This document shows, piece after piece, positions 1 through 64,000 of a stretch of 64,000 nucleotides of DNA. The notes beneath the pieces are model-generated. The model did not search any database, had not been told where the DNA came from, and saw only the letters and a program-made list of their open reading frames with translations. Each line of letters begins with the position of its first letter. Within the stretch, counting starts at the first letter, position 1. The stretch comes from Apostichopus japonicus. Taxonomy: Eukaryota; Echinodermata; Holothuroidea; Aspidochirotida; Stichopodidae. The stretch covers positions 5,820,713 through 5,884,712 of the forward strand of contig NC_092574.1 of NCBI RefSeq assembly GCF_037975245.1. The letters are read 5' to 3'. Both the position numbers and the translations under genes were made by a program.

Positions 1-303
1 AAGAGGTATACAATGGAATGAAATTCCACTAAGAGCAAGAGAGGTAGAGACTTAAAATTCCTTGCTATGTTCTTAACACAAGACTGGGAAAGAAAAAATA
101 AAATATTTGAGACATTACTATCAAATTTGGTTTTCTTCTTGTGTTAAGATGACAGAACTCATTGTTAGGACTGCATTGTGGTTCTTTTTTGAATTTTTTT
201 GAATTAGCATTTCACAAATATTTTGATCTATTTCTAACTAATGAACATATAAATTCCATACACAGTGGCTCCAACTATGTGACATTTTCTGATGTCCCTG
301 CTA

Positions 304-680
304 TTAAAGGGTGTGAAGACTCGCGCACAAAGAAATGTCTCATGCCAGTAATCTGACCTAGTTTCGAATGAGGTGTAACAGAAGTGTTAGACACCACCAT
401 CGATCCCAGAGAATACACACACAGCTTGCTAAGGTCGGTAATTAGACACTAGTGTACAGTTAATACATAAAGCTATGGTCAATACCCACAACACAGTGTA
501 CATAGCAGGCTAGCAGCGATGGGCATCTCAGGTCTAGATAAAAGATAACAAGGTATCACGTTTCATTGCTGTCTGCATTTTGTAGCGACAAGAAGGAAAC
601 TTCACTTGCAAGCAACGGAAAGTTAACTTTTTCAGAGCGCGGCACGCGGTTTGGGGTGAGTCTTCAAGGATTTGTTCTCC
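304..680 (+). mobile_element. TTAA-flanked MITE, copy 1
   Basis: First of three copies of a roughly 370-bp non-coding element (others at 13879 and 44001). The left end is TTAA followed by AGGGTGTGAAGACTCGCGC. The right end, near 655-680, reads as a decayed inverted copy (GAGTCTTCAAGG). The interior has no credible ORF. Short inverted termini beside TTAA suggest a piggyBac-like non-autonomous element, but the family is inferred from the flank only. Confidence 0.7.
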
Positions 681-2115
681 ATAGCACTGAGATGTGGTCG
701 TGTCAACTTTTTGTCACCGAAGATGAAGATAATGTTATTCCACAGAAAATATTGAAAAGATTAATTTTAAATGGGATATGGATAATAACCTGATGTTACA
801 TACATTATTTCTGGAATAACCTGTGAGGATATGTAAAAACTAACTTGAAGTTAAAATTACTATCAAAATCTACTGGAATGATTTGTAGGATTTAAAAGAG
901 GACAGTAATTGTCAGAAAAGGGCCTCGATGTTTTGTGATTCGATTAATTTTTATGACAAAAAGTGAAAAGAAAACAACCAGATTGTGTTCACAATGACAG
1001 CTCTCATTTATTGACAAACAACTGCAAAAACTTCACACTTTTATACAATTACACTCCTACATTTTATATTTGAATTTTTATGGAAGACATTATATTACAA
1101 TGTCTGGTAAAATGTAAGTCCTTACTAATAAATAACACTTCAAACAAATTATGAAAACTTAACTTGGGAATGTGATATACTTCTTTCTACAAAGGTGTTA
1201 TCATTTATGAAAACATTATTACAAACAAGGGAATCTTGGACTAATTTATTACAAAATGAGCTGAGTAGCATTATCTTTATGTTCATTATTTTCCAAGCAT
1301 AATTAATGATCCTCAAATTGGCAGGATATGCTGAAGAGCTTCCAAAGACTAGCAAATCATTTCAAGCAGTAGCTTCATTGATAAACATTCAATCACAACA
1401 TCCAGGGCATTTTCAGTCCCTGGTTTTTTGCAAAGAGTAAAGCCTATGGAACTGAAGTAGCCGTTTATTGGTTGTCCTGATCAATATAAAGCTATGTTTA
1501 TTTGTATTTATAGTCCCTTTCGCCTACAGTAAAACTTTGATAATGCACACTGAACGAGTTTAAGTGAACCAGGAATGTTACCAAAACTGCATCTGATTAG
1601 CATATTTTTACCTTACAATAGGTGATTACAATAACTATAAACCTGGGTGCTTACCTTAACGAATAGTGATTGGGGAGGTCCTAAGTTTACAACTAACTGG
1701 AAGCAGTGAAATCCCTCTTTTGGATTGTAGTATATCAATGGTTGTTGATTTTATTACTACTTCAGACAAAATCATTCTTCCAATTTATTTCTTTATATGG
1801 ATCTGTCCACTGCTTGATTTTCCACATCAATTAATTTCAAAGACACCACACATTAATTGAGTCACGGAACTTCAGTCACAGAACCAAGACTAGGGTACAA
1901 ACATGGGTGGTTCACCAGTCCCTCCTGAGAGAGAGAGAGAAGGTAATGGAATTGCAATAAACATTAACCATCACTATTTGCTTCAGAAGATAACACTATC
2001 GCTGAGTGCTGAACTAGCCAGCTCATCCCTTCCCATACTCATCTTACTCTGCTCACAAAGCATTGCATGGCACGCATGTTGTAGTACCATCTTCATGCCT
2101 CGTGGAAAGTAAAAT
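681..2115. other. TXNDC9 downstream flank / likely 3' UTR
   Basis: AT-rich sequence with no supported coding exon. It lies downstream of the minus-strand TXNDC9 stop, so part of it is probably that gene's 3' UTR. Short open frames on both strands lack family resemblance or usable splice sites. A GA microsatellite sits near 1929-1942. Confidence 0.5.
1007..1012 (-). terminator. Candidate poly(A) signal for TXNDC9
   Basis: Minus-strand AATAAA about 1.1 kb downstream of the TXNDC9 stop. It is the clearest canonical signal noticed downstream, but use of this site is inferred and nearer variant signals cannot be excluded. Confidence 0.3.
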
Positions 2116-2932
2116 TCAGTCCAAATCTGAGTCTGAATCCTCGTCATAATCCCTCCCTCGGATGATTTTCTTGCTTTTCGGTCCTAGCAGATTAGCTTTG
2201 GGCTTGCCTGCCACCGGCGGTTCAGAGAGATTGCCACTGTAATCTATAACTCCACCACATCCCAACCGCCACTCCAGCATCTCCGTAGGAAAATCATCAG
2301 TCCCACCAAGATCACCAAATCTGTAGTAAAACGGGAAATGATTTGAACTTTGAAAATATTGAATTTTGAGAATCAAAAAAATTAGCTCATTTTTGTCAGT
2401 AAGAGAAAGTCATAGCTTAGATAGAGAGAGAGTAATTTACAATGTCATATCGTATGAGCACTCACCCTACGACATAATCCTTAGTTTTCCCTTCGAGGAT
2501 CAATGCTAAAGTTGGAAGTACAGTGATCTTCAGTTTCTCGGTGAGGAATGGCGACTTCTCTGCATCGATTTTCAAAAACCTTGTCTCGATGTGCTTATTC
2601 GCTAAAATGTTCATATGTTTGTCCACAATCTTGCATCTGAATGTGCTTTCTCTATAGAAATGACAGACAACTTTTTTGCTTTTTTTACATTCCTGGAAGA
2701 ATTCCTTTTCCCCAGGAACCTCTGTGTAGGTGCCGTGGCCTATTGCTAGCCACTCCCGCTTCTGTTCTTGGCCCTTTTTAAGAGCATCTAACCGCTTCTG
2801 TCGTAGTATGTCCATCTCGTCACGGTCCATGTGGTCTAACTTTGCAATCTCAGCATCCAGCTGGTTCTCTATCACCTCGGTGGCCTTCAAGACCTGCTGT
2901 TGTACAGCATTTTCCATTGCACCTTGGTTCAT
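2116..2932 (-). CDS. TXNDC9: Thioredoxin domain-containing protein 9
   Basis: Two coding exons on the minus strand, 2932-2466 and 2320-2116, joined through donor GTGAGT and acceptor TACTACAG. They give 223 residues, matching the family length of about 226. The N-terminal third is charged and helical (QLDAEIAKLDHMDRDEMD). The thioredoxin fold follows, with VCHFYRESTFRC, FLKIDAEKSPFL and the cis-proline strand VLPTLAL. As in the family, the redox CXXC is absent: a single Cys lies in STFRCKIVDKH. The exon 2 product carries TDDFPTEMLEWRLG and an acidic tail ending DEDSDSDLD. Family knowledge: the protein is cytosolic, binds the CCT/TRiC chaperonin and modulates actin and tubulin folding. An acceptor-like TTTCCTAG just upstream of the ATG (exon start near 2971) suggests a separate 5' UTR exon. 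The gene is divergent from PPME1. Confidence 0.95.
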
Positions 2933-2979
2933 ATTGTACTCTAAACTATCCTTTTCTTTCTTTTAACTGTTCTAGGAAA

Positions 2980-4128
2980 TAAGGAAAGAAACAATGATTA
3001 TTTTCAGTGAACGGTGAAATAGCCTACTATAGCCAAGCCGGGTGCCGTTCTTCTCCGCTAACGGTACTTTCCGCTGACAAAAAAAAACGGTGCTTTCCGC
3101 ACACCAAATTTGTCAGCGGAAAACAAAAGTTTTGCCAGCTGTGTGTTTTGAGGCACAGAATTGGTTACCGAACTGATTAGGTACATTGAAATGATTAGGA
3201 TGATGGAGACGGATAGAATTTGGCTGGAGCAGGAAAGAATTTGGCATTGTCTTCAGTTATACAAACCTTAGATGACAAAATTACAGTTCTTTACAAAACA
3301 TTTGTAGTTCATACAATAAGAAGCTTTGGCTTTGCATTACCTGAGCATAGTGATATTTGTGACAATGACAGGCATTTCGCAAAAGTAGTACTAGTAGTGA
3401 TAAGTTAACGTAGTCGACCGCTACAGAAAGGAACACATCAACTTTACGAGCCAAAATTAAGGCCCTTTCTTCTTAATTTAATTTCATACTATAAGCTATA
3501 TACAACTAAGAGCTTAAAAAGAAACAAATAACGTTATTATAAGGAATATTCATACTTGAATATCTTAAAATCAACTCGAGCGTTTTGAAAAACACTTCAG
3601 CCTCAGGATTATCGGTATCCAACTGATGGAGTGCGGAGTGTTTCACTAAAGGAAACACAATTTTTTATTACCTGTAATATATTTAGAAGAGTCCATAAGT
3701 TACGGTTAGTTCTTCTTTCATAACATGTTATTGTTTATATTCAGAGAAAAATGTTTTCATAATTTTATATAATGATATTAAGTCCGTAAGATGACCTGAA
3801 TTAAATTTGGTTAGATATTCGTTGGCAAATGTCTGCCTTATTTGTCAGTTCCCAAACAAAATGGGGAAACACCATTCCGTGCTCACTAGCACTAAAATTT
3901 GATTACAGTGCTGTAATGTACAATACTGTTGCTAACCAGTGACAGGTGTAGTTGAATGTTGTTAACTCGAATAGCCTAGGCCTAACCCCACTTAGACGTT
4001 AGAGAGTTGCTGTAGATTGAATAAGCCACAATATGAATTAAAACTGGGGGTTTTAGGTGCAAAGCAATATAGTTTTACAGTTTATAGTATAACTTAGGCA
4101 ATGTTGAGAGTTAGACTTCATATTCATA
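2980..4128. promoter_or_regulatory. Divergent TXNDC9/PPME1 promoter region
   Basis: Roughly 1.2 kb separates the two divergent start codons and contains no supported coding exon. Transcription of both genes must start in or near it, so it is a candidate bidirectional promoter. A perfect 12-bp inverted repeat, TTTCCGCTGACA at 3068-3079 and its complement at 3111-3122, lies on the TXNDC9 side. No TATA box or known factor site is claimed. Confidence 0.5.
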
Positions 4129-7100
4129 ATGTCATCTTTGGAGAGAAAGTTACTGATGAAATCGTTGGGAAGTACACTGCCTCCGATGCCACCTCCTGGA
4201 GTACCTGGAAGGTATGCTAGGCATTTAAGGCCATATTCAACCTAACCTAAGTTCTGCTTTCATTGAAAATTGGCAACTTAGGCCTATCCTTTAAATTGAA
4301 ATGCATCGGAAATTTGCTAGGCTAACCACATACTGTACAAATTAACAGTTGGTAGCCTAGAGGCTAGACTCTAAGCTTGTGTTAGTATGAGTTTTAGCAA
4401 ACACCAACACCATCTGACTCATGCAGTATCACTACTGTAACGTACATTTACAATACATGTACCGTAGGCCTAGAAATATTAAAAATGTTAAATGTTATGC
4501 AACCTAATGGTATTGATGGGATGTGGACCTGAATAACTGTATCTTACTTAACATAGCCTGAGTTTGTTTTCCATCATAATGTACTAACCCCAAGATTTAA
4601 TGCGAACTCAATACTGTGTCTGCAGTAAGTGTTTTCCTGAGTAATTTAGTTTGAAGTTAAAAAGATTAAAGTTAATTTTTGTATCCCCTTTTCAGTGGCA
4701 TAGCATAAGGGTAGAAGGGTATGGGCAGAGCCCTCCTTATTTTCAGTAAATTTGTGACACATTGTTATACTTCGGTATTCCTTTTTTAGTTAGTAGTTGA
4801 GTGATTATGCTTTGTTTGAAAGTTGTCCCTTTGACCAATTATCATTTTTGTCTTATGTTACTGTTTGCTTTCATTTTCACAGAAAGAAACGAAAAGGACC
4901 GCAAAGTAGAAGAAAGGACTATAGCCTGCTCCCTTGGAGTGACTATTTCTCCTCAGCCAAAGACTTAAAAGTTGATGATGATGACATATCCATACTTTTA
5001 CTATTTAAAGAAGGGTCATCTGTATTTTCCTAAGTATTTGTTAGAATGTTTCAAACTACTTGCATGTAGGCTCCAAGCATCCCAGGATGAAAAAGGACCA
5101 TTAGCAAAATAGTTAACATCTTTCCTCTTTTTAAATTTGTTTATAACTTTCCTGTCACTGGTATACATTTAACAGATTCAAGTACTACTGGCTATCGTTA
5201 ACAGCATCTTTCTTGTTCGTATTATGAGGTTAACTGTTAGTAATAAAATTGGTCCTAGATGCATATTGGTTCTAACTTGAAAGGTAGTCCACCTGCATGT
5301 CCTTTTCAAGGTACTTGTGTATAGAACCTTTATATCTTAAATTTTGGCTAAGTAATAGTAAGGAAAAAACCTGAATGACTTTTAAACACACCCCCTCCCC
5401 TCTCCCCCCCAAAAAACATAAGAAGATAAGTGATCATGCCAGAAAATGATTTGTTAAATTTTCAATAATAACTTTGACATTTTCCTGTTTCAATTTCACT
5501 CAAATTTATGTTTCTATTGTCCTTAATGGATTAACACATCTTCCATATATATGAGTGTGGCAGTGAAGGTCCTGTGGTTTTCATGATTCATGGTGGTGGT
5601 TTCTCTGGTCTGACCTGGGCAGTCTTGTCTGTAAGTACCTTTTGTGTACATTTATATTAAATTTTTATTTGTACATGTGAGCACTTTATCAATAGTTTTT
5701 CATAATTATTCTTCGTTCATTAAAACAAAAGTTCAATTGATGAAATGAAATTCTACACCACCAGATGTTTCAGCCAGTCATTGAATGTTATCTGTTGCAA
5801 CAATGAGCGATTTCCTCCAGCTCATGAAAACATTTAGGTTGCCAGCTTCACCAACTGAATTACTCTATAGAATTCAGGTGACACAAGTCAAAATGAACTG
5901 ATGATATGTGGATCATCCAGTACACTATGGCTCAAGTTTAATTTCTTCAAATTTACAGGCTACTTTGACTAAATTGGTGAAATGCAGAACATTAGCTGTT
6001 GATGTCAGAGGTCATGGAAACACAAAAACAAGTGAGGAAGATGATATATCAGCAGATAGACTAGCCAGGTAAGAGGAAGACTGCAGTAGATATTCATCCT
6101 AAATATGTCAGCAGGCGAGTAGCCAAGGGGGGGGAGGGGCGAAGGGGGCGACCGCCCCCACCCCCTTGAGCATATTTTTTTTGTGTACGTTTTCATGATA
6201 TTGCTAGTAATTTCAAAATAGAAAATGCTTAGATGCAACTTGCTATGCCTGGGAAGTGCCATTTCCAGCGATCTGGGAGGCATTTTCGGCCAAAATTTTC
6301 TTGGCCAGATTCCCAAACAAGTTGCGTTTCATGTCTTGGAGTATCAGAAAGTTCATCTGGTAAAAGAGAGTTAATGCCTTCAAAACAACCTTGTATAGAA
6401 TAATGAGCAAGCTATTGATTGAGCAGTTTCACCTGGTAATGTGGAATGCTGCTTTTTTATTAAGGTTCTGCTGCCCCTTGTTAGTCGCCCACACTATACA
6501 ACTGGAACATTCATTCAAGTATCATTCCATGAATCACAGTTTGGAAAAGTATTTTATTGACTTTCTGCCTAATTTTATCGCAGGGACATTGGAAAGATCG
6601 TCTCCACACGTTACAAGGATGAAACAGCTCCGCCTATCATACTAGTAGGGCACAGTATGGGAGGTGCGATCGCAATCCACAGTGCAGTTAAAAACCTGGT
6701 ACCCTCATTAGCCGGTATGGTGGTAATTGATGTGGTCGAAGGTAAGACTCTATGCCATAGGAATTTACGATAACGACCTTAATAATAGATTTGGAAAAAA
6801 AATTGTGGAGTAAGGATGTGGTTGGTACTGCACAGGGCAGCTAATAACCTGGTACCCTCATTAGCTAGTATGGTGGTAATTGATGTGTTAGAGAAGGTAA
6901 CACACTGTCATAGATATTAACAATAACAATTAAACAATATTTTGGAATAGATTTGAAAAGGGAGTAGGATAATATGGGAAGGAGGTATAGGGGGGGGGGA
7001 GGATATGGGGGGGGTTGCCTGCACAATAGCAACAGAAGTAACCACACCAACGTAACCATGTTTAATCTCTGGGTGATTAAAACCAGTTAATTGAAGTTAC

Positions 7101-10100
7101 CTTAATGCTGCATTTTGTATACTATGCTACAATCTTGTGGTAGTACACTAAGACTGGACCATTAATCGAAAAGATATGGAAAATAAAAACTAAAGGTGTT
7201 ACTCTTGTCCAACAAACTCACACCAGGAAAACTAAATTAGGTTTTAAAATCTCAAGGGTTTTGCAGGTGAAGGGCAGGTGAAGGGCTGGTGAAGGGCTGG
7301 TTGCAATCATATGATATCTTAGGTAGGTTCAGGGCTATACAATTTATATTACACGGTCATGGACAGAGTGACAAAGTTACATCCTAACACACAGTGCAGT
7401 GTGATGTACAATCACATCATATAAAACGCTGTCCTGATTCTTGATTAATGAACATCCTCATAAGCAAACTTGCTGTCCCGGATGTGTAACTTAGCCCTGG
7501 TCATTGGTAACTTGTCACGCCTACACACCAAAGGGTGCACAATTCAAACAATCTCTCCTGGGGCACCACAGTGCACCACAGCCATGTGTCCCCCGGGGGA
7601 CTTCCCATAGGGTGCAGCCGCAAACCGGCGCAAGCAACTATATGTACAAGTCACCTCGCAAGTCCCCATTTATACACCTGGGTGAAGAGAGGCAATGGAG
7701 ATAAAGCACCTTGCCCAAGGACACAACTAAATGATCTGGCCAGGCTTCGAACCTGTAATCCTTAGATCACAAGTCCACTGCCTTAACCAATTCACCACAA
7801 CGCCCTCTAGATTTCATCAAACTTATTGTTGGCATTTTCTTTTTCAGGAAGTGCTCTAGAGGCATTACAGAGCATGCAAAGTTTTCTGAAAGGACGACCA
7901 AAACAATTCCAGTCTATAGAGTATGCCATCGAGTGGGTGTGAGTATACTTCAGTTAAGCAACTAAAACCATGGTACCCCCATTGAGTGGGTGTGGGTATA
8001 CTTCAGATAAGCAACTAAAACCGTGGTACCCCAATTGAGTGGGTGTGGGTATACTTCAGATAAGCAACTAAAACCGTGGTACCCCATTGAGTGGGTGTGG
8101 GTATACTTCAAATAAGCAACTAAAACCGTGGTACCCCATTGAGTGGGTGTGGGTATACTTCAGATAAGCAACTAAAACCATGGTATCCCATTGAGTGTGT
8201 GTGGGTATACTTCAGATAAGCAACTAAAACCATGGTATCCCATTGAGTGTGTATGAATATAATTCAGATATGCAACTAAAACTGTGATACCCCTATTGAG
8301 TGGGTGTGGGTATACTTCAGATATGCAACTAAAACTGTGATACCCCAATTGAATGGGTGTGGATATATACAGTACTTCAGATAAGCAACTAAAACTGTGG
8401 TACCCCATTGAGTGGGTGTGAGTATGCTTCAGATAAGCAACTAAACCTGTGGTGACAACTTAAATAACATAAGCCATAATATTCAATGAACAGTCTTCCC
8501 ACCAGACTAGTGGATGTGGTAGGGTGAGTGAGGGCGCCGTTTGATCTTGTAAATACTAGTATGTTTCTATGATATGTTTCTATGATATGATTTGAAGTTT
8601 ATTCTTATTGTATTCTAGTGTATTCTAAACTATCGTAGTCAGTGAAGTTTGCAGGATTTTTTTTTCTCTCTTGCTTTCAGAACAAGGACAGGTCAAATAA
8701 AAAACCTTGAATCTGCAAGAGTGTCCATGATTGGTCAATTACAACCGTAAGTAAAAGATGCTATTGGCTGATGCTTCAAATCACCCACCCCACTTTTTCT
8801 TACTGTTTTACATAATTAAGGGATGAGATGCACATTGGTACAGCTGATCCCATCTGCTCAGTGCCAGCCCGATTAAAGCCATCTGTGGCCCTGAGGCAGG
8901 ATATCCCTGCCACCACCTCACACACCCCCCCCCCCCAAACTCATCAATTGAAAGTTGCTGTGTTTCTCATGGTAATTGTGTACCTATTCTTGTTTTTCAA
9001 GTCAATCACCATTAAAATATATTTAAATGTCTGAAATGCTTCTTGGGCATCAAGTCAATGATGACGTTGGCTCCTCAGTCCAGTCTTGAGAAAGTTTAAA
9101 TTCCAAAGTCCCTTCCAAGTACCCAATGAGATATATTCCAACATCATCTATTTCACATCAAATTACTTACTTTTTGCACGGCAGATATGTTCTTACATTG
9201 TCCAGTTGAGTTTTGTGTTACCCTTCCCTCACCCCCACCCACCCCCTACCCCCCACCCCAAGTTTAAATATAATTAAGAAACATTCACTCTCCTAGATGT
9301 TCATGCTCTTGTTGTTGATCATACAGAATGGACCAAAACGAAATGGCAGAGGGCAGCAGTCCAGAAGCTGGGACATCAATGGATGGTACAATCACAGAGG
9401 AAGGTGAAGAGGCTGCAGGAGAGACGGAGGTGAGGATGAGGGAAGGAAATGAAAAGTCACCTTATTAAAGAAATCTGTATTTAGTTCACTGTTGTAGATT
9501 GGATGGGGGGGTGTTTCGAAAGTCGTGGATGGCCCCCCCCCCCGCCCCAACATCTTCTTGTCATACCTCTATAAGTATATTGGTCTTCTTTGTGGGCCAA
9601 TCAATATTTTATGTAGAAATTACTGGCAGGGGAAAGAGAGTAATAATACTTTTGACTTGAATTTACTTTGACTGGAATAGAGTTAATGGTACAGATCATA
9701 TTTTTCATCCCCACCTGATAATTGTGATGTGTAACATAGTGGTTTCCTAATAAATTTCATATAAAGTGTAATCCTTGAAGTGGTTGCCAGGACCATTGTA
9801 TTAGGTAACAAATAACCCAGAGGAAAGCTGCTGGTATGAAGACAGTATCATTGGTCTTTACGTTTGAACATGAGCGACCATTCTTATCTCTTAGCATATT
9901 CATATATATTTAATATTATATATTTATATATTATTCTACCACATATGTTCCAGAATAAAACTGCCAATTTTTTTTTGGTTTTATTTTCAGAACCATGCTG
10001 CAGATACCGAGACAGTGCAACAGCCATACACGTGGAGAGTAGATCTCTCTAAAACTGAGCCATACTGGAAAGGTAACTCTGATTTATAGATTGAATGAGA

Positions 10101-13100
10101 AAATGTCAAGTTTTAGACATAAAACTTACCTCATTTTACAGAAATGCTTCATCAAACATGATAGTAACCTCAACTTATTTTAAAAATTGCCAAAAGTTTT
10201 CTTCAGCCTCAATTTCACCATGTAGCCTCCTTTTAGTTGTGGATGATTTTTTTTATCCCTGGTTGCCACCCCCCAACCCAATCCCAGACTATCTGTCTAT
10301 GCTGTTGGAAATATAGAATGGAGGGAGTGGCTGCAAGGCCAAGTTGCCGAGTGGATCGCTTGGAAAAATCTCGGAAGAAAGATCCCTCTTGTCCCATTCA
10401 CAAATTTACCACTATCGAATCTAAAACTGTAAATATTAATCACGGCAAGGAGAAGGCGGCATTTGATCTTTTTTATCCCTGATGGAAAAGCTACTCCTGT
10501 CATTGCTTGTAAGCATGAAGAATCTTCTTCATGGTGTTGTGGATGATGCATCTTAATTGTGGATGATGCCAAGTTGGATATTAATATCAAAATGTTGTTA
10601 ATTAAGTTATTTCATTTCTTTGATTTTGATTTTTTCTTTGATTTTTGATTTTTTTTTATTTCATTTAAGATGATGCATCTTAATTGTGGATGATGCTAAC
10701 TTGGATATTAATATCAAAATGTTGTTAATTAAGTTATTTCATTTCTTTGATTTTGATTTTTTCTTTGATTTTTGATTTTTTTTTATTTCATTTAAGATGA
10801 TGCATCTTAATTGTGGATGATGCTAACTTGAATATTAATATCAAACTGTTGTTAATTAAGTTATTTCATTTCTTTGATTTTGATTTGATTTGATATGATT
10901 TTGATTTGATTTTTTTTTTTATTTAAGATGATGCATTTTAAGTGTGGATGATGCTAACTTGGATATTAATATCAAAATGTTGTTAATTAAGTTATTCCAT
11001 TTCTTTCTCCTTTTCCAGGATGGTTTCAGGGTATGTCTAATCTCTTCCTGTCTGTTCCAGTCCCTAAGATGTTACTACTAGCAGGTAAAAATTTGCCCCT
11101 CTTTTCATATTCTACAAAAGCTAAGGCTAGCTGTCTGTCTGTCTGTCTGTCACTCTGTCTGTCACTGATGTTTTTTTTTCCTCAAAGTTTACTATTCATT
11201 GATTACAATGTATTTGTGAACAGGAAATTGGCATACATTTCGTACCATGCTACTCAAATACAACTGTATCCCTGATTGGATAACTGTCAGGAGTGAATCT
11301 AGGATTTTAACAACCCTCCTTCCCCACCCCCCCCCCCTCCCACCACCCACTGCCCTGTTCCATATTTTTGTCTCTCTACCGCCACCAACATATTCCTATT
11401 TTATACCACAATTTTGGAAGACAAAAACTTAGCTGATGTTACTAGCATTTCTTTTTTGAGGATCTAGGGGTGCATGTATCTTATAAAAGCTCTCTTTCCT
11501 CTCTAGGTGTTGACAGGTTGGATAAAGATCTTGCCATTGGTCATATGCAGGGAAAGTTCCAGATGCAGGTCTTATCTAACTGTGGCCATACCATGCAGGA
11601 AGACCAACCACAAAAGGTGATATTGAGACCTCACCATTGTCATACAGTCTAGCATTTAGCCCAGTTTATACACTCCTGACAAATTTGTTTTCTGGGTCTG
11701 AAATTACTAGCCAGATTATCTGGGTGTTTTTTCTTGATTAATTTATTTTCTTGATTAATTTTCTTGATTTTCTTGATTTTTTTATATATTTTTTTTCTAT
11801 ATTTTCTTTATTAATTATTAATTTCTTTATTGATTTCTTATTAATTTCTTTATTTGTGACAGTGGCTTGCTTATAAACCAAATAAACTGAAGATATATGG
11901 TGCTCATTTTACCTGTAGCGATACTGCCATGAGTGATGGATTTATATATCCATTTGAATAACTTTTATAATATTTATCCATTTAAATAATTTATTTGTTT
12001 CTGTGTGAATTGTGACTACCCCTATTGCAACTACCGATTCTGACAAAACCAACACACGAATTAAACTATAAGTCACTGAACGTTATCAGGTTTATTTTTT
12101 AATAATATATTCATATTTCATATTGATACAGGTAGCCGAGGCTATCGCAACTTTCCTCCTGAGGCACAAGATGACAGAAGCTCTCAGTGGATTTGAAAGG
12201 TAAAGCTGAAATGTTGTATGCTGCATGAAAACCAGGTTGAATTTTTAACTCTGGATCGGGAAAAAACTTGATGTGATGTAAATGTTATGGTCAGAGTGAA
12301 TGTAAGTGCTTGCATCAAAAAAAGGCAAAAACCAAGCATGTGGAGTTGAACCCTGGCTGCCCAAAGTAAAGGTTGGCTTCTCACCTTGGAGCAAACCATA
12401 TTTTAGAAACAGATGTTCCAGATGGAATATTTGTTTAAACTTTTAGTTTGACATCTTGAAAATTTCTAATTTGCTGCTTTGAGATGGGTAGGCATTCATA
12501 TTTTGAATAAAATTTCTGGAAATTTAAGAGTAAAAAGCAAATGTTGCTTTCACGAATGACAGCTTGATGTAAATAAGAAACATTTTAGATGCAACTAATC
12601 TTATAAAAAAATATGACTTCATATCTTCAAGGAGTTGGGCAGCTTATTAATTATTTTGTGCAAATTTGTTGGTTGCTTAATTCTTTTATGTGACATTATC
12701 GATACAAGTAAACACACAGGACACAGTAATCTTATAGCAGCTGAGTGTGCTTGTGTAGAATCACTCTTAATATCTCCTGCTACAGAAATATGCTGAGTTT
12801 GTTGCACCCTACATGGAATCAGAAGTTTAATTTCTTGACAAATTGTGTTCCTTTCAACACCCAATATCGGCGTCACTTTGCACTTTTCATAACATGTATG
12901 AAGCAGCCTGTTGGGACAGTTTCCTAATGCTAATACCACACTATACTGTCTTCTCTTACGATGCTTCAAAGCACTTGTACTGACAGTATAAACAGTTTCT
13001 AATCTTTATCGGATAGGAACATGAATATGGAGACTGCTTTGTACATACTGACATCACAAGTCCTTTTGAAGTAAGACTTCAAAGTTCAGTGTAGGATAGA

Positions 13101-13374
13101 TCGTGGGTGGTATTTGTATTAGAATGTCCGGGTTTAAGTTATTGTGAACCAGTGAAATATATATCCTTAAATTATAACATTTTGGTTGTAAAGAAATGTT
13201 TTGTATCATTCATGTATGCTGGACATGATATTACCTCGAGTAACCAAGTTGACCTGGTTAGATAGGCACTGGGGGTTGTATATAGTACATAACAAAGCAA
13301 ATTCAAGCAGAATTTTGTAGTAATATTGTAACCAATGTTTCCTTGTTTTTAATAGACTATTCCCTTCATGCTGA
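4129..13374 (+). CDS. PPME1: Protein phosphatase methylesterase 1
   Basis: Thirteen exons: 4129-4211, 4883-5021, 5556-5630, 5959-6068, 6584-6741, 7848-7938, 8681-8746, 9327-9429, 9991-10072, 11019-11084, 11507-11616, 12132-12199, 13356-13374. Joined, they keep frame and give 389 residues; the family norm is about 386. It is an alpha/beta hydrolase that removes the C-terminal methyl ester from the PP2A catalytic subunit. Visible landmarks: HGGGFSGLTW (oxyanion region), VDVRGHG, nucleophile elbow GHSMGG (exon 5), the acid region VVIDVVEG, an acidic variable insert in exon 8, PYTWRVDLSKTEPYW, GWFQGMSNLFLS, and the histidine in NCGHTMQED (exon 11). The C-terminus ends in FPSC, like the family's short tail. 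The donor of exon 2 (GTATTT at 5022) was chosen because it keeps phase; this junction, roughly residues 68-75, is the least certain and a small exon could be missing. All other junctions have good consensus. Confidence 0.93.
6112..6310 (+). mobile_element. hAT-type MITE fragment, PPME1 intron 4
   Basis: Begins CAGGCGAGTAGCC and matches the first roughly 190 bp of the complete element at 52388-52680, including GCTTAGATGCAA and GTGCCATTTCCAGCGATC. The right inverted terminus is missing, so it is a truncated copy lying between PPME1 exons 4 and 5. Confidence 0.7.
6837..6960 (+). pseudogene. Partial duplicate of PPME1 exon 5 and its donor
   Basis: A second copy, offset 153 bp, of the end of exon 5 (6684-6741) plus about 60 bp of intron. 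It still reads NLVPSLA and MVVIDVLEK in the exon 5 frame and retains a GTAACA donor. The nearest AG (end of CTGCACAG, 6833-6838 region) would put it out of frame and reach a TAG. It is therefore a pseudo-exon, or at most a poison exon. Confidence 0.8.
7486..7806 (-). mobile_element. tRNA-derived SINE, family B copy 1
   Basis: On the minus strand it starts near 7806 with a tRNA-like head: GAGGGCGTTGTGGTGAATTG, then GGTTAAGGC, and B box GGTTCGAAGCC. A roughly 250-bp body follows, shared with 37680-37905 (nearly identical) and 35742-36024 (related). It lies in PPME1 intron 5. The Pol III promoter boxes define it as a tRNA SINE; the parent tRNA was not assigned. Confidence 0.8.
7928..8455 (+). 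repeat. 52-59 bp minisatellite seeded by PPME1 exon 6 end
   Basis: Ten tandem units start at 7928, 7981, 8034, 8086, 8138, 8190, 8242, 8295, 8348 and 8407. Unit 1 is the last 11 bases of exon 6 (ATCGAGTGGGT) plus its donor GTGAGTATAC and the following intron. Most later units keep a GTGGGTATAC or GTGAGTATG donor look-alike. The minus-strand open frame across it is a by-product of the repeat. Confidence 0.92.
10558..11000 (+). repeat. ~128-bp tandem repeat before PPME1 exon 10
   Basis: Four imperfect units of roughly 127-131 bp. Each has GTGGATGATGC(T/C)AA(C/G)TTGGATATT, a stretch with GTTGTTAATTAAGTTATT, and a T-rich TTGATTTT tract. Three units carry TGCTAAC, at 10694, 10821 and 10952, resembling a branch-point motif. 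The block ends just before the exon 10 acceptor at 11018. Confidence 0.85.
11129..11167 (+). repeat. (CTGT)n microsatellite
   Basis: Interrupted CTGT tetranucleotide run in PPME1 intron 10. Confidence 0.8.
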
Positions 13375-13878
13375 GTTTTTGCATAGCTGGTCTTCTAAAT
13401 TCTACTCGAAGAAATCAGTGATGTGTACGTCTTTGAAAGGAGATAATCTTGTCCTGTTTGCTGCAACTCTGGGAATGCGGTGGAAGGACAATGTAGTCTC
13501 TCCCATCAGGACACAGGAGTACCAGAAGGACAAAGTCATACTTTTACAGGGTTGTCTGTATGTAGTCAAGTACATCAAAAACAGCACAGGATGGCTTCAC
13601 TGCAATATTACTGCATTATATGTGGTGGCCTAAGAGGACATATTGTGACTGGTGTATGGATGTCCTCTTGTTGTCACATAAGACAGGCATGTAAAAGATG
13701 ACACTGAGAGTTAATGGTCCACAGATCATCTGTCAACTCTATCAGCTTTACCAAGAAAGAAAGAAATCATATGTTAAGTGTAGGACCAAATAGAGTCAGT
13801 CAGAGGACCAATAACCAATGCACTGGTGTGTATATTAAACCAGTGGTATGTTCAGACTGTCAACTTCTTTTGTATGCG
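13375..13878 (+). other. PPME1 3' UTR / downstream flank
   Basis: Directly follows the PPME1 stop. The open frames here begin upstream in intron sequence or shadow the terminal exon and have no family resemblance. It is probably 3' UTR; the poly(A) site was not located. Confidence 0.5.
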
Positions 13879-14239
13879 TTAAAGGCATTGAAGACTCACA
13901 CCCAACCGCGTGCCGCGCTCTGAAAAAGTCAACTTTCCATTGCTTGCAAGTGAAGTTTTCTTCATGTCGCTACAAAATGCAGACAGTAATAAAACGTGAT
14001 ACCTTGTTATCTCTTATCTAGTCCTGAGATGTCCATCGCTGCTTATTTACACTGTGTTGTGGGTATTGACCGTAGCTGTATGTACTGACTGTACACTAGT
14101 GTCTAATTACCGACGGTAGCAAGCTGTTCGTGTATTTTCTGGGATTGATGGTGGTGTCTAACGCTTCTGTTACACCTCATTGGAAACTAGGTCAGATTAC
14201 AGGCATCAGACGTTTTTTGGGCGCGAGTCTTCACACCCT
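13879..14239 (-). mobile_element. TTAA-flanked MITE, copy 2
   Basis: Same element as at 304 and 44001, in the opposite orientation. It begins TTAAAGGCATTGAAGACTC and ends GAGTCTTCACACCCTT, with the right-hand TTAA decayed. Interior landmarks shared with the other copies include ACACTAGTGTCTAATTAC and GCTACAAAATGCAGACAGT. Confidence 0.75.
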
Positions 14240-14767
14240 TGTAGGTGGTTGAAGAGATGCAGCAAAACCCTGATCCCAGTGGGGGGAGCGGGGGGTGTAC
14301 ATCCCCCTTTTCAACACCAAATTAAAAAATTGAAAGTAGTTATAAGCACAATTGTGAGTTTAGACCTAATTTGTTGTCTTAAGTATAACACAGAATGCAC
14401 CATTTCTTGCCCAAAATTTTGATAATGACTTTAGGGCCCCACACCCCCTTTATAACAATGTTTGGATCCAGCCTTGTACAGTATAACATCCCACATTCAA
14501 ACACTTTCCTTGTACTGTACATTTAAAATATGGTCATGATTATTGTAGCATAAATGAACTAAATGTTTTTGGTCAGATAAAAAGGCATATACCAATATCT
14601 GAATAAACCACACCCTTAAAACTTATCTTTTTTAAGCATTTGTTTGCAATCCTTCAGCCTCTTCTGACAATTTCACTAGAACCTACAAAGTTTCAAGGAG
14701 GAAAGATCGTGTATCGATATATGTGGTTGCAGGAATAACGTAGGGTCCTATTAGCATACCTAATTTG

Positions 14768-15103
14768 CAGGGATGTGCCCACGCTGGGCGGCCCCGCCCA
14801 GCACTAAAAATTACCGCCCAGCACTGTCTTAAAAATTGTGAATCCTGCCCAGCACTATTTTCAGCTAAAATCCCGAGATTCCTAACAATATATTTCACAC
14901 AAAAAATTTAAAAATGTAAATTGTTAGCAAAACTAGTGTATGTGCTTAAAAAGCTACACAAGTGCCAGCATTTGGCATCTGAGCACCTTCAAAAATAAAA
15001 AAAAATTCTCAAAGGGGGAGGGGGACACCTCCTCCCCCTTAGGCCCTCCCCCATGATGACGATCAGTATACCCAGCTCTCAGGAAATCCTGGGCACATCC
15101 CTG
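14768..15103. mobile_element. Short TIR DNA element, CAGGGATGTGCCCA termini
   Basis: Perfect 14-bp inverted termini, CAGGGATGTGCCCA at 14768 and its complement ending at 15103. AATTTG occurs next to both ends, a possible shortened target duplication. The interior has three GCCCAGCACT repeats and no coding potential. The size and CAGGG start suggest a non-autonomous hAT-like element. Confidence 0.7.
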
Positions 15104-15257
15104 GAATTTGTGATATTGACAGATACTGGCTGAACAAAAGAGTTGGTTGGATTGTTATTGAAGTATCCATCAAATATGAACGGTGAGGGGGAGGGTGAGG
15201 GGGGTAGGTGGGGGTGTGGAGGACTTACTGGCCCCTCTGTATGGGGACGATGTATCT

Positions 15258-15550
15258 GTATACCAAGTATGAAGTTTATCCAAGCTTTACTTTTGGAGTT
15301 GTGTTTACAAGGTTTTCAGATTTTGACCTCAAGCGAGTTTTGACCTCCACCAATTTCGATAGGATTCTTTCGTCTCGCTACTATGTATGTACATACCAAG
15401 TATGAAGTTCATCCAAGCTTTACTGAAGCATTTATCATGTGTACAAGGTTAGCAAACTTAACCTCAAAAGTAGCTTTGACATCTATCAATTTCGATAATG
15501 TTCTTGCAGTCATTACTCTGGAATCTGCAAACCAAGTATAAATTTTTCAA
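15258..15550 (+). repeat. ~135-bp imperfect tandem repeat, three units
   Basis: Units begin ACCAAGTATGAAGTTTATCC near 15260, 15394 and 15530 (the last degraded). Each full unit also has TTACAAGG or TGTACAAGG and CAATTTCGATA at equivalent spacing. Confidence 0.75.
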
Positions 15551-16305
15551 CTGCCAAGTTTTCTGTGTGGTATTTTTGGGGTCAAACTGAAGTATTTAAT
15601 ACATTTGATAGGAATACTCCATATGACATTGAAGGTATTGAAAAAATTGATTTTAGTGAAAAATCAAACAAGTTTGAATCAAAAGCAGACTTTGTACAAC
15701 TCGGAGCATGAAAATAAAGTGAATATTCAATATTTCCAAGTTTTGTTACACAGTTTTTCATACTTTTTTGTTTTTTTGGTTCCATTGTTAAAATTTGATC
15801 TGTTTATTTTGCTAATAAAAGCAAATAAACCCGGCCATGCCTACCTACACAGCCTAAGTCCTTTACTTGAATATTGTTTACTGAACCAGAATCTTAGCAT
15901 ATCAAATCAAGGTGCATCATTCTTTTCCTAAATTTTAGTGCTTTTGTCCAAAGCAAAATAATCCTTTACATGTAGAATGCAAGGTGTAAGTAACTTTATA
16001 TCTCTCAAAATGCTAATACAAAATGGCTACACAAATAAATTACAAACTTTCAAATTGTTTAAATTTCCAATCTACTGGACCTGTATTGGTTTTCTTACAT
16101 GTTCAAACTGAACTCACTTCGTTAATGAGTTTTTTGAACTTCATCTACACATGATGTTGGTCTAATTGTAACTCCAATTCTCTGCATAATTCTTGCTCCA
16201 ATGGAGTATTTAAGTTTAAGTTGGTAATTTATAACCCTATCAGATGTGATATCAAACAGACATTTCAATAGGTACAGGGTCAAGGTATATGCAAAAAAAA
16301 AAAAA
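15551..16305. other. Intergenic, no gene seen
   Basis: AT-rich sequence between PPME1 and the fold-back repeat. Open frames on both strands overlap each other and resemble no family. Confidence 0.5.
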
Positions 16306-17530
16306 AATCGATTTCGCCCAAATGACGTAACAGGGAGTAATCGATGCTCAGGAGCCCAAATCTGCAACTCCCAGGTCCATATCTGCTTCCGTTCGGGAGA
16401 TACGTGGTCCCAAAGTACAAGATAGAAATACGTGTTCTTTATAAGTGCAAAATTTGAAAAAAAACCCTCTTTTCAGCCCCTCTCTTGTCCTCTCTGAAAC
16501 ACCCATCGACATTAAACTTAGACGTGGAGTAAAAGACACCCTTGTCTTTGTTATACACCAATTTCGTGTAACTATCTGACCGGGAAAGGCTTTTTGTCTA
16601 TATGATTTCTATTTGCGCCAAAAATAGGTGTTTTGTCTTGAAAAGTTAAAAAAGTACCTCTTTTTGGTACCCAATTCCAAAATAAACTTCAGATTCGTAA
16701 TCAGCGTGTCGCGAACTACCAGAAAAGATACACATTTATTGCCTTTGCGCCCTCTTATGACACTTTTTTCGCTCAGTTTGCAACTTCACAGGAACAATAG
16801 AAAAGCGAAAATCTTTTAGGGACAACAAAAGATTTTAATCCTTTGTTCGTCGTAAAAGTTCTTCGCTCTTACTTTTTTTGAGGTGAAAAAACTTGTTGTC
16901 GCAAAATCGATAAATGTGGATCTTTTCTGGTAGTTCGCGACACGCTGATTACGAATCTGAACTTTATTTTGGAATTGGGTACCAAAAAGAGGTACTTTTT
17001 TCACTTTTCAGACAAAATACCTATTTTTGGCGCAAATAAAAATTGCCAAAAATTGACCCAAAATCGATTTCGCCCAAAAGACGTAACAGGGAGTAATCGA
17101 TGCTCAGGAGCCCAAATCTGCAACTCCCAGGTCCATATCTGCTTCCGTTCGGGAGATACGTGGTCCCAAAGTACAAGATAGAAATACGTGACTGTTCTTT
17201 ATAAGTGCAAAATTTGGAAAACCCCCTCTTTTCAGCCCCTCTCTTGTCCTCTCTGAAACACCCATCGACTTTAAAATTAGACGTGAAGTAGAAGACGCTC
17301 TTGTCTTTGTTATACACCAATTTCGTGTAATTATCTGACCGGGAAAGGCTTTTTGTCCATATCATGTCTATTTGCCCCAAAAATAGGTGTTTTGTCATGC
17401 AAAGTTAAAAAAGTACCTCAATTTGGTACCCAATTCCAAAATAAAGTTCAGATTCGTAATCAGCGTGTCGCGAAATACCAGAAAAGATATACATTTATCG
17501 CCTTTGCGACAAAATGTTTTTCATTTTTTA
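16306..17530. repeat. Fold-back block with direct and inverted copies
   Basis: Two direct copies of a roughly 450-bp unit (16306-16757 and 17062-17512) both begin at ATCGATTTCGCCC and share ACGTAACAGGGAGTAATCGA and ATCTGCTTCCGTTCGGGAGA. Between them, 16905-17040 is the reverse complement of the 3' part of unit 1 (about 16620-16745; shared AATCAGCGTGTCGCGAA). The palindrome centre carries AAAATCTTTT and AAAAGATTTT at 16808-16837. Open frames here are the same DNA read in different copies, not independent genes. Confidence 0.85.
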
Positions 17531-17644
17531 TGACACATACACGTTTGAGGCACTGAACATGACCCAGAGCAGTAACAACTACATTTGCAATTCAGTTCAT
17601 AAAACTACAGGCAACTTAGATGGAACTTCTATACCTCAGTGTTC

Positions 17645-20362
17645 TTGGTAGTGCTCTGAAACGCAAAGAGTCAGATAAATGCGAAATCTGCGGTTCAATT
17701 CCCAGTTGAGGCTTTTAATTTTCTGATCTTTTCTTCCTTTCTTTCTGAGGTTTAAATATTAGAAACGAGCATTATTTCTCATCAGTTACAGTGGCGCAGT
17801 TGGTAGTGCTCTGAAACGCAAAGAGTCAGATAAATGCGAAATCTGCGGTTCAATTCCCAGTTGAGGCTTTTAATTTTCTGATCTTTTCTTCCTTTCTTTC
17901 TGAGGTTTAAATATTAGAAACGAGCATTATTTCTCATCAGTTACAGTGGCGCAGTTGGTAGTGCTCTGAAACGCAAAGAGTCAGATAAATGCGAAATCTG
18001 CGGTTCAATTCCCAGTTGAGGCTTTTAATTTTCTGATCTTTTCTTCCTTTCTTTCTGAGGTTTAAATATTAGAAACGAGCATAATTTCTCATCAGTTACA
18101 GTGGCGCAGTTGGTAGTGCTCTGAAACGCAAAGAGTCAGATAAATGCGAAATCTGCGGTTCTATTCCCAGTTGAGGCTTTTAATTTTCTGATCTTTTCTT
18201 CCTTTCTTTCTGAGGTTTAAATATTAGAAACGAGCATAATTTCTCATCAGTTACAGTGGCGCAGTTGGTAGTGCTCTGAAACGCAAAGAGTCAGATAAAT
18301 GCGAAATCTGCGGTTCAATTCCCAGTTGAGGCTTTTAATTTTCTGATCTTTTCTTCCTTTCTTTCTGAGGTTTAAATATTAGAAACGAGCATTATTTCTC
18401 ATCAGTTACAGTGGCGCAGTTGGTAGTGCTCTGAAACGCAAAGAGTCAGATAAATGCGAAATCTGCGGTTCTATTCCCAGTTGAGGCTTTTAATTTTCTG
18501 ATCTTTTCTTCCTTTCTTTCTGAGGTTTAAATATTAGAAACGAGCATAATTTCTCATCAGTTACAGTGGCGCAGTTGGTAGTGCTCTGAAACGCAAAGAG
18601 TCAGATAAATGCGAAATCTGCGGTTCAATTCCCAGTTGAGGCTTTTAATTTTCTGATCTTTTCTTCCTTTCTTTCTGAGGTTTAAATATTAGAAACGAGC
18701 ATTATTTCTCATCAGTTACAGTGGCGCAGTTGGTAGTGCTCTGAAACGCAAAGAGTCAGATAAATGCGAAATCTGCGGTTCAATTCCCAGTTGAGGCTTT
18801 TAATTTTCTGATCTTTTCTTCCTTTCTTTCTGAGGTTTAAATATTAGAAACGAGCATTATTTCTCATCAGTCACAGTGGCGCAGTTGGTAGTGCTCTGAA
18901 ACGCAAAGAGTCAGATAAATGCGAAATCTGCGGTTCAATTCCCAGTTGAGGCTTTTAATTTTCTGATCTTTTCTTCCTTTCTTTCTGAGGTTTAAATATT
19001 AGAAACGAGCATTATTTCTCATCAGTTACAGTGGCGCAGTTGGTAGTGCTCTGAAACGCAACGAGTCAGATAAATGCGAAATCTGCGGTTCAATTCCCAG
19101 TTGAGGCTTTTAATTTTCTGATCTTTTCTTCCTTTCTTTCTGAGGTTTAAATATTAGAAACGAGCATTATTTCTCATCAGTTACAGTGGCGCAGTTGGTA
19201 GTGCTCTGAAACGCAACGAGTCAGATAAATGCGAAATCTGCGGTTCAATTCCCAGTTGAGGCTTTTAATTTTCTGATCTTTTCTTCCTTTCTTTCTGAGG
19301 TTTAAATATTAGAAACGAGCATTATTTCTCATCAGTTACAGTGGCGCAGTTGGTAGTGCTCTGAAACGCAACGAGTCAGATAAATGCGAAATCTGCGGTT
19401 CAATTCCCAGTTGAGGCTTTTAATTTTCTGATCTTTTCTTCCTTTCTTTCTGAGGTTTAAATATTAGAAACGAGCATTATTTCTCATCAGTTACAGTGGC
19501 GCAGTTGGTAGTGCTCTGAAACGCAAAGAGTCAGATAAATGCGAAATCTGCGGTTCAATTCCCAGTTGAGGCTTTTAATTTTCTGATCTTTTCTTCCTTT
19601 CTTTCTGAGGTTTAAATATTAGAAACGAGCATTATTTCTCATCAGTTACAGTGGCGCAGTTGGTAGTGCTCTGAAACGCAAAGAGTCAGATAAATGCGAA
19701 ATCTGCGGTTCAATTCCCAGTTGAGGCTTTTAATTTTCTGATCTTTTCTTCCTTTCTTTCTGAGGTTTAAATATTAGAAACGAGCATTATTTCTCATCAG
19801 TTACAGTGGCGCAGTTGGTAGTGCTCTGAAACGCAAAGAGTCAGATAAATGCGAAATCTGCGGTTCAATTCCCAGTTGAGGCTTTTAATTTTCTGATCTT
19901 TTCTTCCTTTCTTTCTGAGGTTTAAATATTAGAAACGAGCATAATTTCTCATCAGTTACAGTGGCGCAGTTGGTAGTGCTCTGAAACGCAAAGAGTCAGA
20001 TAAATGCGAAATCTGCGGTTCTATTCCCAGTTGAGGCTTTTAATTTTCTGATCATTTCTTCCTTTCTTTCTGAGGTTTAAATATTAGAAACGAGCATTAT
20101 TTCTCATCAGTTACAGTGGCGCAGTTGGTAGTGCTCTGAAACGCAAAGAGTCAGATAAATGCGAAATCTACGGTTCAATTCCCAGTTGAGGCTTTTAATT
20201 TTCAGATCTTTTCTTCCTTTCTTTCTGAGGTTTAAATATTAGAAACGAGCATTATTTCTCATCAGTTACAGTGGCGCAGTTGGTAGTGCTCTGAAACGCA
20301 AAGAGTCAGATAAATGCCATATCTGCGGTTCAATTCCAGGTTAAGGCTTTTACTTTTCTGAT
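17645..20362 (+). repeat. 155-bp tRNA-like satellite, 18 units
   Basis: A partial first unit is followed by 17 units whose GTGGCGCAGTTGGTAG starts fall exactly every 155 bp from 17791 to 20271. Each unit has an 83-nt tRNA-like part (17785-17867 in the first complete unit). It has an A box TGGCGCAGTTGGTAG, a fully paired D stem (GCGC/GTGC), a possible TCTGA/TCAGA stem, B box GGTTCAATTCC and 6 of 7 acceptor pairs counting G-T. TTTT follows at once, as in a Pol III terminator. The remaining roughly 72 bp is an AT-rich, pyrimidine-rich spacer. Units differ at only a few positions, implying recent amplification or ongoing homogenisation. The unusual anticodon-arm size argues against ordinary tRNA genes, so a tRNA-derived satellite or Pol III transcript array is the best reading. 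Confidence 0.93.
17785..17867 (+). ncRNA. tRNA-like unit (representative of 17 complete copies)
   Basis: First complete tRNA-like copy in the array. The D arm is canonical (stem 4 bp, loop AGTTGGTA). The T loop TTCAATT is canonical, but its stem pairs poorly (two of five firm pairs). The anticodon arm does not fold with a 7-nt loop: TCTGA/TCAGA leaves 11 nt, and CTCT/AGAG leaves 9 nt. Pol III transcription is plausible; charging as a tRNA is not supported. Confidence 0.5.
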
Positions 20363-20414
20363 GTTTGGAGAAGGTGGAAGTATAAATATAAGGAACGAAG
20401 TTTTTCCATTGGGA

Positions 20415-20500
20415 ACCAAAATGGTGTAATGGGTAGCTCCGCTACCTATGAATCATTTGATCAATCCTGCCAGTGTGGGTTCAAGTCCTAGGTGAGCAAT
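20415..20500 (+). mobile_element. tRNA-like SINE head, different family
   Basis: A box TGGTGTAATGGGTAGC and B box GGGTTCAAGTCCTAGG at tRNA spacing, just past the 155-bp array but unlike it in sequence. A GC-rich body with poly-C and a repeated GCGCGGAC segment follows to about 20660. Probably a single SINE. Confidence 0.6.
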
Positions 20501-20736
20501 CGCTGCAAAAGGACTTCGCTGGATAGGTTGGTCTGGTACCCAACCCCCCCCCCCGGCGGAACAAGGTGAGTTTCGCGGACCCCCTCCCCCTGACAAGGTT
20601 CCAGCGCGGACTAGGTGAGTTGCGCGGACCCCCTCCCCCTGACAAGGTCCCCCTCCCTCCGAAGGGGAAAACTCTTTTAAGGAAAACATACTAAGTACCC
20701 ACAATTGGATGTTTAAATATTTTTATTGAAAGCTAA

Positions 20737-20815
20737 ATCACTAGCCCACCTTATGGTCTGGTGGAAGACAAACATTTTTTGGAACACAAGGTCCCTGGTT
20801 CAATCCCTACTTCTG
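20737..20815 (+). mobile_element. Degenerate tRNA-like element
   Basis: CTAGCCCACCTTATGGTCTGG resembles a decayed A-box region, and GGTCCCTGGTTCAATCCC has a good B box about 50 bp later. A CA/A-rich tail (20836-20925) follows, as expected for a SINE. Weaker than its neighbours. Confidence 0.4.
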
Positions 20816-20959
20816 CTTTGCTTCTTACATTTTACTTTTGCCCCAAACAAACACACACATAAAAAAAAAAACACTCACAAAAAAAAAAAAAACCTCCACA
20901 CACACACAAACACACACGCACTGCTAATTTTTCACATGTTTTAGCAGCTCACAGATAAA

Positions 20960-23389
20960 ACATCAATACATGCATAAAAATACATATACTTAGAATCACC
21001 ACAACAAAAAAAAGAACATTCCATAACAGAGTGATGAGTTTTGTATTCTTAACAATTTCTTAGCACAGGCAAAAGATCAAGAAAATTGTCAGAAACACAA
21101 ATCTCAGAACGGAACAACTTAGTTGTTCCTCCTTCAGTTCTCTAGCCACTCTCTAGGATAAGAAAAAGGTAAAACTAAAACAACCCATGGACCATCTGAA
21201 CAAAGCAATTGAGTAGGGATACCGAAGCACCGCATCTTCATTTATATGACCGAATATTAATTAACACTTTAAATAGTACATTTTAAAGGAATACATAACC
21301 TTCATCTTTTTTTTTCATATTTTGAAGAAGAGGTACAATAAATCATTAATGCTATGTTATATCATATACGCAGCATTTTGGATTGAATTATGGCAAATGA
21401 AGAGCTAATATCTATATGAAATTAAAAATGACAAACTTTTCTTAATATCAAATGATGTATAGAAAAGGGAGATAAAACAATCAATTTGTCATTTCTGCCA
21501 TATTATATACTTTCTATGCCTCGGACTTCCTTACACCCTTAATACCAGGTATTATATTATATATCTATAAAGTTTTGATGCTATTTTGATAATAAATATC
21601 TCTTAACCCATACAGTTTGGAAACATGATAGGTCTAAAGTTTTATTTTCAACAGTGAACTGAGAAAACTGAGTCAAAACTGGAAATTTAATCCTATGTGG
21701 AAAAGTGTGTTGGCTAGAAATGTTGTACAACTGAATACACGCATACTTTAATTATGTTCTAATTAATTGTTTTTTTTTAAAGAAATTGTAAAATTTCCAA
21801 AAAACTTAAGTCTATATTCACATCAGTGCTTTATGAGGGGTCTTTCTTTTTTCAATTTTTGTAAGTGAGGTGTGTGGGAGATATATCACATAAATGTTTC
21901 CTTACTGCATAACAGTGTAATTTTCATGAGGTAAAAGCTACCCCTCAATCAAACTTGACAATCAATTCATGCACCCAGAATCCACTTGGTCAAATTTCAA
22001 TGATTCCAAATATATAACCTTGCATGATTGCCATATCTTATAATATTACAAGCACCTTTTTTCATTACAGTTTTAACGACATTCATACAAAAGTAAACAA
22101 ATCATATTTTCAGCAAAAACATTTAATACCTGAATCATTTACCAAGAGATGGAATTTCATACCAAGAGTTTGAGAAAACAGTTTGAGGAAACAGTTTGAG
22201 GAAACAGTTTGAGAAAACAGAAACTGTTTAGAAAGTTAGTCTGAGAAAGTTTGCGAAAACTTGTTGAACAAGCTGTTTGAATGAATATTTAGAGCTTACT
22301 GTATTAGCATAGAATGTCACAGGTTACTGGGACATTAAATTCAATGTGCATAAGGAAGGGCTACAAATGGCAACATTTATCCTCCACAATTACAAGTCTA
22401 GATAACCTTTGAACTCTGTTTCCTAACATCCCAAATGGCTAAGAATCTACTAAATTGGTAAAATAAATGTAAGTTTTTTTGTTGCAATTTTGGAAAGATA
22501 TGCCCTGAAATAGATGCTCGTATCTGCTTCTGTAGACCAAAACTGGCATAATGGACAACAGGTTGTTTAATATTCATATAGAATAAACTAATAATTTTGT
22601 GTATTACCCTAGTAGTGGGATCTCCTGTAAATATTTACCATGTTTAGACAGGTCATACCAACTATACCAATTTACCCTGAAAACCCAAAGAATCTGCACT
22701 GATTTGTTACTTTCAATCCAATTTCTAAGTTGTATGGTTCTCAGCTTGTAACCAAAAACGAACACTTTTACTATCTTGAAAATACCCCTCATTTCATTCT
22801 CACAGAAATATCTAATATTTAACAATTTTAAATGTGAGATATATTTCATGATAGGAAAGGGAACTTCATTACTAATAAAGTCAACTAAATCGTTTTTCAA
22901 ATACTGTTGTGACAAAAAAGAAAATTAAAACAGCAGTAGAAGCAGATTCATATGAAGGGAAAAAGATTAATACGAAAAAATGAAATATAAAAAGGAATTT
23001 CTTTTCTTTGGTATAAGTCGGAAGATTAACAAATTACAATGGCAAATAGGTAGATTTCTGGCATAGATTCTTTAGAAGAGCAAAAGTGACAACCGCTGCA
23101 AAAAGTAAAAAATGATTTAGTTTCAGGAAAAGCAAATCCTCCATTTTTGAAACTAACTGGCATTACGCAACAAAAAAGAAAAAAAAATACTAGCCAGACA
23201 CAATTATCTGAACTGTGAATCACATATTTTTCGTAATGTGACTGTCACCCATTTCTTAATGAATCTGGAAGGTTGCAAGCCTTTCAATAAGCAAATAAAA
23301 ATAATTTGTAAGTAATTCGCAGGCTTGACTGCTAATAATTAAGCAATTAAATAATAAAAACTACATGCTTGACTATCACAATTCCTGAG
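20960..23389. other. Long AT-rich stretch without genes
   Basis: No exon, RNA gene or named element was supported. A short minisatellite of four roughly 17-bp GTTTGAGGAAACA units lies at 22165-22222. The region is downstream of the convergent PGM2 3' end. Confidence 0.5.
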
Positions 23390-24540
23390 GTCACACAAGG
23401 GTATTTTCACTTGATCTCTACAAATATTTTTCAATACCATCATAAAAAGGTTGAATCGGTGGTTTCTTTAACTAGTGATGTCAGTATAAACTTCTTTCAT
23501 TCAAATCTTTTGATTGGCTCATGTCAGGAAAGACCATTTTACATAACAACAACAACAACAACCAAAGATGGTTGATACTTGATCATGCAAAGTATAACAG
23601 ACCAATTAAAAATACAAGAGTATTTTCACTTCATCTCAAGGAATAATACCATCATAAAAAGATTGAATCGGTGGTTTCTTTTAAAAAAGTGTACTTCAGA
23701 GTTACTTCCATCTGGCTCCCTCTGCCTAAATCTAACCAATATAACCACTGACTGAACTCACCAATGTGACTGACTCAACATGGACTAAACTCATGTCCGT
23801 ATAAATGTTTTCATTCAAATCTTTTGATTGGCTCACGTCAGAAAAGGCCATTTTACACAACACCAGCACCAAATAAACACTTGACAATTGATCACGGAAA
23901 GTATAACAGACCAATTAAATACAAAAGAATATTTTCACTTCACATCTACAAATTTTTGTATAAAAAGATTAAATCGTTGGTTTCTTTTAAAATAGTGGCC
24001 GCCTTCAAAGTAACTTGCATCTGGTTACCCTTTACCTAAATCTAACCAATATAACCACTGACTGAACTCACCAATGTGACTGACTCAACACGGACAAAAC
24101 TCAGGTCTGTATGTTTTCATTCAAATGTTTTGACTGGTTCACGTCAGAAAAGACCATTTTACACAACACCAAAAAAACACTTGATAATTGATCACGGAAA
24201 GTATAACAGACCAATTAAAAACAAAAGAGTATTTTCACTTCATCTCTACAAATTTTTGTATAAAAAGATTGAATCGTTGGTTTCTTTTAAAGTAGTGGCC
24301 TTCAAAGTAACTTGCATCTGGCTACCTTTGCCTAAATCAAACCAATATAACCACTGACTGAACTCACCAATGTGACTGACTCAACATGGACTAAACTCAT
24401 GTCGGTATAAAATGTTTCCATTCAAATCTTTTGACTGGTTCTCATCAGAAAAGACCATTTTACACAACAACAAAATACAGTTGATACTTAATCAAGCAAA
24501 GTATAACAGACTAATTAGACATTTTAAACAAATTCTCCCA
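23390..24540. repeat. ~305-bp tandem repeat, about four units
   Basis: Units share AGTATTTTCACTTCATCTC, AAAAAGATTGAATCG, AACCAATATAACCACTGACTG, GTGACTGACTCAACA, TTCATTCAAAT, GAAAAGACCATTTTACACAAC and GGAAAGTATAACAGACCAATT in the same order. They begin near 23400, 23615, 23925 and 24230. The first unit lacks the middle part. Divergence is moderate, so the array is older than the 155-bp one. Confidence 0.88.
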
Positions 24541-26044
24541 AAACACATGCAAGGCTGAAAAATGCTTTCAAACCCATATTAAAGAGTGTTAGGCAATAGT
24601 ACCGTTAAGTATAAAAATAATAGTCTCAGCAAAAGTGAGAGAGTTTTGAATGAGCATGACGTTTCAGCTGTTTCGGTTTTCAGGTTGTATACATGGAAGT
24701 TGTTAGGTCAGGACTGTTCCAATTAAACTGAAGTTGTGAAACAAGTCTTAAGCCAAATTATCCATTTCTAAACAAATGACAATTCCCCCCCCCCCCTCAC
24801 CCTCCCCCAAAAAAGAAACTTGTGACATTTTGACAAAACAAATATGTGCCGTAACTTAAGTTAGGAAAATCACCGGAAATGGTCATAAAATTAACAACAG
24901 CGACAATTCTACCATTTTGTCGGTGTTGAAGCTAGACGAAGGCACTGTCGGATGAGAATGGAGTTGAACTCGTCTCTCTCAATTGATTTAATCAGTACAC
25001 ACTAACTCACTCTCTGCAGGAAGCAAGATTCAGGCACATTGCAGTTGATTACTCAGTTGAATCTCTGTGTTAGCAAGCACCAGCATCAAACCCAAACAAG
25101 TTGATGCAACATTTTCAATAGTTTGCCTTATATCTCTATCATAAACATTTTGATTTTTCTGATATTTAATATCAACACATAAATTATTAGTCTCTTGTGA
25201 CCGATTCTTACTGTTATCAAATAATAACCAAAATAATCTGTTCCTTGTCCAACAGCTTTAGAAGAAAAAAAATTAAATTTTAAATTTTGAATCAAATTTT
25301 AAATTTAAATTTAAATTTCTGATGTTCCCATGTGCATTTTTTTAACGAGGAAACTGTTTTTGTCCACAATCACTTCATAACCATCTAACTTAATGGAACT
25401 CTATGAACAGGACGGTAAAATGACACTTTTAGAAAGTCAATTTCAGACTTGAAATTTTTTACCTGTTTTAACTGAAGAAATGAGTAATATATGGAACACT
25501 GCCATTGGAAAGGTGTGACATCAATGTTGCTGGTGAATTTGTAACTCTTTCTACTGCTATTGGTTACTTGCCATATCTTTCACTAATATACAATCAACAA
25601 CTTAAACACAGCTGAATTAGGACAATAGAGATTAAGTATATTTGTAGCAGAAAATATACACTTTTGACTTTTCCTCAAGTAAAAATAAGTAACACATGAG
25701 GAAAGCTGCAGTTTAAGAGGAAGTCTGAAGGACAAGGAACTTCTTATTTTGTGTAATTTTGCATTATATTGCCTTATTTTGTGTTAATTCTGCATTATAT
25801 ATAATTTTGCATGTATAAAATTTTACTCTTAATTACAAAATTCATCTTTGTAAAGTAATAATTAAAATAAAGATATAACGCTATACATAGATATTTTTTT
25901 TACTATATTTAGATGGAACATGACAACTATGGAAGAAGTACTCTCCCATCATTCTCCAAGATGCAAAGTTCACCAGCTTGATAACGTGAATATTCATCAT
26001 CGTAGAACTCTATGCAAGAGGTTGTTATGCAACGGTAGGATTGG
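24541..26044 (-). other. PGM2 downstream flank / likely 3' UTR
   Basis: AT-rich sequence downstream of the minus-strand PGM2 stop, with no exon supported. It contains a poly-C run near 24785 and an AAATTT-repeat patch near 25270-25318. The 3' UTR end could not be fixed. Confidence 0.4.
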
Positions 26045-29000
26045 TTAGTCCTCCTTGCCTACGAGGCCGTTCAGCTCGGGTTGGAGCAGCTCCTTCACAA
26101 AGGTCTTCACAAATGACTTGAGTTTTACTTCCAAGCTGGATTTACCACTGCAAGAAAGGGCAAGAGATGGGCTTGATAAAACATTTGAGATTCCTGTTAG
26201 CCTTGAGTTATGCAAATTACTTTTCTAGTTTATATTGTTCACACTTCTGAAGATCTCACAATTCCACACAATTCTGCACACAATACAGATCCATTATAAG
26301 ACATTTCACTTCAGATTTAAAGAGTTGCGTATCCTCCTTTTCCCCAGAAAAAAACAAAAACAAAGTGTTTTACAGTTTACTAAGTTAGGCACTACCACTC
26401 GAGAGGAGCGCCTTAACTTTTTTGGTCTTTTCCAACAGATTACATCGAACATATTGCATCTAAACATTAAGAGGAAAGTTTAAAGAAGTATCCAATCATT
26501 TATACTCTTGATACTACTACACACCACATAGAGTGATCGCTACAGTAACAGTTGTTGGAGTACAATACTGTAGTTTTCCTATCCTATTAGGCCATTGGTG
26601 TGTATTCCTTGCAAAGATACATACAACCTAGCCAGGTAGGGAGGGGTTGTAACTTTCTATTCTTAATATTTCTTAGGAAAGTTAGAAAATAAAAAATTCC
26701 CAGGACATACCTGACTGACATGTCACCAAAGATTTCGGAATAGTATTTAATCTTGGGCTCTGTGCCGCTGGTACGCAACGTCGCGATGCATCCATTCTCA
26801 AAGTTGAAGGTGATCATGTGACTAGATTTACTGGTAGGAAGAATCTAAAAACGGAAAAACGAAACAGACGAAGACAAACCTCAAATGAGAACTGGTCTCG
26901 ATTAAACGGTTCTGCAACCGTGCATGACTAGCAGAAATTTTTTATTTTATCATGTCTCCCCCCCCCCCCCCACCCAAGGTCACTGAGATGGCATTTGAAA
27001 TTAATCCATGGGACTTAAAAGTGGGAATTTGGTAAACAGAAGTGTTTTTTCTAACATTTATATCTTTTCATGTTTCTTTCTTCTCTCCATGTTTTGTCTA
27101 CTAATCCTTTTACATCTATCTCATTTGTGTTCACCCTGCTCATTAACCTGTCTGTATTCTGTGCGTGTATTTGTCCCATCTGTTACTGTAAATTGTCGTT
27201 CAGCCTCTGAAGAAGATCCTGCTGGGATCGGAATGTCAGGCCCTCTTACTTTTACACATCTTTTCATATTGGTAAATGAATAATTAGTACTTAATAAATC
27301 ATTAGTAAAATAATGAGTAATTGAATAATGGAAACCAGAACTGGGGAATTAAAGACTTTCTGTGACTCTTATCCATTGTTTATATCTTTTGTGAGGAACA
27401 ATAAAATGAAACGGGGACGCCTACAGTGAATCACAAGAAGCTATAGAAGGATGGGCCTTGGGGTTTTAATATTTCTAGAACCTTTTAGTAACAATCAGTT
27501 GGTTTCAATTCTACTCACTGCTTTATTGTCAGGCTGGTTGTTATCATATCCAGTAGTAAGATCTCTGAGGCCCGTTATCTTGACTCCACCGACCTGCGAT
27601 GGATACTGCAGGGGAAGGGACAAAAAAAACGTTACTAACGTTTGTAGGCTGGCTCGGCAGTGACTCAGTACTTCCACAATAAATGTGTGATCGACATGTC
27701 AGGCTGTCAACTCAGAAAATAGCATAGAGATTGGAAACACACAACGAAAATGTTGCACATGCGATGGCTTGAACTTAATAAGGCTTAATGAAGAATTTAT
27801 ATCGTCAAAAGGAGGTGTATTATGCGCAAGCAAAAGCTACAGCCTGAATTGAACGACCAGGATGCAAATATACTGACTGTGAAGGGCCAGTCTGCCATTC
27901 ATGTTTAAGATAAGGGATGGATTAACTGTGTTCCTGTCAACCTAATTCATCCCCATACCGGGGCCAGGGTCTCTTCACCCCTCCCCCACCACACTTTCAT
28001 AGCGAGTCAGGAAAAATGTCAGTCAGGGGACTTGTTTACATTCAGTCGAGAAGAAAATAAACCACTAACTGCATTTAGACCTAATTCTAGACCGAAATTT
28101 ATAGTCTACAATAAGCCTCAGATGGCACCGATTGACTTTTAACATCCCCCCCACCCCACCCCACATGGGAGTCTGCTTCAATGACCATAGGGCCTCTCAA
28201 TTTTTCAATTCAATTTCTTTATCCCAGTATAAATTACAAAATTTATAAATAGGACACATAATGATAATGATACATAAAAGACGTAAAAATGTACAATCAT
28301 GAAAACATGAACAAATAAGAAATAAGATGGAGGATTAGAAGTTTGAAAGACTAAAAGGATTATAACATAGATTCTAAAAACCCATTTTGAATATAAATGG
28401 CTGCTCTGTAGATAAATGAGTTCTTAAAAAGCATAATTCTAAAAGTTGGCAAGATCATAGGATTACGTAGATTGTACTTGTTGGTTCTATTGCACAGAGA
28501 GGTCAACCCGGAGTGAAGTGGGTGATCTTTAGAACTATGTATAGTCTTAGCTAGTCTTATGAATTCATTTTTAGCAGCAGTGTTTACTTTACCAACCAGG
28601 CTTTCATAGTTGAGATTAAATATATTTGAGCAGTATTTCAAGAAACTTCTAATTCTTTTCTTGTCCTTTTCAAGTAGAAAGTGATACCAGACAGGAACTG
28701 CATACACAATCACTGGCAGAATTGATGAGTTGAAAACCTTATCTCTTACAACTGCCTTTCTCTAATGCTATATCAGATTGACCACTTCTATAGAGATTCC
28801 TGCCACTACCTCAACAAGTGGTGTGGAGATATACAAATTTAACCCTCACCACACCTTTGAATTACTCTGCACACTGTCTTCCCCCCCCCTACTCTTCCTT
28901 CCCCCTGCCCTCACCCTTTCCTGAGCAAAACATAAGAACAAGACGACTCACAGATCCATCCTCCATAGACCTTATTCTTTCGAAGATGGCTTTCGTCGTG

Positions 29001-32000
29001 TCGGGGTTATGACAGAGGTAGTAAGAGTTTGAGCTGAAATGATAGCCGTACCTGGAAAAAGGAATGATCAATCATGTTGATATTATACACACAATGACCG
29101 AGACCGATTCTGAATATTCAGTGACAAGAGGTTCTCAACCCAAGAAACTAGCCACTAATCATAGTCAGGAGTGATCAATTAGGTTGATTATGATCTGCCT
29201 TCGTCTGAACAATTCATACTATTAATCACAGGCGTAGGAGCCTAATTTGATTCGAGGGCTGAAACGACTTGCCCGAAAAAAATAACCAACATTTTCCATG
29301 CGCGTTCAACAAGTTAATGTGCATGTCATACAGGCATTCATCAGTTATTACATCACATGCCAATAACATACCATTATTTTACATACCATTTTTTTCACTA
29401 CCCTTCCATATTGGTTATAATTATTGGGGAAGTCATTACAGTGTTCAAAATAATATAAGTTTAACCATTGAAAAACACATTGCAAATTATTTTTCTTTCA
29501 GTGGGTGCCCGAAAAATTCTCAGCATTTTGCCCGAATTTTCACAAAAAAATTGGTCGGGGGGGCTGCAGCCTCCTACGCCTATGCTATTTATTGAGGTTT
29601 GGCTTTTGTTGAGGTTCGGCTTTACCTGACCTTTAACCTGACTGGAAGGGAAATTGTCAACTGTCTGGAAATTAAACTTCTACATGTACACTTTTTCTAT
29701 GGATCGGTGGTGGAGGGAAGGGGTGGGTGAGGGTGAGGGGGAGGGGAAGGGGAGGGGGATAGCTGTAGTTAATGAGCATGATCCTTGTGATCTTCAGGTT
29801 ATTTCCTCCAAGTAGTGCCTGGCCAAAATATGACTGACAAATGTAATCTTTGTTCAAAACACCACTGAATATTTGTATATAGAGAAATATGTTTCAACTC
29901 ACTTCTGATAAAGCTCATCCAGCTTAGCAACGAGAGTTTTGTTTTCGGTGGCAAGGAAAGCAGCCATCTCACCGATGATAGCACCAGCACTGACTCCATC
30001 TTTATCAAGAACTTGCGTGCAGCACATGAAACCTGGTGGGTGAAATGCAGGCGAAATATTATCATCGTAGATCGTAGATCAATGTAGATAGATGGATAAA
30101 CAAAAGATGGACAAAGGTACAGACGATCATGATCAGAGGTGCAGGCAAGCTTGATCAGTGCTGCAGGCAAACAGGATCAGATATGCAGGCAATCATAAAT
30201 ACGCAGGTAGTCAAACATGGAGATTGGTCGTGAACCAATACAGGCATACACGTAGGAAATGAGTAGAAACGCATTCAATCATGAGCATGGACGAGACAGC
30301 CACTGATGTAGGCATAGCAACAAGGAAGGTGCATGGAACCATAAACATTGTCATGCATGCAAGTAAATACTGCCAAAGATCATCATGGATGCAGGCGAGT
30401 GTAGTCACAAATACAGATAAACACACAGAGCAGCATAGTAGATGTGCAGGCGACAGGAACTTGAATTCATGCAGCGTGATCATTTAACCTGTTGGTTTTT
30501 TTACTTTAATAGTGACAATGTCTTCTGTAGAATTTATTCTACATTTTTCATACTTTGTTATTTCAAACTAAAATAATACCTAGTTTGTATCAAGAAAATC
30601 ACTGCATTTTAAGTTAGAGCATTTTTATGGACCTCTTCAATTGTAATGACATTACTAACCAAATCAGGACATAAAATATGTATGACTTTCCAATGACCGT
30701 ATGATATGTTTCACTTAGAAAATGTACAGTTATCGGCTGGACTGGTTCTATAAATTTGAGATAGTTGGTTTCTTTATGGTTTACTTTACGATACCGATAT
30801 CGTTGAACGAATTAAATATTTCTTTATTCTTTTTGCACATTTTACCTATTGCCTCTTCATACGCAAACAAGCAGGTCTTTCCTTCTTTCATTAATGCATC
30901 TATTCTGTTGCCCATCCACTTGTGTCCTGTAAGTGTTTCCTGGAACAAGAAAATATAAAATTAAAATTCGAAATGAAATTTAAGTTTCCAAAGCAATTAC
31001 ATGAATAAATGTACTCAACCATAGCAATAGCCCCCCCCCCCCCTTCGACCCCCACGAAGAAAAATGCACTAAACAATTTATCCATCAGACTAATTAATAT
31101 CCAGTGAGTAGTGTCATGTATTTTAGATCATCCTGCAAGCAGGAACTCGCGAAGCCTCATTGGCTTATCAAAGCCGCAAGCTGACCGAAATCAGTCTCTT
31201 GCATTCATATTTAACATCCATAATTATGAATTGTCAACAACTCTGTAACTGGACTACATATACATTAATCTGGGAGTGACTCGAACCGGGGACCTTATGA
31301 TTGAAAGGCATCAGCGTTAACCACTGAGCTAACACTCCTAGCTTCCAAATACACTCCTATGTTTCCAAATACAAATGTACCAGCTGAAACCCCTCTTAGA
31401 TTAGTACAACAAGACAGTTCCTTATATATACGCTGATTAAACTGACAGAAACTGGTGTATCCTGGAGTCGTGCGACTACTGGAATAATCATTGTGGGAAT
31501 CATAATACAGAAATGTTTAAACTTAAAACTAGTGTTGCGCCGATATCACCAATATCGGTTTTGGCCGATATCCGATATTATCATCCCAATATCGGTCCGA
31601 TACCGATACGATACCGATATTTTTTAACAGACAAAATAAACTGGACGCAGTAAATGTGAGCCTTAACATCGTAAAGACTTACAAGTTGCTTACAGTGTTA
31701 ACGTATGCTTGCAAAATTGCATCTTAATTAGGTTACGAACTGTCAATCACAATGTAAAAGTTATAATTTATTGAGTTTATACTCAATGTGCAACTTATTC
31801 ACTGGACCGTATAGAAAAAAAAAACTGAAAATCAGTAGAGAAATGACCAATTGTGTACGGAAAGTAAGGTGGTACACCTTTCAAATATTACGAAAGATCG
31901 AGCAATTTTACTCTCGAAAAATTCACGCAAAACTGGCATATCGTACTAAATGCAACTAATGTCATGTAAACAAGGCTCTAGTGCATCCATTTATGAATAT

Positions 32001-34697
32001 ACCGTAAGAACACATCTGTTGTTAAGCGGGGGAAAAGAAAGTATTTTCTAAAATTCCCCAAAAAATGGAAAAAATAATATCCTACTATAGTTAAGTGTAT
32101 AGCAAATAGCCTAACCACCTCGGCGGTTACGGATCTCACGTAACTAAAAAGTTCCCTGGCAACGTGCCAAAAAATGTTAACAAGCAGGTGTTACACAGGG
32201 GATAAGCTCACAGTTACTTTGGGAAGGTACCTGGGAAAATTTGCAGCACATGTACCGTGGTAGTTGGGTACAGGGTTAAACACTGCAGTTGTAAAAATGT
32301 ACGCATAGTGCACGCTATTTATTGTTAGGCAGTCTAGAAACAGGGCTTTGCTGAACGTTGTTTGTTTCATGATATCGGAAGTTTTGTAAGTTGCACTTTT
32401 TAAAGATTGAAAGACAGATTAAATCTCTTTTCGTTTTATATAATTATATAGGTACTCTAACTTGTCATTTTAAAATTTATCAGTTTCGTGAAAATTTAAA
32501 TAAAAAAGTTTTCAGTATTTTGTGTTCGTGGGAAATTGAACAAGGTTTTCCAACACTGCTGAACTGTGCAGTTATACATCATGTTCAAGGTTTTCACGGA
32601 GGCCTTTGAGAAAATGAATGGTTAGTACTGTGTATATGCTGCACTAAAGCTGTGTGTAGGCCAAGGTTCACGAAGGTCATTGGTTATATTCGCTCGTCGT
32701 AGACATGTTTTTAGAGGTTACGGAGGGTCAGGTTTCCATGGATATTAATCGAAAATGAATCTGAGTTTAACTGACGCTAAAGAAATGAATCGTCTTGGGC
32801 AGATTAACAGATCATTGCAAGTATAAAGAAGTAGCTCTGCTGTTAAAAAGAAAAGTTCAATATTGGTTTGCTGTTATCGGCAATTAGGCAAAATTTTACC
32901 GATACGGATATGCTGCCGATATTGCAAATATCGGCCGATACCGATATTGAAAACGATTATCGTAGCAACACTACTTAAAACCCTTTGTTTGACAAGTATT
33001 AAACTTTAATATAGACCAATACATCAAAAACAGCTGATATCAGAGATAAATAACCTAGATCATGGAATAGAATTTCCAATAAACCACAAATGATGCAAAT
33101 AATTGTATGACATCCACAACTATTTTCAGTGAGTTTCGTCTTTGTGTCACAATGAAATTCTCTGCGCTCTGGTTCATAAATAAAAAACTGATACCTCTTA
33201 GAAGAAGTTTGAAAAAAAAGAAAAACCAATGTCCAAGGAAGGAGTTAAAGGGAAAAGTTTCTACAGCCAAATAGAGAGAAAAAAATACTTAAATGAAAAT
33301 AATACTAATTAACATCACTTTAACACTCTTTTACTCTTCAAAGCTTATTCACAACAGACAAATGTTTGAGGATTATAAAAGAATGATTTTTTACCTCAAA
33401 TATGAATCCCTCTTTCTCCGCAATGTGTTTCAGCATCTTAGAAGAAACAGCACTGGCAAACATATGGACATCTGCATGAAAAAGAAAAAGAAAAACAAAA
33501 ATGAACAAGCAACGATACAAAAAAGAAAACAAAAGAAATATACACAGAACAAAAAACAAAATAGAAAAAAAAACAATTCACAATAATACTGAAACAATAC
33601 ATTATCCTCAGACAAAATGCAGTTTAACCGCGCTTGTTGTCCATTCATGGAGTGTTAGCTCAGTGGTTAACGCCGGTGCCTTTCAATCATAAGGTCCCTG
33701 GTTCAAGTTAATCCCAGATTAATGTATGTCGTCCAGTTACAGAGTTGTTGACAATTAACAATTCATAATCATGGACGTTAAATATGAATGTAAGAGACGA
33801 ATTCGGTCAGCTTGCGGCTTTGATAAGCCAATGAGGCTCCTTCACAAGTTCCTGCTTGCAGGAGGATCTAAAATACATACGTACATACAAATACATACAT
33901 TCAGATATGCAGTGTCACTTACCGTTCCAATGGCTCTGTTGTTTCTTCTTGTAACATTCCAGTATCCACCACCCTAGCAGGGCACCTAGCTCGTTTCCGT
34001 TAAACACTTTCCAGGAGCCGTCTTCCAGTTTCTCCGCCACGGCTAACCTATCGGCATCTGGATCGTTGGCGAGAATCACCCGGCTTCCGTTTTCATCCGC
34101 TGTTTTGAATGAGATATTGAGGGCGCTCTTGCCCTCCTCTGGATTTGGGTTCTTGACGGTCGTGAATTCGGGATCCTCTTCAACCTAAAGAGAGATGGCG
34201 AGAGAAGCGGTTAAAATAAGTGAAATCTCACTGTATCGAATCTTTCATCAAATATCGCGTTGCAAATCGGTATGCAGAATGTGTCAAATTGCTGTACAAG
34301 TCCTACGATGTATGGCAGGTTCTAGGAATCATGGTATCTTATATGAGACAAAATTTCAGAGTCTTCCAAAACTGGTTAAACAAACTTTTGAACACAAAAT
34401 TATTTTAGGATCCAAATAAGTAGTGCAGAACACAAGTTTATGTGCAACAGCAAAAACGCACAAGGTCCCAAGTACACTAAGGGAGTTTGGGTTTGCACTA
34501 TGTATTGATCCCAAACTATGCATTTCTCTGGAAATGTGGCTTAAAATTGAATCCCTAAATAGATGGCAATGATTAAATTAGAGAAATGAGCTACTCACTA
34601 ATATTTAACAGTTAGGTCACAATGTAGTTGAATTCTTCATGCTCATGAAAAGTCATACTATCAGGTCATCAAATCCCCCCTCCAACCCCCACCCCCA

Positions 34698-34742
<45 letters not shown>

Positions 34743-37700
34743 CAGCTTTTTGTGTGTGAAGTTTCCTTGTTTCTGCATAATTTGAGAAACTATTGCCCCC
34801 AAAGTGGGAAACATGTTAATAAAAAATGAACAGATAATTATTATTTTCCATTTCCTTTGTAAGGACATAATCCTGCCACCATCGATTCTCCTAAAAAAAA
34901 ATATCCTCACTTGTTCCTTGACCAGAATCAATTCCTTGAATCCAAAATTTTGAAACATGGCTTTGAAGGCTGGCGTTCCCACACCGTGCATGGCTGTGTA
35001 GGTGAATTTCAATTTAGTTTCGGCGTTAATTTCTCTGAAAAAAAGATTTAATGTTACTTCGATAAACAGCCATAGAGACATGATTTTTGTACATGTTAGA
35101 GCATAGCTTGCCTGTGCAGTTGAATCTTTTCGCAGTTATTACAGTTGGAGTAAGAAAACTATGAATGTGACAGAACTTTGGTACTTGATTTACAAGTTAA
35201 CTAGGTTGCTAACAACATAATGAATTAAAGGAAACTCACTAATGTCTAGAATTCATTGTTTCTCTTCCCACACCGAACCCACTCCCCCACTTCGTTCTCT
35301 TCCCACACCCAACCCACTCCCTCCCACTTCGTTCTCTTCCCACACCCAACCCACTCCCGCACTTTGTTCTTTCCACACCCAACCCACTCCCCCACTTCGT
35401 TTTTGTAACACTCTTGATAGAGAACTTTCTCACATAGGCACAAGTACTCTCTCTTGCATGGCAAAGTATATAATAATAACATTTCCCTTTATATTAAATA
35501 TGCTTGTTAATTCTTTTATACAAAATTAAATGCAGCAAGTGTGAGTTTAGGAACAAGGATGCTGAACAAACAGAGAGTAAATTATTAAAACGTGTTTGGT
35601 ACCAGGTCATTATTATGCTGGTGATTGCATAATAATATAATAATATTTACTTTCTTTTAGGAACAAGGTTGCTGAACAAACAGAGAGTACATTTTTAAAA
35701 CGTGTTTGGTACCAGGTCATGATTATGCTGGTGATTGCATAATAATATTTACTTTCTATATAGCGCTTTATACCAGCGATAGGTCTCAAAGCGCTTTACA
35801 GGCGTTATATTATCCCTGGTCAATGATAACCTGTCCCAGAGACAATCCCTCCAGTGCCCAATGACAAGTTACATCACAGGTACCCATTTAACCCCTGGGT
35901 GAAGAGAGGCAAGTAAGATAAAGCATCTTGCCCAAGGACACAACGTAATGAAATAGGCAGGAATCGAACCAGATATCCTTGGATCACGAGTCCGACGCCT
36001 TAGCCAATTGGCCACCACGCTCTCACAACCCAACTGAGATATATCAGAGAATATATACATACCTGTGTAGGCACATAGCAGATGTAATATCCTTCATGTA
36101 AGAATCAAAGACTTCTTGGTAAGGATCTGTTACCAGGGCATTATCTGTGAGGATAGAGGTATCCCAAGAATGTTGCCAGGGTTCCAAATTAGCATGGATA
36201 GCTGCAGCAATACCCTTATCGACAGGTGGAATGATCTACAGAGATACATTAAACACCAGACAAGATATTAGTGCAATTCATGAGCATCTATTCATCAATG
36301 GACATACCTAATAACTGTTAGCATGGATAGCTGCACCGATACCGTTATCAACATGTGGAATGAACTACAGAGATTATAAAAACTAGACAGGAAAGTACTG
36401 AAATTCATCAGTATCACTTCATCAACAGACATACCTAATAAATGTTACTTGTTAGCTTGGAAAAATGCAGCATACCCTTATTAACAGGTGGAATGACCAA
36501 CAAAGATATGTTCATACCATGTAGGAAAGTAATGACAATTAACAGGAATCCTTATGTGCTTGAATCGTCCCAGAAACGACAACCAAAGCAATACCCTACG
36601 AAGGAGGTGGAATGGCCGACACAGAAAACTTCACACCAGCTTAGAAGGAAAAGCAAAGGAACTTACACATATCCCAACATCAATCAATCATTTTTTAAAC
36701 AAGCTACATGCTAGCATGGACAACTGCAGCTAATACCCTTAGCAATAGGTGAAATGATTTACTGTCTAAAGATAAATACACGCCAGATCAGAAAGTGAAG
36801 GCATTCGCAGGACTATAAATGTCAATTTATCAACAAATCAAATGGCAACAAAGTTGACATGAATAGCTGATTTAGTACCATCACCAACACCTTTATGAAA
36901 CATATTTAGTAGAATATGAAAATATTTGTCTTCCATAAATATGAATATTTTATTTTACATACACAGGACAGTCCATTATTATGGATCTTTTCATTTTAGA
37001 AACTACACAAATTAACGTCCAGTAATGGAAACAGGATGACGAAATATTAATCTTATCGAAACGCGATATATTCTTGGACAAATAAGACTCCTCACCTGTG
37101 CACCGTTTCCCCAGTAGACTTTATAGCCGTTGTCTCCTTTGGGGTTATGAGAGGGCGTTACCATGACACCGGCCGCCAGATTCTTCTTCCTGATGACATA
37201 AGCCTGTCAATTTAAGGGAAAACTAATAATCAATTTAAGAACTTAACAAAAATTGATGATAAACCGGTTTGGATGTGTAGACGTCAGAATTTACGAGTGT
37301 GAACCGTTCATGACAACTTAGCATGCAGTGCTTGTGCAGCCTTCTTTATCATTCAAGTTTCAGAAACTTGAGGCTAATCATCAATTTGGCATAATTATTG
37401 GAACATTGCTATTAATGTAATAAAACTCACCACAAATGGAGTTGGCGATGTGTGTGAGAATAGATAGACAGGTACACCTGCCCTGACCATGATAGCTGCC
37501 GACAGATCTGCATATCTGTGGAAGAAATCACGGCAGAAACGATGTCGACAAAAAGATCTCCAGGGTTAAATTAAGCAAGATTAGACTAGGGTTGGTTAAA
37601 AAGGAGGTCTACAAAGTTTGTATCTCCTTTAAACCAATTACAAATCATCATAATAATTAATGATTAGCAGTTTTTATATAGTGCAACTTACAATAAAGTT

Positions 37701-40700
37701 TCGCCGCGCTGAGCTTAACCCTGGTCATTGGTAACTTGTCACACCTGCACACCAAAGTGTGCACAATTCAAACAATCTCTCCTGGGGTACCACAGTGCAC
37801 CACAGCCACGTGTCCCCTGGGGGACTTCCCATAGGGTGCAGCCACAAACTGGCGCATGCAACTATATTTACAAGTCACCTCGCAAGTCCCCATTTATACA
37901 CCATCTTTATGGTTATAAGTGACAGAGATGTTTGCAATGAACAACTTCCCAAAACATCTAAGACAAAATCTGATTTCAAATAATGGGGAGATGTAATAGT
38001 TTCAATGTTACAAATGAGACTGGAGACTTGATCAAGTCTAAATATGACATCATCCAGCCACATACGCTTCAATTTCTTATGTGTTTCTTGATTTATTGCA
38101 ATCTTTCCTGTAATGGACATTGGTTTTGAAAATGCTGAATCTAATTGTTCTGGAGTCATCGAAATGATCTCGCATACTGGCGTACTTTGTTTCCATGCCA
38201 ACACAGTCTATGTAAAAGCCTCGAAAATTTAGATGAAAATAAAGAAAAAGTAAAAGGCCTCATGTGTCACTACGACAGCACAGACTATCAAACAAAATGG
38301 CCGCTCCTTGTCGTGACTTTTGAACGACGATGTCCAGTCAATGTGCTCGCAAGATCATGTTTTATCTGCCAATAAGGAGACTCGTTAGAGGATTGTGTAG
38401 TTGAGAAGAAACAGATTTAGTAAAGGGAAGTCATTTGATGTTAACACTGCAAATATCCTCTCGGCGGACGTAGACATTTTTTTAATTTTTTTTTATTTTT
38501 ATTGGTGGACGTAGAAATAATTTTTGGAGTGAAATTTTTGACAGAGAGAAACTTGTACATTTCTGTACTTACCTTTTGCTGTTGTGCCGGTGATCATATC
38601 CAATCGCGATACCGGTATTCTTGCAGTCTTTGTTCTCTGCTAGCAAATGGGTGAGGATACCCTGAAATAAAGGAAATTCAGATCTATTAAATATAAAACA
38701 AAACAAAACAAAACATAATCACTGCAAATGTGATACAAATAATATCATGTACAGGGGTGACACTTTAACTGACATGTAAGAGCGTTGACAATATCGATAG
38801 TCAATCAAATTGTAAACAACCAACATCAGGAAGGAACTATTTGAAATAAACACTAATTCAGCAGGAAGTAGTAGGAACAAGGATTACTACTGAATACTGT
38901 AGGTACACATGTTGAATCTTTGTTACAGTTTACCGAGGGGAAATATCTGACGTCCTATCGCTGATGATATTAATCCAGCCCTGTGTTCTCCTGTAGGAAT
39001 AGTGGCAAGAAGCAACGGCGCTGTGGGTATTTTAGTTTAAGATATATGTAGACCTGCCAACCCCCCCCCCCCCGCCCCCCCAAATGTAACAACCTGGAGC
39101 TTAATTTCAAAGGCAAAGTTCAAAGGCATGTACTTTAAGTACTTAAACAGACCACCTGAAATCTGCATTATCAATTCAGTTATTTGATGGACATGTCTAC
39201 AATAACATGACACTATCACATATTATATTTATGGTTCTTGTCAATCTGTTGACTCTTGAAATATCAATCAATGTTCAGTACTTCAGTGAATAATAAAATT
39301 CACAACAAAGTTGTTAATTACATTAATGTGTATGCTTTTGTTTGAAAACAGTTTGAATAAGGTTTGAGTCAGTGCTCCTGAGAAGTCACTGTGATCGTCA
39401 GTCTGTTTGTTAGTATGTCTGTCTGTCTGTCTTCCTGTCCCTCTGTGTATGTACTGAGCCCATAAATTAATTCTGAATTACTAACCGTTGGTTCACGGGC
39501 CTAATCGTGTACTTTATTTAATTGCATCTTCAATCACTACCGTCAATCGTTGTCGTAGAATTAAAATAGCAAAGTGTTCATTCTGTAGTATTTTCTAGTA
39601 TTACTTTTTTGTGTTTTAAGTGTCGTACCTGTAAGTACTGAATGAACGTTGACCATAATTTGAACTGACACTACTGTACACAAAAACAATGTGTGGAAAG
39701 ATATTTTGGTTTGGTGGACATGTACCCTAATTATCATATTTAATTAATCATATTTAATTATCAAGCGCCATATATCACTCCATCTAGAGTCGTGTGTGTA
39801 CACAGCTGGAAGCCACTTGTGTTGTTAGTGGGTGGAAACCAGCCATATTAATGTTAGTTATATGAATAGTCATTTATTAAATATTATAATAAACTAATCC
39901 ATATTTAATTATCATGTGTCATATATCACTCCATCTAGAACCATGTGTGTATACAGCTGGAAGCCACTTGTGTTGTTAGTGGGTGGAAACCAGCCATATT
40001 AATGTCAGTTATATGAATAGTCATTTATTAATTATCATAATAAACTAGTCCATAAAACCAGCTGGTTAAATCATGAGACAAGTCCTAATGCATGCCTCTT
40101 ATTGTTCATTCCTGCCTCGGGCCATTTCACCAAGACAAAATCATGCATTATTTTTATACAAATGCTATACGGATTAGCTATTTCTTCTCAATCAAACTAC
40201 TTTACAACCATCAATACATAGTCAATAAGCTCACAATAATAACAACTTCAGCCCAATATTTCATATGCAAATTATCAGAAGATAATCGCTCGGTTTCTGC
40301 TATTTAAAGCAATGTAGGCCTGAGCTAATCTTGATTGGATATTGCTTTGCAACAGGGAGAAACTGCCCGTAAATAAGAGAAAAACTGTTGTACTAATATA
40401 ATAAAGCAACCATATGCTTAGACCGCTGACAGGCAGATACTTTAATCCAGATCGTAATGCTGCACATGATCAACATATTGATGACATCTGGCAGAGGGAG
40501 AGGTTGGCTTGGAAGTAAATATTGACAGACGATCTTTATGGCTCATAAGTTGAAAGTTCAAAACAATACAATAAAAGGACATATTACACTATAAAAGCTC
40601 TACTTATTAAAGTATATATGTAGGAAGGTCATGAAGACAACTGTGGTTGGCCGAAATCTTGTTTCGTTTTTCTTTATAAAATGAAAAATAAAATCTGAAC

Positions 40701-43700
40701 TTTGTTTAGGTAGAATAGAAAATAGAAAAGAAAGGGTCTCTGTGTCATGAGTGTAAATTAAAACATCCTTCCCGTGGCTCCTGGAGACCTTTAATGGGGT
40801 TACTTCAGAGATAACCTTTCAAAGCTGCTAGAGTAAGGGTAGCAAACAACAGTCAACCCCTTCATACACAAGACAGATGGTACACATGTATGTATGTAGT
40901 GTAAATCATTCCATCAATCAACCAAATAAACAACATAGACGAAGCAGGAGAGTTGAAAGGGTAAGCAAAGGCCAAAAGCAAAATTTGCAAGTTTGATTTA
41001 AAACGGTTCACAGCATTATATACAGGTATTTGAAAAATTCACAATTTTCACACAATATGGCTTAGTAAATAAGTTTATTTGCAGCTCAGGGATCTCTCCA
41101 GAAAGTGACCAACTTTTCGAGAAAAAAAAAACATGTTTGCGATTGGTTGAAGACCTGCAGTGGACATTTCTTTCCATTCCATCTTAACGAGGGAGGATGG
41201 AGGGTGGAGGGTGTAGGGGGAAGGAGGTAGGGAGCAGGGGAGAGGTTGGGAAAGGAATGAGGAAGAGCATTCCAGATAGTTAGAAAAACCAAAACCTGAC
41301 AGTTTAATTAATGAAACTAAGTATCAGTGGCAGAGTGTGGGAGTATTTGTAGTTTAATACGTTATATAACAGGAGGTTTCTTTCATTCTTTTGTTGCTCT
41401 AGCTGGACATTTAATACTCGAAACACCTAAGTCCATCCCTCTGTACTCATAATATATATATATCATTGTACTGTGTTGTTGTACACATAAAACAAATTGA
41501 CCCAATAAACCATGATTGGGTGAATCTAATTTTGATGGTGATAGGGCATTTCATACAGTACTGTATTTACAAGTGCACCAAAGTCTGTGGAATGCCCTGC
41601 CCATCTGCACGTTGTCTTTTACACATCTTTGCTTGTTTTAAGTCCCAACTTAGAACTCATCTTTCTTTATTATACATAATTTAATGACTCATCTTGTTTT
41701 CTATTGTCTTAACCTTGTTTATATATTTGTCTCATTAATTATTTTATCGATTTAGTATGTGAACTGTGTGTACAGAGTCTCAATACGCTGTAACAACTGT
41801 CATACACACTGTGTATGTACAGTATGTATGTATGTATTTTGATTAATCTAACTTAAAAATAATATCATAAACTGTGTTAAGTATGTGATATATTCGGTAT
41901 TGGATCTTTGCGACAGATGAAATCATTCTTAAAATATGTTTTGCGCCCAAATTGGCTAGAGAGACAAATAATGTCGAAAATTCCACCTAAACTTTTTCCA
42001 GCCACTTTTGAAGGATAACTTTTAGCTCATAAGTAACTTGGATATGTTCTAGACAATAAACCACACTGCTATCATTTCAGGTTGTACTTTTAAGTAAACT
42101 TTAAGGAAGTGAACTTCATCAGTTAAAGTGACTGGACTATTTAGTCTAATACTATGGACTACTCTATTAGGTCATTTCCTCAGATGCAACACAAACCTCA
42201 ACAGGAAAACATAAGCCCTTTATGATCTCGAATGACATGTTTACGATATATACATTACACATTTGTCAAGGATAAATGATAGTGAAAGTCCTCTAAACAT
42301 GTTCCATTGTTTACGTGAAGTTTAAAGAACATCCTCTGTTGAGTTAGTAGAAACAATAGATTAATCATTAACATTTAGGCTAGGCACTGAGGGGATAATG
42401 CTATCACCAATGTAGTCTTAAAGGAGCATGAAACTACAGAGATTTAGAATAACCGAGGTAAATATCTTGAGAACCTTAAAAGTTAATCACAATATTAAAA
42501 GAAACATTTGTTTTCATTTTCTTGGATTATAACATACTGTATCACCACTAAACTTGATGTATGTATGTAGTTTAGATCCTCCTGCAAGCAGGAACTCGCG
42601 AAGAAGCCATCATTGGCTTATCAAAGCCGCAAGCTGACCGAAGTCAGTCTCTCACATTCATATTTAACGTCCATGATTATGAATTGTCAATTGTCAACAA
42701 CTCTGTAACTGGACGACATACATTAATCTTGGAGTGACTCCAACTCGGGACCTTATGATTGAAAGGCACCGGCGTTAACCGCTGAGCTAACACTCAGTGT
42801 TGAGACTACAGCCATCTTTTACAGCTGTGCTGATATATGTAGTTTTGTATGAGTTACTAACTAACCTGGGCTGTTTGAATCACAATAAGGTCATTAATTC
42901 TTGCTGTTCCAGCTTCCATTCGAGCTCTCAGTCCTGAAATAAAAATAAATTGGAGGTTGTTGTTACTTTACTTTAGTTGCATCTTGTTAATGCAGTTAAA
43001 ATTTACAGTAATTCAATTTCTCTAATACTATGAACGCTAGTTGTGGATGTTCGCTTGAAGGTTACTTTATTTTAAGATGGCTCTATGGTCATATCACAGA
43101 AATGATTCTCATGGGAAAGGAGGTGACATCATAATGATATCACTTTTCTGCACATGCCTCATTTTTCCTTTCATAAATTTTGTTACCAAAATTCTTCAGT
43201 ATTATGAAGATGACCACACATTCAATGTTAGTAACTAGACTAAAGTCCTATACCTACACTTTATGTAACAAGGCTGAATACATTCAGTGTTTTTGAGGAT
43301 GACTACACATTTAATATTAGTAAACTGAAATCCTATACTTTCAATTTTATGAGGCTGAATGCACCTTGCAGTGTTGCAATACTGCATATTATGAGGATGA
43401 CCACACATTCAATGTAGGTAACTAGACTTAAGTCCTATACCTTCAGAGTTATGAGGATGACTACACCTTTACAGTATTACAAGACTGAATACATTCAGTG
43501 TTATGAGGATGACCACACTGTCAATGTTAGTAACTAGACTAAGGTCCTATACCTTCAGAGTTATGAGGATGACTACACCTTTACTGTATTACAAGATGGA
43601 ATATTCAGCGTTATGAGTATGACTACACAGTCAATGTTAGTAACTAGACAGAAGTCCTATACCTTCAGTGTTTTATGAATGACTATGTATACTGTATTCA

Positions 43701-45624
43701 GTTTTACAAGACTCCAGTACATACCTTCAGTCTTATGAGACTGACTACAACAATAGTCTTACAAGACTGAATATACCTTCAGTATTATGAGAATGACTAC
43801 ACATATTCAATGTTAGTAACTAGACTGAAGTGCTATACTGTACCTTCAGTGTTATTAGATTGACTGTACCTTCAGTGTTATAAAGCTGACTAAATCTCCA
43901 GCACTAATGATCTTAAATCACCTGAAATTCATATGTATTCTTCTGGAATTCGAGTACAATCTAGAACTTTATTCCTTGGGAAGATACATGGTATGCACAA
44001 TTAAAGGGTGCGAAGACTCGCACAAAAAGAAACGTCCAATGCCGGTAATCTGACCTAGTTTCGAACGAGTTGTAACAGAAGTGTTAGACACCACCATCGA
44101 TCCCAGGAAATACACACACAGCTTGCTACCATCAGTAATTAGACACTAGTGTACAGTCAGTACATACAGCTGCGGTCAATACCCACATCACACTGTACAA
44201 ACAATACAGGGATGGACATCTCAGGTCCAGCTAAATATAACAAGGTATCACGTTTCATTATTGTACTGTCTGCATTTTGTAGCGACACGAACAAAATGTC
44301 ACTTGCAAGCAACGGTGAGTTAACTTTTTCAGATGGCCGCACACGGTTTGAGGCGAGTCTTCAATGCCTTTAAGATGTATCAACCTACCTTTATCACTAG
44401 ATGCATATGCCATACCAGTTGGAGAAAAGAAATTTATTATCTTCAAAACATTTTTCAATAATTTTTAGTATACAAACCTGCAGTTCCAAATGCTATTCTC
44501 GTTCCAAATCTTTTCTTCAGCTCTATCACATCCTTCCTATCCAACAAGTCCACAACCTCTTGGCGTGTTGGTGGATACTAAAAGGGAAAAGACGATTTAA
44601 CCATGAATAATGCATAATGTACTAAACACTTATAAAGTATTGTTTATCTCTATCATAACATACTGTATTCCAGTTTACACTTATAATGTAAAACAAGTTC
44701 CACATTGAATTATTGGGAACCAAAAAAATCAAGGAAGGTCAATTTTTACCTCTGACCTCACTTAGTTACATTCATTAGCCATTCTACAATACTTCTTACA
44801 TGTCTTCTGTTGTTGTTGGGTTTTTTTATGCTTTGACATATATAGTTTCCATGAAATACTGGAACAATGACTACTTGTACTAAAATAATGAAACTTGAAG
44901 AAAAAAGCCTTATGAGATTTAATGTATGATTGAATGCAAACCTAAAACTTTCATTCCCAATCCCATGACCTTCTGTGGTGTAGGCCCTAGGTGAAAGAGC
45001 TTTACGAACAACGAATATCAGTAACCAGTCGAAGAGGGGCGAGATTGGTCAAGAATGAGTACAAACGTAAACCAGGTACAGTTACTCGGATTATGACTGA
45101 CCTCCAGTGGCAACCATTGCATATCAGAAGGAAAAGCAACAGATTATCTGTACTTCATAAAGCAATTAATGGAAAGACTGCTATCTTATCCCATCCTAGT
45201 TCCTACATTAAGAAGCCATCTCGTACAACTAGACAACTCAATCAAGCTAAGTTCATCCAACCTCGCTGCAAAACAGATGATTACAAATATAGATTAGAAC
45301 TCTTTGCCTCCAGAATTGATTTCAATAACGTCTGCTGTCAATTTCGAAGTGGAAACATCTAGGTACTTAGCAGAGATTTAATATGCAACACATGACTTGA
45401 TGATGTCACTAATCATCCTTTGCGAGATGGACACCAGTCTATTGCTGAGTACCGATGTAGATGCAACCTCGTTATTGCTTCTGTGTAAAGGGAAGTCTCT
45501 TTTATGAAGAGGAGATTTATTTTGAAGAAAAAAAGCTACCTGCTGTCCTTACCTTATCCCACTTAAGCCACTGTCTTATAGTTGTGTCCAGGGCTTCATC
45601 CCCTGTATTTACTTTGAATTCCAT
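26045..45624 (-). CDS. PGM2: Phosphopentomutase / phosphoglucomutase-2
   Basis: Sixteen minus-strand exons: 45624-45553, 44577-44478, 42933-42866, 38661-38573, 37515-37431, 37203-37096, 36235-36063, 35034-34911, 34184-33923, 33471-33395, 30939-30846, 30032-29903, 29051-28952, 27605-27519, 26844-26711, 26147-26045. Their 1806 bases stay in frame: 601 residues, against about 610 in the family. Every junction has GT-AG. Landmarks in order: [14 protein letters not shown] (sugar-phosphate entry), [16 protein letters not shown] (catalytic phosphoserine loop, Ser in TPSHNP), NDPDADRLA (metal-binding loop), GHKWMGNRI and FAYEEAIGF (sugar-binding loop), and [12 protein letters not shown] (phosphate-binding loop). 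All catalytic motifs are intact. The family interconverts ribose/deoxyribose 1- and 5-phosphates in the cytosol; the paralogue PGM2L1 makes glucose 1,6-bisphosphate, and sequence alone does not separate the two here. Introns hold most of the region's mobile elements. Confidence 0.95.
28200..28740 (-). mobile_element. Non-LTR retrotransposon 3' fragment
   Basis: A minus-strand open frame of 117 codons (28713-28360) reads as the C-terminal tail of a LINE reverse-transcriptase polyprotein. It has [34 protein letters not shown] and [11 protein letters not shown], then the usual R.N.FIYRA ending. The roughly 150 bp after the stop looks like a LINE 3' UTR ending in an AATTGAAAAATT patch. It is 5'-truncated, in PGM2 intron 13, and probably of the CR1/jockey type. 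Confidence 0.75.
29227..29584. mobile_element. hAT-type MITE, CA(C/T)AGGCGTAGGAG termini
   Basis: Inverted termini CACAGGCGTAGGAG and CTCCTACGCCTATG (one mismatch in 14). They are flanked by CTATTAAT (29219-29226) and CTATTTAT (29585-29592), an 8-bp target duplication with one change. No transposase ORF. PGM2 intron 12. Confidence 0.8.
30100..30480. repeat. Degenerate GCAGGC-rich short repeats
   Basis: Irregular reiterations of ATGCAGGC(A/G)A and GATCAG at spacings of roughly 25-60 bp in PGM2 intron 11. The open frames on both strands are by-products. Confidence 0.5.
31120..31340 (-). mobile_element. tRNA-derived SINE, family A copy 1
   Basis: The minus-strand head near 31340 reads GGAGTGTTAGCTCAGTGGTT (A box) and GGTTCGAGTCACTCC (B box). 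A body with TAATGTATAT, CAACTCTG, GAATGCAAGAGA and GCAGGATGATC follows. It closely matches 33649-33902 and 42557-42796. PGM2 intron 10. Confidence 0.85.
31530..32973. mobile_element. 1444-bp non-autonomous hAT element with exact 8-bp TSD
   Basis: Termini TAGTGTTGC and GCAACACTA are perfect inverted repeats, flanked by identical CTTAAAAC at 31522-31529 and 32974-32981. Subterminal zones (31540-31623 and 32888-32960) hold many CCGATA/ATATCGG repeats in both orientations, the sort of cluster hAT transposases bind. The interior has no open frame resembling a transposase. It lies in PGM2 intron 10. Confidence 0.9.
33649..33902 (+). mobile_element. tRNA-derived SINE, family A copy 2
   Basis: The most complete copy: A box TTAGCTCAGTGGTTAACGC, B box GGTTCAAGTTAATCC, body with GCTTGCGGCTTTGATAAGCC and CCTGCTTGCAGGAGGATC, and a 3' tail of imperfect ATACATAC repeats (33873-33902). 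It sits about 20 bp from PGM2 exon 9 and about 180 bp from exon 10, in intron 9. Confidence 0.88.
34699..34740. repeat. (AT)n microsatellite
   Basis: About 20 uninterrupted AT dinucleotides in PGM2 intron 8. Confidence 0.95.
35246..35405. repeat. ~35-bp C-rich minisatellite
   Basis: About five units of CCCACACCCAACCCACTCCC plus CACTTCGTTCTCTT, with length variation, in PGM2 intron 7. Minus-strand open frames across it are by-products of the repeat. Confidence 0.85.
35545..35762. repeat. ~111-bp tandem duplication ending in a SINE tail
   Basis: Two copies of TTAGGAACAAGG(A/T)TGCTGAAC through GCTGGTGATTGCATAATAAT and ATATTTACTTTCT, starting near 35546 and 35657. The shared end runs into the tail of the family B SINE at 35742. 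Confidence 0.8.
35742..36024 (-). mobile_element. tRNA-derived SINE, family B copy 2
   Basis: Minus-strand head near 36024: GAGCGTGGTGGCCAATTGGC, then B box GGTTCGATTCCTGCC. The body shares CCTGGGTGAAGAGAGGCAA and CTTGCCCAAGGACACAAC with the copy at 7486. It ends with AGCGCTTTATACCAG. It abuts PGM2 exon 7, leaving about 38 bp. Confidence 0.85.
36240..36910 (-). pseudogene. Decaying tandem copies of PGM2 exon 7 start
   Basis: After exon 7 (36063-36235), partial copies of its first roughly 45 bases plus acceptor recur near 36318-36367, 36448-36505, 36575-36620, 36700-36760 and weakly 36858-36895. Diagnostic strings include TTAGCATGGATAGCTGCA, ATACC(C/G)TTAT and CAGGTGGAATGA. Copy 1 keeps CTGTAG before the pseudo-exon. 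Divergence rises with distance. None is a usable exon. Confidence 0.82.
37680..37905 (-). mobile_element. tRNA-derived SINE, family B copy 3, head missing
   Basis: Shares CCCTGGTCATTGGTAACTTG through CCTCGCAAGTCCCCATTTAT with the copy at 7486 at very high identity. It stops at TATACACC, before the tRNA-like head, so it is 5'-truncated. PGM2 intron 4. Confidence 0.82.
39751..40055. repeat. ~151-bp tandem duplication
   Basis: Two adjacent copies share CATATATCACTCCATCTAGA, CAGCTGGAAGCCACTTGTG and TGGGTGGAAACCAGCCATAT, starting near 39751 and 39902, with few differences. PGM2 intron 3. Confidence 0.9.
41540..41700 (+). mobile_element. Non-LTR retrotransposon C-terminal remnant
   Basis: [18 protein letters not shown] in one frame, then [15 protein letters not shown] in the next, is the typical LINE polyprotein ending (LWN.LP ... 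FK..LKTHLF) broken by a frameshift. TATGTATG repeats about 120 bp later (41820-41836) may be the 3' tail. PGM2 intron 3, opposite strand to the gene. Confidence 0.6.
42557..42796 (-). mobile_element. tRNA-derived SINE, family A copy 3
   Basis: Minus-strand head near 42796 with TTAGCTCAGCGGTTAACGCC and a B box decayed to GAGTTGGAGTCACTCC. The tail is the ATGTATGTATGT run at 42557. The body matches the other two copies. PGM2 intron 3, about 70 bp from exon 3. Confidence 0.85.
43160..43880. repeat. Irregular ~100-bp tandem repeat
   Basis: About seven loose units built from TCAATGTTAGTAACTAGAC, AGTCCTATACCTTCAG, TTATGAGGATGACTACAC and ACAAGACTGAATAC, with insertions and deletions. PGM2 intron 2. 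Confidence 0.8.
44001..44373 (+). mobile_element. TTAA-flanked MITE, copy 3
   Basis: Best-preserved copy: TTAA at 44001-44004 and 44370-44373. Between them the inverted termini AGGGTGCGAAGACTCGC and GCGAGTCTTCAATGCCT match at 13 of 17 positions. Non-coding interior. PGM2 intron 2, roughly 100 bp from exon 2. Confidence 0.82.
44985..45363 (+). mobile_element. Non-LTR retrotransposon C-terminal fragment
   Basis: A 123-codon open frame with [40 protein letters not shown] and [17 protein letters not shown], a pattern typical of the LINE polyprotein end (LKWLPL..RR......K, then the R.F.P.T..W.N.L region). It is 5'-truncated, has no RT core, and lies in PGM2 intron 1 opposite to the gene. Confidence 0.78.
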
Positions 45625-48600
45625 TTCGTGAAAAAGGTACTTCTACTATTAGTTGTACGGCACTTTGGTATAGACAAATCGTTCTTGGAGTTGCATTGAA
45701 GTTTTCCAACTGCAATTACTCCGGGCCAAGCTCCACGTCTCACTGTAAATAAAATGTTGGACCCTTCGAACCACACTTTATATGCAGTGTTGTGTGTGTG
45801 TTACACGTTTGTGCAAACAAAGAATTAATATGGGCCTACTTCACCAGAGATACTACACTAACTTGTTTGCTTATCTTCATTAACACGTTTGTAAAACTGT
45901 ACATAGCGTGCAACGTTGCTGGCCTTTCCATATATCCTACACAGTATGACATCATTTACTATAAACGCATGACCTTACCTCGTACCCTGGCAATCTGGGG
46001 TCATCTGGTATGTAAATATCATAACAAAATATGACATATATATGATACAATGAAAATGATGCAATGTGCGCGCTATCGTGAGCAATTTTGTGACTCTAAT
46101 GCTGTAGGCCTTCCATTTTCCAATATTTCACTAAACTCTGCTAAAAGCTTACCGGTTTTCATGCATACCTGAACGCAATATCATCATGTGAAGATATTGG
46201 CAAGTATATATATCACAGAAAGATGGAACAGGTTTAAAATAATGGATGAAAACTAACTAAAGACTATATTGGTTATTAATTGTCCATGTTGGTTTAATTA
46301 AGTAGCTCAAGAGATATGACTTAAAATATTTTTTTTAGCTTCCCGGCCCTCCAAGTGAACACTACGTACGTACTATTTCATATTAGGCCTAATGTAATCT
46401 TGAAACGTCATCAATATTTGTCCCCCAATGTTTAGCGTTCTGTAGTCTTAAAATACCATGACCACTCCCAAACATCGAGTAGAAAACAAATTATTCAATG
46501 AATGAAGGGAAGGGAAGGAATACAGAAAAGCTTTTGCCTGTGCCTGTGCCTGAATCATTGAAAGGTGAATTTAGGCCCAAAATTATAGCATGCTGTAATT
46601 GCTAGAAGTTTCAACAAGTACTCTCCTGGAGGTTTTTACTCTCCAAATTGTTCTCAGACATTTTTAAGGAACACAAAAAAAAAAGTCCCAGTGAAGAGTA
46701 TTTTCCCAAAGGTTGTAATGAATACAGTTTAAGAATTTTGACCACATGTGACCATATTTGAATACTGTAGCATATTTGGGGCCAATACAGCATATCTTTA
46801 AAAATGTATTTCTAACACAAATTACGGTGCAACACTGATAACTTTAAATGTTAGTTTATTGATCCATAGTTAACGTGCTGTGCTAGTGTTTGTACTTTTC
46901 ATATCAAATTGAAAAATTATTTGTTTATAATTTGCAGAATTCGGTTCAACTCATGAGGCATCGCGTAACCACCGGAGAGGTTAATTAGGGACACGGGGGG
47001 GGGGGGGGGCTGGGATCCGTGCCTTTTGCACGCGGTACATGTCAGACGAACATCAGATCCAATGCCAACAAAGCAATTTGCATGAATTGGGGGTCGCACA
47101 TTTTATTCAGTATAGCTTAATTTAAGGTCCTGGCACGTATAAGCCAGATTGTCATCATGTTATAGGCTGCATGGTCACTGCAGTTTTAGTACCACTATGA
47201 ACAGGTGTGTCCAATCAAATCACGAGAAACTCATAAAGTATTGATTTATCATTCCGATACATCTGTCAATTTATTCCCCAAAGCATAAGTTAAATTTAAC
47301 ACAGGCCAAGTCCAAGGCTTAATTACAGTTTAAACAGCATGTGAATGTCATTAGTCAAATATACGGCGACAACCATTAGTGCTCGAAAACAGTATAATAG
47401 GGTAAAAAAGAAGAAAAAAATAGAAAGGACATCCACTTTACTATTGAGATGAATGGGGTTCAAACTGAGGGCAGGCTTTTGAACACACTCTTCAGGGTCA
47501 GTTTATTATAAATGAGTACGTGTAAAAACCCTGACCGACACTTCTGGAGAAAACTCTCTACGGTAAGGGAAGACATTCAGGCAGATAATCAGTGCTAACC
47601 AAGTCTCTTCGAGTCAGGAATATCATTTGTTGATGCACTACAAAACACAAAATGGTGTAAGTTCATTTTTCCTCCTTACCTGTATTCTAAGCTTTCGCTA
47701 CATTAGTGTAAATAAACATATTGGTAATGTATTTGTTTGGTATTACCATTGAAGAAACTTATCTGACAAATTCAAGTATTTTCAATAACTTTCGATAAAG
47801 AAAGTCCAAACACAGTCACTAGTATCAAAATTGCAGTTCTCATCCACTTGGAAGTTGCTGACATTTTTTCCTCTTACATTTCCTCGACATTTGGTTGAAG
47901 ATATATCAAGTTTTGCAAACATAGGCTAGTTCATCCGGCTGCAAAGTAATTAAGGTAACTTAGTTTAATGAAGGGGAAGGGGTCTCTTTTTCATGGAAAA
48001 TGGTTTAAATCAGTTGTTGTTATGTCGAGGGGAGGGGAGGGGGGGGGAAGTATGCTAAAATTGATGTAATATTGTATTTCCCGTTGGGAGATTGACCCTA
48101 ATCCCAGAAATGAGATGTTAATCAAATTTAAATTTCAACAAATTCCAGGCGCGGATATAGGGCCAGTGGTGGGGTACGTGTTACTTTGAAACATGTTTGG
48201 CTCAAAATGCACCATTTCACGTCTTGAAATATTATTTTATCAAAGAGGATGACCCCCAGACCCCCTATATACCTCGGCTTCAGTGACCTCGGGCCACACC
48301 CGTCTCCCATTCCCACGGGACTTTTTTCGATAATTCTGGATCCGTCCCTAATAACAGTTACTTAGATCCATGCATATGGACACAGCCCAGTTCAGTCGCC
48401 ATACTGCCCTCGATATTTCATTCATTACTGACGGCTGTCAAAGTTTCTTTGCCAAAGTCCGCAAGATTACAATGCGTTGTATGATGCAACGACAACGCGT
48501 GCGTTCAAGTTACATCTAGTTTTATTTGTGTTGCATCAGCAAAGTATAAACGGTTTGGAAACACATGTAAACAAGACGGAATGCGCTTGCAAAGATATAT

Positions 48601-48936
48601 TAATACCTTAGTGTTACATTCGACGAGTGGTAACCAGTGGGTCATACGAAATCGTCAACAGGTGTTACACTAGTATTTTATTAGGAGGGATAAGTGAATC
48701 TGACATTCGCGAGGCAAATGTCAAAACCCCAACGTTGTTTACGAAGTAACGTGAAACACGAGTTGATTCGCCTGACAATTTATTGTGTTAAATACCCTAT
48801 AGGGAAGGGTTGTGAAGTACGCTACGCGGGTTATAGCATTTCCTGTTTTTCGGTTTCTATTATACATGAGGTCTTGTGATGAATGAGGCTTAGCCAGCCG
48901 CGGTTTCAAAATTAAAGATAACTTGATTCAGTAATA
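45625..48936. other. PGM2 upstream region, no further gene supported
   Basis: Contains the PGM2 promoter and 5' UTR in its first part (not delimited). A possible TIR remnant lies at 48146-48350 (CAGGCGCGGATATAG against TGGATCCGTCCCTA, imperfect). A G16-class run is at about 46995. Open frames are short and without family resemblance. Confidence 0.45.
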
Positions 48937-49310
48937 CAGTGGCGTAGGAAGGTACTTTTGAGTGGGGGGGGGGGCTAAAGACTGATGGCCGGCATGGGGG
49001 AGTGGTCTAAGGGGAGGGGGTGTCCCCCTCCCCTTTGGATTTGTTTTGCATTTCCAGGTGGCCTCAGATGCAATTTGGTGTAATATAGCACACTTCAACA
49101 CCCACTCCATTTTGTAAATAATTTTGCATTTTCACCTGGCCTTAGATGCAATTTGGTGCTCCAAATTAGATTTTTTTCTCATTTGGAAATGAAAAAGGGG
49201 TTTTCTAATTTGCGAAGCGGAGGGGGGGGGGGCGGAATGATACTTCCGCCCCACCATATTTTTCACTGGGGGGGGCTGGCGCCCCCAGCCCCCGGTTCCT
49301 ACGCCCTTGC
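48937..49310. mobile_element. hAT-type MITE with exact 8-bp TSD
   Basis: Termini CAGTGGCGTAGGAA and TTCCTACGCCCTTG form a 14-bp inverted repeat with two mismatches. They are flanked by identical CAGTAATA at 48929-48936 and 49311-49318. The interior holds two copies of TTAGATGCAATTTGGTG-like text and G/C homopolymers, and no ORF of interest. It ends about 150 bp before the LamG gene A exon. Confidence 0.88.
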
Positions 49311-49457
49311 AGTAATACGTTCAAATACTTCCGATTTACCTTCCCACATATTTTATCGGCGACTGCTACTACTATACAAAGTATTGGCCTCCTAAACATT
49401 TCATGTGATACTTATTTCCTAGTTCCATTTCCACTTCTTTGTCTACATTCACTACAG

Positions 49458-50985
49458 GCGTCCCATAATAACGTTTATCCTCCTTGCCTTGCTGGTGGAT
49501 CTGTCGTATTGCCAGAATCTGAATGGACTGTTATCAGGCGGATCCGATGAAAATTGCGTTTACATCTTTACTATACCTAGAGGAGACGAGGGGAGCTGTC
49601 CTAGTTTAACGGAAGCGGCAGGGAGTCTGACGGAGGCGAGCTCGCCGTTGTCTCTGTTAGGTAGGCCTGAAGGTCAATATGACGTAGCTGGGGTACTATA
49701 TATAGGGAGGGAGAAGGAGGGGGGGGGGGATTGCAGAGGAGCCCATGGCAGATCACCTCCTACCGTGCAATCTTACACCCAAACTGAAATCAAAATAGTA
49801 GTTACGAGCACAAATTTGCGTCTAGAGCTTATGTTATAACTCTTGTTTATTATGTTTCCCTCGTTTATGTAATGTTGAATCCGCCTATGATCCCAACTAT
49901 AGTACTACAGTATCTCCGACCCTGTGTCGACCAACAATGAGTATGAATTTGGCCTTAAGTTTATCCTAAGCCAGCCATGACGATGTAACGTTTGTGAAAA
50001 CTCGTTTCCCTCATGTCCATCACTGACATGAGACTTCCGACTACGTCATTTCGTATAGTAGGGGTATATCCCTTTCCTTCTCGTAATAAGTTTGCAAAAA
50101 GCCTATACATCGAATTTTCAAACGATATATAAAAAAAAGAAGCTTTTACTGTAAATGTAATATCAACTTGTACATTAAACAACCAGCAACTATAACAGTA
50201 ATCATGTTTATCTCAACTGTTATTTGTTGAGAGAAGGTTTCATCCGACGAAAATCGTTTCTTCTGTTGCTATACTTTCCCCTGAGAATTTAAAGACCAAA
50301 ACCATCACTTTATGTTTTCGGTCTCTCTCTTTTTATCTATTATTTTATAGCTTACTATCCATTGGATTGCGATTCCAAGGATCACTCTGACAACGGCAGA
50401 CACGGAGCAAACATTGGCAGTGCATTGTACAGCGAGGACGCGAAATGTGGGAACAGTCGTTTCTTTAATGGTGCCAGTAAAATACAAGTCGATGCCTTTA
50501 ACGGGTTCAATTGGGGTCAGGCCTTTAGCGTGAGCGTATGGATCAAACGCACTGGACAGGCCGGTAACTACCAAGGTGTCGTTAATAACGGGTATTATTC
50601 CACTGGTAGCTGGGAGATCCGCATGGGGAGAGAAGACGGTGGCACCATGATCGGGGGAGGTGTTGTCACCAGCAATAGCCCCAGAACATGGGACTACCAG
50701 ATCACTGGACGTGTGCTCACTCTGGATGAATGGCACCATGTCGTGATGGCCTATGATGGTGCCGATGGAAGCTTGAAATATTACATAGACGGCGTGGAAC
50801 GTAACGGGGACGAAAGTTGTTGTTCCGGTGCTCTCTTAGTGAAGAATACCCCACTGACCATTGGTCAAGCAGGTAGTGGTTCTTCAACTGAATACTTTTA
50901 TGGTTTCATCGACGAGGTGAAGCTGTTTGCCGAGACATTGACTGCCGATGATGTATCGAAACTGTACAACACACCATGTCAATGA
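49458..50985 (+). CDS. Secreted LamG-like domain protein A (start unresolved)
   Basis: Two exons, 49458-49660 and 50351-50985, joined in phase 1 (TTAG|GTAGG ... TTATAG|CTTAC). The first gives a hydrophobic leader TFILLALLVDLSYC and a Ser/Glu/Leu-rich linker containing two Cys. The second (about 211 residues) is one laminin-G-like, concanavalin-A-fold domain: YYPLDC, RFFNGASKIQVD, FSVSVWIKRTG, GSWEIRMGRE, EWHHVVMAYDG, YYIDGVE and a terminal YGFIDEVKLF...LYNTPC. Known role of the fold: carbohydrate or protein binding outside the cell; the ligand here is unknown. No ATG lies in frame before an upstream stop at about 49421. A good acceptor (CACTACAG) precedes 49458, so either an upstream exon supplies the start or it is lost: the paralogue's ATG aligns with ATA. 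The tandem paralogue is at 54424. Confidence 0.82.
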
Positions 50986-50999
50986 ATTAGAACGATTCA

Positions 51000-52379
51000 C
51001 CCCGATGCATTGTTCAACTCTTTTTCCTTTTTTGCTTACACAATTAAAAAACAGTTATACAACTTTCTGCGTCTCTGCAGTATAAGTCAAGGTCCCCGGA
51101 AGTGGCGTGTGAATTGGCTTTTGGATTGTTACTGTATTTATCAACTTCGTTCCTCAATTATAAGAGATTATCTTACTGTCCTACCCAACTTGAGAACACA
51201 CACCAACCCCTTCCCCAACCCCCCCCCCCCCACCCGGCGCTGACAGAAACTCCGAATTCTCACGTATTTGCTTTATCTTACTGCCATTACAAATGACCTA
51301 CATTCTATTCTAACCTTTTTCTTTGATTACCGGTATCTATTTAATATTAAATAATATAATATTAAATAATAATAAAAACAATTGATAGTAGTTTTACAAG
51401 ATGGATTATTATCTCTCTGCGATGAAATGTATCACTCACGTCTTGGAGACCTTATATATGGTGTAAAATATCAAATCGCTACAGGTTCTAAGCAAAACCG
51501 ATATAGTATTGATAACAAAAATTGTTAATTATTTGACGGAATTTTATGAAATTAGACACGCATTAGCGGGTATAGGATGTAGAAAAGACGGCTACTAACA
51601 GTTATAAAGCTTTCATGTATAAAATGATGACTTTACGTACCAGATTTCATTATTTGATTCAAACTTCTTCAACGAGAGTAATTCACCTTGCAGCCTTGGA
51701 GTCGAATTAACTTACAGAGACAACAACATGGTGATTGCGTTTGTCGATAAAAGGTGTGAGTTTTAAACGTTTATACATTTTAACAAGCATGTAACTTAAA
51801 ATGTTCCACACTTTTGGGTATAGAAAGAATTAACATTTAAGCTATAAATCTCCGTCTTATTTCCTTCTCTTTTTTTTCTCTTTTGCTTTACACTAAAACC
51901 AGCAACCTTGAATGAGTTAAGCGTTCAACTTGTTGTATGATTCGTCAAAGTTATACTATCCGGCCAGTAAATGAAATGATAACTATTCTACAGCACTACC
52001 TTTATACAAAATAGGCTAGGCTATAGCGCCTATGAACAGTATAGTGGGTGCATGGCAGAGGGACATATGCCCCCCCACATACACACACAACACCCCCCCC
52101 CCACACCGCGTCAGTCGGGGAAATGATTCAGTCGGGCGGTTTCTACATTCTGCCGGAGACAAATTTAACGACTGCTACTAGTGTTCAACATCTCCCATAA
52201 TATCGAAAGGATTTTCAAAGCACAACCCTGCATGTTAACCTAATTATAGACATTGGTTTAAATATGCCTCAGAATATACCTTTGACCGTAATCCGCTACA
52301 GTTATCTCAGCAGGGCCTCCCCCTCCTGTATCGAGTCCTTCATTCGCCTCTGGCCTTTCTAATAAAGGTGAAGCTCCCT
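51000..52379. other. Intergenic between LamG A and a MITE
   Basis: Includes the likely LamG A 3' UTR. No further exon was seen. Poly-C runs occur near 51220, 52070 and 52093. Confidence 0.45.
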
Positions 52380-52387
52380 ACCTAAGC

Positions 52388-52680
52388 CAGGCGCGTAGCC
52401 AAGGGGGCGAAGGGGAATCCGCCCCCCCCCCCCTTAGCATATTTTTTGTACGTTATTTATGATATTGCTGGTAATTTCAAGTAGAAAATGCTTAGATGCA
52501 ATTTGCAAGGCCTGGGAAGTGCCATTTCCAGCGATCTGGGAGGCATTTTCGGCAAAAATGTTCTTGTACGCTTCGCGCCAACCCATGTTGGCGATACGCT
52601 TAGATAGTTTCCAATGCAAAATCTACGACCCTGATAATTTGCCTACATATTCCCTTGGCAAATTCCTCGCTACGCGCCTG
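52388..52680. mobile_element. hAT-type MITE, complete, exact TIR and TSD
   Basis: Perfect 12-bp inverted termini CAGGCGCGTAGC and GCTACGCGCCTG, flanked by identical ACCTAAGC at 52380-52387 and 52681-52688. The 293-bp interior matches the fragment at 6112-6310 in PPME1 intron 4. An 8-bp duplication and CAG-type ends fit the hAT superfamily. No transposase. Confidence 0.92.
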
Positions 52681-52688
52681 ACCTAAGC

Positions 52689-54423
52689 CAGTCGCGGGGA
52701 ATAAGAACACCCCCCCCCATCCCCTCACGCACCTTTGACATCCTTTGACATTTGCACGTCACTGTCCATGGTCTGTTACTTGTTTCAACATGTGTTGTTG
52801 CTTTTTGAGTAAATGTCTTTTCTCTAAGATGGAAACATTAATTGGTAAACTTAACGTTACAGACCCCACCGTTACAGAAAAATATATAGTTGATATTAAT
52901 ATAATTTACTATTTCAGTGCAATCTTGCTAACGTGACAGCTAGTGACAACCGTAATGGATTGTTCACCGATACCGACTTTCAAAGAGATACTGTCTTCTT
53001 TACACTATATAAACGCACCCAATTGATCGTTGGTAAATACGTGCCCAATTTAATAGTGTCATTTTAATCAAAAAATTGCTAAGACATGAAACAAAATTGG
53101 TACGGTAACTAATCTTTTCCAAATTTACCGTAAGATTCGTCTTTTTTTCTCGGCGAAATTGATCTGCATAATTAGTATAGGTATAGTCATGAAGGTACCA
53201 TGGAAATAAAGGGAAGGGGCGAAATACACATTGCACGTAAGTTCAATATTCATTAGACTAACCTAAAAGAGAAGTTTGAAGGGTTAACTTGGCTGGCACC
53301 GATATTTTGGGAGGGATACGTGCACAGAGTCCTTGCCTCATGATTTAGCTGAGCTCAACTCAACGGGGAAATCGAAAATTGAGCCATTTCACAGACGCAA
53401 GTTTCAAGCAAATGGTTTCTGTTAAGACCTTATTAAGGTGACGTTATGTTCCTGTGGGTCTATAACATGTTGAATGTGTGTTCATGAACGTAAAGACTGA
53501 GGTCAAGGTGTACGAGGGGAAGGGTGGGGAGGGGGGGGGTCGGAGAGCGCCACACCTCTCCGTATTCCAATTTCTCAGCAATAATTTGCAGGAAATTAGT
53601 ACCCATTGTGGAGATTAATACTAGTACCAGATACTTTTCAGACAATATATCTTCTTTCATCCCAAACAAAATTGACCTTTAATATAAACATATAAATAAA
53701 TATTTATGAATTGATCCACGGTGCATATAACCTTAGCCTCGAATACTGGTATACGGAGTGACGGTGATATTAAACCATTTCCGGGTGGACTCTCTTCTAG
53801 ATCAAGATTGTAGGTATTGTTCTTCCCAAGCTGTATATTGAACAGCCGACTCGGTCACCTAACTATAAACGATGGCGCCCTTCATTTTAATTTCCGTTGA
53901 CTTGCATGCGTCACGCGCCCAACAGATAATCGCGATCGTTTTGTATGTACTGAAAACAGCTGCCCATGGTCTTGAGTAAGACTGGGGAGGGGGGGGGGGG
54001 CTTGGAAGAGTAGCCTGCACTGCCCTAATTAAAAGCACGGTAATAAAGACGAAGTTTTAGGCGAATAAAGTGAAATGTTTTCCTTAAATGTATAGTATTC
54101 AAAATAAGCATAATATGCATGCATAGCGAACCTTTTGGTAAGAATTAGAATACTATATTGCCGGGTACATAAATTAAGGATCGATGATAATTATTAGAAT
54201 TTAAGATTTGAAGCTGAAGACCTTATTCAACTTTCATTGTTGTACTTTTGTAAAAATAATCATTAATCAAGCAAAATTTAAAAGAAAGGGGCCTAATTGG
54301 ATGATCTAGGTAGAATCATATGGATCCAAATCATATCTGATTTTATATCTGCAGAATTTATGATTTATACATCTAGTCATATAGTAGTAATGAATATCCT
54401 CTCACATTTTCACTTTTAGATTT
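52689..54423. other. Intergenic upstream of LamG B
   Basis: No exon supported. It should contain the LamG B promoter. An acceptor-like TTTTCACTTTTAG ends 4 bases before the LamG B ATG, hinting at a separate 5' UTR exon in this stretch. Confidence 0.4.
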
Positions 54424-55774
54424 ATGCTAGTTTATCTGCTGACTGCTACCCTAGCTATAGCGTTCTCGTCAGGTACCCAATGTCAGCCAAACAACAGAAA
54501 AAGACTGTTAGGTAGGTCGGACACGTAATATTTATATTGTTGTTGTCAGTTTCTTTTCTTTATTTTGCGGGGGAGGGGAAAGGAGGTTGGAAGCGGAGGG
54601 GGGTGGCAGTACGAGAGACTGGCTAATTGGCAATCGAAAGTTTGTGCTACATGTCTGTGTGTGTGTGGGGGGGGGGGCGGAATATGTCTTAATGTAAAAT
54701 TTTATTGTTCAGCCATGTTGCAAAGTTACTTCTAGTGCGTGAACTTATACGTATGATGTATGATGTGTTCTTTGTTGGATTTGGAGCCTCCGCCACCCCG
54801 GTCTCCCCCGGTCTCCCCCGGATCGCCCCGCTCACTCGCTTTCTATAATGCTTCAATAGGAACATCTCATTTACATTGTCTTGGCGACATAAAGCCGGTG
54901 TTTCCTATAGGAAACATATTTATGACACTATAAGTTGTCAAAGTCAATGCGTTTGAATTGTAAAAACCTATCGAACAATGAAACCTAAATGTATATAGGC
55001 GTACGTATCATGAAACACTTTGGTTTTAATCAGGGGAGTTGTTACTCTAATCAGCAACTCCCTCCCTCTCCGGCATGATGTGCAAACAACGCTCCTTCCT
55101 TGACACCAAATATCGCTGCTTTTTGTTCTCGGTTTCTCTCAGCTTGCTACCCATTTGACGGAGACGTAAAAGACCACTGGAAGAACAACACCGGTTTTCT
55201 AACCGGAAACGAAGAATATTCGGACGATAGTATCTGTGGTACATCGCTCCATTTCGATGGAGCTACGAAGATAACAATCGACTCATTCCGAAATTTCACT
55301 TGGGGCGAACGCTTTGGAGTGAGTGTCTGGTTCAAGAGGACGGGTCGACGGATTCCTTACCAAGGTATCGTGAACAGCGGTTATTACGATGCCGGTTGTT
55401 GGGAGATTCGTATGGGACGAGAATACGGTGGCGGTTTTCTCGGTAGCGGTGTTGTGACCGAAGACAGCCTCAGAACATGGGATTACAAGGCAATAAATGC
55501 AGCCATGAATGAATGGCACCATATCGCGATGTCATACAACGGGGAGACAGGTCGGCTGAAAGTTTGGTTGGACGGTGAACGACAAGAAGGTGGTATAAAT
55601 TGTTGCACCGGCCCTATTGTCGTTCGCAATACACCGGTAACCGTAGGACAGGCTGGTCAAGGCAAATCGACAGAATATTTCTATGGATTCATTGACGAAT
55701 TACGAATTTTCAAAAAGATATTAACACAGAGGAACGTCAGGAAACTCTATTTTAGACCTTGTGGAAATCAGTGA
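54424..55774 (+). CDS. Secreted LamG-like domain protein B
   Basis: Exons 54424-54511 and 55143-55774, joined in phase 1 (GTTAG|GTAGGT ... TCTCTCAG|CTTGC), give 239 residues. Residues 1-20 are a signal peptide (MLVYLLTATLAIAFSSGTQC), then a short basic linker NNRKR. The rest is a single LamG-like domain: CYPFDGDVKDHW, HFDGATKITID, FGVSVWFKRTG, CWEIRMGRE, RTWDY, EWHHIAMSYNG, VWLDGE, NCCTG, TVGQAG and YGFIDELRIF. It has the same intron position and phase as protein A at 49458 and is clearly similar along the whole domain, so the two arose by tandem duplication. Unlike A, it has a Cys before WEIRMGRE and a very short linker. An extracellular binding role follows from the fold; the ligand is unknown. 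An immune or matrix role is speculative. Confidence 0.9.
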
Positions 55775-57190
55775 CTTCATTTGGGGTGAATTGGTTGGGG
55801 TTCACGTATTTTAAGGCTAAATAGAGCCATCCATATAGACGGTTATAGTTAAAGTATAGAAACTGTAAAAGCTTAGAAATGAAATCAATTTTAGGTATAT
55901 ATAATTCTGCAGTGTACAGTTACAACGCTGTGATTATACCGGTATACAGGTATATAGCTGGAAAGATGCCCTTTTTTTCATTAATGAATAAAGTCAAACG
56001 TTTTGTTTTTAATATGAAAAGGGCCCTTATTCCACATTAGATATGTTAAAAAATATTATATTATTTAAAAGGTCTATATTGCTACAAGTTTATTATTTTA
56101 CATAGAAGGGAACGCGCTGGAAAAAAGTAAGGTAGGGCGACAAAAGATGAGTTATTTGTTGGAAAGCGCCCCCAATTTCCCACTAAGGCATGCGCTGCCA
56201 TATTACACCGTGTCAGTGTATATACAATGTCTAGAGATGTGCTTATAAAACTGACAAATTTTGTCACCAATGAATAACTAACCGTCAATTTTCAGATTAT
56301 ATGAAATGACTCTTGGTTCTACCCCTTGAAATAAGATCGTTTTACAATAGGCTATAATACAGACTTAGTGTGATAATCTCCTATCGTTTGGCAGAAACAC
56401 AAAACCACGATACTGGTACAGGGAAAAGAGTGTCTTTATTTTACGTTAGCAAAGTTAATAACTTGTATGCATAATTACAAAGGAAGTTCAGGTCATAGAC
56501 GTTTATATTATATCAAGAATAACTCTTCCATCCATTATGTCAAGGTGAACACAAAATAAGATCATGTTTCATCACGAAATAAATTCGGAAACAGAAAAAG
56601 AGAATATTTTTGTTGTTTGTATTTAATAATATTTTATTGAGGTAGGCCTATGTATAGTGCATTGAGATGAAGCAAGTTGTTGCCAACGGCCCTAAATTGT
56701 CTACGAGTGAGATATTATCAAGCTGGTACGAAAGGGGCTTTACTATATATACGTGAAGAAGTTAAAGACCAGGAAACGAAACATCCTTTGACGGTGACTC
56801 GATTCAGACAAGGGCGGCGGAAGCACTTTTAATCTGGGGGAGGGGGGGCACCGACATCAAAGGGCACTTTGCAGAAATTCGATTGGACTGATGCAGCCTT
56901 ATATTTAGTACCCTTTATAACTCTTATTGTATTATCTTATTTGCGTATACACATCACTCCATCAACGCCCCCCCCCCCCCTCAGGAAAATATGCATACAA
57001 GCACTGCAATATCCAATGTGCAAATTGGGAAACAAGGAACAAGTTTTCTTTTGAGACAAAATGAGGTGAAATCATGCTAGTTGCTATTGTAGGAATCTTC
57101 CGAATTAGAGATTATTCCTTGTTAATATCTTAACAATTTTTTTCCATTCGAAATAGCTTTGAGATTGACCCACAGAAATTCATTAAAAGT
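55775..57190. other. LamG B downstream region
   Basis: Probable 3' UTR at the start (AATAAA at 55985 is a candidate poly(A) signal), then AT-rich sequence. A remnant starting near 56812 (GGGCGGCGGAAGC, poly-G, poly-C) resembles decayed transposon ends. No gene seen. Confidence 0.4.
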
Positions 57191-57465
57191 CAGGGGCGTA
57201 GCCAGGATTTGCAAAGTTATATGCACGACTATCTGAGCGGAGCGCCACCATCGGTTGGCGCGGAGCGCACAAGAAAATTGTTGGTTTTACAAACCCCTCA
57301 GATGGCCGGAAACTACCCTTCCCGAGTGTTCATTCTGGTTCCCTGGCCTCTTGCTAACTTGAGACAACTCAATTCTTATGTAGAAAAAGGGCTCATTTTT
57401 AACCTGAGGAAAAGTAGGGGGCACGTGCCCCCTGTGCCCCCCCCTCCCCGGTTCCGCCGCCCTTG
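57191..57465. mobile_element. CAGGGGCGTAGCC-type TIR element, diverged
   Basis: The left end CAGGGGCGTAGCCAGG and right end GGTTCCGCCGCCCTTG are related but imperfect inverted repeats. The 275-bp length and terminal sequence resemble the intact hAT-type elements at 52388 and 48937. Target duplication not recognisable. Confidence 0.55.
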
Positions 57466-58770
57466 GATTCAGAGGAGACTGATGTATCCAGTCTGTCGTG
57501 CACCATGACAACTTGTGTGAGGATATCATAATACAATATTATGACTAGCATGAAGACAGATCTCTTTCCCCCCCCCCCCCCACCTCCCCATCTAATCCCT
57601 ATATAAAAGCTTATACAAATAGTCAATTGCGTTTATGAAACGTTGTGTTTGTCTTATGTGTAGGCGGCCTATCATTGTCATAGCACAGTCCATTTAGGCC
57701 TATATACGTCAATTATTGTGCAATTAGGGAGGCAATTCAAATAGGCTATATGCTGCAATATTTATCATGGACTTTTTCAATACGTTTTACCACTGATCGA
57801 AGACAAAATTCCACATTGTTCATGATTTTATCGAAAATGAAGAAGACAAGGCACGGTATAAATTTGTGAAGATGTTTTTCATTGTGTTTTCTTACTGAAA
57901 TAATATTGTCGTGTAAAATGTGTCCAGGTCACAGACGGCTGTCAGAATCAAATTCAAGGTCAAATACTCGCTATACTGTTGACATTCATATGGTGAAAAC
58001 GCGGAAGGGTGTCTAAATAGGTATTGTTATTCTGACTAATAACCCGGTAGGTCTGGTAAAGTTCCCACAAACGTGAAGGCTAACCGCAAACAGCAGTTAG
58101 TGTTTTTTTTAGCTGCCCTGTATATATATACGCCAAAAGAGGTAATCCCCTTCGCAGTGGAGTTCCCCTTCGAAGGGAAAACCCCCTAAGAACAAACTCG
58201 CTTCCGACAAACGTTTGCTCAGATGGACGCATAAAAAAATATTCATGAACGATTGCAGAACTTGATCAACTGATCACACGGATACATTAAGGTTAGTTAA
58301 GGTCAATCATTATTTGGATAATGTTATATGAAAACATCCTTAAACCATTTTTCAACATACACATGACAATAATTGACTGCGCAAGTATATTGAGTGCATA
58401 TTTTACAAAGTTTGTCGCCCAGACAATTTTATTAATTAATTCATCCATCACATGGTACAGTCTTTAACCATTGGAATCAGAAAAGCGCTTAAACTTATCT
58501 TCCTTTTTTCTTCTTCTTCTTCTTTTTAAGAAACAAGCCTATGATAGTAACGAGTCAATAGAAGTTAGTTGTCTTTATATCAAACACTTGAGCTGGATCA
58601 TTGCAGTATATGAGATTATATGGTACTTTATCTAAATGTCGGACATGAAAAAAAAAAATATCCACAATAATCAGTTTATTCGTTAAGTTAGATAAATATC
58701 TATCTAACACAGAGAGCAAACGTCAGAGATGAAACGATTGTTTTACTTTTTTAACTTACACGAGTGCAGG
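57466..58770. other. No gene seen
   Basis: AT-rich, with a poly-C run near 57568 and a small TTC repeat near 58509-58525. A short inverted GGGGAATTCC-like patch near 58145-58185 (CCCCTTCGCAGTGG...CCCCTTCGAAGGG) has no assigned role. Confidence 0.4.
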
Positions 58771-59157
58771 CTAGTCAATTTGTCTTTCAAATTCTAGCAT
58801 ATATTCGATAAAGAGGGCGCAATACCCGAATGACCCGCCGCCGAAGTCTTCAAATGAAATTCCTTCATTCAAGGTCCTCCACCTATAGTCGTAACAGAAA
58901 AACCAAGTTTAAGGATTACCTATACCAATAATGATTATACGTTACGTTTCTTTCAAATAATAATCCATGACAATGCCGAAAGTCGAAAACAGGACATTTT
59001 GACATTTTCTCACTTACACAAGCAAGTGTCCGGGTCGCGAAACGTTGAGAATCGAATTTAAATCATCAATTACCGTAGTTAACATGTAAAAAACATTCTT
59101 TTGATGAAGAAAAATGAAGGAATGGATATCATACAGTTTAATCCGTTGATAAGACAT

Positions 59158-62100
59158 GTTTTACGACGAAACGCGAACAATTAGCAGGACTTGCTATGAC
59201 CATATCGACTTTGCACTTGAATTTGAAAGTATGACCCATTGTCGAATAAATGTGTTTCGTACTTAAAATAGGTCTATTTTGCCCTGTCACATATGGTACC
59301 TCAAAGGATCCCCTCCCCCACACCCTCCAAATACCCTACTGTCGATGAAACTCTTAATGATTACCGTCGTATACACTTAAAAAGGGTCATGAATCCAAAG
59401 AAGATGATAGTGACAGTTATCTCTATCACATTCACCAATAATGATCGTTGAGTCCACCCGCTCCCCTCCAATTAAGTAAAGCAATATTTTATCTGTTTAA
59501 CGAAGGGTTACATAACTGTTGAGATGGCGCGCTACTAAAATACAAGCTGGAGGCGTTAAATGTGATTAGAAAATAATTTTTGGAGTCTCCTTTTTCGACA
59601 AGAAAGATCCCAAAGAAAAAAAATTAGTCGGGATAAGTTATCTAATAGCTTATGGTCTTTATCTTCTTTTACAAAACACATCCTGTTTGAATCTACCTTC
59701 ATGAATATCACCTAAGGAATTCGCTGGTAACCATGACAGTGGCGTACTAAGCTGGGCGGGGTCCTCCGATCGGTGGGGTCCTCGGTATATACCAGTCAGG
59801 GGCCGGTGCCATATGCCAAAGTCCAACAAAAATGAGTTTATTGAGCAAACAATAGGATAATTGAGAAACATTCAAACAATGAGAATATTCCTAAACGTTA
59901 ATAAGTTCAAAGCTTTGCCAAAGATAGCACCAGTTTGCATGCATCTAAGCCGCCTTTCATAAACCAAAATTTATCAAAAGACCCCTCCCCCAGCACGTTA
60001 GACAAATAAACAATAACGCAACCTTAAATCAGGGATACCAACACAGGTTGAGTTTGGGAGAGGGGCAGCCAGGATATCCAGCCTGACCAATAATTGGTGT
60101 ATACGTTCTGCAGTGGTATAGCCTTGGAAGTATTACCTCTATAGGACTAGCGGCAACTTGGCCACTATGTATACATGCAAACCTTTGCTTTGAATATATA
60201 TACTGAAAATGAACCTGCCTTCTATCCTCTCCATCCCCCACTCCCCGCCTAGTGTCAGGCTCACCACCTCTCCCCCGCCTATACTAGTGCCGGAACCACC
60301 CCCCCCCCCCACCCTTTCCTAGTGTCTGATCCTCCATCCCCGTATGGTTTCGGGAGCTTCCTTAAAACTGATGAGAATGATCCGGCAAATATGGGTTAAA
60401 CTATGCAAGCTTCTGTTTTATTTCAGGATTAACTTGTTTGTAATATTATTTGCCGAACGTTTTACCAGAATGGTGGGCTTTGTGTTTGCACAGCACAGCA
60501 CACATAGCGCCCTTCCATACTCGGATTAACATATCACTGCACACACATTGGCCGAGAAGACACACACACAAAACCGTACACACATAGAACATTAACAGCA
60601 TACAGATTAAAGTGAGTAGCGGAATCGTAACAAACTTCGCAACGCTAACGAAGTGCATCAAAGCTACCTGTGAGGCTTTTCACATATGGTAAGATAAATC
60701 TACACGATACAGTATTACAATAATTAACGGACAAAATCCAACTCCAATTTTTCAAGTCTTTACTTTGCGTAAGCCACACAATTGCTCTTTTGAAGAAAGT
60801 TTGACTACAATCCTTTATACAACACTACAGTAGGCCAAGTCACAGACCTAGTTAGGCTAGGTCTACGCTAACATTAGGCTAGCCTACATTCATTCAGATT
60901 GCATTACAGGCATAGGCTATGTTGGCTTAACTGTTTCTGTCTTACAAGCTAGGCATCATTAGCAGTAGTCTATACAAGGTTTGTTTGGCTTAATGTCAAC
61001 AGTGCTAAATTGTTGTGTGGTAGAAATCTGTAATGTTGTGATAAATGAATCATGAACAGGAAAACATCATTTACATTCCACACACCATGTCAACTGCAGT
61101 TCAACTTCAATTCACCATGTAAACTGCAACTAAGTAGGCTAAGGCCTTACAAAGTTATGCAAGGCTATCTAGACTAGGCCTAAGTTTTAATGTTAGGAAA
61201 ATCGAGAATAGCAGGATGTTTCTTTTAGCTAGACTATTAGGCCTGATTTGCTTTAATTGAGACAACTGCTCTTGATTGGTAATGCAGTAGCACTTTGTGG
61301 AAGGTTGAAGTTGGTTCACCTAGGCTAGTATGTATAAAGCAACATTGCATCATGGCAATACAATGATCAATGCCAAGAGTTGCTAGTAGATTATGGCATG
61401 GTGCAATTACCATATAAAGGTCCGAAGAAGGCTGACACTTTGGAGCAATTGCAGAGTACCCCGCAACTCACACAAACGGCTCTTTGAGAAGGACAATTCG
61501 TTGTTTACTAGACTAGGCTATATGACTTCCGGTCAAAATCTGTGAGATTCAACAGTTGCGAGATATTCTGCAATTAAGCACTGATACTTCTTCTTTGAGT
61601 TTGTATTCAAGGTTTGCACACACACACACAGGTTAGTGATTGCCTGTCTATTTGTGAAGATTGAATCATGGGAATTTTCGTCCATATCATAATATTATTT
61701 CAATGTACAACGGTTAACCTGGTTTATAAGTTTAATTCCAACAAATGTGGTTTGGATGCACAAAGACAAGAAAATAAATTGCATTTGAAAGAGGGAGAGT
61801 TACTCGCTGTCATGGTTATGATCAGGTTATGCTCATTCTAATAGTGCTGTGTGGTTCAGACTTTAGGATTTCCAGAGTGATCAATTCTATGTTTACACTA
61901 CATAGCTATGTACTCAAAAATTTGGGTGACTGATGTTTTGCTCAATGGAATTTACATGTGTTGTTTAATAACATCCGAAAACATTTGAACCAGATATATT
62001 AAGTATATTCTCCTTGAACTTACGGATTACTTTCTTTTATATATATACATGTTTAAACAGCATAATTGGCTGTCAGTGAATTAATGGTTCTGTAGAGCTG

Positions 62101-64000
62101 ACTGAGTGCTTTCTTGGTGTCCGTTAGATAACCTTAGGGATATGTTTGTGGTGTCCATTATGTCATCTCAGATGTATAGACCATCCTTAAAACTCAGCCC
62201 TGACTTTACTGTACAATACAGTATTATTTGAATTCCAATCAAATGGTAGCTCTCAAATTTACTGAACATTACATAATAAGTTGAATTTCAATCAAATGGT
62301 TGTGGTAACTAATAATAAAAAATGTAAATCTTTACATGTGAGTAGTGCTGTAGTTGTACCCTTGCTTATATGGAAAAATAAACTAATTATTGCAAATTGA
62401 CCAGTGCAATTGATTGCACATTTCCTCATGCAGGGAATTTATCCGGTATCCCATCGCCAATTTTGTTTGAAAAATGGTCAAATTGCTGTACTTGTAAGTC
62501 CAAATGTGCATAGCATTTCCTTTCCACAGAAACCATACCGTTTTATAAAGAAAGAAAATTCGGAGCCTTAAAAAAGACTGCTACAGGAAATTTGAAACTC
62601 TAAATTATTCCCTGTTATGGTCATGGGCCAAAATTAATTTTTAAAAAGGATTCCATTCTGTGATTCCCTCATGCCAAACTCAAAAGACGGTTGTATTTCT
62701 TTCCTGGGCCATGTCTGAGCCTGCATTCCACATTTTGTACACTGCCAAGAATCTGTGTGTGCCAAAAATCTGCATAGTCTGTTAACTGCTGTTTCCTTCC
62801 TTTTCTTCTGGATGGCAACTCACTCTGCGAAGTCAGATTTATCTGAGATTGGCCTCATATAGTCTTGGGTGCATACAAGACATGTATGTTATTTCCTGTC
62901 TGTCATCAGTTCAAAGAGAATGACCATCTCATGTATTATGGATCTTGCATATGATATAAACTTAAAGAAACGAATACCATCTTAAGTGATGAATTCTAGT
63001 GAAGTATCGTCTGGATAGGTCAAGAAAATTTTCCCTTGAAGTTACTGTAGTTGTACAGCCATTCATTCTATAAGTGGCAAATTGTGATTGTCTGCTAGTA
63101 CCGTTACTTTTTGAACATACTGTACCTTGAGCAGTTGTTTCAAGTTATTTAGGTCAATAATTGAGCTCCTTAGGTTCATATGAGATCAATTGACAACCAA
63201 TGAAAGAGCAATGCCCAGTTTCACCCCCCCCCTCCCTTCCATGCCCCTCCCTGCAAAATAACATTTTACATTTGTATAAAGATGAAGCTAGTCCTCTCTT
63301 CTCCTCTCTCCTACTGCTCTTACCCATCTACTTGGTCTGCAAATTGGTTACACTGCCTCCGTTTTCAACCCACATCTTTATCAACCCCAACTTTCTCCTT
63401 CTGAATCTCTTACACTCAATTGGTAAACAAAAAAAAAGACTTATTATCGGATTATTGCTCGCTGTCAAATTTACTGACTTAGATGACACTTGGTACCCCT
63501 GCAGCTATACAGGACAAAATACAAAATACCTACAGGAACATAATGTTGAATCTATGCATGAAGTGAAATAAATAAAAACAATAAGCATTGGCATAGTTCA
63601 TCAAAGTAATTGTTAGACACTGTGTAACAGGAAAGAGTCTCTAGCTGTGTGGAATGTTAGTTGTACGTTTACTGTATATAGATACCAATATGACACGTCG
63701 ATATCTTTATTCTTTAATTATTTTTTTGGGATTCTGGAGTATGTTGTTACATAAATGCTTTCCACCATCTCACTGAAGTCCTTAAATATATGTGTGTTCA
63801 TATACACAATACTAGGCTAAACTGCATTGTAGATCTTAAACTGATTTGGTGTGTGCGGCCCTATACATGTATGTTTCCTTCTCACCCCCAAAAAACTCAA
63901 AATAGTTTTTCTTCCCCCCCTTTTTTTTTTGACAAGGAGAGAAAGAAGTTGTGAGAATTTGCACCTGCTTCCTTGTTGATTTAATTTTGGTAAATGGAAA
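59158..64000. other. Right-hand end, no gene supported
   Basis: No exon with both reading frame and splice support was found. 60830-61260 is rich in TAGGCCTA/CTAGGC words. 61615-61631 is a short CA run before CAGGTTAGTG, a possible donor of a non-coding first exon. 63200-63571 is open but low-complexity and pyrimidine-rich. A gene starting beyond the window could have its promoter here. Confidence 0.35.

What the first reader, a model, noticed from the sequence alone, without database searches (positions are those of the whole stretch)
17645..20362. Homogeneous 155-bp satellite in which every unit is a tRNA-like Pol III module
Seventeen complete units, exactly 155 bp apart, each have an A box, B box, paired D stem and a T4 run directly after the tRNA-like 3' end. 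Tandem tRNA-like arrays with near-identical spacers are unusual: SINEs normally disperse and tRNA clusters normally fold well. Here the anticodon arm is oversized, so these may be a transcribed non-tRNA small RNA, a tRNA-derived satellite, or insulator-like Pol III sites between the convergent PPME1 and PGM2.
Basis: partly seen in the sequence, partly recalled or inferred. Interest (0 to 1): 0.82.

Follow-up and report, generated by a model that had tools for sequence, protein, structure and literature searches.

The report
Repeated RNA-gene clusters in sea cucumber
The 155-base repeat is one of many copies, across a sea cucumber genome, of a three-part cluster that carries the start and stop signals of small-RNA genes; the signals have been kept while the DNA around them decayed, so the clusters are probably working RNA genes that still need to be shown to make RNA.

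Summary
In detail: 17 steps of exactly 155 bp, with an A box, B box and T4 in nearly every unit. The reading must be widened. The genome fits Apostichopus japonicus.

The array is the left part of a cassette. All 40 array loci examined have the same second module (M2) to the right, and 37 of 40 the same third (M3), in one order and direction. The M2 word occurs 230 times genome-wide, control 0. Each module kind has a TATA-like box 38-39 bp before its A box: M1 286 of 299, M2 40 of 40, M3 35 of 37, the place reported for rodent 4.5SH/4.5SI RNA genes. In M2 and M3 the three boxes stay 80-95% identical between loci while neighbouring stretches average 44-55%.

I conclude: a large family of predicted Pol III small-RNA gene clusters, not tRNAs (Rfam and ARAGORN fail), not vault RNA by Rfam, and more than a satellite. 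Transcription is untested, and no RNA fold is proven. Regular tandem tRNA arrays are ordinary in this genome.

The parts
17645..20366 (+). M1 array: 17 copies with an A box and one 5'-cut copy of a 155-bp unit
   Evidence: TRF and exact spacing
17751..17758 (+). TATA-like box TTTAAATA before the first complete module; repeats every 155 bp up to 20231
   Evidence: AAATATT-type word to A box = 38 bp in 280 of 299 units of 40 arrays
17782..17871 (+). predicted M1 RNA of the first complete module (~90 nt): A box 17792, B box 17847, TTTT at the end; repeats every 155 bp
   Evidence: start inferred by placing the TATA-like box at -31
20381..20388 (+). TATA box TATAAATA of module M2
   Evidence: 38 bp from the AAATATA-type word to the A box in 37 of 40 loci, 39 in 3
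20411..20488 (+). module M2: conserved GGGAACCAAAATGGTGTAATGGGTAG (A box 20422-20433) to B box 20478-20488
   Evidence: present in 40 of 40 array loci; pattern 230 times genome-wide, control 0
20489..20678 (+). GC-rich stretch without TTTT, then TTTT 20675-20678 just before the M3 TATA-like box; proposed end of an M2 RNA of ~267 nt
   Evidence: first TTTT after the B box at this place in 31 of 37 loci; absence of TTTT alone is weak, since 86% of shuffles lack it too
20712..20719 (+). TATA-like box TTTAAATA of module M3
   Evidence: 38-39 bp spacing in 35 of 37 loci
20743..20819 (+). module M3: A box 20754-20764, B box 20797-20807, T6 run 20775-20780 between them
   Evidence: 37 of 40 loci by pattern; TTTT between A and B in 33 of 37
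16600..17521 (.). unrelated dispersed ~760-bp tandem repeat with inverted parts; left neighbour, not part of the cassette
26590..35135 (-). PGM2-like exons; the gene runs towards M3
   Evidence: Pfam PGM_PMM_II at 33918-34184 over its cut-off; PGM_PMM_II at 34656-35135 and PGM_PMM_IV at 26590-26844 below theirs

Best explanation
The array belongs to a multigene family of RNA polymerase III transcription units. Each locus is a cassette in one direction: a tandem array of M1 genes, then one M2 gene, then M3. Each module has a TATA-like box placed at about -31/-24, an A box and a B box (a type 2 promoter with an upstream TATA-like box). M1 is predicted to give a ~90-nt RNA ending at the T4 run. 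M2 is predicted to give a longer RNA (about 270 nt here) through the GC-rich stretch, ending at the T4 just before the M3 TATA-like box. M3 has a T run between its boxes, so it may give only a ~35-nt RNA or serve as a site for Pol III factors. Arrays grow and are kept uniform by unequal exchange or gene conversion, as the true tRNA arrays here probably are. Shown: sequence, order, spacing, copy number, conservation. Inferred: Pol III use, RNA ends, purifying selection, the way arrays are kept uniform. Not known: what the RNAs do.
For: Same order and direction: M2 in 40 of 40, M3 in 37 of 40 array loci by pattern; an M1 A-box block left of M2 in 40 of 40, M2 pattern on the other strand in 0 of 40. 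Spacing of the AAATATT-type word to the A box is fixed in three module kinds whose other sequence differs: M1 280 of 299 at 38 (6 at 39), M2 37 at 38 and 3 at 39 of 40, M3 29 at 39, 6 at 38 and 2 at 40 of 37. Published for 4.5SH/4.5SI and type 2 genes: TATA-like box -31/-24, box A about +12 (PMC10137851 and PMC7279448, passages). M2/M3 boxes 0.80-0.95 mean pairwise identity, none of the other windows compared as high; among pairs with under 45% identity in the neighbouring stretch, boxes stay 0.78-0.93. M1: first TTTT 11-12 nt after the first ten letters of the B box in 224 of 256. 893 exact copies of AAATATTAGAAACGAGC, control 0; 230 M2 words, control 0. The four U6 loci, one vault candidate and nine tRNA loci looked at lack this upstream word.
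Against: No expression data. Whole M1 is not unusually stable as RNA (mean fold z -0.77 over 32 modules; the opposite strand scores -1.07), and neither fold has many pairs with two-sided changes. M1 lacks TTTT between start and B box in 267 of 270 units, but AAAA is absent almost as often (264 of 270), so this says little. M3 has a T run between its boxes in 33 of 37 loci, which would stop Pol III early. The B box is full consensus in only 215 of 305 units by a strict pattern (286 have RGTTCRA), and many close C19-type copies of M3 read GGCTCAAACTC at the B box. Three other loci with the exact upstream word (L064-L066) have no M2 within 409-502 bp to the right. The A box of M2 and the B box of M3 were search anchors, so their conservation is partly built in.
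Confidence: 0.58

Rival explanations
1. The modules are landing sites for TFIIIC/TFIIIB/Pol III that act as boundaries or roadblocks near gene 3' ends; the RNA itself does nothing.
For: M3's T run would stop Pol III early. In the five loci where Pfam recognised a host-gene piece 2-14 kb right of M3, the gene is on the opposite strand and runs towards it: PGM2-like (window), TPR (L009), SPRY plus SOCS box (L023), CoA transferase (L014), SpoU methylase (L012). Ten plus-strand ORFs from the same set of flanks gave no Pfam match.
Against: Five loci are few (chance of one direction in all five is 1 in 16). The ORFs were picked by eye; 2 of its 10, all 10 and 9 of 10 had no match, so most of the 15 flanks stay unassigned. 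Only one side was examined. A boundary does not need a T4 at a fixed place after the B box.
Confidence: 0.17
2. A tRNA-derived satellite without function: boxes inherited from tRNA or SINE ancestors and spread by duplication.
For: Similarity to class-II tRNAs (best local scores among seven tRNA loci: L029 M1 to Leu-UAA 61, L064 module to Ser-UGA 68; no shuffled control). SINE-derived satellites are known in squamates (PMC10702118, abstract). Several array left ends lie beside other repeats.
Against: Boxes kept at 78-93% between loci whose neighbouring stretches are under 45% identical, and a TATA-like box outside the tRNA-like part kept at a fixed distance in three different modules.
Confidence: 0.15
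3. A mobile element whose Pol III promoters drive its own spread.
For: At least 230 dispersed M2 copies on both strands (119 and 111); close pairs of loci stay alike to the right of M3 for 1.3 kb, up to 3.9 kb, or the whole 8 kb fetched (C19 pair).
Against: No common ends seen by eye: right-hand homology stops at different places and left junctions differ. Open stretches in the shared parts are short except for a LINE-like one in the C19 pair. Target site duplications were not tested.
Confidence: 0.1

Closest known systems
Rodent 4.5SH and 4.5SI RNA genes (PMC7279448, PMC10137851: passages read)
   Same: Type 2 promoter (A and B boxes) plus a TATA-like box at -31/-24; 4.5SI related to a tRNA-derived SINE; 4.5SH genes in hundreds of tandem copies
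   Different: 4.5SH unit is 4-5 kb; no three-module cassette dispersed at hundreds of loci in what I read; 4.5S RNAs are proven RNAs
Tandem tRNA gene arrays of the same genome (Lys, Ser, Leu)
   Same: Head-to-tail units of about 170-370 bp, A and B boxes, uniform spacers
   Different: tRNA genes called by ARAGORN; no TWTAAATA-type box in the 50 bp before the A box
SINE-derived satellites of squamates (PMC10702118: abstract and outline read)
   Same: Tandem repeats derived from SINE parts, dispersed loci of modest copy number
   Different: No fixed downstream modules or upstream TATA-like box mentioned in the abstract
Vault RNA genes (RF00006; class layout recalled)
   Same: RNA of ~90-100 nt with wide A-B spacing and a T4 end
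   Different: RF00006 matched none of the M loci given to cmscan at E up to 5 (ten loci and the window part), while it matched 5 other places in this genome
Helenus TRIMs with tRNA-like LTRs (PMC10886601: abstract read)
   Same: tRNA-like Pol III promoter sequence repeated within one element
   Different: LTR pair, primer-binding site and target duplication were not tested for here

Membership tests
tRNA gene | cloverleaf called by ARAGORN or Rfam RF00005 at threshold | tested here: not met
   0 in window; 19.0-22.2 bits here and 27.3 in the best of five sister loci searched, threshold 29; ARAGORN 0 in 21 of 22 related loci, one odd call in L065
tRNA gene | paired acceptor and T stems across the family | tested here: not met
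   acceptor helix 64.1% plus one pair at 100%, T stem 66.7% of cells paired; D stem 95.3%
Pol III type 2 promoter | A box TRGYnnARBGG and B box GGTTCRAnYCY | tested here: met
   A box by pattern in 283, RGTTCRA in 286, full GGTTCRANNCC in 215 of 305 units; consensus from PMC7279448
Pol III type 2 promoter | T4 terminator after the gene, none inside | tested here: inconclusive
   M1: TTTT 11-12 nt after the first ten letters of the B box in 224 of 256 and none inside in 267 of 270, but AAAA is missing in 264 of 270 too. M3: TTTT inside in 33 of 37
Pol III gene with upstream TATA-like box | TATA-like box about 42 bp before box A (-31 to +12) | tested here: met
   AAATATT-type word to A box 38-39 bp, i.e. 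41-42 from the start of TWTAAATA: M1 286 of 299, M2 40 of 40, M3 35 of 37
Pol III gene | transcribed by Pol III | not testable with these tools
   no RNA or ChIP data held
SINE | dispersed single copies with body, tail and target site duplications | not tested
   duplications not examined; of 12 further loci with the upstream word, 9 have M2 to the right and 3 (L064-L066) do not within 409-502 bp
vault RNA | match to RF00006 | tested here: not met
   none; five matches elsewhere, all over the cut-off (only 49 of 43,636 candidates scored there)
satellite DNA | homogeneous head-to-tail array | tested here: met

The most novel reading that the evidence does not exclude
A lineage-specific class of Pol III gene clusters, some 230 per genome, in which three different small-RNA genes sharing one upstream TATA-like element are kept together in fixed order: a variable tandem array of ~90-nt RNA genes, one RNA of some hundred nt with a GC-rich body, and a short terminal unit beside oppositely directed genes.
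Probability: 0.42. Interest if true: 0.82.

Novelty: new variant of a known kind. Interest (0 to 1): 0.66.

Why it matters
If the cassettes are transcribed, a commercially and scientifically important echinoderm carries a large Pol III gene family that I could not find described. It would give a natural set of hundreds of promoter variants with fixed TATA-A-B geometry, and a clean test of how tandem small-RNA arrays are made and kept uniform. It also warns that such arrays can be booked as unknown repeats or false tRNAs. One paper on this species discarded very numerous Cys and Tyr tRNA calls as repeats (PMC8580430, section 5.1 read); whether those are these modules was not tested.

Tried and rejected
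Canonical tRNA: rejected by ARAGORN and Rfam. Vault RNA: rejected by RF00006. U6/PSE-type promoter: the upstream regions of four U6 loci look different. An alternative long pairing of the D-stem 3' side with the RNA 3' end had no two-sided change and did not exceed shuffles. A 5' hairpin (columns 1-15 with 24-37) pairs 83.0% of cells against 31-43% when slid, but only one pair has two-sided changes, so I do not claim a proven RNA structure. Helitron-like or other transposon ends: none found by eye. Exon or splice-site reading of the modules: considered while reading, dropped because the GT-like donor of M2 is not shared by M1. Origin from class-II tRNA (Ser/Leu): kept only as a lead.

Rows dropped: conservation of M2/M3 used 25 and 23 of 40 loci (15 close relatives left out; for M3 also L012 and L013, which lack the pattern). 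In one search the windows compared for M2 left out the first 105 columns (last M1 module) and all boxes. Fold alignment A1 used 32 of 33 distinct modules, one per locus, identical ones merged (L033, with a broken T4, left out). Right flanks were read for 15 of 40 loci.

Full report
What was checked. The array is as described: 17645-20366, 17 spacings of exactly 155 bp, 98% internal matches. A box in 17 of 18 units, full B box in 15 of 18 (three units carry GGTTCTATTCC), TTTT after the 3' end in 18 of 18. Neither ARAGORN nor Rfam at threshold calls a tRNA; the best Rfam tRNA score in the array is 22.2 bits, threshold 29.

Which genome. Contig C35 (16,099 bp) is mitochondrial; its first 10 kb give the gene order COI-R-ND4L-COII-K-ATP8-ATP6-COIII-S(-)-ND3-ND4-H-S-ND5-ND6(-)-CYTB-F (tRNAs by ARAGORN, protein names and the match to echinoderms recalled). 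The assembly of 671.58 Mb in 35 contigs fits the A. japonicus assembly of 671.6 Mb, 23 chromosomes and 34 scaffolds (PMC10344927, passages).

Other arrays. A search with part of the array gave 185 matches on many chromosomes, with only 40 of 322 candidates scored. From the matches listed I fetched 39 further array loci, which with the window makes 40. Units are mostly 143-170 bp, about 2-26 copies. In an alignment of the 40 array consensuses the nearly invariant parts are the upstream word AAATATTAGAAACGAGCA, TTCTCAACAGTT, the A box region TGGCGCAGTTGGTAGTGCTCTG, the GTTC of the B box and TTTT; the variable parts are the three letters before GTGG, the middle loops and the 3' side. The exact upstream 17-mer occurs 893 times (477 + 416), reversed control 0.

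The cassette. To the right of the arrays lies the same sequence of things: TATAAATATAAGAAACGAAG, then module M2 (GGGAACCRAAATGGTGTAATKGG ... GGTTCAAGTCC) in 40 of 40 loci; a GC-rich stretch; TTTAAATATTTG, then module M3 (ATGGTCTAGTGGTA ... CCCTGGTTCAATCC) in 37 of 40 by pattern. An M1 A-box block lies left of M2 in 40 of 40, and the M2 pattern is on the other strand in 0 of 40. Of the three loci without the M3 pattern, L012 and L013 have DNA matches that reach over M3; L034 has 612 bp after the M2 start, enough to hold M3, and does not match. An M2 word with up to 2 mismatches occurs 230 times (119 + 111), control 0. Of 12 further loci fetched because they carry the upstream word, 9 have M2 to its right and 3 (L064-L066, a related module on C1) have none within 409-502 bp. 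In the window M2 is 20411-20488 and M3 20743-20819.

Promoter geometry. The distance from the AAATATT-type word (up to 4 changes allowed when units were cut) to the A box is 38 in 280 of 299 M1 units (39 in 6), 38 in 37 and 39 in 3 of 40 M2, and 39 in 29, 38 in 6 and 40 in 2 of 37 M3. Counted from the start of TWTAAATA this is 41-42 bp, the distance expected if the TATA-like box is at -31/-24 and box A at about +12, as reported for Pol III genes of this type (PMC7279448, PMC10137851; passages). A-B distance is mostly 55 in M1, 43-60 in M2 and 42-46 in M3; PMC7279448 gives boxes spaced by 30-40 bp as usual. The A boxes of 9 genuine tRNA loci have no TWTAAATA-type box in the 50 bp before them; nor do four U6 loci or one vault RNA candidate carry this upstream word.

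Ends. In M1 the first TTTT comes 11-12 nt after the first ten letters of the B box in 224 of 256 units. M1 has no TTTT between start and B box in 267 of 270 units, but AAAA is absent in 264 of 270, so this is weak. For M2 the first TTTT after the B box is 136-148 nt before the M3 end in 31 of 37 loci, across 131-402 nt of GC-rich DNA; 86% of shuffles of that DNA also lack TTTT, so the constant place of the T run is the stronger point. M3 has TTTT between its boxes in 33 of 37 loci.

Selection. In M2 (25 loci) TATA, A and B boxes average 0.87, 0.87 and 0.80 pairwise identity against 0.47 for the other windows compared; in M3 (23 loci) 0.95, 0.89 and 0.87 against 0.56; no other window compared is as high. 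Among pairs of loci whose neighbouring stretch is under 45% identical (208 of 300 pairs for M2, 90 of 253 for M3) the boxes still average 0.78-0.93, and the box beats the neighbour in every pair. Two of the six boxes (M2 A, M3 B) were used to find the modules and are biased upward; the other four were not. Pairs of loci are not independent.

RNA structure. In 32 distinct M1 modules a tRNA-like set of helices pairs 79.7% of cells, but its acceptor helix only 64.1%. A competing extended 5' hairpin pairs 83.0% against 31-43% when slid, with one pair showing two-sided changes in 11 sequences. Whole modules are not clearly more stable than shuffles (mean z -0.77; opposite strand -1.07). I therefore rest the case on the promoter, not on a fold.

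Origin. A related module on C1 (L064), with the same upstream word, aligns best to the genuine tRNA-Ser(UGA) of this genome (score 68), and M1 of L029 to tRNA-Leu(UAA) (61), both long-variable-arm tRNAs; no shuffled control was run. This is a lead only.

Tandem tRNA arrays are normal here. tRNA-Lys(UUU) repeats every ~170 bp on C3 (14 genes in 2.6 kb), Ser(UGA) every 208 bp on C13, Ser(GCU) every ~190 bp on C8, Leu(UAA) every ~365 bp on C11. So array form by itself is not the surprise.

Surroundings. Left of the window array is an unrelated ~760-bp dispersed tandem repeat. To the right, close pairs of loci stay alike for 1.3 kb, up to 3.9 kb, or all 8 kb fetched (the C19 pair, which includes a LINE-like stretch), and more distant ones share islands. 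Host-gene pieces with Pfam support lay on the opposite strand, running towards M3, in 5 of 5 loci that had one: PGM2-like (window), TPR (L009; FKBP4-like by eye), SPRY plus SOCS box (L023), CoA transferase (L014) and SpoU methylase (L012). The ORFs were picked by eye, two of its ten had no match; ten plus-strand ORFs chosen afterwards from the longer ones gave none and ten more opposite-strand ORFs gave one. Most of the 15 right flanks thus remain unassigned, and this is a hint, not a result.

Print. Searches in the held open-licence library listed no paper that by title or abstract start describes this family; subscription papers and repeat databases were not searchable. Nearest in what I read: 4.5SH/4.5SI genes (passages), SINE-derived satellites (abstract), Helenus TRIMs (abstract).

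Verdict. A real, large, conserved family of Pol III-like cassettes of which the reported satellite is one arm. Most likely small-RNA genes; transcription remains to be shown.

Noticed in passing
G000 C3:17760905-17776764, C13:21196927-21199039, C8:33343106-33343900, C11:22567848-22583829: Long, regular tandem arrays of genuine tRNA-Lys, Ser and Leu genes.
   Followed up: partly
L058 about 17-60; L064 minus strand about 655-612: A tRNA-Lys array and an M1-like module both begin directly after the same tail (GGGTGAGCCAGTGGGCTYRCC...CCAATAAAAGAG, A-rich), as if a retroelement 3' end had inserted into the module.
   Followed up: no
upstream flanks of loci such as L024, L032, L037: LINE-like tails (AATAAATCAAATCAAATAAATAA) end just before a decayed M1 module, in the same direction.
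   Followed up: no
window 16600-17521: A ~760-bp repeat with internal inverted parts, in tandem clusters on C14, C5, C9 and C20; similar sequence seems to adjoin two other M1 arrays, L023 and L073 (by eye).
   Followed up: partly
right flanks of L039, L014, L011 and L023, and L065/L066: A ~145-bp repeat carrying TGACCTTTGACCT (looks like a DR1 receptor site; motif recalled) recurs beside the cassettes.
   Followed up: no
G000 C12:15188312-16817588: Nine exact M2 words in a row on the + strand, 123-259 kb apart; copies with mismatches are not in that listing.
   Followed up: no
L039 array: Units lack 11 nt of the variable hairpin but keep the boxes.
   Followed up: no
G000 C15:4741219, C16:3859647 and 3864568, C21:15237852 and 15239373: Candidate vault RNA genes by RF00006, all over its cut-off.
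   Followed up: no
G000 C29:14745-31219: Several COX1 fragments on contig C29, possibly mitochondrial DNA inserted or misassembled.
   Followed up: no
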